Below are positions 1 through 64,000 of a stretch of DNA of 64,000 nucleotides, piece by piece. The translations under genes were made by a program, and so were the position numbers. Source of the stretch: Cyanobium sp. N.Huapi 1H5 (GTDB lineage: Bacteria; Cyanobacteriota; Cyanobacteriia; PCC-6307; Cyanobiaceae); NCBI RefSeq assembly GCF_024345535.1, contig NZ_JAGQBH010000001.1:310001-374000 (forward strand). The letters run 5' to 3'. Below the pieces are notes generated by a model, which was not told the DNA's origin, made no database searches, and worked only from the letters and a program-made list of their open reading frames with translations. The stretch's first letter is position 1. Every line of letters begins with the position of its first letter.

Positions 1-88
1 CATAGAAATCGCGGCTCTCGCCCAGACGGTCGGAGCAGAGGTTGGTCAGCAATCGCGTGAATGCCATGGGAGCCCGCAAGCTCGACAT
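1..88 (-). CDS. VOC (glyoxalase/bleomycin-resistance) family protein, partial
   Basis: Only the first 29 codons lie in the window; the rest runs off the left edge. Reading leftwards from an ATG at 86-88, the frame gives a start typical of vicinal-oxygen-chelate proteins: a short beta strand followed by a helix beginning TNLCSDRLGESRDFY, where the family usually has a first metal-ligand strand followed by S-x-x-FY. A second ATG at 65-67 could be the real start. It follows the small membrane protein gene by 18 bases on the same strand, so the two may be co-transcribed. Substrate cannot be told from this fragment. Confidence 0.6.
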   Translation of the reverse strand, partial: MSSLRAPMAFTRLLTNLCSDRLGESRDFY

Positions 89-106
89 GGAGCGCAGTCT
101 GAAGCC

Positions 107-349
107 TCACACGGAGGTGGAATCCAGCGCCCTGGAAAGGGCATCAAGAAAGCGACCGCCCCACAGACAGCCCATCACTCCTGAGGTGGTGATCACCAGG
201 GCGGCAGCGGCCACCTCAAGGCTGCTGAGCTGGAACGGGTGACCAGCGGCGAAGGGCACCGAGGCGATCAGGACACCCATGGCGGCGCCAGCGGCGAAAC
301 GCCGCGCCATGGCGGAACGTGTGGTGCTGATGGGCGTTTCAGGAGGCAT
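107..349 (-). CDS. Small two-segment membrane protein
   Basis: An 80-residue protein of unknown function. A basic N-terminus (residues 10-16) leads into one hydrophobic segment at about 17-34, and a second Ala/Leu/Val-rich segment spans about 45-65, so an integral membrane location is likely. The start is an ATG with a purine-rich AGGAGG-like stretch overlapping its first codons, so the initiation signal is not clean. It lies 18 bases before the partial VOC gene on the same strand. GC content matches the core chromosome better than the cassette block at higher coordinates, so it probably lies just outside the integron. Confidence 0.5.
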   Translation of the reverse strand: MPPETPISTTRSAMARRFAAGAAMGVLIASVPFAAGHPFQLSSLEVAAAALVITTSGVMGCLWGGRFLDALSRALDSTSV

Positions 350-392
350 CCGTGTGCCCAGGACATCACTCGTGGGAGTTTAAGCGAGGTAA

Positions 393-439
393 GTCCTGCG
401 TCAGGCCCCTGGTAGGGGCTCCCGCCCATCCATCAGGAC
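393..439. other. Nested inverted repeat, distal end of cassette block
   Basis: An outer arm GTCCTG (393-398) pairs with CAGGAC (434-439), and inside it GCCCCT (405-410) pairs perfectly with AGGGGC (414-419) around a three-base loop. There is no T-tract, so it is not a textbook intrinsic terminator. It lies in the gene-free 350-577 stretch at the end of the cassette block farthest from the integrase. A decayed attC site is possible but the flanking core heptamers are not convincing. Confidence 0.4.
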
Positions 440-451
440 GCTCCAACTTGG

Positions 452-488
452 CTGGGCCTCCAGATCGGCAGTTGACTGGAAAGCCCAG
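452..488. other. Second hairpin beside the nested repeat
   Basis: CTGGGCCTCCAG (452-463) can pair with CTGGAAAGCCCAG (476-488), leaving one small internal mismatch and a 12-base loop. CTCCAAC just to its left (441-447) is one base from the attC core consensus RYYYAAC, but no matching GTTRRRY is found at a proper distance. It is probably a transcript-end structure or an attC remnant. Confidence 0.35.
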
Positions 489-577
489 GTGCTCATTGCA
501 GGGGCAAGGGTTGTCCAGCTCCGCGAAGAGCGGGTGCCCATGATGGCCATCCTGAGTCTGAAAGGGGGAGCTCATGA

Positions 578-1567
578 TCAAAAACGACTGACCAAACGTC
601 TGACGTACTGATTCGAAGCGCCATAACTGACGAAAGCCACATCAAGATCAGCGTGTCGGTGGAGGTTCAATGCCCGCTCAATGCCCTTCAGAATCCAGTC
701 GGTTTCATTGCCGAAAGCCCCGCCACCGAGCAACGTGAGAAACACTCGGTTGCTTCCATGCTGAACTGAGTTCAGGATGGCGGTACAGATCGTTGCCTCA
801 TAGCAGGCTTCCAGGATGAGCCGTGCGAAGGGGGCCCAGAGGTTCGACGCATGGCGGGAATAGGCCACGGGCAAGGCGGAACCGTAGGCCTGAGAAACGA
901 GGTGTGCGCAATCCATCAACGTCACCTGGGTACGCCACTGAATGCCAATGCGCAGCAACCGTCGCCAGCCGTCGCGTTGTTCCTCGTCCGCAGACTTCAG
1001 GCGCTCTGAGATCTCCACCAGGCCAGCGCGCGAGGCCAAAGGGTAGCCATTCCTCATCTCCCAGAGGCGGCCCTCTGTGTTTCCCAGAGCGATGCCGAGA
1101 TCAGCCAGGCAGTCGATCTGGTGGCGCGCTGATTGGCCAGTTTGCCCATTGACATCCGCGAAGTAGTTGCGATAGATCGTTCCTGCACCAGCTGCCATGG
1201 CACACGCCGGCCCCTGGGTATGGTCATGTTCATAGATCCCCACTCCGTGCTCTGGCGTCACATCTGGAGACACCATCTCAAGCAGGTTGAACTGCGAGGC
1301 CACCTGAAAGAGCGCCTTCGCGTTCGACTCGTCGGCGTGCAGATCTTGGACATTGGCGACAACTTCTCGCACCCTCAGAGTGCCAGCCGGATAGGCGCTG
1401 GCCTGAACACGCTCTCGCAAGTCAGCCAACGACGGCGTTTCCAACCGGCCACAGACGAGAACCCTCCCATTCACATGGGACTGCAGGCTCTCTCCTTCAA
1501 CCGTGATCTTCCCCCGAACTTGCTCTGGGGAAAGCTCTGAGAAGCCGGTCAGTTCCTCAAACCACAT
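578..1567 (-). CDS. Macrodomain/PARG-like protein (candidate ADP-ribose-handling protein)
   Basis: A 329-residue protein without an assured family name. Two glycine-rich segments resemble ligand loops of macrodomain/poly(ADP-ribose) glycohydrolase folds: QGPACAMAAGAG at residues 118-129, followed by YRNYF, and LGGGAFGN at 280-287, followed by a helix. The second matches the G-C-G-x-FGN loop of bacterial PARG-like proteins. No catalytic Glu-Glu pair is seen after the first loop, so hydrolase activity is not established. The ATG lies two bases from the heptamer ATTCAAC, a possible cassette boundary, and the gene is the most distal recognisable cassette gene. The fold assignment is inference from motifs. 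Confidence 0.55.
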   Translation of the reverse strand: MWFEELTGFSELSPEQVRGKITVEGESLQSHVNGRVLVCGRLETPSLADLRERVQASAYPAGTLRVREVVANVQDLHADESNAKALFQVASQFNLLEMVSPDVTPEHGVGIYEHDHTQGPACAMAAGAGTIYRNYFADVNGQTGQSARHQIDCLADLGIALGNTEGRLWEMRNGYPLASRAGLVEISERLKSADEEQRDGWRRLLRIGIQWRTQVTLMDCAHLVSQAYGSALPVAYSRHASNLWAPFARLILEACYEATICTAILNSVQHGSNRVFLTLLGGGAFGNETDWILKGIERALNLHRHADLDVAFVSYGASNQYVRRLVSRF

Positions 1568-1568
1568 G

Positions 1569-1659
1569 ATTCAACGACTTCCGGGGGGACTGGACACAAG
1601 ACGGGCAGCATGCTCAAGCTCGGTATCGAAGTGATGCACGGGGAGCTCAACGGTTAGGC
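1569..1659 (-). repeat. attC-like site (one good half)
   Basis: On the minus strand this reads GCCTAAC at one end (consensus RYYYAAC) and GTTGAAT at the other (consensus GTTRRRY), 91 bp overall, within the known attC size range. The TAA stop of the GFA gene lies inside the first heptamer, and the next gene begins two bases beyond the second. The inner arms are only weakly complementary, so the site may be decayed or chimeric. Confidence 0.4.
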
Positions 1660-2058
1660 CTGTGGAGGAAAGCGCTGAAACTGGGGAAGTTCGTGGGCGC
1701 TTTCCATCCAGGCAATGCGTTCCGCCACCTGGATCTGAATACGGGCTGGCACGGCCTCCGGTGAATCGGAGGTAGCACTCTGGATATCGACGATCCCAGG
1801 AAGCCCTTCGGGGTTGTAGTAGAAGAGTCCAGTGCCGCAGTCGCCACAGAAATGCCGTTGTGCCTGCTGCGACGACGCGTAGATTTTGGGAACACCCCGA
1901 GTCACTCGCAGGGCGGTCTCGGCATACATCGTCCAACCCACCACCGGTGCGCCGGCATGGCGGCGACAATCAGAGCAGTGGCAAAGGGCGTGGGTGAGCG
2001 GATCACCTTCGACTTCGTAGCGAATGGCGCCGCAGTGACAGCCACCGGCGAGTTTCAT
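1654..2058 (-). CDS. GFA family zinc protein (glutathione-dependent formaldehyde-activating-like)
   Basis: A 134-residue member of the GFA/CENP-V family, small zinc-binding proteins first known from S-hydroxymethylglutathione synthase. The expected zinc ligands are present: GGCHCG near residues 5-10, CHCSDCR near 26-32, and a later FCGDCG. Length is normal. Most members have no proven substrate, so thiol-dependent aldehyde handling is only a family-level guess. Its TAA stop lies within a GCCTAAC heptamer at the 3' end, the arrangement expected of an integron cassette gene. GFA genes are common in cassette arrays. Confidence 0.85.
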   Translation of the reverse strand: MKLAGGCHCGAIRYEVEGDPLTHALCHCSDCRRHAGAPVVGWTMYAETALRVTRGVPKIYASSQQAQRHFCGDCGTGLFYYNPEGLPGIVDIQSATSDSPEAVPARIQIQVAERIAWMESAHELPQFQRFPPQA

Positions 2059-2119
2059 GTTCCAGGTCCTCCAGGGATGGGACGCAGGGTGAGGGAAAGT
2101 GGGGGATCAATCCATTATG

Positions 2120-2202
2120 TCGTAACCGCGTCGATCCTGAATCGCCCCCTCTAGGGAATAGGGGCAGATACAAACCGAGAAACGCCCATTCAGATGTTGA
2201 AT
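2120..2202 (-). repeat. attC-like inverted repeat between cyclic-nucleotide-binding and GFA genes
   Basis: On the minus strand ATTCAAC (2196-2202) overlaps the 3' end of the upstream gene. It is followed by an arm ATCTGAAT which pairs with ATTCAGGAT, and the site ends near GGTTACGAC. Length is about 83 bp. The far heptamer deviates from GTTRRRY. An inner GC-rich hairpin around CCCTAGAGGG also allows a transcription terminator reading. Confidence 0.4.
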
Positions 2203-2627
2203 CCGTAGGGAGCGGTGGTGACACGCAGGCGGCGAGCTAATTCCTTGACGATCCCCTGCACGATCTCGGGGTGATCGGCCATCAGACTGTGCAAGGTCGA
2301 CTGCTCGATCTGATAGAGCGTACTTGGATCGATCGCGCTCACCGAGGCCGAGCGGGGTGCCGGGTCGAGAGCGGCAAGTTCGCCCACCATCTCACCAGCT
2401 GAGAGTTCAACGATGGTCTGGCCACCGATGTGGACCCGCACCAGGCCCGTAGCGATCACGTACATCGAGGTACCGTGGTCTCCCTTGGCGAACAGCTGCT
2501 GGTTGGGTGCAAGCTGCACTTCTTCCACGGCATCAGCCACAGCAGCCAGAACGTCGTCGGGGGTGGAGGCGAAGATACTGGCCCGCCTGAGCCGCAGAAT
2601 CTTGTCGTGCGGGGCCGTGCTGGTCAT
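2190..2627 (-). CDS. Cyclic nucleotide-binding domain protein
   Basis: A 145-residue stand-alone cNMP-binding (CRP-type beta-barrel) domain with no DNA-binding helix-turn-helix. The phosphate-binding cassette is recognisable: GELAALDPAPRSASV, with the Glu and Arg that hold the cyclic nucleotide. Earlier glycines (FAKGDHGTSMYVIATG) form the usual turn structure. Such solo domains often act as sensors paired with separate effectors; none is evident next to it. Start is an ATG at 2625-2627. It sits between choloylglycine-hydrolase-like and GFA genes on the same strand, consistent with a cassette. Confidence 0.8.
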   Translation of the reverse strand: MTSTAPHDKILRLRRASIFASTPDDVLAAVADAVEEVQLAPNQQLFAKGDHGTSMYVIATGLVRVHIGGQTIVELSAGEMVGELAALDPAPRSASVSAIDPSTLYQIEQSTLHSLMADHPEIVQGIVKELARRLRVTTAPYGFNI

Positions 2628-2812
2628 GGCACTTGGAGAAGAAGCGTCTGAGGCCGGGTCAGACCGAGGACAATGACATCAAATTTAGCGTGCTCGCCAG
2701 CTGTAGCAAGCTCGGCAGGTAGATCTACAGCGTATTCTCCCGTTCAATCGTCATCACGAATGACCGGACCAGAGGAATATGCTTCACTAAGCTTTAGGCG
2801 TGAAAGACTCTT
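2628..2812. other. Intergenic stretch without clear attC
   Basis: 185 bases between two minus-strand genes. A partly palindromic CACTAAGCTTTAGGCGTG is centred on an AAGCTT just beyond the hydrolase stop. Its minus-strand GCCTAAA resembles an attC heptamer with the last base changed, but no partner is found. No gene is seen. Confidence 0.3.
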
Positions 2813-3913
2813 CTACCAAGGCCAGCGAATCGTTGATAGGAACGCACCTTGACAGAGCCTGACCATTTTGCCCCAAGCCATTTTAAGAGGCTCAGCCGGC
2901 TTGAGCGCGGCCGAAAGCTCGCCCGCGAGAGGCTGACCACGCTCTATCCTGACGACTTTCGGCGCAGCACCTTCAGTGAGATCAACCTTCTTGATATCGA
3001 TCCACGAAACCGCGGGGAAGATTGCAGACTCAAAGTAGTAAACCTTTGCCCTTTGATCCGCCACGGTCCGCCACAGTGTCATCGCGATATTCGGATGACT
3101 CGCATCGGCCAAGCCGAGTGGAACACTGATCATGCGTGCCTGCGAAAACACCGATGCGAGCGCCAGCTCGGGATCTTTGTACTTCGGTGAAAGCTTTAGA
3201 TAGTAGGACGTGCGAACGAAACGATCGGCGGCGCTGATGGTACCAGGAAGGAATCGATCGCCCCCAACCTTTTCCCAGTAGACATTCAGCGCGAGCTGCT
3301 GGTCAAACGTTGGGGAGTTGGTCATCACCCTGTACTGCGCGCCATGGTGAATCACGAGTTTGCCATTGATATATTCAAGAATCGCAGAGTCGCCGGTGGC
3401 ATCAGAAAGCGAAAGATGCAGGCCCGCCGCATGTCCATTCGGCAGTAGAGGCGCAATGATGGCAAAGGGGGGATTGGCCATCGCGGCCACAGCCTCCCGC
3501 ACGGTTGCGAAGTTGTCGAGGAAGTACTGTGCCCAGGCGCCAGCGCTCAGCGTGGGCTTCCCTGACTTGGTCGCATCACCCCATTCGGCTTCCTTGAGGT
3601 AAAGCAGGTTCGCAACGAGTCCCTTTTCATTCATGCCATCGGCCGTTCCGGCATCATAGAAAGAGACAGCAATGGAGCCATACTTGGCGCTCCATTTGAT
3701 CGGATTGGCACCGACCGTTCCATCGCGCTTCATCCCTCTGGGAAAGGCCCATAGCGCCGTCTTGGCGGACGTATCCATCCAATCCATCGAACGCCCCGTG
3801 ATGAAGGACTTACTGCCCGTCTCATAGAGAAGACGCGTACAAGCTCGCGCTTCATGGGCATGCTGAAATCCAAATATCGAGATGACCAGGGAGCTGATCA
3901 GGGCCTTCATCAT
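2813..3913 (-). CDS. Secreted choloylglycine hydrolase-family (Ntn) amidase
   Basis: A 366-residue linear-amide C-N hydrolase of the penicillin V acylase / bile salt hydrolase family. Residues 1-24 form a signal peptide ending EARA, directly before Cys25, the N-terminal nucleophile exposed by processing. The following RSMDW supplies the conserved Arg and Asp, and TNSP supplies the Asn. Gram-negative relatives are periplasmic and several hydrolyse N-acyl homoserine lactones. Bile acids are an unlikely natural substrate for a free-living cyanobacterium, so signal-molecule or amide-antibiotic cleavage is plausible but unproven. It lies in the cassette block, and its signal peptide and length look intact. 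Confidence 0.85.
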   Translation of the reverse strand: MMKALISSLVISIFGFQHAHEARACTRLLYETGSKSFITGRSMDWMDTSAKTALWAFPRGMKRDGTVGANPIKWSAKYGSIAVSFYDAGTADGMNEKGLVANLLYLKEAEWGDATKSGKPTLSAGAWAQYFLDNFATVREAVAAMANPPFAIIAPLLPNGHAAGLHLSLSDATGDSAILEYINGKLVIHHGAQYRVMTNSPTFDQQLALNVYWEKVGGDRFLPGTISAADRFVRTSYYLKLSPKYKDPELALASVFSQARMISVPLGLADASHPNIAMTLWRTVADQRAKVYYFESAIFPAVSWIDIKKVDLTEGAAPKVVRIERGQPLAGELSAALKPAEPLKMAWGKMVRLCQGAFLSTIRWPW

Positions 3914-4076
3914 CGGAATGCTGATGAGACTCTCACTGTGGACCTCTTGATTCTGGTGATGGATTAGTTTTTCCTAGCTACATCGCTTCGTCATGTCAGC
4001 GCCTCTGTGATATTCCTTGAGGCTTCGCTGGAGACGGCTGCTGGATCTTGATGCGAGGTGCCTCGCTCATGATGAA
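3914..4076. other. Intergenic stretch, no gene seen
   Basis: 163 bases between the hydrolase gene and the cupin gene, both on the minus strand. It contains a short minus-strand frame of 24 codons after an ATG, with no recognisable features. No consensus attC heptamer pair was found. Confidence 0.3.
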
Positions 4077-4427
4077 CTACACCGGCTCGAAGCCCAATGC
4101 TGCGGGAGAGACGACGGAAACGAAAACAAGCGGTTCTTGACCGGTGTTAAGCACACCGTGGACGTCTCGGCGATGGGCTACCAGCACATCTCCCTGGGCG
4201 ATGGCAATCGACTCGCCGTTAGCACTAAGGCGGTACTCGCCGCAACCTGAAAGGATGGTCCATGTATCTTGGCCGTCAGGATGCACATGAGCCGAGATCT
4301 GCTGGCCGGGCTTGACAAACCAAGCAACGACCGCTGCGTCAGCCGACTCGGTGATGACTGAGCGAATGGGCTCACCATCTGTGGGTTGGAGAAAGTCTGT
4401 GACCTTGAACAAACGCTGGGAGCTCAT
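4077..4427 (-). CDS. Small cupin domain protein
   Basis: A single-domain cupin of 116 residues from the ATG at 4425-4427; the frame is open to another ATG at 4469, which would add 14 residues that do not look like cupin. Cupin motif 1 is present as HVHPDGQDTWTIL with its metal-binding histidines, and motif 2 as DVLVAHRRDVHGVLN. One-domain cupins of this size include metal-dependent isomerases, dioxygenases and sensors; the substrate cannot be inferred. It follows the GNAT gene on the same strand in the cassette block. Confidence 0.75.
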   Translation of the reverse strand: MSSQRLFKVTDFLQPTDGEPIRSVITESADAAVVAWFVKPGQQISAHVHPDGQDTWTILSGCGEYRLSANGESIAIAQGDVLVAHRRDVHGVLNTGQEPLVFVSVVSPAALGFEPV

Positions 4428-4468
4428 TATGGACTCGATGGAACAGGGTTTGGCGGGATTTAGCAACA

Positions 4469-4597
4469 ATGGCGGCCCAGCGGGACTTGGAGGCCGAACG
4501 CCTGGCAGATGAACTCTATGCGGAACAACGGTTGAACCGTTCGATCGGCCTGTTGCGCATCAGCGAACGGTATCAAGAGTATCCAGATCCTTCGTGA
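4469..4597 (+). CDS. Possible small plus-strand protein (42 aa)
   Basis: A 42-codon frame from ATG 4469-4471 to TGA 4595-4597, opposite in direction to its neighbours. The predicted peptide is charged and helical, with segments such as AERLADELYAEQ and IGLLRISERYQEY, a composition more like a real helical protein or the tail of one than a chance frame. It overlaps the 3' end of the GNAT gene by 38 bases. It could be a remnant of a larger inserted gene. No family is recognised. Confidence 0.3.
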   Translation: MAAQRDLEAERLADELYAEQRLNRSIGLLRISERYQEYPDPS

Positions 4598-5060
4598 AGA
4601 TCACGCGGTCTTGACCCTCCCCGTCATAGCCCACGGCGATGGGCACCCCGTCGACCTTGTCGTCAGAGTCAAGAAGAGAGAAGCCAAGGCGACGATGGAA
4701 GGCAATCGAGTCGCGATTGACCGGAGCGGTCACGCATTGGGCCGTGCGGCAGCCATGCGAGGCAGCCGCAGCAAAGAAATGCCCATAGAGGAGGCGCCCC
4801 AACCCCTCTCCACGTCGTGCGGGATGCACGCCGAGGAAGTGGATATAGGCCTGGTCGGGAAAGGTCTGCGAAACAAAACCGATGAGGAACCCAACGATCT
4901 GACCATCATCGACGGCGGTGAAGCTGGTAGAGCGGAAGTGGACGAAGAAGAGCTTGGGAAGCATGGCGGCCATAGGCCGACCACCCCACCATGCATCAAC
5001 AACCGAGATGATCGGTTGATAGTCGTCTTGCTCAAGATGTCTGATGACGACCTCGGTCAT
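4560..5060 (-). CDS. GNAT family N-acetyltransferase
   Basis: A 166-residue GCN5-related acetyltransferase. Motif A, which binds the acetyl-CoA pyrophosphate, is clear as HPARRGEGLGRLLY, preceded by the strand AYIHFLGV. The later strand-helix with NRDSIAFHRRLGFSLL is the typical FY-x-x-GF acceptor-side motif. Length is normal for a single GNAT domain, and the start has an AGGAGG-like sequence just upstream. Acceptor substrate unknown; GNATs are among the commonest integron cassette products. Confidence 0.85.
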   Translation of the reverse strand: MTEVVIRHLEQDDYQPIISVVDAWWGGRPMAAMLPKLFFVHFRSTSFTAVDDGQIVGFLIGFVSQTFPDQAYIHFLGVHPARRGEGLGRLLYGHFFAAAASHGCRTAQCVTAPVNRDSIAFHRRLGFSLLDSDDKVDGVPIAVGYDGEGQDRVIFTKDLDTLDTVR

Positions 5061-5234
5061 AGCCTCCTACTCCGCAAACAGCCCGCCTGACGTTTGAGCT
5101 AAAATGCCGTAATAGCTCAGCTTATGCGAGAGGCTCGGCAACACTTGGCCGGAGAGGTGGGAGCTGGGCATGGGTTAGCCGATGCAGGTGCCAGCGGCAG
5201 ACACTGTTGTTCACGAGTCGCCTGCGCAAGGGAG

Positions 5235-5546
5235 CTAGCGCGGCCTGCGAAGATGTCTGAGGGCCAACCTGACGAAAACTACGGCAGCCACCAGGATGGA
5301 TGCGGCGACTGCCGAACAGAGAAACAGCATCACGATAAACCAGAACGGACTTTCCGACAAGCTGAGAGCAGAACTCGCGGGCCCGAAGTTCCTGGAGGGC
5401 GTGCTCAACTTGCCCGAGGATGCAGAGAGGAAGAGCCCATAAAGCATTGCGCCCGAAGCCGAGGCGATCGGAACTGCCAGCAGCAGCAAGAACCAAGCGG
5501 CCCATGTCCTTACCCGTTGGGTGGTTCTCGAATTTTGAGTGCCCAT
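5235..5546 (-). CDS. Hypothetical two-TM membrane protein
   Basis: A 103-residue protein with two hydrophobic segments (about residues 14-40 and 68-92) separated by a Ser-rich stretch and closing in a basic tail RLALRHLRRPR, predicting an inner-membrane protein with both ends cytoplasmic. No family is recognised. It lies between the second cupin and the GNAT gene on the same strand. The roughly 170 bases after it contain GGCTAAC-like heptamers but no convincing attC. Confidence 0.5.
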   Translation of the reverse strand: MGTQNSRTTQRVRTWAAWFLLLLAVPIASASGAMLYGLFLSASSGKLSTPSRNFGPASSALSLSESPFWFIVMLFLCSAVAASILVAAVVFVRLALRHLRRPR

Positions 5547-5638
5547 GTGAAAAAAGACGCCGTTTCTGTACTGCTTTAAGCCAAGATCGCCTTAACACTA
5601 GAATTCAAGGGAGAAATCAAAGCAGAATTAGAGGCGCG

Positions 5639-6121
5639 TCAGTTGAATGTTGATGCCATAAGGACTTGATTTTTCGCCTGAATCGACCATGGGCAAAGAC
5701 TCGCGCATGTGAGACATCCTTCTTCTCGCGGGCGGTGCTGAGTGCCCAATCCAGCTGTAATGAAAACTGCTGTTGCCTCGTGCTCCACGTCAGCCGTGTG
5801 CCAGGTGCCAGGTGCATTGATTGCGTACTGGCCAGGACCAAGAGTTACGGCCGAGCAGATACCATCAGGATCCTCTAAGTGGAGGACCATTGATCCGGAA
5901 GTGCATAGAACGACTTCGCTTCCATGCGGGTGCATTTCCCACATGTCCCACGACACGTTGAATGTGTGCATGCTTACGAGACGCCCCTCAGGGCCATCCA
6001 CGGCATGCCGGTTGACGGACTCTTCGTACCAATCCATTGCACCCGTGAATAATGGTTCAACCTCGGCAGTTGCGCCAAGACCCAGATGCACTGGATGAGC
6101 AATGATGTCATGTGCACTCAT
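5639..6121 (-). CDS. Cupin domain protein with run-on C-terminus
   Basis: A 160-residue cupin. The core (about residues 45-130) has the motif HPHGSEVVLCTSGSM and the second motif GPGQYAINAPGTWHTADV, with metal-binding His and Glu in place. Related proteins end near the segment GLGTQHRPR; here the frame runs on for about 28 residues of unrelated sequence, as if the original stop had been lost. The TGA finally used follows directly on the minus-strand heptamer ATTCAAC, an attC-type core. Function is unknown beyond the metal-binding fold. Start ATG has a GGAAATTCC stretch upstream, so the ribosome site is weak. Confidence 0.75.
   Translation of the reverse strand: MSAHDIIAHPVHLGLGATAEVEPLFTGAMDWYEESVNRHAVDGPEGRLVSMHTFNVSWDMWEMHPHGSEVVLCTSGSMVLHLEDPDGICSAVTLGPGQYAINAPGTWHTADVEHEATAVFITAGLGTQHRPREEGCLTCASLCPWSIQAKNQVLMASTFN
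5642..5648 (-). repeat. attC-type core heptamer at cupin 3' end
   Basis: GTTGAAT on the plus strand (ATTCAAC on the minus strand) matches GTTRRRY/RYYYAAC and touches the cupin stop codon. About 50 bases away toward the next gene lies GTGTTAAGGC, an imperfect partner heptamer. The arms are not well paired, so only the core is listed. Confidence 0.3.
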
Positions 6122-6456
6122 GGAAATTCCCTTTAGTCGCCATGGAGTGGAACTTTATCAGAGGAAATCACAGACAGCCGGATGTGATCCGTATAACGCC
6201 TAGCTCAGCTGCCGCAGAGATCTCCAAGACTAAGCGGGCCATTGTGGAGGCGGCCAAGTGCTGCAAGATGTTCTACCTACTGCATGGAGCCGGGGGCTCT
6301 GTATAACGCGGTTGACTTGCTCGCCGGAGTAGACCGTGACTTTAGGGATTTACAGACTTGCCCAAAGCATGTTCCTTGGGTCCAACTTGTGGTCAACAGC
6401 GATTGCGGTCAGCGCCCTGAAGAGGTGTAAGCCTAGAAGCGACCACGCTTCCTTGA
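6122..6456. other. Gene-free stretch carrying attC-like elements
   Basis: 335 bases with no credible gene on either strand. It contains two direct copies of GTATAACGC (6191-6199 and 6301-6309), an attC-like structure starting at the first copy, and a small GC-rich hairpin (GAGCC/GGCTC) just before the second. It probably represents cassette junctions without a coding sequence. Confidence 0.4.
6191..6276 (-). repeat. attC-like site, imperfect
   Basis: GTATAAC (6191-6197) at one end and GTTCTAC (6270-6276) at the other are near-complements. The inner arms AGCTCAGCTGCCGC and GGCGGCCAAGTGCT are partly complementary with a few unpaired bases, as is usual in attC. The length of 86 bp equals that of the clear attC nearby. 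Both heptamers depart from the strict RYYYAAC/GTTRRRY consensus. Confidence 0.4.
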
Positions 6457-6677
6457 CTAAAGCCACTGTCTAAGAAGGTAGATGCTTGATGCAGTGAATG
6501 AGAGGAAGGCGATCAACATGATCGAGCCCGACACGTTCGCATGAAATTGAATTCTAGCTGACTCCTCTTGACTTGCATCGGGGAAGGGGAACCCCCCCCC
6601 CCCCAGGCCGCACCAGATAAGAAGCCGATTGGGCTCCCCAGCATCAGAACGGGTGTAATTTTGCTGTAAGTGCTCAT
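6457..6677 (-). pseudogene. Small membrane-protein cassette gene, frame broken in a 13-G tract
   Basis: Starting at ATG 6675-6677, only 14 bases inside the cassette boundary, the frame encodes a hydrophobic start (TPVLMLGSPIGFLSGAAWG) and then enters a run of 13 G. As written it goes out of frame and stops soon after. With one extra G the frame continues through a charged linker (PDASQEESARIQFHANV) and a second hydrophobic segment (SGSIMLIAFLSFTASSIYLL) to TAG at 6457-6459, giving a 73-residue two-TM protein. The break may be a real phase-variable tract or a homopolymer sequencing error. No family recognised. Confidence 0.6.
6592..6604. repeat. Homopolymer of 13 C (13 G in the coding strand)
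   Basis: An uninterrupted run inside the small membrane-protein gene. Tracts of this length slip readily, so the copy number decides whether the downstream transmembrane part is translated. Fourteen bases restore the frame. Confidence 0.85.
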
Positions 6678-6684
6678 TGGTGAG

Positions 6685-6771
6685 GCCTAACGCTCAAGAT
6701 CAGCGGCGGGCAGAAGCTCAAGGCGATAGCCAGGTTCGTCGGGCCCCGCCCGTTGAATCTTGATGTTAGAC
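6685..6771 (-). repeat. attC recombination site
   Basis: The best attC in the window. On the minus strand it runs from GTCTAAC (6765-6771) to GTTAGGC (6685-6691), matching RYYYAAC and GTTRRRY exactly. The inner arms ATCAAGATTCAACGGGCGGG and CCCGCCGCTGATCTTGAGC pair along nearly their whole length with a few extrahelical bases, as needed for the folded single-strand substrate. Length is 87 bp. The TAA stop of the PD-(D/E)XK-like gene lies inside GTCTAAC, and the next gene starts 14 bases beyond GTTAGGC. Confidence 0.85.
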
Positions 6772-7266
6772 CCCCTCTGCCAGCTGACAGAGGCGCTGAT
6801 CTGTGAAGATCCAACTGGCGGGAATCTCATCAATTGTTCCTGCTGCCTTGGCTCTAGTAGTCCATGCATGGTATTCATGCAAAGTAGTGTCGCCACGACC
6901 AGCTGCAGCCAGTCGTAGCCAAGCACCGATTTCACTCGGAGTGGCAAGGTACATCCTCGGCAACTGGTCAATGGGAACATTGTAAAACTGCACTAGACAG
7001 AAGATGACTCGCGTGGAATGCCTCGCCAGCCATAAATCGATAGCGCCTTGGTAATCTGCCTTTTCTAGATCGGACTGGGTAAGGCCCCATGCCCCGTCCT
7101 TGCTCCCCTTTACAGATATCTTTAGGACTTGATCTTGGTTTACGGCAACAAGGTCATACTCTGGTTGATTTGCTCCGTATTGCACAGATACATCCCATCC
7201 ACATCTTGCGAACTGCCCAGCCGCAAAGGCCTCGGCTGCAGTAGCGACATGCCATGAGTTTCTCAT
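6766..7266 (-). CDS. PD-(D/E)XK nuclease-like protein
   Basis: A 166-residue protein with the outline of a restriction-endonuclease-like core: Glu12 in an N-terminal helix (AAEAFAAGQFARCGW), Asp38 in a strand after a turn (PEYDLVAV), then Lys53 in LKISVKGS, the last matching the xVK motif strand. Similar small proteins include Holliday-junction-resolvase-like and restriction-associated nucleases; the usual acidic residue before the Lys appears as Ser51, so catalysis is uncertain. It shares a cassette with the uracil-DNA-glycosylase-like gene 71 bases upstream, and its TAA stop overlaps the attC site. A nucleic-acid or defence role is inference. Confidence 0.6.
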   Translation of the reverse strand: MRNSWHVATAAEAFAAGQFARCGWDVSVQYGANQPEYDLVAVNQDQVLKISVKGSKDGAWGLTQSDLEKADYQGAIDLWLARHSTRVIFCLVQFYNVPIDQLPRMYLATPSEIGAWLRLAAAGRGDTTLHEYHAWTTRAKAAGTIDEIPASWIFTDQRLCQLAEGV

Positions 7267-7337
7267 TTCAGAATGCTGGCTTTAAATTGGTTCTATCATG
7301 GAATGAGAGGCATGTCGCTGATAGACAGCGCGACCCC

Positions 7338-8126
7338 TCAAGCAAATGGTTTCGGCACACTCGACCGTCGCTTCATTGCGGCTAAAAGGGCGGATCGCAT
7401 ACGCTTGGCCTTTTGCGCATAAGGTGCATGCTTTGGCTTCTGCTTAAGGTAGTCGGCTTCCTCACTCTCATCGAGGCAGAAGATGGCACGTTGCTGAAAA
7501 TTCTGGGCGAAGTGGGGAAAGTTAAGTACTTCCACTCCCATTCCCTTGATCCGATTGAAGACTGGAATACCATTGACCCTAAGACTCGTAACTGCCGCCC
7601 ACCCTGGGTCACCAAAAATGATGATCCACTCAAGAGAGGGGAAGCGGGCAATATCTGCCAAGAATCGATTGGCGACACAGTGTATTGCTTCAGGACTTGC
7701 GGCAATCTCGGGTGCCTTGTATTTATAACTGCCGTTCACCTTAAGACAGCACTTAACCAAGGACGTTGTGAAGATATCTGGGCTCTCATTTAGATCAGCG
7801 GCCAAGCTTAGTCCAATACTCTCCGCAAATCCATGAGCGGCGAGCAGTTCCTTAATTTGGCTCTGTGCCCCTTCGAAAGCAGCTCGTTTCGCTGCGTCCG
7901 GGACCGACAGAAAACGCAGGTAACGTGCAAACGCTTCCGATTGTCCTCCCGGTGTAATCCCCACCAAGGCCACACGAGGCGCTAAAGGTGCATTTCCTAA
8001 AGGAGAAAAAATGAGTTCGCGGTTGCCGCGAACAGCAATACGGAGACCGTCCATTGTGAATCGAGAGGCATCAATCGTACGTTCTCCACCCTGGCAGCAA
8101 TAATCGCTGAGTTTGATAAGTGCCAT
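7338..8126 (-). CDS. Uracil-DNA glycosylase superfamily-like protein
   Basis: 262 residues from the ATG at 8124-8126; upstream in-frame ATGs exist but would place the start inside or beyond the attI core. Motifs resemble UDG families 4/5: GITPG at 56-60 for the catalytic-loop GxxPG, TSLVKC at 121-126 for the TNxVKC strand, then a Cys-led helix and a strand EWIIIFGDPG. His205 in FPHFAQN could correspond to the DNA-intercalation loop histidine. Iron-sulphur ligands are not complete. It is the cassette gene nearest attI, the position usually most recently acquired and best expressed. Base-excision repair or defence against modified phage DNA are both possible. Confidence 0.6.
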   Translation of the reverse strand: MALIKLSDYCCQGGERTIDASRFTMDGLRIAVRGNRELIFSPLGNAPLAPRVALVGITPGGQSEAFARYLRFLSVPDAAKRAAFEGAQSQIKELLAAHGFAESIGLSLAADLNESPDIFTTSLVKCCLKVNGSYKYKAPEIAASPEAIHCVANRFLADIARFPSLEWIIIFGDPGWAAVTSLRVNGIPVFNRIKGMGVEVLNFPHFAQNFQQRAIFCLDESEEADYLKQKPKHAPYAQKAKRMRSALLAAMKRRSSVPKPFA

Positions 8127-8141
8127 GTTGTCACTAGTGAG

Positions 8142-8317
8142 GTCTAACAGTATTTCGGCGGGTCCGACATTCATCCCGCTCGGGGTGCTTCGGCGGAATA
8201 AGAAGCCGTCGAGACCATGATCATGCCTTGAAGCTCGCTCCAGCGTAAGGCTTTTCTCTGGCGTTGCTCTTGGGTGACGGAGACATGGGCGGGTCCGGGA
8301 ACCAGATGTTCGATTGG
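8142..8317. promoter_or_regulatory. attI-like region with core GTTAGAC
   Basis: The minus-strand heptamer GTTAGAC (8142-8148) matches the recombination core GTTRRRY and begins the first cassette; the following bases CCTCACTAGTG closely resemble those after the core of the clear attC (CCTCACCAATG). Between it and the integrase stop are about 170 bases with a direct repeat TTCGGCGG (8154-8161 and 8189-8196), which could be integrase-binding repeats, and no long inverted repeat, as expected of attI rather than attC. Confidence 0.6.
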
Positions 8318-9141
8318 TTACAGAAGGTCCACCGGACTCATCACCCCGCAAGGGCCGCGATTCAGCACATGGGTATAGATCATCGTTGTCTTCACGTCGC
8401 TGTGCCCCAGCAATTCCTGGATGGTGCGGATGTCCTGGCCGCGCTCCAGCAGGTGAGTCGCAAACGAGTGGCGGAACGTATGGCAGCTTGCCGGCTTGCT
8501 GATTCCGGCCCGCAGGAGTGCCCGCTTCACCGCCTTCTGGATCACGGATGGGTCAATGTGATGCCGGCCTTGTGTTTTCGTCTTTTCGTCATGCCAACGG
8601 TGCGATTGTGGGAAGACCCACTGCAAGCCCCATTCCGAGGCGGCGTTCGGGTACTCCCTTAGGTCGGCTCGGTGCATCTGCCGCACCACCAGCAGATGAT
8701 TCTGCAAGGGCTCCATCAGGCTGGCGGGGAACACGGTGACCCGGTCCTTGTCCCCTTTGCCGCTGCGGACGGTCACTTGCCTGACCTCAATCTCCACATC
8801 CTGCACCCGCAGCCTCAGCGCTTCCATCAGCCGCAGTCCGCTGCCGTAGAGCATCTGCGCCACAAGCTGTTCGGTTCCCTGGAGCCTTTCCAGCACCTCC
8901 CTCGTCTCCGCCACCGTGAACACCACCGGCAACCGCTTGGGCTGCCGGGCGCGCACCACCCCTTCCAGGTTGCCCACATCTCCCCAGAGCACCTGCCTGT
9001 AGAGAAAGAGCAGGGCGGACAACGCCTGGTTCTGCCTGGAGGCACTCACTTGTCCCACCGTGGCCAAGGGATGCCGCATCCCGTGAAAGCACAGAAAGCG
9101 CTTCACCCCCTGGGCATCAGTTCTTCCCGATAACGCTCCAT
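8318..9141 (-). pseudogene. intI: Integron integrase (IntI-type tyrosine recombinase), decayed
   Basis: The C-terminal catalytic part is intact and unmistakable: SGLRLMEALRLRVQDVE with the first Arg, CHTFRHSFATHL with His and Arg, LGHSDVKTTMIYTH with His and the nucleophile Tyr, and the IntI-type ending SPVDLL. The IntI-specific insertion is shortened: QMHRADL runs directly into YPNAASEWG, missing about 15-20 residues. The N-terminus is also broken. An ATG at 9139-9141 reads MERYREELMPRG then stops, while the main frame picks up at KRFLCFHGMRHP and lacks the usual N-terminal helices. A continuous frame could start at ATG 9077-9079 (253 residues). Probably inactive. Unusually, it points the same way as the cassettes. 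Confidence 0.85.
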
Positions 9142-9338
9142 CAGCCTTGGGCCGGGAGTGGGAGCCATGGGAACAAGGCGGAGCCGCCTTCAGGGTTCCC
9201 CGCCCCGGACCTCCCGCACCCGCGCAAGCGTCCCCTCTTAGCTCCGATCCCCATAGAACGGCCCCTCCGCATTGGCGGCCAGGCGCTGCTGGGGACGGGC
9301 CATGGGAGGGTGGCGGCGACGCTCCTAGCCTGATCCCC
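9142..9338. other. Divergent intergenic region at integron/chromosome border
   Basis: About 200 bases between the decayed integrase and the plus-strand fusion gene. GC content rises sharply here to that of the core chromosome. No gene is seen; promoters for both directions presumably lie here but no clear -35/-10 pair was recognised. Confidence 0.3.
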
Positions 9339-10643
9339 ATGGCCCATGCCCTGGCGCTGCTGGCGAGTGAGACGCGCCGTGAGGCGCTGCTCGACTGGCT
9401 CGACCGACAGGCCCTGGCCGTCGCCGGGTTTCCGCTGCTCGCCACCGCCGAACTGGCGGAGCGGCTCCGCAATGACCCGCGCACCGCCCAGCTGCGGGTC
9501 ACGCCGCTGGCGGCCCTCGCCGAGGGGGGGGACATCCAGGTGGCCGCCGAGGTGCTGGCCGGTGCGGTGGACCTGGTGGTGGCCTTCCTCGATCCGGCGG
9601 CGCCGGCGGGCACGTCACCCGACGCCGGGCTGCTGATGCGCGCCTGCGATCTGGCCGCCGTACCCCTGGCCTTCAATGCCGCCACCGCCGAGCTGGCCCT
9701 GCGCGGCCTGTCCCACGGCCGCTCGGCCTACCTGCTGTTCAATCCCGTCGCCGGCCAGGGGGATGCCAATGCCGATCTGGCCCTGATCCGCTCGATCCTC
9801 GAGCCCCAGCTGCTGGTGACGGTGCTGCTCACCCGGGCCGGCAGCGACCCGGCCGACCAGTGCCGGGAACTGGTCGAGCTGCTCCAGGCCCGGCCGGCCG
9901 ACGAGGCGGGCAACGCCATGATCGTGGCCTGCGGCGGCGACGGCACCGTCTCGGCCGTGGCGGGGGCGGTGGCGGGCACCGGCATTCCCCTCGGCGTCAT
10001 CCCCCGCGGCACCGCCAACGCCTTCGCCTCGGCCCTGTTCATCCCCACCGACCTGGTGGCCGCCTGCGAAACGATCCTGGCCGGCCACACCCACGTGGTG
10101 GACGCCGCCCGCTGCAACGACGTGCCGATGACCCTGCTGGCCGGGGTCGGCTTCGAGGCCGGGATGGTGGATCGCGCCACCCGCGAACTGAAGACGATGC
10201 TTGGCCCGCTCGCCTACGTGCTTGCCGGTGCCCAGCAGCTGGCCTCCCAGCAGCCATTCCGGGCCCGGGTCGAGATCGACGGCACGGTCACCGACGTGCA
10301 GGCCGCCGCCATCACCGTGGCCAACGTGGCCCCCGCCACCTCGGTGCTGGCCCAGGGCTTCGGGCGGGTGATCCCCGACGACGGTCTGCTGGAGGTGACC
10401 ATTGCCTCCCCCGCCACCCGCCTGCAGGGCCTCAACGCCCTCGCCTCCCTGCTCACCTCCGCCGTGGTGCAGTCACCCGCCAACCACCCCGATCTCCTGT
10501 GTCTGCGCGCCAGCCGCATCACCATCACCACCGACCCGCCCCAGCGGCTGGTGATCGACGGCGAGATGCTCGAGGCCGACCCGGTCACCTTCACCTGCCT
10601 GCCCGGCGCCCTGACGGTGTTCGCGCCGCTGCCGCCACCGTGA
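9339..10643 (+). CDS. Methylglyoxal synthase-like / diacylglycerol kinase fusion
   Basis: 434 residues from the ATG at 9339-9341. Residues 1-125 resemble methylglyoxal synthase: GGD at 63-65 supplies the catalytic Asp and FLDP at 83-86 the second conserved Asp, but the family's phosphate-binding TGTTG loop is replaced by LLATAEL, so activity on dihydroxyacetone phosphate is doubtful. Residues 130-430 are a YegS/DagK-type lipid kinase with FNPVAGQGD near 134 and the nucleotide-binding GGDGT at 199-203, then PRGTANAFA. The kinase likely phosphorylates diacylglycerol or a related lipid at the membrane. The metallophosphoesterase follows after 10 bases. Confidence 0.85.
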   Translation: MAHALALLASETRREALLDWLDRQALAVAGFPLLATAELAERLRNDPRTAQLRVTPLAALAEGGDIQVAAEVLAGAVDLVVAFLDPAAPAGTSPDAGLLMRACDLAAVPLAFNAATAELALRGLSHGRSAYLLFNPVAGQGDANADLALIRSILEPQLLVTVLLTRAGSDPADQCRELVELLQARPADEAGNAMIVACGGDGTVSAVAGAVAGTGIPLGVIPRGTANAFASALFIPTDLVAACETILAGHTHVVDAARCNDVPMTLLAGVGFEAGMVDRATRELKTMLGPLAYVLAGAQQLASQQPFRARVEIDGTVTDVQAAAITVANVAPATSVLAQGFGRVIPDDGLLEVTIASPATRLQGLNALASLLTSAVVQSPANHPDLLCLRASRITITTDPPQRLVIDGEMLEADPVTFTCLPGALTVFAPLPPP

Positions 10644-10653
10644 CCGCGCCCCC

Positions 10654-12180
10654 ATGAACCTGGCCACCGAGGCGGGCGTCGCCACCAAGATCCGCCGCAT
10701 GGCCGACCGGGTGCGCTGGGGCCATCCCGCCCTCGCCCGCCACGGCATCGACCCTTGCCGCCTGGCGATCGACGGCGATCCGGGCAGCCCCGAGGCCTTC
10801 TCCTTCCTCGTGCTCGGCGACAGCGGCACCGGCCTGCATCGCCGCGACACCCCCCAGCGGCGGGTGGCGGAGCAGCTACTCGCCCATGGCGCCGATGCCC
10901 GCTTCCTGCTCCACACCGGCGACGTCGTCTACCCGGTGGGCTCCAGCGAGCAGTACCCCGACAACTTCATCCGTCCCTACCGGGAGTGGATCGTGGGCGG
11001 CGAAGACTGGGAGCGGCTGCGCTACGACCGGCTCGTCTTCCGGGTGCCGTTCCTGCCGGTGCTCGGCAACCACGACTACTACGACCTCCCTCTGCCGCTG
11101 GGGCTGCTCGCCGGCGTCACGGCACCGCCGCGGCGGCTGCTGCGCTCCTGGATCCAGCTGGATGTGGGCTGGCACGGCTCCTTCGTGGGCCAGGCCTGGG
11201 CCCGCGCCTTCCTCGATGGGCTGGGGGCCGTGCCCGAGGCCGAGCTGGAGGAGCACCTCGCCCGCACCCGCACCGCCACGGTCGACGGGGCCCGCTGCCT
11301 GCTCTACCGCCCCGGCGCCTTCACCCGCCTGCCCCACCGCCACTACAGCGTCCGCTGGGCCGGGATCGATGTGTTCGCCCTCGACTCCAACACCTTCAAC
11401 CAGCCCCTGCCGGCCGGCGCCGACGACGGCCAGCTGCGTCGGCGCCGCCAGCGGCTCGACGCCGAACGGGCCACCCTGCTGCTCTCCCTCGGCCCCCTCG
11501 GCGGCGACGAGGACGCCCGCGACGACCGGGCCGCCAAGGCCGAGCAGCTCGACGAGCAGATCCGGGACATCGACAAGCAGCTCGAAGGAGGTCCGCCGGC
11601 GGTCGACCAGGAGCAGCTCGACTGGTTCGCCGACGCCCTGATCGCCTCCTGGCGCAACCCGGACGTGCGGGGCCGGCTGCTGGTGCTGCACCATCCCCCC
11701 TACGTCACCGAAACCAGCAAGTGGGACCAGGGCCAGACCCTGGCGGTGCGGGCCCGGCTGCGCGGCGTGCTGGATCGCGTCGCCGCCGCCCTCGGCGACC
11801 GGCCGGCCGGGCGGCCCCTGATCGATCTGGCCTTCAGCGGCCATGCCCACTGCATGGAGTTTCTCCAGACCGCCGACACCGGCCACGGCGACGCCCACAT
11901 CCCCTGGCTGATCTGCGGTGGCAGCGGCTACAGCCTGCGCCGCCAGCGGCGGGAGGGGCCCGACCTGCTGGAGGGTGCGCCGGGCCGTGAGCGGGTCGTG
12001 GCCCGCTCGCGCCTGTTCCTCGGCCGGAGCGGCCGGGGCTCCTCCCTGCGCCGCTCCTACTCCGCCCTGCGGGTCGACGTGGCGGCCGGCACCCCCCTGA
12101 AGCTCACGCTCACCCCCCTGGTGGCCGAAAAGGCCGAGGGCCGCTGGCGGCCCTACCGCGGAGACGGGATCCCGCTGTAG
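10654..12180 (+). CDS. Calcineurin-like metallophosphoesterase
   Basis: 508 residues. The dinuclear-metal motifs occur in order: LVLGDSGTG (Asp), HTGDVVYP (Asp), LGNHDYYD (Asn-His) and later LVLHHPPYV and FSGHAH (His ligands). No signal peptide, so cytoplasmic. An Arg/Glu/Asp-rich helical insert lies at about residues 260-310. Substrate unknown; such enzymes cleave phosphomonoesters or diesters, including lipid and nucleotide ones. It follows the lipid-kinase fusion by 10 bases and precedes the O-methyltransferase by 25, suggesting one operon. Confidence 0.85.
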   Translation: MNLATEAGVATKIRRMADRVRWGHPALARHGIDPCRLAIDGDPGSPEAFSFLVLGDSGTGLHRRDTPQRRVAEQLLAHGADARFLLHTGDVVYPVGSSEQYPDNFIRPYREWIVGGEDWERLRYDRLVFRVPFLPVLGNHDYYDLPLPLGLLAGVTAPPRRLLRSWIQLDVGWHGSFVGQAWARAFLDGLGAVPEAELEEHLARTRTATVDGARCLLYRPGAFTRLPHRHYSVRWAGIDVFALDSNTFNQPLPAGADDGQLRRRRQRLDAERATLLLSLGPLGGDEDARDDRAAKAEQLDEQIRDIDKQLEGGPPAVDQEQLDWFADALIASWRNPDVRGRLLVLHHPPYVTETSKWDQGQTLAVRARLRGVLDRVAAALGDRPAGRPLIDLAFSGHAHCMEFLQTADTGHGDAHIPWLICGGSGYSLRRQRREGPDLLEGAPGRERVVARSRLFLGRSGRGSSLRRSYSALRVDVAAGTPLKLTLTPLVAEKAEGRWRPYRGDGIPL

Positions 12181-12205
12181 ACCGGCAACGCCCCGCCCCG
12201 CCTCC

Positions 12206-13219
12206 ATGGACCCCAGCGCGGACCTCACCAGCCGGTTCCTGCAGCTCGCCTGCGGCAACTGGATCACCCAGATGCTGCACGTGGCCGCCGAGCTGGCGAT
12301 CGCCGACCATCTGGCGGCCGCCGGCCCCGACGGCCTGACGGCCGAGGAGCTCGCCGGCCGCTGCGGTGCCGAGGGGGAGTCCCTGTTCCGGCTGCTGCGG
12401 GGCCTGGCCAGCCTGGGCCTGTTCGCCGAGACCGAACCGCGCCGCTTCGTGCTCACCCCCCTGGCCGAACTGCTGCGCAGCGACCACCCCGGCTCCCAGC
12501 GCCAGTTCATGCGCATGCTCGGCGGCGAGCACTACGACGCCTGGAGCGACCTGCTCCACAGCGTCCGCACCGGCGAGAGCGCCTTCCGCCACCACTACGG
12601 CGAACCCGTCTTCGCCTGGTACGGCCACAACCCCGAGCGCGGCGCCATCTTCGACGGCGCCATGACCGACTTCTCCCGCGTCGAGACCGAGGCCCTGCTG
12701 GCCACCTGGGACTTCAGCGCCGACCGCCACCTGATCGACGTGGGCGGCGGCCGCGGCGCCCTGCTGCAGGCGGTGCTGCGCCACCACGGCCACCTGCGCG
12801 GCACCCTCTTCGACCAGCCGGCGGTGGTGGCGCCGGTGGCGGTGCCGCCGGAGCTGGAGGGGCGCTTCACCATCGCCGGCGGCGACTTCTTCGCCAGCGT
12901 GCCGGCCGGCGGCGACACCTACCTGCTCAAGCACATCCTCCACGACTGGGGCGATGACGCCTGCCTGACGATCCTCGGCCACATCCGCGCCGGCCTGGCC
13001 CCCGGCGGGCGGCTGCTGATCCTCGAGCAGGTGATCCCCCCCGGCAACGCTCCGGCCCCGGGCAAGCTGCTCGATCTCAACATGCTCGTGATGACCGAAG
13101 GCGGCCGGGAGCGCACCCCCTCGGAGTACGCCCAGCTTCTGGAGCGCGCCGGCCTGCGCCTGGCGGGGATCCACCCGACACCGTCACCGGTGGCAGTGGT
13201 GGAGGCGGTGGCGGCCTGA
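12206..13219 (+). CDS. SAM-dependent O-methyltransferase (COMT/acetylserotonin type)
   Basis: 337 residues. An N-terminal winged-helix dimerisation domain (about 1-100) precedes a Rossmann-type methyltransferase with the SAM loop DVGGGRGALL near residues 178-187 and the catalytic-base motif KHILHDW. Family members methylate hydroxyls of phenolics, polyketides or carotenoids (CrtF belongs here). There is no biosynthetic cluster around it to name the substrate. Same strand and close spacing with the phosphoesterase suggest co-transcription. Confidence 0.85.
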   Translation: MDPSADLTSRFLQLACGNWITQMLHVAAELAIADHLAAAGPDGLTAEELAGRCGAEGESLFRLLRGLASLGLFAETEPRRFVLTPLAELLRSDHPGSQRQFMRMLGGEHYDAWSDLLHSVRTGESAFRHHYGEPVFAWYGHNPERGAIFDGAMTDFSRVETEALLATWDFSADRHLIDVGGGRGALLQAVLRHHGHLRGTLFDQPAVVAPVAVPPELEGRFTIAGGDFFASVPAGGDTYLLKHILHDWGDDACLTILGHIRAGLAPGGRLLILEQVIPPGNAPAPGKLLDLNMLVMTEGGRERTPSEYAQLLERAGLRLAGIHPTPSPVAVVEAVAA

Positions 13220-13233
13220 GCGCGGCCGCCGCG

Positions 13234-13428
13234 TCACACCAGCAGCCCGATCACCAGGGCGATGGCCCCGCCGATGGGGCCGAAGAAGAAGAAGCTGCCC
13301 ATCGCCGCGGCCAGCTCGCGGTCGTGGCGGGTGTAGAGCTGCAGCACCAGCACGTAGCTCAGGCCGGTGCTGAGCAGGAAGCCCGCCAGGCCGAACAGCA
13401 GCCCCCGCCCCAGCCGTTTCCAGGTCAT
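13234..13428 (-). CDS. Small two-TM membrane protein
   Basis: 64 residues from the ATG at 13426-13428. A basic start TWKRLGR leads into a first hydrophobic segment (about 9-31) and, after a short charged loop RHDRELA, a second Gly/Ala-rich segment ending at the C-terminus. The layout resembles small cyanobacterial proteins of unknown function. It converges with the O-methyltransferase gene, 14 bases apart, and is divergent from moaB. Confidence 0.6.
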   Translation of the reverse strand: MTWKRLGRGLLFGLAGFLLSTGLSYVLVLQLYTRHDRELAAAMGSFFFFGPIGGAIALVIGLLV

Positions 13429-13522
13429 CCCCGGGCTCTCCGCTTGGCCTGCGTTCCTCGACAGGCAGTGTGCCAGAGGCGCTCTCCGCCCTAGCGTCAG
13501 GGCCAGCCCAGCCCCAGGATCC

Positions 13523-14038
13523 GTGAGCCTTGCCATCGCCCTGCTCACGGTCTCCGACAGCCGCAGCCTCGCCGACGACCCCTCGGGCGACGCCCTGCAG
13601 CAGCGGCTGGAGGCGGCCGGCCACCAGCTGGTGGAGCGCACCCTGGTGCCCGACGACCGCTACCGCATCCGCGCCGTGCTGAGCCGCTGGATCGCCGACC
13701 CCGCCGTGCAGGTGGTGATCAGCTCCGGCGGCACCGGCCTCACCGGCCGCGATGGCACCCCCGAGGCCGTGGCGCCCCTGCTCGACAAGACCATCGAGGG
13801 CTTCGGCGAACTGTTCCGGGTGCTCTCCTTCGAGACGATCGGCACCAGCACCCTGCAGAGCCGGGCCCTGGCCGGGGTGGCCAACGGCACGGTGGTGTTC
13901 GTGCTGCCGGGCTCCCTCGACGCGGTGTCCACCGCCTGGGACCGGCTGATCCGCGCCCAGCTCGACGCCACCACCCGCCCCTGCAACCTGGTGCAGTTGC
14001 TGCCGCGGCTCCGCGAACCGGCCGATCAGGCGCCGTGA
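13523..14038 (+). CDS. moaB: Molybdenum cofactor biosynthesis protein MoaB/MogA family
   Basis: 171 residues from a GTG at 13523-13525. It is a single MoCF-binding domain: an N-terminal LLTVSDSRS, then [18 protein letters not shown], the family signature that binds molybdopterin, and [11 protein letters not shown] near the end. MoaB/MogA adenylates molybdopterin before molybdenum insertion. It fits with moaA, mobA, narM and a molybdopterin oxidoreductase elsewhere in the window. Its stop overlaps the GTG start of the MscS gene by four bases. Confidence 0.9.
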
Positions 14039-15792
14039 GGGTGCGCTCCCTGTGGCGCAGGGCGGCGCGTCCCTGGTGGCTGGGGGCCCTCGCACTGCTG
14101 CTCGCCGTCGGCCTCTGGTGGCTGCCACCGACCGGGGCGGGTGCCGCCGCCCCGGCCGATGGCAGCGGCACCCGTGGGCCGGGGACGGGCCCGGCCGAGC
14201 CCGCTGGCGTGGTGGCCGCCGGCAGTTTCGAGCTGGCCAAGGTGCGGATCCTCGGCGTTCCCGCCCTCACCGTGGCCTCCCCGGTGGTGGGCCATCAGAG
14301 CGATGCCCCCGACGCCCGGCGCCGCGCCGAGGTGATCGAAGGCAACCTGCGCCTGCTCTACGACCCCGAGCACCTCTGCAGCGAGAGCGAACAGATCGCC
14401 GAGTGGATCCTGGTGCGGGTGCTGGGGGGGAGTGGGGAGGCCTGTGAGCCGTCGCCGATCCAGCGGGTGAGCGGAAGCGCCCCCGAGCAGCTGGTGGTGG
14501 AGCGCCGGCAGTTGCCGGGTGGGGATGTGGTGCTGGAGGCCAGGGTGCCGGAACGGTCCGAACCCCTGCCGCTGCTCACGGTCACCCGGGCCGATTCCAG
14601 CCTCAACGGCGTCAGCGCAATGGCCCTGGGGGAACGCTGGCAGCAGCGGCTGCAGCGCCGCCTGCGCCATGCCCGCCAGGTGATGCAGCCGGCCGATCTG
14701 CGCCGCCGCTGGCAGTTCACCCTCACGGTGCAGCTGGCGCTGGCCCTGCTCACCGCCGCCACCCTCTGGCTGTGGCGCTGGAACCGGGTGCGCTGCGCCG
14801 GACTCATCAGCCGCCGCAGCCCCACCCCTGATCGGGCCCTGGAGCAGCGCCTGCAGATCCACCAGGTCTTCGGGCTGGTGCTGCTCCTGCTGGTGCTGCT
14901 GCAGCTGATGGTCATGCTGGCCCTGGGGGTGATGGCCGTCCCCGGCAAGGTGCCCCTGGGGCTGCAGTTGCTGCTCCAGCCCGTTCATTCCCTGCTCAAG
15001 GTGCTGATGGTGGGGCTGGCCGCCTTGCTGGCGCGCTCCCTCGCCACCTTTCTGCTGCACCAGTGGGCCGACGGCTCCAGGGTGCCGGTGGAGGAGCAGG
15101 CCCGCCGGGAGCAGCGGCACCGCAGCCTGCTGCGGGTGAGCCATCGCCTGATCGATCTGGTCTGCATCCTGGTGGCGGCCGGCTGGATCCTGATCGACAT
15201 TCCCGGGATCCGGGCCGCGTCTTCCTCCCTGCTGCTGGCCGGCGGCGCCCTGCTCGGCGGCCTGGCGCTGGTGTTCCAGGGGCTGCTGCGGGACTTCGTC
15301 GCCGGCCTCGCCGTGCTGATCGAAGACCGCTACGCCATTGGCGACTGGGTGGAGATCGATGGCCTCGAGGGGGACGTGGTGGATGTGGGTGTGCTCAGCA
15401 CCCAGCTGCACTGCTTCGACCACCGGGTGGCCGTGGTCCAGAACAGTGCTTTCGACCGGGTGGTGAACCACACCAAGCTGCGCTCCGGGGAGGAGGTGAA
15501 ACTGCTGATCTCCCACCGCTGCACCTCCATCGGCCAGGCCCTGGCGGTGGTGGCCGAGGAGCTCGCCGCCTTCCACACCGACCCCACCTGGGGACGCCGC
15601 CTGCTGGCTCCCCCCCTGCTGCGGGGCGTCAGTGCCACGGGCCCGCTGGGCATCACCGTGAGCGTTCTGCTCACCACCGTGACCGGCGAGCAGTGGGTCT
15701 GCTCCCGTGAACTGCTGGGGCGTCTGGTGGCCCGGTTCCAGCGGGAAGGGATCCCCCTGGCCGATGGCCTGGAACTGGTCGGGCGGGGCTGA
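14035..15792 (+). CDS. MscS-family mechanosensitive ion channel
   Basis: 585 residues from a GTG overlapping the moaB stop (GTGA). A cleavable or anchoring hydrophobic start (about 10-32) and a periplasmic domain of about 200 residues come first. Transmembrane helices follow at about 235, 280, 320 and 380, with the last pore-lining helix SLLLAGGALLGGLALVFQG running into the MscS beta domain (VEIDGLEGDVVDVGVLST). It releases solutes on hypo-osmotic shock. The large N-terminal domain makes it a longer, YbdG/MscM-like member. Coupling to moaB is unexplained. Confidence 0.9.
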   Translation: MRVRSLWRRAARPWWLGALALLLAVGLWWLPPTGAGAAAPADGSGTRGPGTGPAEPAGVVAAGSFELAKVRILGVPALTVASPVVGHQSDAPDARRRAEVIEGNLRLLYDPEHLCSESEQIAEWILVRVLGGSGEACEPSPIQRVSGSAPEQLVVERRQLPGGDVVLEARVPERSEPLPLLTVTRADSSLNGVSAMALGERWQQRLQRRLRHARQVMQPADLRRRWQFTLTVQLALALLTAATLWLWRWNRVRCAGLISRRSPTPDRALEQRLQIHQVFGLVLLLLVLLQLMVMLALGVMAVPGKVPLGLQLLLQPVHSLLKVLMVGLAALLARSLATFLLHQWADGSRVPVEEQARREQRHRSLLRVSHRLIDLVCILVAAGWILIDIPGIRAASSSLLLAGGALLGGLALVFQGLLRDFVAGLAVLIEDRYAIGDWVEIDGLEGDVVDVGVLSTQLHCFDHRVAVVQNSAFDRVVNHTKLRSGEEVKLLISHRCTSIGQALAVVAEELAAFHTDPTWGRRLLAPPLLRGVSATGPLGITVSVLLTTVTGEQWVCSRELLGRLVARFQREGIPLADGLELVGRG

Positions 15793-15835
15793 TCAGGGTG
15801 GGCGCGGGTACGGTGGGGCCTGCGCTGGAAGGTTC

Positions 15836-16327
15836 ATGGCTGCAGCGACGCCGGACCACGAGACCTTCATCCGCCAGGCGATTCAGCTGTCACGAAAAGC
15901 CGCCATCGATTACGGCACCGGCGGGGCCTTCGGGGCGCTGATCGTCAGGGATGGCGTGGTCATCTCCCAGGGGATGAACCGTGTCGTGGCCAGCCACGAT
16001 CCCACCTGGCACGGCGAGATGGAGGCGATCCGGCTGGCCTGCATCACCCTGCAGAGCTTCAAGCTGCCCGGCTGCATCCTCTACACCTCCGCCGAGCCCT
16101 GTCCGATGTGCATGGCCACCTGCTACTGGGCCGGCATCGAGGAGGTGTATTACGCCGCCAGCGTGGAGGACGCCCTCGAATACGGCGACTTCGACGATCG
16201 TCCGATCTACGAGCAGCTGGCCCTGCCGAAGGAGCAGCGCTCGATCCGGCTCACCCAGGTCCTCCGGGAGGAGGCGGTGGAAGTGTGGAAGGAGTACCAG
16301 GCCAGGCCCGACCGGGTTCGCTACTGA
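15836..16327 (+). CDS. Nucleoside deaminase, guanine deaminase-like
   Basis: 163 residues from the ATG at 15836-15838. Cytidine-deaminase fold with zinc motif WHGEMEA (His and catalytic Glu) and PCPMC (two Cys). The spacing and the segment LYTSAEPCPMCMATCYWAGI match Bacillus-type guanine deaminase rather than the tRNA adenosine deaminase TadA. It probably converts guanine to xanthine in purine salvage and nitrogen recycling, in keeping with urease and nitrate genes in this chromosome. No signal peptide. Confidence 0.85.
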   Translation: MAAATPDHETFIRQAIQLSRKAAIDYGTGGAFGALIVRDGVVISQGMNRVVASHDPTWHGEMEAIRLACITLQSFKLPGCILYTSAEPCPMCMATCYWAGIEEVYYAASVEDALEYGDFDDRPIYEQLALPKEQRSIRLTQVLREEAVEVWKEYQARPDRVRY

Positions 16328-16356
16328 GACCCCCGCGGCTCCGAGGGGATGGGGGC

Positions 16357-17019
16357 TCAGGTGCTGGTGGCGGGCAGGGAGCGGAACAGCAGCAGCAGCA
16401 GCCCCAGGCTCGCCAGGATCGCCGTCAGCGTGAGCCGCTGGCCACGCCGGCTGCCGGTGCCCTCCAGCCACGGCCGGCACAGCCGGCTCACCCAGGGCAC
16501 CAGCCACCAGCCGGTGAGGGCCACGCTGCAGACATTGGCCAGCAGCAGGCCGCTGGGACCATCCAGCGGCAGGGACCGGAGCAGCACCCGCAGCACCTCC
16601 ACGGTGGGGTAGAGCACCAGCAGCACCAGCAGGTTCACCTTCCAGACGGGCACCCGGCGGCGCACCGCTTCCCCCAGCCAGCGGGCATAGCCGTCCCAGT
16701 CGCCGTCGCCCGCATAGCGGTAGCCGCCGCGCTCGGCCGGGTTGAGCAGGTTCCGCCGCTCCGGGCTGTCCATCCAGCCCAGGAAATCGGCCAGGGACGC
16801 GAAGGTGAGCGCCGATTCGTAGAGCAGCTCACCGTTGTCGGCCTGGCCCAGGGACCTGGGCAGGCTTTCCTCGACGAAGCCCGGGTAGCCACGGGCCGCA
16901 GTCCGCAGCCGTTCCTCCAGCTCCAGGAAGCCGGTTCGGGCCGCCGGCGCGACGCGATGCAGGAACCTGTAGTGGAAGGGGGGGCCCGGCACGTCGGGAC
17001 TGGATCGCGTCGGAGGCAT
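16357..17019 (-). CDS. ABM-domain protein with C-terminal membrane segments
   Basis: 220 residues. The first about 110 form a dimeric ferredoxin-like domain of the antibiotic-biosynthesis-monooxygenase type (HYRFLHRVAP, then ARGYPGFVEESL and SLADFLGWMDSPER). The C-terminal half has two or three hydrophobic segments, starting KVNLLVLLVLYPTVEVL. Fusions of this kind are common in cyanobacteria and proteobacteria and have no proven function. It is the first minus-strand gene after the deaminase, and is convergent with it. Confidence 0.75.
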   Translation of the reverse strand: MPPTRSSPDVPGPPFHYRFLHRVAPAARTGFLELEERLRTAARGYPGFVEESLPRSLGQADNGELLYESALTFASLADFLGWMDSPERRNLLNPAERGGYRYAGDGDWDGYARWLGEAVRRRVPVWKVNLLVLLVLYPTVEVLRVLLRSLPLDGPSGLLLANVCSVALTGWWLVPWVSRLCRPWLEGTGSRRGQRLTLTAILASLGLLLLLFRSLPATST

Positions 17020-17084
17020 CGCAGCGGCACCGGGGCCGGCTCACCTTGGGGCATCCTCCGGGGGAGTGCCACGCGGGGGCACCC

Positions 17085-18629
17085 TCAGGCCGCCCGCAAC
17101 CAGCGATGCCGCGCCCGGTCACTGAGGTCCTCGCCGGCCAGGGTGAGCAGGGCGTAGGCCGCCACCAGCGCCAGCAGCTGGTCCCAGGCGAAGGAACTGA
17201 GGCTCTCCAGCAGCTGGCTGCCCAGCCCGGTTGCCCCCACCAGACCCACCACCACCGATTCCCGCAGGATCACATCGGCCCGGTAGGCGCCGTAGGCCAG
17301 GTACGGCCGTGCCAGGGCGCTGAAGCGGCCGTAGAGCAGGGCCAGCCGCGGCCCGCTGCCGGCGCAGGCCAAGGCCTCCTCGGCCGCCGGGTCGGTGGCG
17401 TCCGCACTCTCCAGCAGCAGCCGGCCCAGCACCCCCAGGTTGTGGAACCCCAGGGCCAGGGCGGCGGTGATCACCCCCGGCTCCAGCACGAACAGCAGCA
17501 GCAGGGCGGTGAGGGGCGGCGGCCACAGGCGCCCCAGGGCCCAGAGCAGCCGCAGCCCCTGCCGGGCCCAGCCCACCGGCGCCACCACCAGCAGCAGCAA
17601 CGGCGCCAGTCCCACCGCCAGGCTGGCCGCCAGGGCGGTGAGCAGCAGGGTGCCGCCCACCAGCCGCGGCCAGGGGAGGGCCCAGGTGGCGGCCCAGTCG
17701 CCGCCGCCCAGGCCTGGCAGCGGCTGCCAGTTGAGCAGGGCCGCCGGATCCACCCCCAGGCTGCGCCCCACCAGAACACTGAGGGGCACCAGGGCCGCCA
17801 GGGCCAGCAGCATCTCGCGGCTGCGTTCGCCCACCCCCCGCCGCGCCAGCACGAACCTGCCGGGCACCAGCCAGCGCCGCCGCAGCAGGCTGATGCCCGC
17901 CTCCAGGGCCAGCATCACCGCCAGCAGCAGCCACAGGCCGCTCCAGAGTTCATGGAACTGCAGCGACTGGAGCGTGAGTTTGAGGTCGGTGCCCAGGCCC
18001 CCGAGGCCGAACACCCCCAGCAGGGTGGCGCTGCGCAGGGCGCACTCCAGCCGGTAGCCGCCGTAGCTGAGCACCCCCGGCAGCAGGGCCGGCCCCAGGG
18101 CCGTGAGCAGGGCGGCCGGCGCCGGGGCGCCCGCCGCCCGCAGGGCCTCCAGGCCGGTGGTGGGCAGGGCATCGAGCAGGTCGGACAGCACCCGGGCCAC
18201 CAGGGCGCCGAAGGGCAGGGCGATCGCCAGCACCGCCACCGCCGGCTGCAGCCCCACCAGCTGGAGCAGCAGCAACCCCCAGATCAGCTCATGGATCGCC
18301 CGGGGCAGGGCCAGCAGGCGGCGGATCAGCTCCGCCAACATGGTGCTGCCCGTCAGGGTGCGCCACACGGTGCGGGAGCTGCACACCCCCAGCAGCAGGC
18401 CGAGCACCAGGCTGCCGGCCCAGCCCAGCAGGGCCATGCCGACCGTCACCGCCAGCCCCTTCAGCAGCGAGGCGAGCACCACCGGATCCAGCGACGGGGT
18501 CACGGCCGCCAGGGCGAAGGTGCCGATCAGCTCCCAGCCGCCCCCGTGCACCAGCGGCGGCAGCAGGACGGCCAGGGGCACCAGCACCAAGGCCGGCAGC
18601 AGCATCAGCAGCGGCGGCGCCGGTTTCAA
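17085..18629 (-). CDS. phnE: Phosphonate ABC transporter permease, duplicated
   Basis: 514 residues, about twice the single PhnE length, with two permease halves of the BPD type. Each half has an EAA-like cytoplasmic loop: EALRAAGAPAPAALLTALGP near residue 165 and EEALACAGSGPRLALLYGRF near 425, the latter leading to VILRESVVVGLVGATGLG, a typical PhnE ending. It forms the membrane channel for phosphonate or phosphite uptake with PhnC and PhnD. Its start overlaps the phnC stop by four bases (ATGA), so translation is coupled. Confidence 0.9.
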   Translation of the reverse strand: MKPAPPLLMLLPALVLVPLAVLLPPLVHGGGWELIGTFALAAVTPSLDPVVLASLLKGLAVTVGMALLGWAGSLVLGLLLGVCSSRTVWRTLTGSTMLAELIRRLLALPRAIHELIWGLLLLQLVGLQPAVAVLAIALPFGALVARVLSDLLDALPTTGLEALRAAGAPAPAALLTALGPALLPGVLSYGGYRLECALRSATLLGVFGLGGLGTDLKLTLQSLQFHELWSGLWLLLAVMLALEAGISLLRRRWLVPGRFVLARRGVGERSREMLLALAALVPLSVLVGRSLGVDPAALLNWQPLPGLGGGDWAATWALPWPRLVGGTLLLTALAASLAVGLAPLLLLVVAPVGWARQGLRLLWALGRLWPPPLTALLLLFVLEPGVITAALALGFHNLGVLGRLLLESADATDPAAEEALACAGSGPRLALLYGRFSALARPYLAYGAYRADVILRESVVVGLVGATGLGSQLLESLSSFAWDQLLALVAAYALLTLAGEDLSDRARHRWLRAA

Positions 18630-19396
18630 GGGGCCGCGCCGGGGGGGGTGCCCCCATAGAGGTCTGCCAGCAGGTCGGGGGTCACCTGGCCCACCGGCCC
18701 GTCGAACAGCACCCGGCCGTCCTTGAGGCCCACGGCCCGATCGAAGCCCTCGAGCAGGTCGGGGCGGTGCAGGCTCAGCAGCAGGGCCCGGGGCGCCTCG
18801 GCCTGGGCCAGCAGCAGGGCCAGCAGCTCGCCGGCCAGGCGCGGATCGAGGCTGGCCAGGGGCTCATCGGCCAGCAGCAGGGTGGGCTCCTGGCGCAGCA
18901 GCCGGGCCATCGCCACCCGCTGGCGCTGGCCGCCGGAGAGGGCCGTCACCGGCTGCTCCAGCAGGGCCGGATCCAGATCCATCGCCCGCAGGGCCGCCGC
19001 GCAGGCCTCGGTGTCGAGCGGCAGCAGCAGGTTGAGCACGGCCCGGGGCCAGCCCCAGCGGGCCAGGCGGGCGGCATTGAGGTTCTGCTGGACGGTCAGC
19101 TCCTCGATCAGGCGCAGGTCCTGCCAGAGGGTGCCGATGCGGGCCTGCTGGCGCCGCCGGCCGCGGCGGGAGCGGGCGGGGGGCTGGCCCTCCCAGAGCA
19201 CCGTGCCCGCCGCCGGCGCCAGCAGGCCGTTGGCCACCGCCAGCAGGGTGCTCTTGCCGGCGCCGCTGGCCCCCAGCAGCGCCACCCGCTCCCCGGGGGC
19301 CAGGCTCAGGTCGACGTCCTCCAGCCGGGGCCGGCCGCGGCCGGCCACACGGACGCCCCGCAGCGCGAGCACGGCGGTGGCGGGGCCGGCGGCCAT
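18626..19396 (-). CDS. phnC: Phosphonate ABC transporter ATP-binding protein
   Basis: 256 residues. Walker A GASGAGKST near 40, Q-loop at LWQDLRL, signature SGGQRQRVAMARLL, Walker B TLLLADEPLASLD and H-loop SLHRPD are all intact. The family is read from the PhnE partner and the length. It powers import of phosphonates in phosphorus-poor water. The solute-binding protein PhnD is encoded on the same strand 3.4 kb upstream, separated by ChaN-PDZ and three plus-strand genes. Confidence 0.9.
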   Translation of the reverse strand: MAAGPATAVLALRGVRVAGRGRPRLEDVDLSLAPGERVALLGASGAGKSTLLAVANGLLAPAAGTVLWEGQPPARSRRGRRRQQARIGTLWQDLRLIEELTVQQNLNAARLARWGWPRAVLNLLLPLDTEACAAALRAMDLDPALLEQPVTALSGGQRQRVAMARLLRQEPTLLLADEPLASLDPRLAGELLALLLAQAEAPRALLLSLHRPDLLEGFDRAVGLKDGRVLFDGPVGQVTPDLLADLYGGTPPGAAP

Positions 19397-19524
19397 GGAG
19401 GGCGGGAAGCACTTAGGTCCGATCCAGATTGCCAGCCGTCAGGCCGGGGCCCGTTGGCGCGTCAGGCCGGGGGGAACCCCAGCAGAATCAACCCAACGCC
19501 CCTGTCCTGCGCCCGCAGCCACCG

Positions 19525-19896
19525 ATGACCTCCTCCAGTGGATCCAGGCCCTCGCTCCTCGACGGCATCGCGCGCCTGCTGCTGTGCCTGGTGTTCCTCC
19601 ACGCGGTGATCGGCAAGCTGACCGGCTTCGGCGCCGTGGCCGGGATGATCGCCGGCCGGGGCATCCCCCTGGCACCGGTGCTGCTGGCGGCGGCCGTGGC
19701 CCTGATGGTCGTGGGGTCGGTGCTGGTGATCAGCGGCGTTCGCGCGCGGCTCGGGGCGATCCTGCTGCTGCTGTTCCTGGTGCCCACCACCCTGCTGTTC
19801 CACAACGATGTGGCCGACCCCCAGGAGCGGATCGCGCTGCTGAAGAACCTCTCGATCATGGGGGGCCTGCTGCTGGTGGCCGAACGGCGCCCCTGA
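19525..19896 (+). CDS. DoxX family membrane protein
   Basis: 123 residues from the ATG at 19525-19527. Four hydrophobic segments, beginning GIARLLLCLVFLHAVIGKLTG, whose late HAVIGKL resembles the DoxX/SURF4-like signature; the loop between segments 3 and 4 carries HNDV. DoxX-like proteins are inner-membrane proteins linked to thiol stress or quinone chemistry in a few bacteria, otherwise of unknown role. Divergent from phnC. Confidence 0.8.
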   Translation: MTSSSGSRPSLLDGIARLLLCLVFLHAVIGKLTGFGAVAGMIAGRGIPLAPVLLAAAVALMVVGSVLVISGVRARLGAILLLLFLVPTTLLFHNDVADPQERIALLKNLSIMGGLLLVAERRP

Positions 19897-19987
19897 ACGG
19901 GCCAGACCGCGACCCCACGCGACGCCGGGGCCAGGCTGGGCGAGCATGGCCGGGCGGCATCCTCCCCCTGGCGACCGGTCCGATCCC

Positions 19988-20896
19988 ATGGTCTTCGCGT
20001 CCCCCCGCTCCTACATCCTTCTGTCGGTGGCGGCGGCCGTGGCCACCATCGTGCTGAAGACGGCCGCCTGGCGCTACACCGGCTCGGTGGGCCTGCTCTC
20101 GGATGCGATGGAATCCGGGGTGAACCTGGTGGCGGCCCTGGGGGCCTTCTGGGCCCTGAGCCTGGCGGCCAAGCCGGCCGACCGCACCCATCACTACGGC
20201 CACTTCAAGGCCGAGTACTTCTCCAGCGGCCTGGAGAGCGTGCTGATCGTGCTGGCCGCCCTGGCGATCATCCACTCCGCCGTGGGGCGTCTTCAGCACC
20301 CGGAACCGCTGGAGCAGCTGGGGCTGGGCATGGCCCTCTCCCTGGTGGCCACCCTGCTCAACGGCGTGGTGGCCTGGGTGCTGCTGCGGGCCTCCCGCCA
20401 CTTCCACTCGATCACCCTGCGGGCCGATGCCCACCACCTGTTCACCGACGTCTGGACCTCCTGCGGCGTGCTGCTGGGCATCGGCCTGGTGAAGCTCACC
20501 GGCCAGACGATCCTCGACCCGATCATCGCCATCGCCGTGGCGCTCAACATCACCCTGACGGGCTGGAATCTGCTGCGGGAGACGGCCACCGGCCTGCTCG
20601 ACCGCTCGCTGCCCATCGACGAACAGGAGAAGCTGGAGGCGCTGCTGGCCTCCCATGAATCGGAGGAGATCCGCTTCCATGCCCTGCGCACCCGGGTGGC
20701 GGGATCGCGCCGCTTCGTCGCCCTCCACGTGCTGGTGCCGGGCCGGTGGACCGTGCAGGCCGGCCATGACCTCTGCGAGCGGCTGGAAGAGGAGATCGCC
20801 GTCGCCCTGCCCCGCAGCGATGTGCTGACCCACCTCGAACCGATCGAGGACCCCAAAGCCTGGGAGGACCAGGGATTCCGCTGGGAGGAGGGCTGA
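19988..20896 (+). CDS. Cation diffusion facilitator (CDF) transporter
   Basis: 302 residues from the ATG at 19988-19990; an upstream in-frame ATG at 19946 would add 14 residues with no transmembrane character. Six transmembrane segments are expected. The metal-site motifs are GLLSDAMES in helix 2 and DAHHLFTDVWT in helix 5, each giving an Asp and partner, with HHYGH in the loop after helix 2. The cytoplasmic C-terminal domain begins near residue 205. CDF proteins export Zn2+, Fe2+ or similar by proton antiport. Confidence 0.9.
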   Translation: MVFASPRSYILLSVAAAVATIVLKTAAWRYTGSVGLLSDAMESGVNLVAALGAFWALSLAAKPADRTHHYGHFKAEYFSSGLESVLIVLAALAIIHSAVGRLQHPEPLEQLGLGMALSLVATLLNGVVAWVLLRASRHFHSITLRADAHHLFTDVWTSCGVLLGIGLVKLTGQTILDPIIAIAVALNITLTGWNLLRETATGLLDRSLPIDEQEKLEALLASHESEEIRFHALRTRVAGSRRFVALHVLVPGRWTVQAGHDLCERLEEEIAVALPRSDVLTHLEPIEDPKAWEDQGFRWEEG

Positions 20897-20940
20897 GCCC
20901 CATACGATCCAGCCAGCCGTCACACCGACTCCCCGTTCCC

Positions 20941-21606
20941 ATGGCCACCGTTCTGATCACCGGCACCAACCGCGGCATCGGACTGGAGTACTGCCGCCAG
21001 CTCCAGGCCAGGGGCGACACGGTGGTGGCGGTCTGCCGCACCCCGTCGCCGGAACTGCAGGCCCTTGGCGTGCGCATCGAGGCGGGGATCGACCTCACCG
21101 ACGGGGCCGCCATCGACGCCCTGGTGGAGCGACTCGATGGCCTGCGCCTCGATGCCCTGATCCTCAACGCCGGGATCCTGGAGTCCACCAGCCTGGGGGC
21201 CCTCGACGCCGAAAGCCTGCGGCGCCAGTTCGAGGTGAACGCCATCGCCCCGCTGCGGCTGACGCGGGCCCTGCTGGGCCATCTGGGCGAGGGCGCCAAG
21301 GTGATCCTGATGACGAGCCGCATGGGCTCGATCGACGACAACGGCTCCGGCGGCTCCTACGGCTACCGGATGTCGAAGGTGGCGCTCAACATGGCCGGCA
21401 AGTCCCTGGCCATCGACCTGCGCCCCCGCGGCATCGCCGTGGCCCTGCTCCACCCCGGCCTGGTGAGCACCCGCATGACGGGCTTCAGTGCCCAGGGCAT
21501 CAGCCCCGAGGAGTCCGTGCGCGGCCTGCTGGCCCGCATCGACGCCCTGACCCTGGAGACGAGCGGCACGTTCTGGCACGCCAACGGCCAGGTGCTGCCC
21601 TGGTAG
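20941..21606 (+). CDS. Short-chain dehydrogenase/reductase
   Basis: 221 residues. NAD(P)-binding TGTNRGIGLEY at the N-terminus, LNAG at about 76-79 (the NNAG motif equivalent), and the catalytic Ser ... YGYRMSKVALN Tyr-x-x-x-Lys. It belongs with the C-factor-like small SDRs. Substrate unknown. It is convergent with the ChaN-PDZ gene, 15 bases apart. Confidence 0.9.
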   Translation: MATVLITGTNRGIGLEYCRQLQARGDTVVAVCRTPSPELQALGVRIEAGIDLTDGAAIDALVERLDGLRLDALILNAGILESTSLGALDAESLRRQFEVNAIAPLRLTRALLGHLGEGAKVILMTSRMGSIDDNGSGGSYGYRMSKVALNMAGKSLAIDLRPRGIAVALLHPGLVSTRMTGFSAQGISPEESVRGLLARIDALTLETSGTFWHANGQVLPW

Positions 21607-21621
21607 GGCCGGAGCGGGCAC

Positions 21622-22716
21622 TCAGGGGCCCGGTGCCAGGGGCAGGGCCAGCTGCAGCTCCAGGCTCCGGCCGCCCCGCTTGATGCGCAGGCCGAGGGGC
21701 CGGCCCACAGGGTGCGCGGCCACCCGCTCGATCACCTGGCGGGCGCTGCTCACCGGCTGGCCGTCGATCGCCGTGATCCCATCGCCGACCCGCAGGCCGG
21801 AGCGCTCCGCCAGCGAGCCGGGGGCCACCTGGCGGATCTCCACCCGGCCGCCGTGGGTTTCCAGGTAGACCCCCAGCCGCAGGCCCGCCGGCGGTGGCGT
21901 CAGCACCCCGAACACCGCGGTGGCCAGAGCCGGCTGCAGCGCCGCGCAGTCGAGGTTGTCGTCCCAGGGCAGCAGCCAGGCCGCCTCCGCCAGGCCCAGG
22001 GCCCGCAGCTGCTGGGGCACGCCGTGGCCCCCGGCCAGGTGGCCGTTGCCGATCAGGGCCACCACCGGGGCCCCGGGGCGCCGGCGGCGCTGCTCGGCGA
22101 TGGCCTCGGCCATGGCCCGGTCCCACAGCAGCTGGCTCTCCACGAAGCGGCCGAAGGAGGGGTCCTCCGGCCCCGGCAGCCCCTGGCCGCTGCTGGGCAC
22201 GAAGGGATGGTGTCGCCAGAGCCGGTGCAGCTGGGCCCGGTAGGCCGCGCTGGCCGGCGCCGGGCGCCCCACCCCCTCCCGCTCGCTGACGGGCACCGCC
22301 GCGAACCCCTCGGCCCGCACCCGCCGCACCAGCCGGCGCTCCACGTTCAGGGCCAGCAGCGGCACGCGCCGGTCGCGGGCGAAGCGCAGGATCGGCAGGT
22401 AGAGATCGACGTCGTAGCCCCAGATGGCCGGCCAGTCGAGGGCGTCGAGGAAGGCGCGCTCCTCCAGGGCCCCGGCCACCCAGCGGTCGAGCACTGGCTG
22501 CAGCCGGCGCGGCACCATCTCCAGGCCGAGGCTGAGGCCAGGGCTGCGCTCCTGCAGCGCCCGTAGGGTGGCCAGCTGCCAGCGGTGGTGGGCGGCGCTG
22601 TCGTGGCGCTCCCCCAGCAGCACCACCGGACGCCGGGCCAGGCGATCCAGCAGGTCGCCCGCCGCCACGGTGCGGGGACCGGCAGCGCTGGGCTCCACCC
22701 AGGCGCCGGCGGGCAC
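21622..22716 (-). CDS. ChaN/haem-binding-uptake domain protein with C-terminal PDZ
   Basis: 364 residues from a GTG at 22714-22716. Residues 15-255 form a ChaN-type (Cofac_haem_bdg) domain with VVLLGERHDSAAHHRWQ and VVALIGNGHLAGG, the motifs holding the haem-proximal residues. A PDZ domain follows at about 275-355 (SLAERSGLRVGDGITAIDG). Upstream in the same frame, 40 codons read like a signal peptide or lipoprotein leader ending AAASAC, but the only candidate start there is a CTG at 22834-22836 overlapping the phnD stop. The mature protein is probably periplasmic or membrane-anchored. It is co-transcribed with phnD. Confidence 0.8.
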   Translation of the reverse strand: MPAGAWVEPSAAGPRTVAAGDLLDRLARRPVVLLGERHDSAAHHRWQLATLRALQERSPGLSLGLEMVPRRLQPVLDRWVAGALEERAFLDALDWPAIWGYDVDLYLPILRFARDRRVPLLALNVERRLVRRVRAEGFAAVPVSEREGVGRPAPASAAYRAQLHRLWRHHPFVPSSGQGLPGPEDPSFGRFVESQLLWDRAMAEAIAEQRRRRPGAPVVALIGNGHLAGGHGVPQQLRALGLAEAAWLLPWDDNLDCAALQPALATAVFGVLTPPPAGLRLGVYLETHGGRVEIRQVAPGSLAERSGLRVGDGITAIDGQPVSSARQVIERVAAHPVGRPLGLRIKRGGRSLELQLALPLAPGP

Positions 22717-22832
22717 ACAGGCGCTGGCGGCCGCGGGCCCCGGCGCCCCCAGCAGGGCGGCCAGGCCCAGGCCCAGCCCGGCGGCCCCGGTGCCGCGGCC
22801 GTGCCCGAGGCGGTTCCAGCGGCCGAGGCGGA

Positions 22833-23780
22833 TCAGCGGATCTTGCCGATCTGGCGGCCCACCTTCTCGATGGGGCTGTAGGCCGCCGCATTGGCGGGGA
22901 TGAACCGCTGGGCGCCGAACAACGCCAGCACCTCTTTCTGCCTGGGGTTGGTGGGGCGCCAGCTGAGGATCGCCGTTCTCATCCGGGTGGTGAAGCCCTT
23001 GCCGAAGCGCTTGTCGAGATCGGGCTGGGCAATCCAGTGGTAGTTGGGATAGCCGGGGGTCTTCCAGATCGGAATCACCTTGGCGCGGTTGACCTTGCCC
23101 TCGCTGAGGCTGCTGCGCCAGACCTCTTCGCTGACGGCGCCGGCCTGGTAGGCGCCGCTCTGCACCAGGGCGATCGTGGCGTCATGGCTGCTGCTGAAGC
23201 CGGGGGCACCGCCGGCGAAGTCGCTCAGCTTGACCCCGGCCTGATTCAGATAGAACTGCGGCATCAGGCGGCCGGAGGTGGAACTCTCCGAGCCGAAGGT
23301 GAAGCGCTTGCCCTTCAGCTCCGCCAGCCCCTTGACGTTGCGGATCGGCTTAAGGCCGCTGCTGGTGTTGGCGATGAAGACGCTCTGGAACGACGCGTCG
23401 ATGTCGCGCTGGGCGATCACCACAGCGCCGGGCTTCTGCAGGCGCGCCTGCACCCCCGTGAGGCTGCCGAACCAGACCAGATCCAGGCCACCGGTGCGGA
23501 ACGCGGTGACGGCGGCGGCGTAGTCGACCACCGGCACGTAGACCACCTTCACGCCCAGCTGACGGCTGAGTTCGTTGGCCACCAGCGGGTAGAGCCGGTT
23601 GAGCATCTCCGGCTTCTGGTCGGGGATGGCGCCGATGCGCAGCACCTTCTGGCTCTGCTGGGCCGCCGCCGGAGCCAGCAGGCCGGGAAGGGGGGCGGGG
23701 GCGGGCGCCAGCAGCGGCAGCAGCGCCAGCGACACCCCCATCAGGGCGGCGGTGGCGGTGGAGCGGATCCGGAGATGCAT
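22833..23780 (-). CDS. phnD: Phosphonate/phosphite ABC transporter substrate-binding protein
   Basis: 315 residues from the ATG at 23778-23780. A signal peptide (about 1-41, hydrophobic TATAALMGVSLALLPLLAP, ending APAAA) is followed by a PhnD-type periplasmic binding fold: LRIGAIPDQKPEMLNRLYP, VDYAAAVTAFRTGGLDLVWFG, and later FTFGSESSTSGRLMPQF, the segment that binds the phosphonate group. In marine and freshwater picocyanobacteria such proteins bind phosphite or methylphosphonate. It feeds the PhnC-PhnE importer at 17-19 kb. Confidence 0.9.
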   Translation of the reverse strand: MHLRIRSTATAALMGVSLALLPLLAPAPAPLPGLLAPAAAQQSQKVLRIGAIPDQKPEMLNRLYPLVANELSRQLGVKVVYVPVVDYAAAVTAFRTGGLDLVWFGSLTGVQARLQKPGAVVIAQRDIDASFQSVFIANTSSGLKPIRNVKGLAELKGKRFTFGSESSTSGRLMPQFYLNQAGVKLSDFAGGAPGFSSSHDATIALVQSGAYQAGAVSEEVWRSSLSEGKVNRAKVIPIWKTPGYPNYHWIAQPDLDKRFGKGFTTRMRTAILSWRPTNPRQKEVLALFGAQRFIPANAAAYSPIEKVGRQIGKIR

Positions 23781-23885
23781 CGGGAAGGGCAAGGGTGTCG
23801 GCCGTTGCTCCACTATGGCCAGCAGGTGGGTGCCGGCCCCCGGTCTTCGTCCTCGCCAGGCGCCCCCGTCCCAGCCGCGAGCCCC

Positions 23886-24926
23886 ATGGCGCCCTGCCTT
23901 CCCATCGATGCGTTCCTGGCGGGGGGTGGCGCCCTGCTCGACGTGCGCACCCTGGCCGAATTCCGCCAGGGCCACATCCCCGGGGCCGCCAATCTGCCCC
24001 TGTTCAGCGACGAAGAGCGGGCCGAGGTGGGCACCCTCTACAAGCAGCAGGGCCGCCAGGCCGCCGTGCAACGGGGTCTGGCCCTGGTGGGGCCGCGCAT
24101 GGAGGCCCTGGCCGCCGAACTGGTGGCCTGGAGCGAACGTTCGGCCGGGGCGCCCCTGCGGCTGCACTGCTGGCGCGGCGGCATGCGTTCAGGCAGCGTC
24201 GCCTGGCTGGCCCAGCAGCTGGAGCTGCCGGTGCTGCTGCTGGAGGGGGGCTACAAGAGCTACCGGCGCTGGGTGCTGGAGCTGTTCGAGCGGCCCTGGC
24301 CCGTGCGGCTGCTGGGGGGCCGCACCGGCAGCGGCAAGACCGAGCTGCTGCTGGCCCTGCGGGAGCGGGGGGCGGCGGTGGTGGACCTGGAGGGGCTGGC
24401 CCACCACCGCGGCAGCAGCTTCGGCGGGCTGGGCCTGCCGGAGCAGCCCAGCAGCGAGCACTACGAGAACCGACTGGCCGCCGCCCTGGCCCCCCTGGCC
24501 GGGGCGGAACAGATCTGGCTGGAGGCCGAGAGCGCCATGGTGGGTCGCTGCCGCATCCCCGCCGGCCTGTGGCGCCAGATGAAGGCCGCGCCGGTGCTGG
24601 CGGTGGAGCGGCCCCTGCAGGAGCGGGTGGACCACCTGGTGGAAATCTACGGCGCCCAGGATCCCGTCGCCCTGGCGGAGGCCACCAGGCGCATCGCCAA
24701 ACGGCTGGGGCCCCAGCGCACCGCCGTGGCCCTGGAGGCGATCGAGCAGGGCGACTGGGCCACCGCCTGCCGACAGATGCTCGATTACTACGACCGCTGC
24801 TACGACCACGACCTGGACGGCCATACCTGCTCGGCGGTGGATCTGGGCGGTCTGGCGGCGCCGGAGGCGGCCCGCGAGCTGATCAGCCGGGGGCTGGTGA
24901 CGCTGCAGCAGCCCCCCGCCGGCTGA
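23886..24926 (+). CDS. mnmH: tRNA 2-selenouridine synthase (MnmH/SelU)
   Basis: 346 residues from the ATG at 23886-23888. An N-terminal rhodanese domain has the catalytic Cys95 in LHCWRGGMRSGS. A P-loop domain follows with GRTGSGKT at 145-152. The enzyme uses selenophosphate to replace sulphur by selenium in the wobble 2-thiouridine of Lys, Glu and Gln tRNAs, by way of a geranylated intermediate. The donor is made by SelD, whose gene faces it and overlaps its 3' end by 44 bases. No selenocysteine genes are seen, so selenium probably serves tRNA here. Confidence 0.92.
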   Translation: MAPCLPIDAFLAGGGALLDVRTLAEFRQGHIPGAANLPLFSDEERAEVGTLYKQQGRQAAVQRGLALVGPRMEALAAELVAWSERSAGAPLRLHCWRGGMRSGSVAWLAQQLELPVLLLEGGYKSYRRWVLELFERPWPVRLLGGRTGSGKTELLLALRERGAAVVDLEGLAHHRGSSFGGLGLPEQPSSEHYENRLAAALAPLAGAEQIWLEAESAMVGRCRIPAGLWRQMKAAPVLAVERPLQERVDHLVEIYGAQDPVALAEATRRIAKRLGPQRTAVALEAIEQGDWATACRQMLDYYDRCYDHDLDGHTCSAVDLGGLAAPEAARELISRGLVTLQQPPAG

Positions 24927-27009
24927 CCACCCGCCCGATCACTGCCGCCTGCCTGAAGCCGGCGGCGTGAAGGGCCGCCAGGGCCGCGGGCGCCTCGGCC
25001 GCCGGCAGCGCCGCCAGCAGCGGTCCGCAGGTCTGGGGGTCGATCAGCAGCCCCGCCAGGGCGGCCGGTGGCGCGTGCTCCCCGGCCCCCACCAGCCGCA
25101 CGGGCCCCGCCCGCAGCGCCAGGGCGGCGGCGTTGGCGGGGGCCAGGGTGCTGGCGAAGCCCCGCTCCAGCAGCTCCAGGGCGCCGGGCCAGGCCGGGAT
25201 GGCGGCGGCCTCCAGCTCCACCGCCACCCCAGCGCCGCTGGCGTCCAGCATCTCGCCGAGGTGGCCCAGCAGGCCGAAGCCGGTGATGTCGGTGCAGGCG
25301 CGGCAGCCGTGGGCGGCCAGCAGCGGCACCAGGGGCGCCTGGCTGCGCTGCATCCCCTCCAGCAGCGCCTCCATCCAGGCGGGCGCGGCGGCGCCGGCCA
25401 TGGCCGCGGCGAACAGCACGCCGCTGCCCAGGGGCCGGCTGAGCAGCAGCACATCGCCAGGGCGCAGCGGCCCCTTGCCCCAGTGGGCCGCCGGCGCCAC
25501 CCGGCCGTTCACGGTCAGGGCCAGGGCCAGCCCCGCCCCGTCGCGGCCCTCCAGGGTGTGGCCGCCGACCAGGGCGGCCCCGAGGGGCTCCAGCACCGAG
25601 CGCACCCCGGCCAGGGTCTGCAGCAGCAGCTCCTCCTGGATGGACGCCGCCGCCTCCGGCACCGTCACCAGGGCCTGCACGCTGTCCACGGCGGCACCGC
25701 TGGCCCAGAGGTCGCTGCAGGCGTGCAGGGTGGTGAGCCGCCCGTTCAGCCAGGGGTCGTCCACCAGGGCCGGGAAGCCATCGACGCTCTGCAGCAGCAG
25801 GTCGCCGTCGGCGGCGCTGCCCACCACGGCCGCGTCCTCCACCGGCCGTGGTGGTCCGTCGGGGTCGAGCCGGGCCAGGGCGGCCGCCAGGGAGGCGGCC
25901 CCCAGCTTGGCGGCGCAGCCGCGACAGGCCATGGCGGCCGCGGCCATGGGCTGGAGCGCGGCGAAGCGGGCCATGAAGGCCCGATCGATGCGCTGCTTCC
26001 AGCGCCAGATCCACGCCGATGGCCCCACGGCCACGGGCCCGTAGAACGCCAGGGCCCGGGGGCCAGCGGGGTGCCAGCCGCCGTCACCCAGCAGCTGCAG
26101 GGCCCGCGCCTGGGGTCGCCAGGACCGCAGCGGCCGGGCGGGTTCGGCCAGGCTGCGGCGCAGGTTCTCCGCCAGCACCGGCGCCGAGCGCACCGCCCAC
26201 ACCCCCGAGGGGGGCCGGGGATCCGCGGCGATCAGGCCGCAGTCGCCGCTGGCGAACAGCTCCGGATGGCCGATCACCGCCAGGGTGGATTCGGTCAGCA
26301 CCCGGCCGCTGACGGGGTCCACCGGCAGGCCGGCGGCCGCCAGCCAGGCGGGGGCGCGGCTGCCGGTGCAGGCCAGATCGGCCGGGGCCCCGGCCGGTGC
26401 CCGTCGCTGGATCGGGATGGCGGCCTGGGCCAGCAGCCGTTCACCGGCCCGGTTCGCCGCCGCCGAGCCCAGGTGCAAGCGCTCCCCCTGGAGCAGCAGC
26501 TTGCAGGCCATGCCCCGGGCCCGGAAGGCCAGGGCCAGCTCCACGGCGGCGGCCCCACCCCCGCGGATCACCAGGGGCTCGCCGGCATTGCGCCGCTCCG
26601 CCCAGGCCAGGAAGGGCTCCAGCGGCTTGACGGCCATCGCCTGCCCCGGGGTCGCGGTCACGGCGCCCAGATCGAGGCTGAGCCGGTCGAAGCGCAGGGG
26701 CGGTCGGCCCGCCAGCTGCAGCTCCCGGGCCGCCGGATCCAGCCCGGTGATCTCCGCCTGCACAAAGGCCACGCCCGCCAGGGTGCAGAGGCGGCGCAGG
26801 TCGATGGCGGCGGCCTCCAGGGGCTCCAGCCCCGCCACCACGGCGGGCAGCAGTCCCGAATAGAGGGCGGTGCCGTGGCGACTCACCAGGATCAGGCGGG
26901 TGCGCGGCGGCCGGGTGTGGGGGCGCATCAGCCAGCGCCGCAGCACCAGCACGTGGCTGTGGCCGCCCCCCGCCAGGACCAGCAGGTGGCGCTCTGGAGC
27001 GGCGTTCAT
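24883..27009 (-). CDS. selD: Selenide, water dikinase fused to NADH dehydrogenase-like flavoprotein
   Basis: 708 residues. Residues 1-350 form an NDH-2-like FAD/NAD(P)H oxidoreductase with the dinucleotide loop VLAGGGHSH at 11-19 and a second at about 147-153 (VIRGGGA). Residues 358-705 form SelD, with Cys365 and Lys368 in GCAAK matching the catalytic Cys-x-x-Lys of E. coli SelD, and the metal/ATP motifs VDGFPALVDDP and GGHTLEGRD. The product makes selenophosphate from selenide and ATP; the oxidoreductase part may deliver reduced selenium. This fusion is typical of cyanobacteria and algae. Its start overlaps the SulP stop by four bases. Confidence 0.92.
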   Translation of the reverse strand: MNAAPERHLLVLAGGGHSHVLVLRRWLMRPHTRPPRTRLILVSRHGTALYSGLLPAVVAGLEPLEAAAIDLRRLCTLAGVAFVQAEITGLDPAARELQLAGRPPLRFDRLSLDLGAVTATPGQAMAVKPLEPFLAWAERRNAGEPLVIRGGGAAAVELALAFRARGMACKLLLQGERLHLGSAAANRAGERLLAQAAIPIQRRAPAGAPADLACTGSRAPAWLAAAGLPVDPVSGRVLTESTLAVIGHPELFASGDCGLIAADPRPPSGVWAVRSAPVLAENLRRSLAEPARPLRSWRPQARALQLLGDGGWHPAGPRALAFYGPVAVGPSAWIWRWKQRIDRAFMARFAALQPMAAAAMACRGCAAKLGAASLAAALARLDPDGPPRPVEDAAVVGSAADGDLLLQSVDGFPALVDDPWLNGRLTTLHACSDLWASGAAVDSVQALVTVPEAAASIQEELLLQTLAGVRSVLEPLGAALVGGHTLEGRDGAGLALALTVNGRVAPAAHWGKGPLRPGDVLLLSRPLGSGVLFAAAMAGAAAPAWMEALLEGMQRSQAPLVPLLAAHGCRACTDITGFGLLGHLGEMLDASGAGVAVELEAAAIPAWPGALELLERGFASTLAPANAAALALRAGPVRLVGAGEHAPPAALAGLLIDPQTCGPLLAALPAAEAPAALAALHAAGFRQAAVIGRVVSRRGAAAASPAPG

Positions 27010-28718
27010 GGGCCCGGCAGCGGCGCCCCGGTCGCCCGGGCCTGGAAGGCGGCGATCGCCGTGGGCAGGGTGGGGAAGAACAGGCGCGGCCCGATTCGCT
27101 CCACCAGGCCGGCCCGCTCCAGCTGGCCGTAGAGGTCCTGCTTCACCCGCGCCAGGCCGAAGGTGATGCCCCGGGCGGTCAGCTCCCGCTGCAGCTCCTC
27201 GAGCACGTCGGCCGCGGTGATGTCGATCTCCACGATCGCCTCGGCGTTGAGCACGAACCAGGCCACCGGCTGGGACTCGGCGGCGATCGTCGCCAGCACC
27301 CGCTGGCGGAAGTGCTCGGCGTTGGCAAAGCAGAGCGGGGCATCGAACCGGAACAGCACCAGGCCCGGGATGGTGCGCGCCCCCTCCCAGTCGCGCACGT
27401 CGTGCAGGCCCGCCAGCCGGGGCACGATCCCCATCACGGCGTCGTGGGGGCGCACCAGGCGGGCGAACAGATCGATCACCGACAGCCCCACCGCCAGGGC
27501 CACGCCGGTGAGCAGGTCGGTCAGAAGCACCCCCAGCAGCGTGATCAGGGCGAGGCGGAATTCACTGGGGCGGAAGCGCTGCAGCCGCAGGAACTCGGGG
27601 ATGTCGATCAGGCGCAGGGCGGCATAGATGACGATCGCCCCCAGGGCCGCCGTGGGGAACAGGGCCATCACCGGCCGCAGCCACAGCAGCACCGCCAGCA
27701 CCATCGACAGGGCCACCAGGGAGAACAGCTGGGAGCGGCTGCCGAGGGAATCGCCGATGGCGGTGCGGCTGCCGCTGCTGCTCACCGGGAAGCCCTGCAT
27801 CAGCCCATTGCCCAGGTTGAGGCTGCCGAGGGCCAGCAGCTCCTGGTTGGCGTCGATGCGGTAGCCGCCCCGGGCGGCGAAAGCCCGGGCCGTGAGGACG
27901 TTGTCGGAGTAGCCCACCAGGGCGATGCCCGCCGCCGCCGTGAGCAGGGAGCGGAGCTGGTCGCCCGTCACCGTCGGCGGCAGCGAGAGGTGGGGCAGCC
28001 CGGCCGGGATGGCACCGATCACCGCCACCCCCTGCTGGTCCAGGTGGGCCGCCGCCACCACCGCCATCGCCAGCAGCACCGCCAGCAGGGGGCCCGGGGC
28101 CCGGGGGAAGCGCCGCTGCACCAGCAGCAGGAACACCAGCACCCCCAGGGCCAGCAGCAGGGTGGGCCGGTGGATCTCCCCCAGCCGGCCCAGCAGCTCC
28201 ACCAGCTGGCCGGGGAGCGCATCGGCCTGCAGCTTCAGGCCGCTGACCCGCCCCAGCTGGCCGCCGATCATGATCAGGGCCACGCCCCCCAGGTAGCCCA
28301 CCAGGATCGGCCGGGAGAGCAGATCGGCCAGGAAACCGAGCCGGGCCCAGGCGCCGGCGCAGCAGACGAGCCCCACCAGCAGGGCCAGGAGGCTGCAGAA
28401 ACCCGCATAGACGAGCGGATCCCCGGCCACCAGCGGCCCGACCGCCGCGGCCGTCATCACGGCGGTGGTGGATTCCGGCCCCACCGACAGCTGGGGCGAC
28501 GACCCCAGCAGGGCATAGAGAAAGAGGGGGGGCAGGATCGCCCACAGCCCCGCCACCGGCGCCAGACCGGCCACCTCGGCGTAGGCCATGCACTGGGGCA
28601 CCAGGTACGCCGCCACGGTCACGCCCGCCAGCAGGTCAGGGCGCAGCCAGCCGCGCTGGTACCCCAGCAGCCGCGCCAGGCCCGGCAGCACCACCGCCAG
28701 GCCCTGGCGCGGCTCCAT
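27006..28718 (-). CDS. SulP family anion permease with STAS domain
   Basis: 570 residues. A transmembrane core of 10-14 segments starts with the SulP-type LLAGVTVAAYLVPQCMAYAEVAGL near 28-51 and includes VGPESTTAVMTAAAVGPL. A cytoplasmic STAS domain follows at about 450-555 (GLVLFRFDAPLCFANAEHF). Family members move sulphate, bicarbonate or other oxyanions, usually with Na+ or H+. Translational coupling to selD (ATGA overlap) makes a selenium oxyanion a reasonable candidate, but sulphate or bicarbonate cannot be excluded. Confidence 0.9.
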   Translation of the reverse strand: MEPRQGLAVVLPGLARLLGYQRGWLRPDLLAGVTVAAYLVPQCMAYAEVAGLAPVAGLWAILPPLFLYALLGSSPQLSVGPESTTAVMTAAAVGPLVAGDPLVYAGFCSLLALLVGLVCCAGAWARLGFLADLLSRPILVGYLGGVALIMIGGQLGRVSGLKLQADALPGQLVELLGRLGEIHRPTLLLALGVLVFLLLVQRRFPRAPGPLLAVLLAMAVVAAAHLDQQGVAVIGAIPAGLPHLSLPPTVTGDQLRSLLTAAAGIALVGYSDNVLTARAFAARGGYRIDANQELLALGSLNLGNGLMQGFPVSSSGSRTAIGDSLGSRSQLFSLVALSMVLAVLLWLRPVMALFPTAALGAIVIYAALRLIDIPEFLRLQRFRPSEFRLALITLLGVLLTDLLTGVALAVGLSVIDLFARLVRPHDAVMGIVPRLAGLHDVRDWEGARTIPGLVLFRFDAPLCFANAEHFRQRVLATIAAESQPVAWFVLNAEAIVEIDITAADVLEELQRELTARGITFGLARVKQDLYGQLERAGLVERIGPRLFFPTLPTAIAAFQARATGAPLPGP

Positions 28719-28737
28719 CAGCGTCCCCCGCGGCGGC

Positions 28738-29073
28738 TCATTTGCGACGGGGCGGCAGCACCTGGCTGGGGCAGAGGGATTTGTCCTCCTCGACGCCCTT
28801 CATGCCGGCGAGCACCCCCTCCAGATCGTCCTTGGTGGAGGGGTCACCGCCGATCACGGCGAGCTGCTCATTGGCCAGCTTGGCGCGGGTGGCGGTCGAG
28901 ATGAACCCGTCCTTCTCCAGGTTGCAGAGGGCGCTCATGTAGCCGGAGCCCACCCCCACCATCACCATGAACTCCTCCCGCGGGCTGAGCTCCCCACCCT
29001 GGGGCTGGGCCTCCGCGAGCCGCGGCGTCGTGTCGAGGAGCGCCAGGAGCATCAGGGCGAAGGAGGTGGGCAT
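28738..29073 (-). CDS. Small secreted protein of unknown function
   Basis: 111 residues. A hydrophobic N-terminus (FALMLLALLDTTPRLAEA) looks like a signal peptide with cleavage near residue 22. The rest is soluble and helical with two cysteines (in LCNLEK and SLCPSQ) that could form a disulphide. The segment FMVMVGVGSGYMSALCNLEK resembles small proteins seen in picocyanobacteria without known function. It lies 19 bases upstream of the SulP gene on the same strand and may belong to that operon. Confidence 0.65.
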   Translation of the reverse strand: MPTSFALMLLALLDTTPRLAEAQPQGGELSPREEFMVMVGVGSGYMSALCNLEKDGFISTATRAKLANEQLAVIGGDPSTKDDLEGVLAGMKGVEEDKSLCPSQVLPPRRK

Positions 29074-29127
29074 GCCGGAGCCATGGCGTTGCCGTCAGGG
29101 TAGGGGCGTACCACGGTCCGCAACACC

Positions 29128-30072
29128 TCAACCGATCAGCCCCCGGCCACGCACGATCGCCAGGACATAAACGCCGTACAAGCTCAGCAGCAACCAGCCG
29201 CGTCGGCGTTGCAGGACGTCAGACCCTTTGGGGAGGATCAGAAGGAACAGCGCGGCGATCCCGAAGCCAAGCACCAGCCGCACCTCCTGGACCGGCACGG
29301 CGATCGGGGTGATGCTGGCGGCGACGCCCACCACCCAGAGCCCGTTGAAGATGTTGCTGCCGAGGATCGTGCCCAGGCCGACCTCAGCCTGACCCCGCCA
29401 GGCCGCGATCAGCGACGTGGCCAGCTCCGGCATCGAGGTGCCGATCGCCACAAGGGTGGCTCCGACCAGAAAGGCATCGATGCCGAAGGACTGGGCAAGG
29501 CCCCGGGCCCCCAACACCACCAGCCTCCCGGCCACCAGCAGAAGCCCCAGGCCGACGCCACAGAACAGGACGGCAGGCCACCCGCGCCGCTCCCCCCGAA
29601 CCACTCCGGCGACGCTGCGTTGCCGACGCACCTCCAGCACCACGCCCGTCATCCAAAGAAGGAAGGCAACCAGCAGCAGGGCGCCATCCAGCCGCGAGAG
29701 GGTGCCGTCGAGAAGCAACAGCCCTGTCAGCAGCGGGCCGGCCAAGGCCACCGGCAGATCGCGACGGGCGCTCTCCGCAGGCATGCGCTGGCCTGAGATC
29801 GCCACCGTGAGGCCCAGGATCAGGGCCACATTGACCACGTTGCTTCCGAGGGCATCCCCCAGCGCGATCTGGGGCTTGCCTTCGAGCGCCGCCATGGTCG
29901 CCACCGACAACTCCGGGCTGGATGTGGCAAAGGCCGCCACCGTGGCCCCGACGATCCCGGGAGAGAGGCGTGCCCAGTGGGCCAGGCCCACGGCGCCACG
30001 CACGAAAAGCTCCCCGCCCACACCAGCAGCCAGGACGCCGGACCCGAGGAACACAAGGTCAGCGGTCGCCAT
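29128..30072 (-). CDS. Calcium/sodium (cation) antiporter, YrbG type
   Basis: 314 residues with about ten transmembrane segments in two inverted halves, each with the alpha-repeat motif of the CaCA superfamily: GATVAAFATSSPELSVA near residue 42 and GATLVAIGTSMPELATS near 205. The Glu in each (SPEL and MPEL) is the ion ligand. It exports Ca2+ or a similar cation by exchange for Na+ or H+. It is probably transcribed on its own. Confidence 0.9.
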   Translation of the reverse strand: MATADLVFLGSGVLAAGVGGELFVRGAVGLAHWARLSPGIVGATVAAFATSSPELSVATMAALEGKPQIALGDALGSNVVNVALILGLTVAISGQRMPAESARRDLPVALAGPLLTGLLLLDGTLSRLDGALLLVAFLLWMTGVVLEVRRQRSVAGVVRGERRGWPAVLFCGVGLGLLLVAGRLVVLGARGLAQSFGIDAFLVGATLVAIGTSMPELATSLIAAWRGQAEVGLGTILGSNIFNGLWVVGVAASITPIAVPVQEVRLVLGFGIAALFLLILPKGSDVLQRRRGWLLLSLYGVYVLAIVRGRGLIG

Positions 30073-30113
30073 GGGGACTCCGATGGCTTGACAGGGAGCG
30101 TATGGCGCCTGGC

Positions 30114-31549
30114 TCAGGCCTCCTGGTACACCGACACGTAGACGGTGCCCTGCTCCACCAGCGGCAGCAGCCTGTCGCGCAGATCCTCGTTGTGCAACCG
30201 CACGCAGCCCAGGGTGGCGTGGAGGGGCTGGCGCGGCGCCCAGGCCCCGGGCCAGCCGCAGGCGCTGCCGCCTCCGTGGACCATGATCCCGGCCCGGCCG
30301 AAACGCCGCTCCTGCATCTCCAGATCCTCCAGATCGAAGCTGTACCAGCCATAGCTGCGGCGATCCTCTGAGTAGGTGGGGCTGGGGTCCTGCTCGTAGT
30401 CGCGGTAGACCTTCTTGGCGATGCGGTAGATCCCCGGCGGGGTGTCGGTGGAGGTGTCCCGGTACTGGTTCTCGCGGCCCTGACCGCGCGCCATGGCCGG
30501 GATCTCCCAGAGCAACCGTCCCTCCACGTCGTAGGCCCGGGCCGTCTCGCTGGCGTCGTTGACCACCACATGGCTGTCGGAGCCACTGAAGCCGAAGTCC
30601 CGGGGGGTCTTCTTCGGACCCACCAGCCCGGGAAGGTCGGCGGGACGATCAGGAGCGGGCGCGGGAGCGGGCGCGGCGGAGGCGGTGGGCGGAGCCGCGA
30701 GGGACCTGGCCGCCGATGCCGGGCCGGCGGTCTCCTGCTTCAGCCGCTGCTCCCAGGCTTCGCAGTCGGCCGGGGTGCGGATCTCCCTTTCCGCCTGGGC
30801 ACAGGCCGCGGCGGGCTCCATGCCGCCCCACACCAGCCCCTCGGCCCGGCGGCGGCGGCCTAGCCCCACCTCCACCGTCTCGCCGGGATTGCGATAGAGC
30901 ATCAGGGCCGCGGGAACGGCCGGCCAGCGTCGCTCCCGCAGGTGGCGATCCAGGGTGTCGTGGTACCCATCCCCGTGGAAATGGGCGCCATTGTTGTAAG
31001 CGAAGCTGCAGAGGGCGGCCCGCTGGCGATCCCCCATCTCCGCCCAGAAGGGGATCGTGGCCTCGAGCACCTTCCAGAACCGCTCGCGGCAGTTGTGCTC
31101 GTAGAGCGCGTCGGCCTGCTCCTGGGTGATCACATCCCCCAGCCGGATCGGTGAGCCGTCCAGGTAGAAGGTGCTGCCCCAGCCGATCGTGATCGGGGCG
31201 CCGCCGGTGCGGGGATCGGGGTAGGCCTGGAGCCGGCAGCCCTCGTAGTGGTGGTTGAGCTGGGCCACCTCCGGGGGCAGGGCCCCGCCGCCGGACGCCG
31301 GCAGCCAGGCCTCATCGGGAATGATGAAACGGGCGGGATTGAGGTAGCGCTGCTCGCCATCCGGCAGCGGCACGGCGCCGCCGGGGCAGGTGTAGGGCCC
31401 CGCCAGTCGCGCGATCGCCAGGTCCGTGCCGGGGGCTGGACGCACCCAGGTGACGGCGATGCGGGAGCCGGACGCCACGTAGGAGTCGGCATCGGCGGCG
31501 GCGGGGCTGGGGCTGAGCCCCGCATCCTGGCGGGCGGTGATGTATGGCA

Positions 31550-31550
<1 letters not shown>
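30114..31550 (-). CDS. GH24 lysozyme / L,D-transpeptidase (YkuD) fusion
   Basis: 478 residues from the ATG at 31548-31550. Residues about 120-260 are a phage-type GH24 lysozyme: the catalytic Glu in HHYEGCRLQAYPDP, then the TIGWGST signature, and later RQRAALCSFAYNNGA. After an Ala/Pro-rich linker (about 285-315), residues 320-475 form a YkuD-type L,D-transpeptidase with HGGGSACG and LGCVRLHNEDL; the His two before the catalytic Cys in classical members is Leu here. No signal peptide is seen. The start overlaps the stop of the upstream membrane-protein gene (TGATG). Confidence 0.85.
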
Positions 31551-34449
<2,899 letters not shown>

Positions 34450-34454
34450 ACGCC

Positions 34455-35444
34455 ATGAACCCCCTGCTCTCCGCGCAACCGGCCCCGGAACGCCGCGAGG
34501 CCATCGGCCGGGCCGGCCTGGGCAGCCTGCTGGCGATCGCCGCCGAGGGCGGGCCGCCCAGCCCCATGGCCCTGCGCACCATCACGGCCATCCGCGACCA
34601 CCTGATCCGGCTGCCCATTCCGCTCGAGGAGCTCGAGCCCCTCACGCCGGAGCAGCTGGCGGCGGCGGTGCCGGAGCCCGAGTGGCGCGAGCGGATCCTG
34701 CGCGGCATGACCGTGCTGGCCCTGCTCGAGGACTCCCCTGGCGAGGCCCGCCTGGCCCGGCTGGAGGCCACGGCCCGGGCGCTGGCCATCGATGACGCCC
34801 CGGTGCAGGCCTTCCGCCACGTGCTCGATCACCAGTTCAACCTGGTGCGCCTCGACATCATGCGGCGGGGGTTCCAGCGGGGGGCCGCCGCGGCCTACGT
34901 GCGCGATGAGGGCCCCGCCGGCGCCCTGCAGATCGCCCGCTCGCTGCTGAAGCAGGAGGATCCCGCCCTCGCCCGCCGCTACCGGGGCCTGGCGGAACTG
35001 CCCCACGGCAGCCTCGGCCGGGCCTACCTGGCCTTCATCGATGCCAACGGCTTCAGCGTTCCCGGCGAGCTGGGCGGGCCGCCGCCCCCGGTGGTGCGCC
35101 ACGACTGCTGCCACGTCCTCGGTGGCTACGGCACCAGCCCCAGCGAGGAATGCGGCGTGCTCGGCTTCCAGGCCGGCTTCGGCCGCAATGACCCCTTCTT
35201 CACGATCCTGTTCGGCCTGGCCCAGTTCCAGCTGGGCATCGGCTCCACTCCCGTCACGGCGGCCGAGACCGGCCAGGCAGATCCGGAGGTGATCTTCCGC
35301 GGCCTGGAGCACGGCCTCGGCGTCACCCGGGACCTGATCAGCGACTGGGATCCCTGGGACGACTTTCCCCTGCCCCTGGAGGAGGTGCGCCGCCAGTACG
35401 GCATCCGGCCGCGTCAGGCGGTGGGGGCAGACCCGGCAGCGTGA
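34455..35444 (+). CDS. Coq4-like protein with TerB-like N-terminal part
   Basis: 329 residues. The middle part looks like a TerB-type helical bundle (MTVLALLEDSPGEARLARLE). The C-terminal part carries RHDCCH at 215-220 with Glu231/232, the HDxxH-x11-E zinc motif of the Coq4 family, within a Coq4-like context (HVLGGYGTSPSEE). Eukaryotic Coq4 acts on a quinone precursor; the role of bacterial relatives is unknown. It begins six bases after katG, so an oxidative-stress link is plausible. Its 3' end overlaps the DUF1971 gene on the other strand by 107 bases. Confidence 0.7.
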   Translation: MNPLLSAQPAPERREAIGRAGLGSLLAIAAEGGPPSPMALRTITAIRDHLIRLPIPLEELEPLTPEQLAAAVPEPEWRERILRGMTVLALLEDSPGEARLARLEATARALAIDDAPVQAFRHVLDHQFNLVRLDIMRRGFQRGAAAAYVRDEGPAGALQIARSLLKQEDPALARRYRGLAELPHGSLGRAYLAFIDANGFSVPGELGGPPPPVVRHDCCHVLGGYGTSPSEECGVLGFQAGFGRNDPFFTILFGLAQFQLGIGSTPVTAAETGQADPEVIFRGLEHGLGVTRDLISDWDPWDDFPLPLEEVRRQYGIRPRQAVGADPAA

Positions 35445-35733
35445 GCGGCGGTCCGGCCCGGAGGAACTCGACGTAGAACCGCACGCCGGGGCCGGGCTCT
35501 GCCTGATGCAGTTGGGTGGGCGCCACGAGGCCGGGCCGCTCGGGGGTCAGCACCACCAGCTCCTCGTCCGGCTCCAGAAACCGGAACGGCAGCGAGCCCT
35601 CCAGGACCACGACCCGGGCCCACACCCCCGCTTTGGTGCTGTGCTGCGCCCGCAGACCCGCCGGCACGGTCTGCGCGTCAAAGGTGGGCGTACGTTTGTA
35701 GGGCGTCAGGCCGCCGGGGAGATCAGCGCGCAT
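35338..35733 (-). CDS. DUF1971 (TehB C-terminal-like) protein
   Basis: 131 residues. Residues 12-92 match the small beta-barrel domain DUF1971, found also in some TehB tellurite-resistance proteins: PYKRTPTFDAQTVPAGL, then HSTKAGVWARVVVLEG and VRFYVEFLR. The remaining about 38 residues are Pro/Gly-rich and lie antisense to the end of the Coq4-like gene, so they may not be conserved. Function unknown; a stress link is suggested by its katG neighbourhood. Confidence 0.75.
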   Translation of the reverse strand: MRADLPGGLTPYKRTPTFDAQTVPAGLRAQHSTKAGVWARVVVLEGSLPFRFLEPDEELVVLTPERPGLVAPTQLHQAEPGPGVRFYVEFLRAGPPLTLPGLPPPPDAAGCRTGGAPPPGAGESRPRDPSR

Positions 35734-35767
35734 CGGAGACTCCAGAGGCCGTCGGCTGGTGTCCGTC

Positions 35768-37006
35768 CTAGCCAGGGCGACCGGCTCCGGACTGCTTCCC
35801 CAGAAACGCCCGCACCGCCGGATCGTCCGCCAGGGCGATGGCGCGCCGGTAGGCCTGCTGCGCCTGGCTGGCCTGGCCGGTCCGCTGCAGCAGGTGGGCC
35901 CGCAGCGCCCACCAGGGCTGGTGCTCCCGCAGGGCCGGCTCGGCGGCCGCCAGGGCGTCCAGTTCGGCCAGGGCGCCGGCGGGACCCGCCAGCTCGGCCA
36001 GGACGGCGATCCGGCTCACCCGCCCCCCCGCACTCGGGGCCATGGCCAGCAGGGCGTCGTAGAGCCCCAGCAGGGCCGGCCAGTCGATCGTGCCGCTGAC
36101 GGCGCGATGGGCATGGAGCGACTGGATCGCCGCCTCCAGCTGGAAGCGCCCGGGCCGGCCCGCCCGGGAGGCCTGGGTCAGGGCCGCCTCGGCTTCGGCG
36201 ATCAGGGCGGCGTCCCACTGCCCCGGCTCCTGCTCCAGCAGCGGCACGTAGCTGCCGTCGGCGGCCCGCCGGGCCCCGTGGCGCGCCTCGCAATGCAGAA
36301 GCAGGGCGAGCAGGCCGCGGGCCTCCGGCTCCTCGGGCAGCAGGGCGGCGCACAGCCGCGCCAGCAGCACCGCCTCCTGGGTCAGGCCCCGGTCGCGGCC
36401 ATCGCCGCCCATGCCATTCCAGCCGCTGGTGTAGGCGGCGTAGATCGCCTGCAGCACCGCCGCCGAGCGGGCCGGCAGCGCCTCGACGTCCGGCAGCACG
36501 AAGGGGATGCCGGCGTCGCGGATCTTGGCCTTGGCCCGCACCAGCCGCTGACCCATGGTGGCCGGAGCCACCAGGAAGGCGGCGGCGATACGGGAGGCGT
36601 TGAGGCCCAGGACGGTCTGGAGCATCAGCGGCGCCTGGATCCCCGGATCGATCGCCGGGTGGGCGCAGAGGAACAGCAGCCGCAGCCGCTCGTCAGGAAT
36701 CTCCATGGCGTTCTCAGGAGTTTCGGGATCCGTGCCGGGGGCCGCGGCGTCCAGCTCCGGCAGCAGCATCTCCAGGGTCCGGTCCCGGCGGGCCCGGTCG
36801 ATCAGACGCCGCCGAGCCACCACCAGCAGCCAGGCTTCGGGGGCTCGGGGAACCCCCTCGCTGGGCCAGCGCCGCAGGGCGGCGAGGAAGGCATCGCCCA
36901 GGGCATCCTCCGCCGCCGCCACATCGCCGCAGCGGGCGGTGAGCCAGGCCACCAGCTTGCCGAAGGACTGCCGTGCCGCCAGCTCCGCCGCCCGCTGCCC
37001 CTCCAT
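35768..37006 (-). CDS. ECF sigma factor with TPR-like C-terminal domain (ECF42-like)
   Basis: 412 residues from the ATG at 37004-37006. The sigma-2 region (RCGDVAAAEDALGDAFLAALRRWP, then PEAWLLVVARRRLIDRARR) and the sigma-4 region with VLGLNASRIAAAFLVAPATMGQRLVRAKAKIR are clear. A long helical extension (about 180-405, including a TPR-like end QAQQAYRRAIAL) is characteristic of ECF42. Those sigma factors are encoded with DGPF/YCII proteins, and such a gene ends one base upstream. No anti-sigma factor is seen, as usual for the group; the C-terminal domain is thought to do the regulating. Confidence 0.88.
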   Translation of the reverse strand: MEGQRAAELAARQSFGKLVAWLTARCGDVAAAEDALGDAFLAALRRWPSEGVPRAPEAWLLVVARRRLIDRARRDRTLEMLLPELDAAAPGTDPETPENAMEIPDERLRLLFLCAHPAIDPGIQAPLMLQTVLGLNASRIAAAFLVAPATMGQRLVRAKAKIRDAGIPFVLPDVEALPARSAAVLQAIYAAYTSGWNGMGGDGRDRGLTQEAVLLARLCAALLPEEPEARGLLALLLHCEARHGARRAADGSYVPLLEQEPGQWDAALIAEAEAALTQASRAGRPGRFQLEAAIQSLHAHRAVSGTIDWPALLGLYDALLAMAPSAGGRVSRIAVLAELAGPAGALAELDALAAAEPALREHQPWWALRAHLLQRTGQASQAQQAYRRAIALADDPAVRAFLGKQSGAGRPG

Positions 37007-37007
37007 C

Positions 37008-37349
37008 TCAGGGGGCTTCCATGGCGAGCACGGGCCGCACCTCCACGGCGCAGCGCTCCGCCGCCGGGCAGCGGGCGGCCCAGGTGAGGGCGGCATCGAG
37101 GTCGGGCACATCGATCAGGAAGAAGCCGCCCAGCTGCTCCTTGCTGTCGGGGAAGGGCCCGTCCTGCACCTGCCGGTCGCCGTGGCGCAGGCGCACGGTG
37201 GTGGCGGTGTGGGGGGATTGCAGGGCCTCGCCACCGGCCATGTGGCCGGCCTCGGCCAGGGCCTGGGAGTAGGCGGCATAGGCCGGCATCAGGCCGGGAC
37301 GGTCGGCGAAGTCCTGCTCGCTTTCGTAGATCAGAACGGCGTACTGCAT
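37008..37349 (-). CDS. YCII / DGPF domain protein
   Basis: 113 residues from the ATG at 37347-37349. A ferredoxin-like YCII fold starting QYAVLIYESE and carrying the DGPF motif (QVQDGPFPDSKEQLGGFFLI). Proteins of this type are typical partners and targets of ECF42 sigma factors. Enzymatic activity is unknown, though the conserved His-Asp pair of the wider family suggests catalysis. It is the first gene of a pair with the sigma factor, one base between them. Confidence 0.88.
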   Translation of the reverse strand: MQYAVLIYESEQDFADRPGLMPAYAAYSQALAEAGHMAGGEALQSPHTATTVRLRHGDRQVQDGPFPDSKEQLGGFFLIDVPDLDAALTWAARCPAAERCAVEVRPVLAMEAP

Positions 37350-37471
37350 GGTGGGGACTCGATAGGTTGGTGGGGGACACACTCCCGAAGGGCCTGCGTC
37401 ATCTCCATGACGGACGGCGGGCCGCCATTTCGACAGAATCGATCCGTTCCGCCCAACCCCGTGTGCCCTCC

Positions 37472-37738
37472 ATGCCCAAGGTCGAGATCTACACCTGGCG
37501 CTTCTGCCCCTTCTGCATCCGGGCCAAGCAGCTCCTCGACCGCAAGGGCGTGGCCTACGAGGAGTACGTGATCGACGGCGATGAGGACGCCCGCGACGCG
37601 ATGGTGGCCCGGGGCAGCGACGGCCGCCGCTCGGTGCCCCAGGTCTTCATTGATGGGGCCCATGTGGGCGGCTGCGACGACCTCTACGCCCTCGAGCGCC
37701 AGGGCCGCCTGGATGCGCTGCTGGCCGTCGCCAGCTAG
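37472..37738 (+). CDS. grxC: Glutaredoxin 3
   Basis: 88 residues from the ATG at 37472-37474. The thioredoxin fold has the dithiol active site CPFC at 12-15, cis-Pro in SVPQVFI, and the glutathione-binding GGCDD. It reduces disulphides and mixed glutathione disulphides in the cytoplasm. Normal length. Its stop overlaps the convergent VOC gene by four bases. Confidence 0.93.
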   Translation: MPKVEIYTWRFCPFCIRAKQLLDRKGVAYEEYVIDGDEDARDAMVARGSDGRRSVPQVFIDGAHVGGCDDLYALERQGRLDALLAVAS

Positions 37739-38184
37739 GGGGCGCCGCCCCCCTTCCATTCCGCCAGCTCCACGGTGATGCCCTCCGGGCCGCGCAGGAA
37801 GACCAGCTTGCGGTGGTGGAAGTCCATGACAGCGTTGCGGAGCTCCACACCCCCGGCCCGCAGCCGGGCCACCGTGGCCTCCAGGTCGTCGACGGCGAAG
37901 CAGATGTGGTTGAACCCCACCCGGGCCAGGTTGTCCATGGCCGGCTCGGGCAGGGGCTCCGGGTGGCGGTAGTGCAGCAGCTGCACCTCCAGCCGCGGCG
38001 TGGCGCCGGCCAGCACGAGCGTCACGTGGTCGGCCTCGATGCCCTCCACCCCCATGTAGTCGGAAAACTGGGGCCCGCTGATCAGCACGGCCTTGTCCTC
38101 GACGAAGCCCAGCAGGCCGAAGAAGTGCCGGGCCGCCGCCAGGTCGCGAACGACGACGGTGACGTGGTCGAAATGCCGGATCAT
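37735..38184 (-). CDS. VOC family dioxygenase/lyase-like protein
   Basis: 149 residues with the duplicated beta-alpha-beta-beta-beta module of vicinal-oxygen-chelate enzymes. Probable metal ligands are His5 in RHFDHVTV, His near residue 92 in GFNHICFAV, and Glu near 138 in GITVELAEW. Substrate unknown; glyoxalase I, fosfomycin resistance and ring-cleavage enzymes share the fold. Not clustered with a pathway. Confidence 0.85.
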   Translation of the reverse strand: MIRHFDHVTVVVRDLAAARHFFGLLGFVEDKAVLISGPQFSDYMGVEGIEADHVTLVLAGATPRLEVQLLHYRHPEPLPEPAMDNLARVGFNHICFAVDDLEATVARLRAGGVELRNAVMDFHHRKLVFLRGPEGITVELAEWKGGGAP

Positions 38185-38307
38185 GGGCGCCGCCTCGCTC
38201 CAACGCTGGCCCGATTCTCGCCGGGCCCGGCGCCATCCGGAGGTAGCCCCAGGCCCCCCACCCGGGGATCCCAGCGGCCAGAGTGAGGGTCAACTTCGGC
38301 CGGCCCG

Positions 38308-40566
38308 ATGAGCGACAACGCCAGCCCCGCCGATGCCGCCACGCCCGGCCAGGGCGGCGGCTGGCCCCTGATCGACGGCTGGGCCAAGGCCACCCTCTCG
38401 CCGCGGGGGCCGAAGCTCTGGCAGACCCTCAACCACAAGAGCGCCTGCCTCTCCTGCGCCTGGGGCACCGGCGGCCAGCATGGCGGCTTCATCGACGAAC
38501 TCGGAGAGCCGCTGCAGCGCTGCCTCAAGAGCGTCGAGGCGATCATGGCCGAGCTGCAGCCCGCGGTGAGCGAGGGGGTGTTCGGCACCCGCAGCCTGGC
38601 GGACCTCCAGCTGCTCTCCTCGATGGAGGCCGACCGTCTCGGCCGCCTCAGCCACCCCCTGCTGCTGCGCGAGGGCGGCAGCCACTACGAGCGCATCGGC
38701 TGGGACGACGTGTTCGCCATCGCCGAGGCCGCCTTCCAGCGCCCGCCGGAGCGGGTGGCCTCCTACAGCTCGGGCCGCTCCTCCAACGAGGCCGCCTACC
38801 TGCTGCAGCTGCTGCTGCGGGCCATGGGCTCCAACAACCTGGCCGACTGCTCCGACCTCTGCCACGCCCCCTCCACCGTGGGGCTCAATGCCGTCTTCGG
38901 CTCCGGCACCTCGATGGTGAGCCTGGAGAGCCTGCAGCAGGCGGATTGCGTGGTGCTGGTGGGCTCCAACGCCCCGGCCAACCACCCGCGGCTGATGAAC
39001 GAGCTGATCAAGCTGCGCCAGCGGGGCGGCACGGTGATCGTGATCAACCCGGTGATCGAGGTGGGGCTGCTCAAGTTCGGCTCCCCCGCCTTCCCGATCC
39101 GCTCGATGCTGGCGGGCTCGGAGATCGCATCCCTGTTCCTGCAGCCCGTGCCCGGCAGCGACACGGCCGTGTTCCTGGGGCTGCAGAAGGCCCTTCTGGA
39201 GGCCGGCGCCGTGAAACGGGATTTTCTGGCCGCCCATGCCGAGGGCTGGGAGGCGCTGCTGGCGCAGCTGGAGAGCACTTCCTGGGAGGCGATCACCGCC
39301 AGCTGCGGCCTCAGCCGCCAGGAGCTGGAGCACGCCGCCGCCGTGGTCGCCGCGGCCCGGGGCGTGGTGTTCGCCTGGGCGATGGGGATCACCCACCACG
39401 CCAATGGCATCGACAACGTGCAGGCGATCGCCAACACCGCCCTGCTCAGCGGCAACGTCGGCCGGCCCGGCGCCGGCACCATGCCGATCCGGGGCCACTC
39501 CAACGTGCAGGGCTTCGGCTCGATGGGGGTCACCGTCAAGCTGCGGGCGGAGATGCAGCAGGCCCTCGAGCAGCTGCTGGGCCGGCCCCTGAGCCGGGTG
39601 CCCGGCTACGACACCCGCGCCCTGATCGAGGCCGCAGGCGCCGGCCGGGTCGACAGCCTGCTGTGCCTGGGGGGCAACCTCTGGGGCGCCAACCCCGACA
39701 GCGGCGAGGCGAAGCGGGCCCTGGGCCGCATCGACACGATCCTGTATCTGGCCACCAAGCCCAACCAGGGCCATTTCCATGGCCTGGCGGCCCGCCAGAC
39801 CCTGGTGCTGCCGGTGTTCAACCGCTTCGAGACGCCGCACCGCACCACCACCGAATCGGGCAACAACTACGTGCGCCTCAACGAGCCGGGCTCCACCCAC
39901 CTGCGCGGCGCCGACCTGATCAGCGAGGTGGCGTTCCTGGCCGAGCTGGCCCGGCGCCGGATGGGCAGCGATCCGATCGACTGGGGGCGCCTGCAGGATC
40001 CGTCCTACGTGCGGGAACTGATCGGCCGCACCGTGCCCGGCTACGGCCCGATCGCCCGCATCGATGCCACCCGGCAGGAATTCAGCGTCGAGGGACGCCT
40101 GTTCGACTCCCCCCACTTCCCCACCCCCAGCGGCCGGGCCCGGGTGGCGCCCACCCCCCTGCCCGAACTCACGCTGCCGGAAGCGGACCACTTCGGCGGC
40201 CTCGGGCCGGGGGAAGGGGGCCTGGTGCTGGCCCTGATCACGGCCCGCAGCTACGGCCAGCACAACACCGTGGTCTACAAAGCCGGCGACAGCTACCGGG
40301 GCATGCCCCACCGCCACACGATCCTGATGAACCGGGCCGACCTGCGCCGCTGCGGCCTGGCGGCCCACCAGCGGGTGACGGTGCAGGGGGAGGCGGGCGC
40401 CCTGGAGGGGGTGGAGATCATCCCCGGCGAGATCCGCGAGGGGGCGGCGCTGATGTTCTACCCCGAGGTGAACGTGATCATGAAGGCCGTCATCGACCCC
40501 CGCTGCGGCACCCCGGCCTTCAAGCGGGTGCCGGTGCTGGTGCGGGGTCCGGTGGCTGCAGGGTGA
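38308..40566 (+). CDS. Molybdopterin oxidoreductase, YdeP/FdhF-like
   Basis: 752 residues. The start of the domain (LWQTLNHKSACLSCAWGTGG) and the order of the molybdopterin-binding segments (SYSSGRSSNEAAYLLQLLLR; LPVFNRFETPHRTTTESGN; ALITARSYGQHNTVVYKAGD) match the YdeP family of formate-dehydrogenase-alpha-like proteins. It appears to lack the standard N-terminal 4Fe-4S Cys cluster of nitrate and formate enzymes. E. coli YdeP aids acid resistance; the reaction is not known. It needs the cofactor made by the moa/mob genes in this window. Its 3' end overlaps the facing response-regulator gene by 47 bases. Confidence 0.85.
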   Translation: MSDNASPADAATPGQGGGWPLIDGWAKATLSPRGPKLWQTLNHKSACLSCAWGTGGQHGGFIDELGEPLQRCLKSVEAIMAELQPAVSEGVFGTRSLADLQLLSSMEADRLGRLSHPLLLREGGSHYERIGWDDVFAIAEAAFQRPPERVASYSSGRSSNEAAYLLQLLLRAMGSNNLADCSDLCHAPSTVGLNAVFGSGTSMVSLESLQQADCVVLVGSNAPANHPRLMNELIKLRQRGGTVIVINPVIEVGLLKFGSPAFPIRSMLAGSEIASLFLQPVPGSDTAVFLGLQKALLEAGAVKRDFLAAHAEGWEALLAQLESTSWEAITASCGLSRQELEHAAAVVAAARGVVFAWAMGITHHANGIDNVQAIANTALLSGNVGRPGAGTMPIRGHSNVQGFGSMGVTVKLRAEMQQALEQLLGRPLSRVPGYDTRALIEAAGAGRVDSLLCLGGNLWGANPDSGEAKRALGRIDTILYLATKPNQGHFHGLAARQTLVLPVFNRFETPHRTTTESGNNYVRLNEPGSTHLRGADLISEVAFLAELARRRMGSDPIDWGRLQDPSYVRELIGRTVPGYGPIARIDATRQEFSVEGRLFDSPHFPTPSGRARVAPTPLPELTLPEADHFGGLGPGEGGLVLALITARSYGQHNTVVYKAGDSYRGMPHRHTILMNRADLRRCGLAAHQRVTVQGEAGALEGVEIIPGEIREGAALMFYPEVNVIMKAVIDPRCGTPAFKRVPVLVRGPVAAG

Positions 40567-42304
40567 AAAACAGGGCCTCGATCTCCTCACTGGGGAGGGG
40601 GCGGGAGAACAGGTAGCCCCGGCCGAATTCACAGCCCAGCTCGATGAGCAGTGCCAGCTGCTGTGCGGTGCTGATGCCCTCGGCGATCACGGCCAGGCCC
40701 AGCTGTCTGCTGAGGCTCATGATCGTGTCAACAATTTGAAGGTTTTCACTCGATTCCTCCAGCTGGCTCACGAAGGATCGATCGATCTTGAGGTTGTCGA
40801 TCGGGAAACGATTCAGGTAGCTGAGGGAGGAGTAGCCTGTGCCGAAATCATCGATGCTGATCTGGATCTTCCGCTGACGGATCTTCTGCATCAACAGCGT
40901 GGCAGCCTCCGCATCACCCATCACGGACGTTTCGGTGATTTCCAACTTGAGGGAGGCGGGATCCACCCCCGTTTCCGCCAACACAGCATCGATGTCATCA
41001 AGGAGCGTGGGGCTTTCGAACTGGCGAGCCGACAGGTTCACACTCATCGTGAGCCCGGGCCAGCCGCCATCGTGCCAGCGGCGTAGCTGCAGACACGCCT
41101 TGCGAAGAATCGTGCGCCCGACCGGCACCACCAGGCTGGAATCCTCCAGGCAAGGGATGAAGGCATCGGGAAACACCAGGCCACGGGAGGGGTGCTGCCA
41201 CCGCACCAACGCTTCGAATCCCACGATCTTGCGGGAGCCCAGATGCAGGATGGGCTGGTAGTAATTGATGAATTCCTCCCGTTCCAGAGCCCTGAGCAGG
41301 TCGTTCTCGAGAATCAGTCGATCGCGGGTGGCGAAGTGAAGCGCACGGTCAAACGTCTCAGAACCATTCTTGCCGCGCCGTTTCGCCAGATACATGGCCG
41401 CATCGGCCGCCTGGAGAATCGTTTCCGGTGAGGATACGGTCTGCATGCCCAGGGCGATGCCGATGGACATCGTCACAGGGATCTTGATCCTGCCGATGGA
41501 GAACGGAGGGAGGAAAGTCTCGCGAATCGATTCCACCCACCTCGCGATCGCCGCCGCATCGGGGGCCTCGAAGAGCAGAAAACAGAATTCATCCTCCCCC
41601 ATGCGGGCCAGCAGATCGCCGGGGCGGAGATGGTCCAGGAGGCGTTGGGCGATCGCCTTCAGCAACTGGTCGCCGACGGCATGGCCGAAGGCGCCATTCA
41701 CCCGCTTGAAGTCGTCGCAGTCGAGGTAAGCCACGGCCATCTGGGGGTTGTCGGCTCGGCAGGCCGTCGCCAACGACGTCGTCAGAAAGGCTCGGCTGGG
41801 AAGGCCGGTGAGCTGATCCTCGTAGAGCAGGCTCTTCAGTTGGGCGGTGCGTTCGTCCACCAGGCCCTCGAGCCGCGTGTTGAACGCCTCAAGCTCCTGG
41901 TACTGCTGGCGAATGCGCAGCATCGAGCGGGTGCGTGCGACCAGCTCCAGCCGGTTGATCGGTTTGCTGATGAAGTCGTCGGCGCCGGCATCCAGACAAC
42001 GGGCCAGATCCTGCCTCGAGGCCAGTGCGGTGACCATGATGATCGGCACGGCGGACCATTCCGGCATGGCCTTGAGACGGCGGCAGAGCTCCAGGCCGTC
42101 GATTCCAGGCATCATGACGTCGAGAAGAATCAGATCAGGCCGGGTGAAGGCAAGGCCGTCGAGGGCACACTGGGCTCCATTGGCATAATGAAACGCGTAG
42201 GTATTCCCAGAGACCGGTTGGCTGTGGGGGGAACTGAGCAAGGCTTCGATCACATCGAAGTTGGAGGGCTGGTCGTCAATGACCAGGATTGAGAAGGCCC
42301 CCAT
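40520..42304 (-). CDS. Response regulator with GGDEF and EAL domains
   Basis: 594 residues from the ATG at 42302-42304. A receiver domain (about 4-128) has the phospho-Asp in LILLDVMMPG and Lys in ISKPIN. A GGDEF domain (about 165-325) has the signature replaced by GEDEF (RMGEDEFCFLL), so cyclase activity is doubtful. An EAL domain (about 335-580) is intact: [35 protein letters not shown] and AEGI. It probably hydrolyses c-di-GMP under control of the giant hybrid kinase encoded just upstream, whose stop overlaps its start (TGATG). Confidence 0.92.
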   Translation of the reverse strand: MGAFSILVIDDQPSNFDVIEALLSSPHSQPVSGNTYAFHYANGAQCALDGLAFTRPDLILLDVMMPGIDGLELCRRLKAMPEWSAVPIIMVTALASRQDLARCLDAGADDFISKPINRLELVARTRSMLRIRQQYQELEAFNTRLEGLVDERTAQLKSLLYEDQLTGLPSRAFLTTSLATACRADNPQMAVAYLDCDDFKRVNGAFGHAVGDQLLKAIAQRLLDHLRPGDLLARMGEDEFCFLLFEAPDAAAIARWVESIRETFLPPFSIGRIKIPVTMSIGIALGMQTVSSPETILQAADAAMYLAKRRGKNGSETFDRALHFATRDRLILENDLLRALEREEFINYYQPILHLGSRKIVGFEALVRWQHPSRGLVFPDAFIPCLEDSSLVVPVGRTILRKACLQLRRWHDGGWPGLTMSVNLSARQFESPTLLDDIDAVLAETGVDPASLKLEITETSVMGDAEAATLLMQKIRQRKIQISIDDFGTGYSSLSYLNRFPIDNLKIDRSFVSQLEESSENLQIVDTIMSLSRQLGLAVIAEGISTAQQLALLIELGCEFGRGYLFSRPLPSEEIEALFFTLQPPDPAPAPAPA

Positions 42305-45300
42305 CAACGTGCCACCTTGGCCGTCAACAGCTCTTCGATCATCAACACGAGCTTGCGCAGCGTGACCGGCTTGCTGACATAGCGATCGGCGCCCGCCTCC
42401 AGGCAACGCTCGCAATCGTTGTCCATGGCCAGGGCCGTCAGGGCAATGATCGGCAGATCGACCGGAATGGATGTTGCGCGGATGTTCCGCATGGCTTCCA
42501 ATCCATCCATCACGGGCATCTGGATGTCCATGAGGATCAGGGCAGGGTCAGCGGTCATCGCCATGTCAACGGCCTCCAGGCCATCTCTGGCGATCATCAC
42601 CCGATAGCCCTTGGCCATCAGATAACTGGACACCGTTGTGATGTTCGCTTCATTGTCTTCCGCCAGCAGAATCAGGGGGGCGGAGCGGCTGGGTGTGCTC
42701 AGACAGGAGATCTCGCTCGACGGCAGGCTGTCGATGCTGCCGGCGGTGCTGGTGGCCAGGTGCGGCAGCGGCAGATCGACATGGAACGTGCTGCCGGCCC
42801 CAAGGGCACTGGACACGGCGACGCTGCCCCCATGGAGCTCGACGATGCGCTTCACCAGAACCAGCCCGAGACCTGTACCGACATATTGACGGTTAAGGGC
42901 ACTGTCGATCTGAACAAAGGGCTGAAACAGCTTCTGTTGGTCGTCGGGATCAATGCCGATGCCCGTGTCGACGACGGAAAGACGCAAAATCCCATGAAGG
43001 GAGGAGGGACCGGAAGCCCCTTGAACGTCGGGCCGAAGGGAGGCCTCAAGAGTGACCTTGCCACCGGAATGGGTGAACTTGACAGCATTGCTGAGCAAGT
43101 TGATCAGGACCTGGCGCATACGCCGCTCGTCGATCAAGAGCTCGGGCAGCGCTTCTTCCATACTGATCGACAGCTGGATCTCCTTATCGGAGGCTTGCTG
43201 CTTGATGAATGCCAAGCTCGACTGGCATAGCTGGGCGATACTGGTTGGCGCGCAGCTGAGCTCCAGACGACCAGCATCATACTTGGAAAGGTCGAGGATA
43301 TCGTTGATCAGCTCAAGCAGATAAGTGGCGCTGAGCTGTACATTCGAAAGGGCTTTCCCCTGGCGCTGATTGATCACCCCGAACACGTCATCCTGCAATC
43401 CCTCCACCATGCCAAGAATCACATTGAGAGGGGTTCGCAGCTCATGGCTCATGTTGGCGAGAAACTCGTCCTTGAGGTACGTGGCCCGCTGCAACTCAGC
43501 ATTGGTCAATGCCAGTTCGCTGTTGCTCGCCGTCAGCCGTGCCTGGGCGATCTGCCTTTCCGTGAGTTCCTGCTGGAGTTGCGTGAACAGGTCGCTCTGG
43601 TTGATGGCCAGGGTGAGTTGATTGGCAATCTGCTGGAGCGTCTGAGCCTCCGTTGGCTTCCAGGACCGCACGGATGTGCAGGCATGGGCAACGAGCACAC
43701 CCCAGAGCTTCCTCTGGCGGTTCGGCGCACTCCAACGGCTGTCCGTGTTGGAGCAGGAATCGGCCAGGATGGGCGCCACGATCTTTGATTTAATCTGGCC
43801 GGCATTGGAATAATCAATCAGACACTCCGTCCAGCGATCATTCATCACATCGACAACGATCCGAGGATCGCCATTCAAGTAGTTGTCGAGGATCTCCTGA
43901 TCCCAGACCTCATCCTCCCAGCCCATGCTGATGAGGCTTGGAAGGTCTTGATCGACCGATTCGCTGACGATCTTGCTCGACCCGTTCGGATGCAACTGGA
44001 AGACGATGACGCGTTCACATTGAAGAATCGCTCTTGCCTGGGCAGCGACGATGCCAAGGATGTCATCGATATTCAGGGTTTCCCGGATGCGGTTGGCGAT
44101 CATGGCAAGCGCTTCCTGCTGGCGGAGCTGCTGGGCAATGCGCTGCTCTGCCTGCTGGCGCACCTCCAACTCCGTCTGCACCTGCTCATAGAGCAGGGCC
44201 TGCTGGGTGGCGATGGCCAGCTGGTTCGCCAGCTGCTGGGCCAGATCGATCTCGCTGGGCAACCATTCACGGGCATGGCTGCACTGGTGGATGCAGAGCA
44301 ATCCCCACAACACATCCCCTGGCACCAGGGGAATCACCAGATTGGCCCGCACATGAAACTGCGAAAGAATATCTCGGTGGCACTCCTCCAACCGATCTTC
44401 CTGAATATCCGAAGAGGCGAAGAAGCGGCCCTCAGCGTAGAGGCTGGCAAAGTTATCCCCAAAGCAATGATCATGGACATTGGCCTTCAATGCTGATGGA
44501 TAATCCGCAAGGACAGATTCCGCCACGAAGCTGCCATCGTTGAAACCCGAGCCGTCGTGGAACCGAAAGACGCCCACACGATCGGCGCCGATCAGACCTC
44601 TGATCTCTTCGCAGGCGGTGTCGAAGATTGTCTGAAGGTCAAGGGACTGGCGAATTCGCTGGGTCACCTCTCTCAAAAGGCTCTCGCGCTGGGCCTGCTG
44701 CCGAACGATCTGCTCGGATGTGTGCCGTTCGCTGATATCCCTGAACAGGGCCTGGTTGATCACACTGTTGCCGAGCTTCAGCTGCGAAAAAGTGATGTCA
44801 ATCGGAATGGTCTGGCCGCTGCTGTTCTGGATTCGTGTATTGAGCAGCTGGCGGGGCTGGCCATCGGCCAGGCTGCCGAAGGCGGTTCTGGCCCGCTCCT
44901 GCTCTTCACTGGGATGGAGTTGGGAGAAATGCATCTGCAGGAGCTGGTCCTTGCCGAGGCCCAGCAGTTCCTCGGCGCGGCGGTTCACCTCCACCAGGTT
45001 GCCTTCCGTGTCGGCCAGAAAAATGGCATCACTGGCCCCTTCCATCAGAGCGCGGTAGCGCGCTTCCCGCTCCAGAAGCATCCGTTCCGATCGTTTCCGA
45101 TCGGTGATGTCGCGGAAAATGCCCCGTGCGGCTACCGCCACGCCCCCTTCCTGACGGCAGTTGACGCTGCCCTCCACGATCACCTCCTGCCTGTCCCTGG
45201 TGAGGAAGGTCAGTTCGATCCTGTCAATGTCGAGAACGGAGCCCGTCCGCATCTCCTCGATCAGCCGACGGCAGTGAGGAACATTGTCGGGGTGAATCAC

Positions 45301-46962
45301 GTCATAGAGCGTGAGAGCGCCCAGCTCCGCCAGTTCGTAGCCAAGCAACCGCAGCCAGGCCCGGTTTACAAACTCATAGTGCCCATCCTCGAGGCGCACA
45401 CTCTGGATCAGATCATTGGTGTTGTTGAACAGCTCCTGGAGCCTGGCCTCCTCACTGCGTAGCTGGAGTGTCCGCTCCTCCACCCGCTCCTCCAGCTCAG
45501 CGTTGAGGTGCACCAGGGCCAGTTCGGCCTGCTTGCGCTGGCTGATCTCCGTATGGGTACCAAGCATGCGCAGGGGCCTGCCGGCGCCATCCCACTCAAC
45601 GATGCTGCCCTGGGAGAGGACCCACTGCCAGTCACCGTCAGCGTTGCGCATGCGAAATTCGACCTTATAGGTCGGTTGCTTGCCGCTCAGGTAGTCGTTG
45701 AAGGTCTGGCGTACCTTCTCCACATCATCAGGATGGAGTCGCTCGAGCCAGCGCTCATTCGTCTCCTCGAACGTCTCCGGGTCGTATCCCACCATCAAGG
45801 CGTACTCCGGGCTCACGATCGCCTTGCCCGTCTGGATGTTCAGATCGAACAGGCCCTGGTCCGCCGCCTTCAGCGCCAGGCGCAACCGCTCCTCACTGGC
45901 CTCCAGAAGGGTGGAGTTGCGGTCCTGCTGCAGCGCGATGCCCAGTTGCACCGCCACTGCCTTGAGAAACTCCACATCCTCCGGTTGCCAGTCCCGGGGC
46001 CGTTCGCTCTCGCTCACCTGGAGCATGCCCCAGAGGGTGCCGCCGCTGATCAGCGGGACCAGCACCTTGGCGCGGATGTGCAGGCTGATCAGCTTCTGAC
46101 GGTGGCACTCCGAAAGGCCGGCCCGGTCAACGTCCGTAATGACCCGCACATGGCCGCCGAGATAGAGCTCGATGAGGCGTTGATCGAAGCAGCAGTCATC
46201 AAATCGAAGGCCCAACAGGCTTTGGTTTGAATCGCTGGATTCGACCACCGCCACGGCCTCTCGCCAGCCATCCTCGAATTTCCAGATGCTGGCCTGACTG
46301 CAGCCCAGGAGTTCGCGGCAGTGGTGCAGGGTTCTTTCGAGAATGTCCTGGAGGCGGATCGAGCCCCGGATCTGGCTGCCCAGCTCGACGAGAAACCGGT
46401 GGGCCTGGAGCGCGCGCGGGCGCGGCGTAGCCCCGCCCTGCTCTGCGGCCCTGTCCGCCAGCGCCGCGGCAGGCGGCGGGCTGGTCCGCAGCATCTGGTC
46501 GAGATGGAGGAGGCCGAGCAACGCGCCTTGGTCATCCACCACGGGCAGATAGCGGCGCCCCCAGCGGCTCAGCTCCCGCAGGCGCTCCACCAGTCCAAGG
46601 CGTTCCTGCTCCGAGAGGCACAGCACCGGCTTGACCATCACCTCCGCCATGGTCTGGGCGTGCAGGGACTGGGCTGTGGCCGCCAGCGCCACCAGATCGA
46701 TGCTGCTGAAACTGCCCAGCACCCGCTGCGTCTGGTCCACCACCACCAGGCAGCTGGCCCGGGCGTGCTGATGGAAGCTGTCCTGGTCCGGGAAATCGCT
46801 GGGCTGGCCCACAGGAGCGAGGGCTTCGGCCATCAGGGCCGCGGCTTCAGCCACCGAGGTGGTCGGCGCCACCACCAGAGGATCGGCGATGACCGACGCC
46901 TTCAGAAAGGAGACGAAATGATCGGTTCCACCATCAGGCAAAGGAGGGTGCAGCTCCGTCAC
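42304..46962 (-). CDS. CBS-GAF-PAS hybrid histidine kinase with cyanobacteriochrome-type GAF domains
   Basis: 1552 residues. CBS pair 15-160; GAF1 185-345; PAS domains about 355-480, 505-625 and 635-755; GAF2 760-925; GAF3 945-1125; HisKA with His1173 in MSHELRTPLN; HATPase about 1265-1395; receiver about 1425-1545 with the phospho-Asp in ILMDIQMP. GAF1 has Cys286-His287 and Cys258 in DCCF; GAF2 has Cys861-His862 and Cys833 in DHCF. Both pairs are 28 residues apart, as in DXCF cyanobacteriochromes, so each may bind a bilin. GAF3 keeps Cys1047 but has Leu after it and lacks the second Cys. It is probably cytoplasmic and drives the coupled GGDEF-EAL regulator. Confidence 0.9.
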   Translation of the reverse strand: MTELHPPLPDGGTDHFVSFLKASVIADPLVVAPTTSVAEAAALMAEALAPVGQPSDFPDQDSFHQHARASCLVVVDQTQRVLGSFSSIDLVALAATAQSLHAQTMAEVMVKPVLCLSEQERLGLVERLRELSRWGRRYLPVVDDQGALLGLLHLDQMLRTSPPPAAALADRAAEQGGATPRPRALQAHRFLVELGSQIRGSIRLQDILERTLHHCRELLGCSQASIWKFEDGWREAVAVVESSDSNQSLLGLRFDDCCFDQRLIELYLGGHVRVITDVDRAGLSECHRQKLISLHIRAKVLVPLISGGTLWGMLQVSESERPRDWQPEDVEFLKAVAVQLGIALQQDRNSTLLEASEERLRLALKAADQGLFDLNIQTGKAIVSPEYALMVGYDPETFEETNERWLERLHPDDVEKVRQTFNDYLSGKQPTYKVEFRMRNADGDWQWVLSQGSIVEWDGAGRPLRMLGTHTEISQRKQAELALVHLNAELEERVEERTLQLRSEEARLQELFNNTNDLIQSVRLEDGHYEFVNRAWLRLLGYELAELGALTLYDVIHPDNVPHCRRLIEEMRTGSVLDIDRIELTFLTRDRQEVIVEGSVNCRQEGGVAVAARGIFRDITDRKRSERMLLEREARYRALMEGASDAIFLADTEGNLVEVNRRAEELLGLGKDQLLQMHFSQLHPSEEQERARTAFGSLADGQPRQLLNTRIQNSSGQTIPIDITFSQLKLGNSVINQALFRDISERHTSEQIVRQQAQRESLLREVTQRIRQSLDLQTIFDTACEEIRGLIGADRVGVFRFHDGSGFNDGSFVAESVLADYPSALKANVHDHCFGDNFASLYAEGRFFASSDIQEDRLEECHRDILSQFHVRANLVIPLVPGDVLWGLLCIHQCSHAREWLPSEIDLAQQLANQLAIATQQALLYEQVQTELEVRQQAEQRIAQQLRQQEALAMIANRIRETLNIDDILGIVAAQARAILQCERVIVFQLHPNGSSKIVSESVDQDLPSLISMGWEDEVWDQEILDNYLNGDPRIVVDVMNDRWTECLIDYSNAGQIKSKIVAPILADSCSNTDSRWSAPNRQRKLWGVLVAHACTSVRSWKPTEAQTLQQIANQLTLAINQSDLFTQLQQELTERQIAQARLTASNSELALTNAELQRATYLKDEFLANMSHELRTPLNVILGMVEGLQDDVFGVINQRQGKALSNVQLSATYLLELINDILDLSKYDAGRLELSCAPTSIAQLCQSSLAFIKQQASDKEIQLSISMEEALPELLIDERRMRQVLINLLSNAVKFTHSGGKVTLEASLRPDVQGASGPSSLHGILRLSVVDTGIGIDPDDQQKLFQPFVQIDSALNRQYVGTGLGLVLVKRIVELHGGSVAVSSALGAGSTFHVDLPLPHLATSTAGSIDSLPSSEISCLSTPSRSAPLILLAEDNEANITTVSSYLMAKGYRVMIARDGLEAVDMAMTADPALILMDIQMPVMDGLEAMRNIRATSIPVDLPIIALTALAMDNDCERCLEAGADRYVSKPVTLRKLVLMIEELLTAKVAR

Positions 46963-46995
46963 TTCTGAAACGATCCTGGCCGTGAAAACCAGGTT

Positions 46996-48084
46996 TCAAC
47001 CACCAAGGTAGGCCATTTCCGCATGGGAACGCGAGGGCGTTGCCACCCCCTCACCCGGCCGGACCATCTGCCGCTCCTCGCTCCAGCGGTCGCGGCGCTG
47101 CAGCCAGAGGCGGCGCAGCGCCTGCTCCAGGCCGGCGGCATCGGCGCCGGGCCGCAGCCAGGGCTTGAGGTCGGTGCCGTCGGCGGCGAACAGGCAGCTG
47201 TAGGCCACCCCGTCGGCGGTGATCCGCAGCCGGTTGCAGTCGCCGCAGAAGGGCGCCGTGATCGAAGCCACCACGGCCAGATGGGCGCCGCCATCGGCAC
47301 CAGCCGCGGCGCGGTCGCGGTAGCGCCAGCGGCCGGCGGTGCCGTGGGGCGCCCGTCCCACCGGCTCCAGCGGCCAGGCCGCCCCGATGCGGGCCACCAT
47401 CTCCGCCGCCGGGAGCACCTGCTCCGGCGCCCAGCCGTTGCGGTTGCCCACGTCCATGAACTCGATCAGGCGCAGCTCCAGCCCCTGCTCCCGGGCCAGG
47501 GCCGCCAGGGGCAGCAGCTGGTCGGCATTGCCGGAGCGGGTGATCACCGCGTTCAGCTTCAGGGCGCCGCGGGCCGGATCGAAGCCCGCCTCCCTGGCAT
47601 GCCGGATCGCCGCCAGCACCTTCGTCAGCACGGCCTCGCCGGCGGCCGCCCCCCCCAGGCCGGCCATGCGGGCCACGCTGGTCCCGTCGGTGCCATCGAG
47701 GCTGAGGGTGATCCGGTCGAGCCCCGCCGCCTTCAGCTGCCGGGCCCGCTCGGCCCCCAGCAGCACCCCGTTGCTGGTGAGGGCAATCTCCCGCAGGGCG
47801 CCGCGGGGATCGCCGGGGTCCCGCCGCCGCAGCGGCTGCAGGGCCGCGATCAGCTCCTCCAGGCGCCGGTGCAGCAGGGGCTCGCCGCCGGTGAGCCGCA
47901 GGGTGTGCACCCCCAGACCCACGGTCGCCTCCACCAGCGCCACCCGTTCCGCCAGGGTCAGCAGGTCGGGCGGGTCCTCGAGATCCGGGCAGCAGTAGGG
48001 ACAGGCCAGGTTGCAGCGGGCCGTCAGCGACAGCCGCAGCACCCCCAGGGGCCGGCCATGCAGATCCAGGGGACGCTCCGCCAT
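46996..48084 (-). CDS. moaA: GTP 3',8-cyclase (molybdenum cofactor step 1)
   Basis: 362 residues from the ATG at 48082-48084. A radical-SAM enzyme with the N-terminal cluster motif CNLACPYC, the SAM-binding LTGGEPLL, and the C-terminal second 4Fe-4S ligands in CGDCNRLRI plus SCLF. The family's GG ending is GG at the C-terminus here too (AYLGG). With MoaC it turns GTP into cyclic pyranopterin. First of three minus-strand genes for the nitrate reductase cofactor, following mobA in transcription order. Confidence 0.93.
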   Translation of the reverse strand: MAERPLDLHGRPLGVLRLSLTARCNLACPYCCPDLEDPPDLLTLAERVALVEATVGLGVHTLRLTGGEPLLHRRLEELIAALQPLRRRDPGDPRGALREIALTSNGVLLGAERARQLKAAGLDRITLSLDGTDGTSVARMAGLGGAAAGEAVLTKVLAAIRHAREAGFDPARGALKLNAVITRSGNADQLLPLAALAREQGLELRLIEFMDVGNRNGWAPEQVLPAAEMVARIGAAWPLEPVGRAPHGTAGRWRYRDRAAAGADGGAHLAVVASITAPFCGDCNRLRITADGVAYSCLFAADGTDLKPWLRPGADAAGLEQALRRLWLQRRDRWSEERQMVRPGEGVATPSRSHAEMAYLGG

Positions 48085-48094
48085 GGCAGGAAAG

Positions 48095-48703
48095 CTAGGG
48101 CCACAGGCCGGTGGCGTCGTCGGGGGTGTTGGCATTGCGCAGGCCCGCGGCCGGCAGTGCCACCGGCACCACCACCTCGCCCGCCAGCCAGTCCTGCAGC
48201 CGCCGGCCGCCCGCCGCCGTGAAGGCACCCAGCCGCTCCCGCCGCCCGGGATGGGCCGGATAGACCCCCAGCAGCGGCTGCAGCCGCCGGCCGTCGTGGG
48301 CCAGGTGGATGGCGGCGGCACCGGGGGCGGCCTGGACGGCGGCGGCCGCCAGCAGGGCCTCGAGGGCGGCGGTCTCCAGCCAGGGCATATCCACCGGGCA
48401 GAGCAGCAGACCCTGGCCGGGGTGGTGCGCCATCAGCCGCTCCAGGGCCAGCAGCGGCCCCTCCCGGGGCGGCGGCTCCTCCAGCACCGTGATCGGCCGG
48501 CCCCGCCCGTCCCGCAGGGGCCGCGCCAGGGCGTGGTGGGCCCGGTGGTGGCTGAGCAGGGTGATCGGCAGCGGCAGCGCCGCCAGCCGAACCAGGCTGA
48601 ACTCCAGCCAGGTGCCCCCGGCGGGGTGGGGCAGCAGTGCCTTGTCGGTGCCCATGCGGCGGCTGGCGCCGCCGCTGAGCAGGCAGGCCCGCAGGCCGCT
48701 CAT
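48095..48703 (-). CDS. mobA: Molybdenum cofactor guanylyltransferase
   Basis: 202 residues. The nucleotidyltransferase start LLSGGASRRMGTDKALL is the MobA signature (GGxSxRMGxDKA), and LLCPVDMPWLET supplies the metal-binding Asp. MobA attaches GMP to Mo-molybdopterin to give the dinucleotide used by nitrate reductase and DMSO-reductase-type enzymes. Its start overlaps the narM stop by four bases and moaA follows after 10 bases. Confidence 0.9.
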   Translation of the reverse strand: MSGLRACLLSGGASRRMGTDKALLPHPAGGTWLEFSLVRLAALPLPITLLSHHRAHHALARPLRDGRGRPITVLEEPPPREGPLLALERLMAHHPGQGLLLCPVDMPWLETAALEALLAAAAVQAAPGAAAIHLAHDGRRLQPLLGVYPAHPGRRERLGAFTAAGGRRLQDWLAGEVVVPVALPAAGLRNANTPDDATGLWP

Positions 48704-49161
48704 GCCAGCAGGCCGAATTCCGCCAGAGCCCGCGGCAGGTTGCGGTGCTCGTGGCCGGGATGGCTGAGCTTCACCAGAGCGAAGCGCTGCAGCTCATCGA
48801 GCTCCCCCCAGGCGTGGGGGGGCAGGGTCAGGCCCAGCTGGCGGCAGGAGGCGAGCAGCACCTCCGGGGGGGCGTCGTCCCGCTGCCAGGGCGCACCGCA
48901 GGCGGGCTCCAGCCGGCCGGCGAGGCCGGCGGCCATGGCGGCCGTGCGCTGGGCGAGCCAGTGGTCCAGCGCCGCCAGTGCCTCGGGATCGTCAGGCCAC
49001 TCCAGCAGCCGCTGCCGTTCGGCCTCGTCGAGGTCGCTCCAGTGCACCAGCTTCAGCTTGACGCCCACCAGGTCGAGCTTGCGCCGCACGGCCATGGGGA
49101 TGCAGCGCAGGTCGTCGACGAAGTCGGCCTCGAAGCCGAAGCAGTGGTCGTGGCGGCCCAT
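48700..49161 (-). CDS. narM: Nitrate reductase-associated protein NarM
   Basis: 153 residues. The start FGFEADFVDDLRCIPMAVRR with the next stretch LDLVGVKLKLVHW is characteristic of NarM, a small cyanobacterial protein required for active assimilatory nitrate reductase. The C-terminal half is helical. It presumably helps NarB maturation, and is translated together with mobA (overlapping ATGA). NarB itself is not in the window. Confidence 0.85.
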   Translation of the reverse strand: MGRHDHCFGFEADFVDDLRCIPMAVRRKLDLVGVKLKLVHWSDLDEAERQRLLEWPDDPEALAALDHWLAQRTAAMAAGLAGRLEPACGAPWQRDDAPPEVLLASCRQLGLTLPPHAWGELDELQRFALVKLSHPGHEHRNLPRALAEFGLLA

Positions 49162-49219
49162 GCAGCCGGACCCGGGGGGGAATCTGCACCCTAGGCAGCC
49201 GGGGGCCGGGCCCTGGGGC

Positions 49220-50101
49220 TCAGTCCAGCTGCAGCACGCCCCTGGTGCGCTGGCGGCGCTCCTGGTCCTCCTGCTCGAAGCGGGCGAGGCAGTCGCCCTG
49301 GGGCACCAGGACGCAGCTCACGTAGTCGGAGGCGTCGACCAGGGCGGCCCGGATGGCCTTGCCGGCGGGCGTGCGCTGGGCCTGGGACTGGTTGTTGCCG
49401 AAGTTGAGCGTGCCGGCGGCACCGGTGAGGGCCTGGCCGGTGCGGCCCATGTTCGGCGCCAGCCAGAGGGCCAGACCCGCCGCCGGCAGCAGGTTCACGC
49501 CGCTGGCGCTGGCGCTGGCCGTGTTGCTGGCGCGGCCCTCCACGGTGCGGGACCCGACCACTTCACCGGTGGTGCTGTCCACCACGCGGATGTCGATCGC
49601 CACGTAGTCCTTCGTCTCCAGCTGCTGGTTCTGCTTGCCGAAGCCCAGCAGGCCGAAGCTGCTGCCCGACTGCTTCTGCTCCACATTGGTTTCGTAGGAG
49701 GTGACCGTGCCCAGCACGATGTATCGGGCGCCGCGCATCTGACCCTTGCGGGCGGCATCGGGGCCTTTTTTGACGATCCCCAGTTCCGCCAGCTCCTGCT
49801 CGGAGAGCACGTCCTTGAGCTGGCGCCGCTCCACCACCTGCAGCGTGCCCGTGCCCTGCAGTTCGTTGGCCAGGGCGGCGGCCAGGTCGTCGGCCACCGG
49901 GCCCTGCCACCACCACGTGGGCTGGGTGACGGTGTTCTTGAAGGCCGGCACCGACACCGTGGGACGGGGCACCGGCTGGCGGCTCTGGGCCAGCGCGGTG
50001 GGCGAAAGGCCAGCAAGGACGGCGCCGAGGCTGACTCCGAAGGCGCCATGGCGGGCGACAGCGCCCAGGGTCAGCCTCTGCACGATTGACGACGTGGCCA
50101 T
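49220..50101 (-). CDS. CsgG family protein
   Basis: 293 residues from the ATG at 50099-50101; the frame is open to 50140. A signal peptide (hydrophobic GAFGVSLGAVLAGLSPTALA) ends near residue 39. There is no lipobox Cys, unlike E. coli CsgG. The domain has VADDLAAALANELQGTG, LQVVERRQLKDVLSEQELA and GARYIVLGTVTSYE, the alpha/beta core shared by CsgG and its relatives. The pore-forming hairpins of curli CsgG cannot be confirmed. It probably acts at or across the outer membrane. Its partners are unknown. Confidence 0.8.
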   Translation of the reverse strand: MATSSIVQRLTLGAVARHGAFGVSLGAVLAGLSPTALAQSRQPVPRPTVSVPAFKNTVTQPTWWWQGPVADDLAAALANELQGTGTLQVVERRQLKDVLSEQELAELGIVKKGPDAARKGQMRGARYIVLGTVTSYETNVEQKQSGSSFGLLGFGKQNQQLETKDYVAIDIRVVDSTTGEVVGSRTVEGRASNTASASASGVNLLPAAGLALWLAPNMGRTGQALTGAAGTLNFGNNQSQAQRTPAGKAIRAALVDASDYVSCVLVPQGDCLARFEQEDQERRQRTRGVLQLD

Positions 50102-50310
50102 GGCGCTCCGTCCTGAACCTGGGCCTGAATAGGGGGGCATTCAAGCAAGTTCCAGCAGCCGTTGGGCCTCCGCCCCGGCGGGATGACGGGCCTCTCCAGC
50201 GCTGGAACTGGCCCAGGCCCCACGGGCTTTCGTAGCCGATCTCACCGTGGGACCCCACCAGGATTAGGTTCACTGAAGAGACCGCAGAGGCTTCTCACGG
50301 AGTCGCTCCC

Positions 50311-50868
50311 ATGACCGCCACCGTCCCGTCGAGAGACGAGCTGCAGGATCACCGGCCCTCCGGGGCCAGCCAGGGTCCCCGGCCGGCTCCGATGTTCGAG
50401 CTGATCCCCTACGAGAAGTTCCGCGACACGCCGTCGGTGCGGTTCTTCGACATCACCGTGCCCACCTCGAACAAGCGGGATCTGGTGGTCCACTCGGGTC
50501 CGGCGGTCAGCCCGCCCGACTGCCAGGAGACCGGCAGCTGGCAGTTCTATCTGCACCCTCACCAGGAGGACAACCTGCTCGCCATGCATGGCGGCCGCAC
50601 CTTCTTCCTGGTCAATCTCGGCTGGAACTACCCGTATCACATTGTTCGCCTCGACTGCGGCGGCGACATCCTGCGCATCCCCCCCGGCACCTTCCACCGC
50701 TCCGTCTCCGATCCCGACGGCTCCCTGGTGCTCAACCAGGCCGTGCGCGAGGAGGGCGCCAGCGTGGTGCGCGAGTTCCGGGTGTACAACAGCCACCGCA
50801 TCCCCCGGCTGTTCGCCGTCACCTCCAAGACCGCACCCCTGCCCAAGCTCCACGGGGTGAGCTGGTAG
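50311..50868 (+). CDS. Cupin-like protein
   Basis: 185 residues from ATG 50311-50313, where a GGAG lies close upstream. The stretch FYLHPHQEDNLLAMHGGRTFF is a cupin motif 1 with metal-binding His, His and Glu/Asp, and ILRIPPGTFHRSVSDP is motif 2 with its His. Such a single cupin in cyanobacteria has no proven role; it may bind a metal and a sugar or small acid. Divergent from csgG and convergent with the PAS-GGDEF-EAL gene. Confidence 0.75.
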   Translation: MTATVPSRDELQDHRPSGASQGPRPAPMFELIPYEKFRDTPSVRFFDITVPTSNKRDLVVHSGPAVSPPDCQETGSWQFYLHPHQEDNLLAMHGGRTFFLVNLGWNYPYHIVRLDCGGDILRIPPGTFHRSVSDPDGSLVLNQAVREEGASVVREFRVYNSHRIPRLFAVTSKTAPLPKLHGVSW

Positions 50869-50888
50869 GGGAAGGCCTTCAGCAGGCC

Positions 50889-53024
50889 TCAGGCCGCCGC
50901 CGCCGTGGACAGCAGGGAGCCGAAGGCTTCGGCGGGCATCGGCCGGCCCAGCAGGAACCCCTGAAACTGGTCGCAGCCGAGGTTCTGCAGCATCCGCAGC
51001 TGTTCGGGGGTCTCCACCCCTTCGGCCAGGGTCATCAGCCCAAGTTCCTTGGCCATCACGATCGTGGCCTTGACGATGGCCAGGTCGGCGTCGTCGTTGC
51101 CCAGCCGCTCCACGAAGAACCGGTCGATCTTTAGCTTGTCGAGGGGCAGGGAGTGGAGCATGGCCAACGAGGAGTAGCCGGTGCCGAAATCATCGATGGC
51201 CAGGCTGAAGCCGCTCTCGGCGAGCTGCCGCAGCTGCTCGCCGGCCCGGTCGGGATCGTTCAGCAGGGCCGTTTCGGTGATCTCCAGCTCGAGGTTCTCG
51301 GGCACCAGGTCGTAGGTGTTCAGCGCCCCGGTCAGGAGCTCGGAGAGGGAGGGATGCTCGGCCCCCAGCTGCAGGGCCGAGATGTTGATCGCCAGCTTCC
51401 CCGGCCGCAACCCCTGGCGATGCCAGGCGTGCAGCTGTCGGCAGGCCTCCTCGATCACCCACAGGCCGATGGTGTGGATCTGGCCGGTCTTCTCCGCCAG
51501 CGGGATGAAGACGTTGGGGGACACCATCCGACCGCTCTGATCACGCCAGCGCAGCAGGGCCTCGGCCCCGGCAATCCGGCTGCCGCCCCGATCGATCTGG
51601 GGCTGGTAGAAGAGGCGCAGCTGCTCCCGGTCGATCGCCCGGCCCAGGCTGAGCTCCAGCTCGAGGCGCTCCCGCAGTTGCAGGCTGATCTCCGGGGTGT
51701 AGAAGCGCAGCTGGTTCTTGCCGTGCTGCTTGGCCTCCATCAGGGCCGTGTTGGCGCAGCGGAGCAGGGTGTCCGGGTCGGTGCCGTGGTCGGGGGCCAG
51801 GGCCACCCCGAGGGAGGCGCTGGGCTGAACCGCCAGACCGGTGCCCATCCCGGGGGTGTTGCCGAGGCTGCGGCGGATCTCCTCCGCCCACTGCAGGGCG
51901 TCGAGCCGGTCGGCCAGGGCCACGGGCCGCAGCAGGATGAACTCGTCGCTGCCCACCCGGGCCAGCCAGTCGTCGGGCCGCATCAGGTGCCGCAGACAGC
52001 TGCCGCTGGCCTGGAGCACCTGGTTGCCGATCTCATGGCCGAGGCTGTTGTTGATCGACTGGAAGTTGTCGAGGTCGAGGTTGATCAGGACGATGGCGTG
52101 CTCCCTGCCGGCCGTGCGCAGCAGGCGGGCCAGCTGGCGGACGGCGGCGGCCTTGTTGGGAAGCCGGGTGAGGGGATCGACGAAGGCGATGCGCTCCAGC
52201 CGCTGCTGGATCTCGTGCTGTTCGCTGATGTCCTGGACCGTGCCCAGCGTGGTGATCGGCTCACCGTCGTCGCCGAGGCTGGTGCGCCCCCGCTCCAGCA
52301 CCACCTTGAGACGGCCGTCGTCGAGCAGCAGCCGGTACTCGATCCGGTAGGGCCGGCCGGAGCGGGACGCATCCTGGAAGGTGGCCTCCACCAGGGCGCG
52401 ATCCTCCGGATGCACCTTGCCGAGAAACAGCCCATAGGTCACGGCCCCCACGTCCGGGGAGATGCCCAGGATGCTGTAGGTCTCCCTCGACAGGAGCAGC
52501 TCGCCGGTGCGGTGATTCAGTTCCCAGCTGCCCACATGGGTGAGCCGCTCCGCCTCCTGCAGCAGCGAGCCCAGCCGGGTGCTTTCGCGCAGGGCCGTGT
52601 CCAGTTCGGTGCGGTCGCGGTGGCTCACCAGGGCCACCAGCCGGCCGCTGAGGTCGAGCACCTGATAGCTCACGGACACATCCCGGCAGGCACCGGAGCG
52701 GGCCCGGTGGCGCGTGGCGAAGCTGCCCCTGGGCTGCTGTCGCATCGCCCGCAGCTGGTCGCGCATCAGGTCGTCGGCCAGCTCCTCGTCCGCCTGAATC
52801 GCCGCCGGATTCAGGGTGAGGAAGTGCTCGCGGGCGTAGCCGAGCCGCTCATGGGCCGAACGGTTGCAGTCGATGAAATGGCCACTGGCCAGATCAAGCA
52901 CAACCAGATCATCACTGCCCAGATCGGCAGCAAAACGCAGTGCATCGCCGACGCTGTCGACGCAAGGAATCAGCCCCTGTTCCGCCGGGGTGCTGAACCA
53001 GAAGGATTGCACTGACGGCTCCAT
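50889..53024 (-). CDS. PAS-PAS-GGDEF-EAL signalling protein
   Basis: 711 residues with no transmembrane segments. Two PAS domains (about 25-145 and 150-270) end in a linker helix. The GGDEF domain (about 280-440) has its signature changed to GSDEF ([10 protein letters not shown]), so cyclase activity is unlikely. The EAL domain (about 450-700) keeps [33 protein letters not shown] and AEGVE and should cleave c-di-GMP. It is the second c-di-GMP phosphodiesterase candidate in the window, besides the response regulator at 40.5-42.3 kb. Confidence 0.92.
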
Positions 53025-53238
53025 TCACGAAAGATCTTAGGCAGCGTTTTCATTGCTGACCAGACTGGGGAAGAAAAGCCCCTGTCAGGCTGAAGGACGG
53101 CGGGATGACGGCCTTTTCCCTGAAGATTTCACTGGAGGCCTGGGAAGCCCAGGGCCTCAAAAGTGAGGAAAAGAGAAGAATTCAACGCCCCTGATCGCCC
53201 GTCCGCACTTGGTTTTCGATGCTTGTCCGCCAGGGAGA
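53025..53238. other. Intergenic stretch with no gene seen
   Basis: 214 bases between the start of the PAS-GGDEF-EAL gene and the end of the DUF2126 gene, both on the minus strand. It presumably carries the promoter of the former. No tRNA or clear terminator hairpin was recognised. Confidence 0.3.
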
Positions 53239-55332
53239 TCAGTCGATCCGCAGGTCGATGGTGAGATCCGTCGGGCGCTGGCGTCCCCGCCAGGGGGGAG
53301 CATCGGGCACCGGCTCGGCCCCAGGTGACGGAGCGGGATCAAAGCGGTGGCCGTCCGGGTGCAGCTGGAAGGCCCGATCGCCACCCGGGGTGCGCAACAC
53401 GAGCTCCAGGGGCATGTGGGGATCGATCGCCGGATGCAGGCACGGGTAGAGCCGCTGGAAGCGGAAGCGGACCGCCAGCGGCGCATTGACCCCGTCGGCG
53501 GCGGGCTCCAGCGGCAGGGGCCGGCCGTTGATGAACAGACCGCAGTCGCGGCGGAAGGCCCCATTGGCCACCACCTCGAAGCGACGCAGGGAGCCGTCGA
53601 TGAAGCGGCTGGTGAAGCCTCCCTGCACCGGGGTGTCGCAGATCAGGGGCCAGGGCTCGGGGGCCGGCCGCAACTCCAGGGCTGGCGCCGTCCCGTCGGC
53701 ACCGCCGTCCGCCTGCCAGCGCAGCAGGGGCGGGAAGCGCCACTCCCAGATCGCCCGGAAGGGCGCCGGATCCAGGGCCAGGTCGTCGGCCGCCAGGTCG
53801 GCCAGGATGGCCTCCAGATCGGCCCACAGCTGGCTGGGCAGCAGCTGGCGGTCGTGGAGGGCCGGTCCCCAGTCGTGCAGCCGGTCGGGCCGGTGGCGGG
53901 GCTCCAGCAGGTGGGCCGCCAGGGCGCTCCACAGCAGGGCGATGGTGCTGCTCCACTCCATGCGGGGCAGGCTCTCCAGGGCCCGGAACTCCACCAGGCC
54001 AAGGCAGCCGGCCGGGGCTCCGGGGTTCCAGAACTTGTCGAAGCTGATCTCGCTGCGGTGGTTGTTGCCGCTGCGGTCGGCGTGGAGATGGCGCAGCGTC
54101 TCGCCGATCAGGCCCCGGACATCGCCGAAGGGTTCGGCCGAGGGCTGGCCCTCCGCCTGCTCGATGGCCCGGTAGGCCAGCTCCAGGTCGAAGCATTCGC
54201 CGATCGCCTCGTCCGGCCTGGGCGACTGGGAGGCCGGCCCCACCCCCGGACCGCAGAACAGATACGCCAAAGACGGGTGCCGTTGCCAGTAGCGCAGGAT
54301 CCCCGTCAGCCAGGCCGGCCGGGAGAAGAAGGGATGGTGGGCCAGGTCGGGGCCGCCCCAGAGCAGGTGGTTGCCGCCGCCGGTGCCCTCCTGGCGGCCG
54401 TCGCCCAGGTCCTTCCAGCTGCGCAGCCCCACCCGCTCGCCGGACTCCTCCAGCCGCTGCAGCCAGCGGCGGTACTCGGTCCAGCTGTGGCAGACGGGCA
54501 GGTTGATCTCCAGCACGCCGGGGTCGGCCGTCAGGCCCAGCACCTGCCAGCGCTCGCCGGCATCGAGGGGCAGCACCCCGCTCAGCCGGGGCGCCGCCAA
54601 GGCGCCGAGGCTATCGGCCACCGCCTGCAGCAGCAGACGCAGGGGTTCCCGCTCCAGGGGAGGCAGGAACAGCTCCCAGCCCTCGGGATCCACCTCCAGG
54701 GTGAGCACCTGGCGGGGCAGGTCCTCGGGCAGGTGCTCCAGGGGCAGGCGCAGGCCGGCGGGACCGGGGGCGCCGGTGAGTGCCCTCAGGTCCTCCTCCA
54801 GGGGCCAGGGCGCCACCGCCCAGGCCACCGCCGCCGCCGGGTCGTCCGCCTCCGGCGGCGCCACGCTCAGGGGGGCGGCCCAGACCCGGCGCTCGGGTTC
54901 GAAGGGGTCCCGCAGCACCACGGGCTGGAGGTTGATGCCCAGGCGGGCGCCCAGCTGCTCCAGCCAGGCCGGAGCGGCCTCGGCCGTCAGCGGTGCCCCC
55001 TCCAGGCCGGGTTGGCAGAGAGCGGGCCAGCGCACCGGCGCCGTGCCGTCGTCGCCCAAGAACAGCCGCAGGGCCCAGCGGGGATTGACCTCACCGTCGT
55101 AGCGCTTGCCGGGGCAGTAAAGGAGGGTGCTGCCGGGCCAGACCCGCTGCTGCAGATCCCGGGCCATGGCCCGGGCGATGGGGAGCTTGGTGGGGCCATC
55201 GGCGGTGACGCTCCACTCGGGCCCCTCGGGTTCGAGGGGCACCAGGGTGGGCTCACCGCCGAGGGTGAGCTGGATGCCGGCGGCCCTCAGGCGGGACTCG
55301 GCCGCCTCGGCCACCCTGTCCATCCAGCTCAT
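53239..55332 (-). CDS. DUF2126 protein, transglutaminase-associated
   Basis: 697 residues. The start LTLGGEPTLVPLEPEGPEW and the later KRYDGEVNPRWALRLFLGDDG, GLRSWKDLGDGRQEGTGGGNHLLWGG and VQGGFTSRFIDGSLRRFEVVANGAFRR are typical of DUF2126, which in other bacteria is the C-terminal half of a 1100-residue protein beginning with a transglutaminase domain. Here it stands alone and the transglutaminase is a separate gene (57.9-58.8 kb). The family is proposed to belong to a peptide or cell-surface modification system. It follows glgP by 30 bases. Confidence 0.85.
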   Translation of the reverse strand: MSWMDRVAEAAESRLRAAGIQLTLGGEPTLVPLEPEGPEWSVTADGPTKLPIARAMARDLQQRVWPGSTLLYCPGKRYDGEVNPRWALRLFLGDDGTAPVRWPALCQPGLEGAPLTAEAAPAWLEQLGARLGINLQPVVLRDPFEPERRVWAAPLSVAPPEADDPAAAVAWAVAPWPLEEDLRALTGAPGPAGLRLPLEHLPEDLPRQVLTLEVDPEGWELFLPPLEREPLRLLLQAVADSLGALAAPRLSGVLPLDAGERWQVLGLTADPGVLEINLPVCHSWTEYRRWLQRLEESGERVGLRSWKDLGDGRQEGTGGGNHLLWGGPDLAHHPFFSRPAWLTGILRYWQRHPSLAYLFCGPGVGPASQSPRPDEAIGECFDLELAYRAIEQAEGQPSAEPFGDVRGLIGETLRHLHADRSGNNHRSEISFDKFWNPGAPAGCLGLVEFRALESLPRMEWSSTIALLWSALAAHLLEPRHRPDRLHDWGPALHDRQLLPSQLWADLEAILADLAADDLALDPAPFRAIWEWRFPPLLRWQADGGADGTAPALELRPAPEPWPLICDTPVQGGFTSRFIDGSLRRFEVVANGAFRRDCGLFINGRPLPLEPAADGVNAPLAVRFRFQRLYPCLHPAIDPHMPLELVLRTPGGDRAFQLHPDGHRFDPAPSPGAEPVPDAPPWRGRQRPTDLTIDLRID

Positions 55333-55362
55333 GCGGGCCAGCTCATGCGGGTTGCGGGAGGC

Positions 55363-57789
<2,427 letters not shown>

Positions 57790-57894
57790 GGGGATGGGCG
57801 GCGAGCGACGAAGTGGCACCAGTCCTGGCCTGGGGAGTACCGCCGCCGCTGATGCATCGGCTACCAGCGGGCGCACCTTAAGAGTGGCTTCGCT

Positions 57895-58794
57895 TCAGCC
57901 GTGCAGCACCTCGTGCCAGGCGGAGCCCATCGGCGTGGGCTCCAGCAGCTCCGCCTCGATGGCCCATTCCAGCTCGCTGTCCACCCCCGTGGGGCCTGAG
58001 AAGCTGCCGTTCACCGCCGCGGTGAGGGTGGGCTTGGAGGAGGTGGCCAGGGTGATGTAGCGGTCGTCGACGCTGCCCATGCCGCTGGGGTCGAACCCCC
58101 GCCAGCCCGCCCCGGGCAGGTAGACCTCCGCCCAGGCGTGCAGGTCGTACTGCTTCGGCTGCGGTTCCACCAGGTGGTAGCCGCTCACGAACCGGGACGG
58201 CAGACCGACGCAGCGGCAGGTCTCGACCATCAGCATCGCCAGGTCGCGGCAGGAACCCACCCGCTCCTTGAGGGTGCGCCCCGCCGGCCAGGCCGGCCCC
58301 ACGTGCCGCTGGGTGTACTTGACCCGGTCCTTGATGATCTCGACCAGCTGCTCGAGGAACATCAGCCCCCGCTGGTCGCTGCCCATCAGCGCCTCCTGGG
58401 CCAGGTCCACCGCTGCGGGGTCATGCTGGCCGCTGGGCAGCCAGCCCTCCAGGGAGCCCAGCAGATCGCCGTTGAGGTGGCCCACCGGATAGGGCAGCAC
58501 CGGCTCCTGGTCCTCCAGGCAGGTCGCCAGGGACGGGGGCTGCTGGGTCTCCACATCGCTGATCGCCTGCACCCGGAAGTGCTCGGTGCTGCCAGTGAAG
58601 CGGGCCCGCAGGATCTCATCGCCGCTGGCGGCCAGCAGCGGATAGAAGCAGGACGGCTCCGGCGTGACCGCCAGGTGGAAGTGCAGCAGACGCTGGAAGC
58701 CGTGGCCCCGGGGCTTGAGGCAGAACCGGTGGGGACCCAGGAAGACCGGAGCGCTGTAGCGGTAGTCGAAGGTGTGGGTTATGCGGGCTCGCAT
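57895..58794 (-). CDS. Transglutaminase-like cysteine protease/amidase
   Basis: 299 residues. An N-terminal beta domain (THTFDYRYSAPVFLGPHRF) precedes a transglutaminase core with the catalytic Cys in ERVGSCRDLAMLMVETCR, the His in YDLHAWAEVYLPGAGW, and the Asp in GFDPS. Such proteins act on peptide amide bonds, and in this gene context probably process the product of the ATP-grasp ligase. The start overlaps the end of the alpha-E gene by 16 bases. Cytoplasmic, as no signal peptide is visible. Confidence 0.9.
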   Translation of the reverse strand: MRARITHTFDYRYSAPVFLGPHRFCLKPRGHGFQRLLHFHLAVTPEPSCFYPLLAASGDEILRARFTGSTEHFRVQAISDVETQQPPSLATCLEDQEPVLPYPVGHLNGDLLGSLEGWLPSGQHDPAAVDLAQEALMGSDQRGLMFLEQLVEIIKDRVKYTQRHVGPAWPAGRTLKERVGSCRDLAMLMVETCRCVGLPSRFVSGYHLVEPQPKQYDLHAWAEVYLPGAGWRGFDPSGMGSVDDRYITLATSSKPTLTAAVNGSFSGPTGVDSELEWAIEAELLEPTPMGSAWHEVLHG

Positions 58795-59759
58795 GCCGCC
58801 TCCTGACTGGCGGTGGTGCCGGCAGGGGCGATGAAGTAGCGCGCTTCGATCAGCTCATGCAGGCGATTGAGATCGGACTGGAAGTTGTCGATGGCTTCAT
58901 GGAGCCCGGTGGCCACCAGTTCGTCGATCCTGGTGAAGCTCCAGTGGGCCAGCGTGAGCCCGATCAGGCACTCCAGATCGTCGGCGGGGCGCGGAACAGA
59001 GCTGCCGCGGATGATCCGCAGCGTGTCGCTGATCCGCTCCAGGCAGTAGCGCACCGAGCGGGGAAAGATCGGATCCAGCAAAAGGAAGGCGGCCACGGCC
59101 TTGGGTTCGATGGCCTGCTGGCTCGACTGGCGGAACATCTGGTAGGCGCCGGCCGAGCGCAGCAGGGAGATCCACTGCAGCTCGTCGAGCACCCCACCCA
59201 CCTCCTCAGGGGACGGCAGCAGCAGAAAGTATTTGACGTCCAGGATCCGGGTGGTCTTGTCGGCCCGCTCCAGCAGCCGCCCCAGCCGGCTGAACTGCCA
59301 GGAGAGGTCGCGGCTGAGGGTGGCGTCGGTGATGCCGTAGAAGAGCTGGCAGGCGCGGCGGATCTCCCGCAGCTGCTCCTGGGGCGGCTGGCGCCAGAAG
59401 GCCTCCTCCTGCAACGTCCAGTAGATGTCGTTGATCTGTTCCCACATCTCCGTGGTCATCACCTCCCGGATCTGACGGGCGTTCTCCCGGGCGTTGGCAA
59501 TGCAGTTGAGAACGCTGCTGGGGTTCTTCGCCTCCCGCACCAGGAAATGGATCACCGCTTCAGGCGTGACCACCGGATAGAGCTCATCGAAGAGCTTGCG
59601 GTCGCCGCTGGCCTCGATCAGGGGCAGCCAGGGCTCGGCGCTGCCGGGGGGGCAGTCGAGGGCCATGGCTTCGCTCACCTCCACGAACCGGGAGATGTTC
59701 TCCGCCCGCTCGACGTTGCGGTTGATCCAGTAGAGGGAGTCGGCGACGCGGCTCAGCAT
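58779..59759 (-). CDS. Alpha-E domain protein
   Basis: 326 residues, almost all helical, beginning LSRVADSLYWINRNVERAEN, the family signature (the WINR-x-x-ERAEN stretch). Later helices include ARENARQIREVMTTEMWEQI and YFLLLPSPEEVGG. Alpha-E proteins always accompany circularly permuted ATP-grasp and transglutaminase-like genes and are thought to be partners in peptide formation. Overlaps: 7 bases with the ATP-grasp gene upstream and 16 bases with the transglutaminase-like gene downstream. Confidence 0.9.
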   Translation of the reverse strand: MLSRVADSLYWINRNVERAENISRFVEVSEAMALDCPPGSAEPWLPLIEASGDRKLFDELYPVVTPEAVIHFLVREAKNPSSVLNCIANARENARQIREVMTTEMWEQINDIYWTLQEEAFWRQPPQEQLREIRRACQLFYGITDATLSRDLSWQFSRLGRLLERADKTTRILDVKYFLLLPSPEEVGGVLDELQWISLLRSAGAYQMFRQSSQQAIEPKAVAAFLLLDPIFPRSVRYCLERISDTLRIIRGSSVPRPADDLECLIGLTLAHWSFTRIDELVATGLHEAIDNFQSDLNRLHELIEARYFIAPAGTTASQEAACEPA

Positions 59760-61192
59760 GGGGCTTCATCCACGATCCAGGTGTCCTTGCAGCCGCCGCC
59801 CTGGGAGGAGTTGACCACCAGGGAGCCGCGGCGCAGCGCCACACGGGTGAGGCCGCCGGGGCTCACCCAGGCCTCCTTGCCGCGCAGCACGTAGGGCCGC
59901 AGATCCACGTGGCAGGGGTAGAGCTCCCCTTCGCTCAGGGAGGGCACCGTGGAGAGCTCCAGGGTCGGCTGGGCGATGTAGTTGCGGGGGTTGGCCTGGA
60001 TCTTGACGGCGAATTCGTCGATCTCCGCCTGGCTCGCATGGGGGCCGATCAGCATCCCGTAGCCGCCGGCCTCCGCCACGGCCTTCACCACCAGTTCCCC
60101 GAGGTGCGCCAGCACGTAGGCCTGGTCGTCGGGGCGGGAGCAGATGTAAGTGGGGACGTTCTCGATGATGGGCTCCTCGCCCAGGTAGTAGCGGATCATC
60201 TCGCCCACGTAGGCGTAGATCAGCTTGTCATCGGCCACGCCAGTGCCGGGGGCGTTGGCGATCGCCACCCGACCGGCGGCATAGGCGCCCATCAGCCCCC
60301 GGACGCCCAGCAGCGAATCGCTGCGGAACACCGCCGGGTCGAGGAAGTCGTCATCGATGCGGCGGTAGATGACGTCGACCGCCTCGAGGCCGGCGGTGCT
60401 GCGCATCCAGACCCGATCCCCCTCGCAGACCAGGTCGCGCCCTTCCACCAGCTGGATGCCCATCTGCTGGGCGAGGTAGCTGTGCTCGAAGTAGGCGCTG
60501 TTGAACACCCCGGGGGTCAGCAGCACCACCTTGGGGGTGTCGGTCCAGGGGGCCAGCTCCCGCAGGGTCTGCAGGAGGTGGGAGGGGTAGTCGTCGATGG
60601 GCTGCACCGTGCGGCCGGCGAACAGGCTCGGGAACATGCGCTTCATCACGCGCCGGTTCTCAAGGAAGTAGGCCACCCCCGAGGGGCAGCGCAGGTTGTC
60701 CTCCAGCACCCGCCAGGTGCCGTCACCGTCGCGCACCAGATCGAGGCCGGAGATGTGGCACCAGCGCCCCAGGGGAGGCTGGAAGCCCTGCATCTGGGGC
60801 CGCCAGCCCTGGGAGCTTTCGACGTCGGCCCTGGGCACTACCCCGTCGGCGAGGATCTTCTGGTCGCCGTAGACGTCGGCCAGGAAGCGGTCGATCGCCT
60901 CCAGCCGCTGGAACAGGCCCCGCTCCAGCCGCTCCCAGTCCTGAGCGCCGATCAGGCGGGGGAGGGGATCGAAGGGGAGGATCCGCTCGACGCCCTTGCT
61001 GTCGGAATCGTTGAGCCGGAAGGTGGCGCCGAGCCGCTTGAGCAGCATGCCGGCGGCCGCGTGGTTGCGGTTCAGCTGGTCGAGCCCCATCTGCCCCAGA
61101 GACGACAGCAGGGGGGTCAGGGTCGCCCTCGGCTGGTCGGTGGCGGTGAAGTACTCGTCGTACCCCTGGTTCGGCTTGTATTGACTGAACAT
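59753..61192 (-). CDS. Circularly permuted ATP-grasp (type 2) peptide ligase
   Basis: 479 residues. Motifs include FRLNDSDSKGVERILPFDPLP, the dinucleotide-binding region in LVRDGDGTWRVLEDNLRCPSG, and late IAQPTLELSTVPSL. The fold is the circularly permuted ATP-grasp that joins acids to amines with ATP, in systems also containing alpha-E and transglutaminase-like proteins. It is first in a five-gene minus-strand set (with alpha-E, transglutaminase-like, glgP, DUF2126). Natural substrate unknown. The upstream region faces the PilZ gene. Confidence 0.9.
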   Translation of the reverse strand: MFSQYKPNQGYDEYFTATDQPRATLTPLLSSLGQMGLDQLNRNHAAAGMLLKRLGATFRLNDSDSKGVERILPFDPLPRLIGAQDWERLERGLFQRLEAIDRFLADVYGDQKILADGVVPRADVESSQGWRPQMQGFQPPLGRWCHISGLDLVRDGDGTWRVLEDNLRCPSGVAYFLENRRVMKRMFPSLFAGRTVQPIDDYPSHLLQTLRELAPWTDTPKVVLLTPGVFNSAYFEHSYLAQQMGIQLVEGRDLVCEGDRVWMRSTAGLEAVDVIYRRIDDDFLDPAVFRSDSLLGVRGLMGAYAAGRVAIANAPGTGVADDKLIYAYVGEMIRYYLGEEPIIENVPTYICSRPDDQAYVLAHLGELVVKAVAEAGGYGMLIGPHASQAEIDEFAVKIQANPRNYIAQPTLELSTVPSLSEGELYPCHVDLRPYVLRGKEAWVSPGGLTRVALRRGSLVVNSSQGGGCKDTWIVDEAPC

Positions 61193-61232
61193 TCCACACC
61201 CGTCCGCGCGCCTGGATCCTGCAGTGCCGCCG

Positions 61233-61244
61233 GGGTGGCCACCC
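61233..61244. promoter_or_regulatory. Perfect 12-bp palindrome between divergent genes
   Basis: GGGTGGCCACCC lies in the 160-base region between the ATP-grasp operon and the PilZ gene, and a half site GGGGTGGCC recurs at about 61264-61272. It could be an operator for either direction. GC-rich sequence makes chance palindromes common, so this is tentative. Confidence 0.3.
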
Positions 61245-61353
61245 GTTGCCGTTGCTACGAAAACCGGGGTGGCCTGGGCCTCTGCGGGGCTAGCGCTTCA
61301 TACGAATAGCGTTTTTATAAGCAAGGGCCGCTGCGGGACATGCAGGGTTCAGG

Positions 61354-61884
61354 ATGAACACACCGGCAGGGATGAGGGCCATGCTGACCAGCCAGAGCGG
61401 ATCCCAGTCATCCACGGCACCGAGGCCCACGGGCGCCCTCCTGCATGACAGGGAAAGAACCGGAACCCGGCGCGAGAAGCGCGCCTTCGCCCGCCATTCG
61501 ATCGAGAGTTGCCGCACCATCGCCGTCCGGCGCCTCGATGGGGAGGGCCAGCCCTGCGGGCGCTGGTTCCTCGCCGACATCGCCGACGTGGCCGAGGGCG
61601 GGATGTGCCTGATCGCCAACGAGGACCAGGCGCTGGAGGCGGGGCAGTGGCTGCTGCTGGATGTGCGCTCCCATCCCGGCTTCGGCCTGCTGCGCCTGCG
61701 GGCCCAGCTGCGCTGGTTCACCCGGGCCCACTTCGCCCTCAGCTTCGGTGTGGCCTTCGCCACCCCCCTCAAGGAAGTGCCGGTCCTTTCGGTGGAGCGG
61801 CGCGGCACACGCCGGGACCCCAACCAGGAGGAATGGGCCCTTGAGGAGGAGCGGATGGGTGGCGCAGCGGCGCAAACTCCGTAG
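61354..61884 (+). CDS. PilZ domain protein (c-di-GMP binding-like)
   Basis: 176 residues. The PilZ RxxxR element appears as RREKRAFARH near 39-48, and the second motif, usually D/N-x-S-x-x-G, appears as DIADVAEGG, with Ala in place of Ser. The beta-barrel is predictable through LRWFTRAHFALSFGVAF. The changed second motif leaves c-di-GMP binding uncertain. It fits with the c-di-GMP enzymes at 40.5-53 kb. The first 35 residues are low in predicted structure, so the real start may be downstream. Confidence 0.7.
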   Translation: MNTPAGMRAMLTSQSGSQSSTAPRPTGALLHDRERTGTRREKRAFARHSIESCRTIAVRRLDGEGQPCGRWFLADIADVAEGGMCLIANEDQALEAGQWLLLDVRSHPGFGLLRLRAQLRWFTRAHFALSFGVAFATPLKEVPVLSVERRGTRRDPNQEEWALEEERMGGAAAQTP

Positions 61885-61920
61885 ATTGCCCTTCACATTC
61901 GTGCACCGAGCAGCGCCGCC

Positions 61921-62672
61921 ATGTCCGCCCTGCCCCGTGCCCGGCTGCTTCTGGGAACCCTCCTCGGCGCAGGGCTTGTCCTGAGTGGCTCCCCTGCGCG
62001 AGCCATCGGCACCACCTTCACCTTTGACCTCGGCAGCAGCACCGCCACCCCCGCCGATCCCCAGGCCTCGCCCACCAAGACCTTCGGCGCCCAGGCCGAC
62101 GGCCGCATGCTCCGGCTGGTGTTCCAGAACGCCCTGCTCCCCGACGACACCGCCAAACCCGTCAGTGCCACCGATGAAGGGCTATGCCTCTACAAATCCG
62201 GAGGGGCCGGCCTGAACGACATCGGCCTCACCAACTGTGGATTGGAAACCCCCGGCGACGACAAGGGGCCGGCCAATCAGAGCGTCATCGAGCTGGTCTT
62301 CGATCAGGCGGTGGAGCTGGTCAGCTATCGCTACGGCAGCCTGCGGGTCGGCCTGGGCAACCCCCTGCTCACCTGGGGTGAGCCCACCAGTCCGGTGGTC
62401 TCCACCGAAACCCTGTTCGACAAGCAGGTCGGCACCAGCTACGCCTTCGAGAACCCCTTCGTGGTCAGGGCCAACCGGATCATCGCCATCACCGGCGCCG
62501 GCGGCGACCGTGATTCCAGCAGCACGGAGGTGCTGCTCAGCCAGCTCGTGGTGCGGGCCATCCCCTCCGAGCCCGCCACTGGCGTTCCCGGTCCGCTGCC
62601 CCTGGCCGGGGCCCTGGCCGCCTTCGGCTGGAGCCGGCGTCTGCGGGGCCGCCTGAACCGCCGCGGTACGCC

Positions 62673-62688
<16 letters not shown>
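61921..62688 (+). CDS. Secreted protein with PEP-CTERM-like sorting tail
   Basis: 255 residues. A signal peptide ([20 protein letters not shown]) ends near residue 28. The mature part is a beta-rich domain with no catalytic motif. The C-terminus has [20 protein letters not shown], a cyanobacterial variant of the PEP-CTERM signal (Pro motif, hydrophobic segment, basic tail), which directs export and anchoring at the outer surface by an exosortase-type enzyme. Function of the mature domain unknown. It converges with ureC and overlaps its end by 16 bases. Confidence 0.75.

Positions 62689-64000
<1,312 letters not shown>

Follow-up and report, generated by a model that had tools for sequence, protein, structure and literature searches.

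Brig-type antiphage DNA glycosylases were first reported in 2024, and few families of them are known. Brig1, which has 42 described homologues, is a proven antiphage glycosylase that restricts phages with modified DNA; it removes glucosylated hydroxymethylcytosine and protects against T-even phages, and the family-4 uracil-DNA glycosylase (UDG) 4ZBY is one of its close structural homologues, with the pocket Asn changed to E147 in Brig1 (PMC11078745). In family-4 UDGs, the catalytic pair H155/N89 consists of the motif-2 His and the motif-3 Asn (PMC5387724). A UDG-containing system is also found among the computational predictions of DefensePredictor (PMC13092281). Here we describe a two-gene integron cassette in a window of 64 kb (the whole stretch of DNA analysed, taken from a 3.14-Mb genome, probably of a freshwater picocyanobacterium), for which a possible role as a defence unit that pairs base removal with cleavage had been suggested. 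Our preferred reading, held tentatively, is that this foreign cassette encodes a base-recognising glycosylase-like protein and a small PD-(D/E)XK nuclease, and that both are most likely cargo of phage or mobile-DNA conflict.

The cassette lies on the minus strand, between an attI core and an attC site. Its crossover end is the attI core GTTAGAC (8148–8142, minus strand), recognised from the sequence and from a break in homology to sister platforms. At the other end stands an attC of 87 nt (GTCTAAC...GTTAGGC, 6771–6685, minus strand), recognised by its fold, by a site scan and by its copy in Synechococcus sp. Tobar12-5m-g. The ends of the attC bottom strand are paired in the predicted fold (−19.0 kcal/mol), and in a scan by the R'/R'' rule this was the sole attC-like site with paired ends in the whole window; it has 20 linking pairs, as against 0.15 sites with at least 14 pairs per shuffled 9-kb sequence. 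Another candidate attC, at 5522–5403, was rejected since its ends do not pair. Between the two genes lies a gap of 71 bp (7337–7267, minus strand) without attC sites, and a similar gap is found in contig L007 of Tobar12-5m-g; a pattern search for an RYYYAAC...GTTRRRY pair between the UDG-like and nuclease genes found none, which bears out the original prediction that no recombination site separates them. The same prediction had placed the cassette between the attI core and a first attC. The placement holds, but not the word "first", as no second cassette has a canonical attC and no array is visible, and the cassette end, previously set at 6766, is corrected to the outer end of the attC at 6685. 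Homology (92%) to the sister platforms of two same-genus genomes (G006 and G003; loci L027 and L028), which share the integrase and the flank with the window, stops at the attI core, CTGTTA(GA), and this stop confirms the cassette boundary; the genes after attI differ in G006, G003 and the window. An attI core and a foldable attC thus flank the open reading frames, and the platform of the relatives holds other content, as in an integron cassette. The GC content is 51.6% in the cassette vs. 68.8% in the window, the cassette is absent from 59 relatives, and no promoter turned up in a scan of the cassette region. The two-gene cassette is foreign in origin and mobile.

The integron integrase gene (8318–9112; TIGR02249, E = 7e-101) is co-directional with the cassette on the minus strand, and its remnants reach ~9170, partly in another frame. 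The N-terminus is degenerate, with the first 52 model positions missing and ~15 residues of the G003 copy lost, and the platform may therefore be inactive. In that case the cassette might be immobile, except through trans action of another, longer integrase match in the genome (C1:542530–543396). On the cassette side of the attC, the minus-strand genes at 578–6121 encode a GNAT acetyltransferase, two cupins, a choloylglycine-hydrolase-family protein, a cyclic-nucleotide-binding protein and a GFA-family protein; this stretch has no recognisable attC sites, and its genes are possibly old cassettes or an island. A run of ~11 C at 6594–6604 lies just past the attC, within the gene-poor stretch at ~6120–6685 that separates the attC from a cupin gene. 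A Pfam scan of seven neighbouring genes found no defence genes, and the neighbours look metabolic; PADLOC models, run on the two cassette proteins, matched neither of them.

The first gene (8126–7338, minus strand) encodes a divergent 262-aa protein of the UDG superfamily. Its match to the Pfam UDG profile is weak yet beyond chance (E = 1.3e-4; 22.5 bits vs. a cut-off of 24.3). An AlphaFold2 (AF2) model built from five alignment rows has a modest pLDDT of 64, and its best Foldseek match is a UDG. In VIA-align, all 50 of the 50 listed chains are UDG-superfamily enzymes, headed by 4zbx, the family-4 UDG of Sulfolobus tokodaii (Z 8.4 over 155 residues, 3.8 Å). A Z of 8 is about the level that the tool terms common, but the list consists wholly of UDGs, and a UDG fold is therefore favoured and, at the level of the model, supported. 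An hhalign comparison of the cassette UDG family with one family-4 sequence fell short of significance (E = 0.15), even though it matched up motifs 1 and 3, and the structural evidence is for this reason the main support for the assignment; a search of the UDG-family profile against PDB sequences returned chance antibody matches only. The UDG resemblance that had been noticed in GITPG and TSLVKC is thus upheld, with a UDG as every top match of the structure-based check and a weak match in Pfam.

The residues of the putative active site agree in part with those of family 4. The protein carries GITPG (56–60), TSLVKC (121–126) and PHFAQN with H205, as well as N131 and C150. Motif 1, GITPG, is invariant in the two full-length members, without the GE[AG]PG of family 4, and holds no catalytic Asp, Asn or Glu; the water-activating residue of motif 1 is missing from UDG families 4–6 too (PMC5387724). 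His205 of motif 2 is invariant in all alignment rows covering that position, and N131, which is Asp in two relatives, lies five residues past C126, the same distance as in family-4 UDGs. Cys 10, 11, 126, 127 and 150 are conserved in the covering rows and lie near the family-4 cluster positions, with a different spacing and in a part where the model is poor. Ser122 stands where the uracil-reading Asn precedes VKC, the host family-4 UDG having NVVKC, and uracil is therefore an unlikely target. Judged from these residues, the active site points to a functional glycosylase with another target base, possibly a modified one, or to a non-catalytic reader, and argues against plain uracil repair. The earlier suggestion of uracil in phage DNA as the target is accordingly disfavoured by the residue changes.

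The second gene (7266–6766, minus strand) encodes a 166-aa protein, which sequence profiles support as a PD-(D/E)XK-like nuclease. The Pfam profile PDDEXK_5 (PF11645) is matched at E = 7e-5, with 23.3 bits, which is under the cut-off of 26.1 and beyond chance; a phage homologue matches the same profile at 23.2 bits, and a profile of four homologues finds 3fov, a UPF0102 structure, at E = 0.0012. E12, D38 and K53 are invariant in the four homologues, with S51 replacing the D/E of (D/E)XK. The restriction-type nuclease core proposed originally therefore agrees with the sequence profiles, but gains no support from structure prediction, where the AF2 model reached a pLDDT of 39.

The pair is present in a second genome, that of Synechococcus sp. 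Tobar12-5m-g, which belongs to the same family but to another genus. DNA identity between the window and contig L007 of that genome is 89% over the 3' end of the UDG gene, the gap, the nuclease gene and the attC, and then ends; the attC is kept except for its outer end, and different genes lie downstream. Given this identity, the shared attC and the similar spacing, the pair in Tobar12-5m-g is the same cassette by descent, attC included. The nuclease is intact there (95% identity), and in place of the UDG gene's 5' part there is an IS-like repeat, which fills positions 1–126 of the contig (L007:1–126) and also opens three other contigs of Tobar12-5m-g, four in all. A search of the remaining assembly did not turn up residues 1–173 of the UDG-like protein. 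The missing part is likely due to a mobile element that inserted into the gene or, less probably, to a gap in the assembly. Compared with the Tobar12-5m-g copy, the nuclease has a dN/dS of 0.09 (29 synonymous and 11 non-synonymous changes), and the UDG 3' part has a dN/dS of 0.46 (10 synonymous and 17 non-synonymous changes). By these ratios, the nuclease is under strong purifying selection and the UDG 3' part is relaxed.

Across 400 genomes of Cyanobiaceae and 388 of the class, strong scores for both genes were confined to the window genome and Tobar12-5m-g. No independent pair was found in these two sets, in a wider scan of genome contigs, in viral contigs, or in phage and plasmid records, and neither tblastn of both proteins nor blastn of the cassette against plasmids and phages gave a match. 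Weak nuclease matches in other Cyanobiaceae (E ~1e-5 to 5e-4) aligned only to portions of profile positions 1–100, and were not counted as orthologues. The proposed check by co-occurrence has thus turned up the pair in a second genome, but as one cassette lineage without independent recurrence: the pairing is real and mobile, and belongs to one lineage rather than to an independently recurring system. Outside the cassette, each gene occurs alone. In the tail operon of phage contig L004, a nuclease homologue with 67% identity is encoded in the interval that separates the tail-fibre and tail-sheath genes; a D12-class DNA methyltransferase gene precedes it by 56 bp and an OLD/AriA-like ATPase gene adjoins it, a setting that fits phage conflict. 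The methyltransferase–nuclease pair in this contig could be a restriction-modification-like unit. Together with the ATPase gene it forms a cargo block (L004:4045–7355) within the tail operon, at what is presumably an accessory-cargo position similar to the Z/fun site of P2. The nuclease copy of phage contig L005, amid tail genes, is broken. A 441-aa fusion represents the UDG subfamily in contig L003, which also has a serine-recombinase-like gene; in L008, a metagenome-assembled genome, the copy is broken and lies close to an integrase-like gene, both of these neighbours being named by eye from the sequence.

These separate occurrences suit a different explanation, namely that the two genes are independent cargo which came to share one cassette, e.g., by loss of an attC between two former cassettes, with the nuclease selected for a role of its own in phage or mobile-DNA conflict and the UDG-like gene a decaying passenger. 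We consider this possible and nearly as likely as a true system. The nuclease in L004 and L005 and the UDG-like gene in L003 and L008 stand apart from each other, purifying selection is strong on the nuclease and not on the UDG 3' part, and in Tobar12-5m-g the truncated UDG gene is followed by an intact nuclease gene. On the other hand, both genera keep the genes side by side at a similar distance, the window carries a complete and unbroken UDG gene, and the dN/dS contrast rests on few changes (17 non-synonymous and 10 synonymous in the UDG part) and may reflect decay after the insertion.

Under the preferred reading of the cassette as conflict cargo, the UDG-like protein would flip out and excise a base other than uracil, such as a modified or hypermodified phage base. 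His205 would stabilise the leaving base and N131, or the Asp of the relatives, would position the water; the nuclease would then cut at or near the abasic site, or would cut foreign DNA alone. Defence by base excision plus cleavage is a reasonable hypothesis. The original idea of a paired defence unit is supported as to the UDG fold and the nuclease profile, and not as to recurrence and the uracil target; moreover, the UDG gene is cut in Tobar12-5m-g and broken in L008, and the plasmid relatives of the UDG-like protein have other partners, all of which speaks against the preferred reading, as do the lack of a PADLOC match, the restriction of the pair to one lineage, the relaxed dN/dS of the UDG 3' part, the missing catalytic residue of motif 1 and the metabolic look of the neighbouring genes. 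The same active site could also belong to a non-catalytic sensor of bases or DNA, which would recruit or control the nuclease as in modification-dependent restriction. GITPG in motif 1 and Ser122 in place of the motif-3 Asn, which make canonical uracil excision unlikely, and the retention of the fold and of His205 would suit such a sensor; yet His205 and N131 (or Asp) are kept at the very positions that are catalytic in family 4 (PMC5387724), and we regard the sensor as rather improbable.

The cassette subfamily is related (hhalign E = 1.7e-11; hmmsearch E from 4e-7 to 8e-4) to a wider family, whose members include 16 plasmid proteins and, from a cyanobacterium, the distant relative L040, with the motifs GITPG, TTSALRYPVF and PHPSGAN. 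A DUF4258-like gene, a regulator-like gene or both lie near the UDG-like gene in 9 of 17 loci (L003 and 8 of the 16 plasmid loci), the former encoding 90 aa with HARxRxQQRGI and the latter marked by LLAGxxxxAVRN; neither gene is found in the window. The module of regulator, DUF4258-like and UDG-like genes is seen on plasmids and a viral contig at L003:3126–5756, L048:5266–7774, L051:6572–8571, L043:5480–7783 and L054:2699–4677. With such partners in the plasmid loci, the recurring partner of the UDG-like family is not a nuclease. On a Pseudomonas nitroreducens plasmid (L055:2766–4684), the UDG-like gene lies 33 bp after an Exo_endo_phos gene, whose product starts with a signal-peptide-like stretch, which makes a link to abasic-site cutting doubtful. 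Even if the cassette pair is no system, the cassette protein is tied to an unnamed plasmid family of UDG-like proteins whose genes repeatedly have a DUF4258-like gene and a regulator close by. A more specific form of the preferred reading is that a new UDG branch (GITPG...SxVKC...PHFAQN) with altered specificity forms, with the nuclease, an integron-mobile two-component base-excision restriction unit, the plasmid branch using the DUF4258-like protein and the regulator instead. We hold this to be unlikely as a whole; if true, base excision and strand cutting would be joined in one mobile unit moved by picocyanobacterial integrons.

Two-gene cassettes are often toxin–antitoxin modules, and this lends some weight to an addiction cassette in which the nuclease would be the toxin and the UDG-like protein its partner. 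The plasmid UDG relatives lie behind a regulator and a DUF4258-like gene, and DUF4258, although without an assigned function, falls within the RelE/ParE superfamily (PMC11980606). As neither cassette protein resembles an antitoxin and the nuclease persists in Tobar12-5m-g without an intact UDG gene, we think an addiction cassette improbable. An ordinary repair pair for uracil or deaminated bases, for which membership of the UDG superfamily would speak, is very improbable, given that the host genome already encodes a canonical family-4 UDG, that the uracil-reading Asn is replaced and that the gene is a rare accessory.

The cassette, in our preferred reading a carrier of conflict cargo, can be compared with several described systems. 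PabI-type glycosylases share with the proposed mechanism the concept of base removal as restriction, but they have an unrelated HALFPIPE fold and are sequence-specific, methylation-guarded single enzymes (PMC10273834). Brig3–BapA is an operon of a glycosylase and a second enzyme that acts on modified phage DNA; its glycosylase, Brig3, is similar to alkyladenine glycosylase, and the partner, BapA, is not a nuclease but a glucose hydrolase (PMC13160076). The nuclease resembles PDDEXK_5 (PF11645) and UPF0102/YraN in its N-terminal half, through E12, D38 and xxK53 and through weak but repeatable profile matches; it differs in scoring under the Pfam cut-off, in the S for D/E and in ~100 unmatched C-terminal residues. 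With family-4 UDGs, the 262-aa protein shares the predicted fold (4zbx, Z 8.4), VKC, the motif-2 His, an Asn at the position of N89 and Cys near the cluster positions, and it departs from them in GITPG for GE[AG]PG, S for N before VKC, HFAQN for HPS, and CC for a spaced N-terminal cysteine pair. The likeness to Brig1 extends to a single domain of nearly equal length (261 aa in Brig1 vs. 262 aa), a close family-4 UDG structure, a replaced pocket Asn and an accessory gene. The replacement is Ser122 in the cassette protein and Glu147 in Brig1, the two positions being equated through the family-4 Asn and compared by description. The cassette also differs from Brig1 in having a nuclease partner and no defence genes among the seven neighbours scanned, although some Brig1 homologues are encoded outside defence islands.
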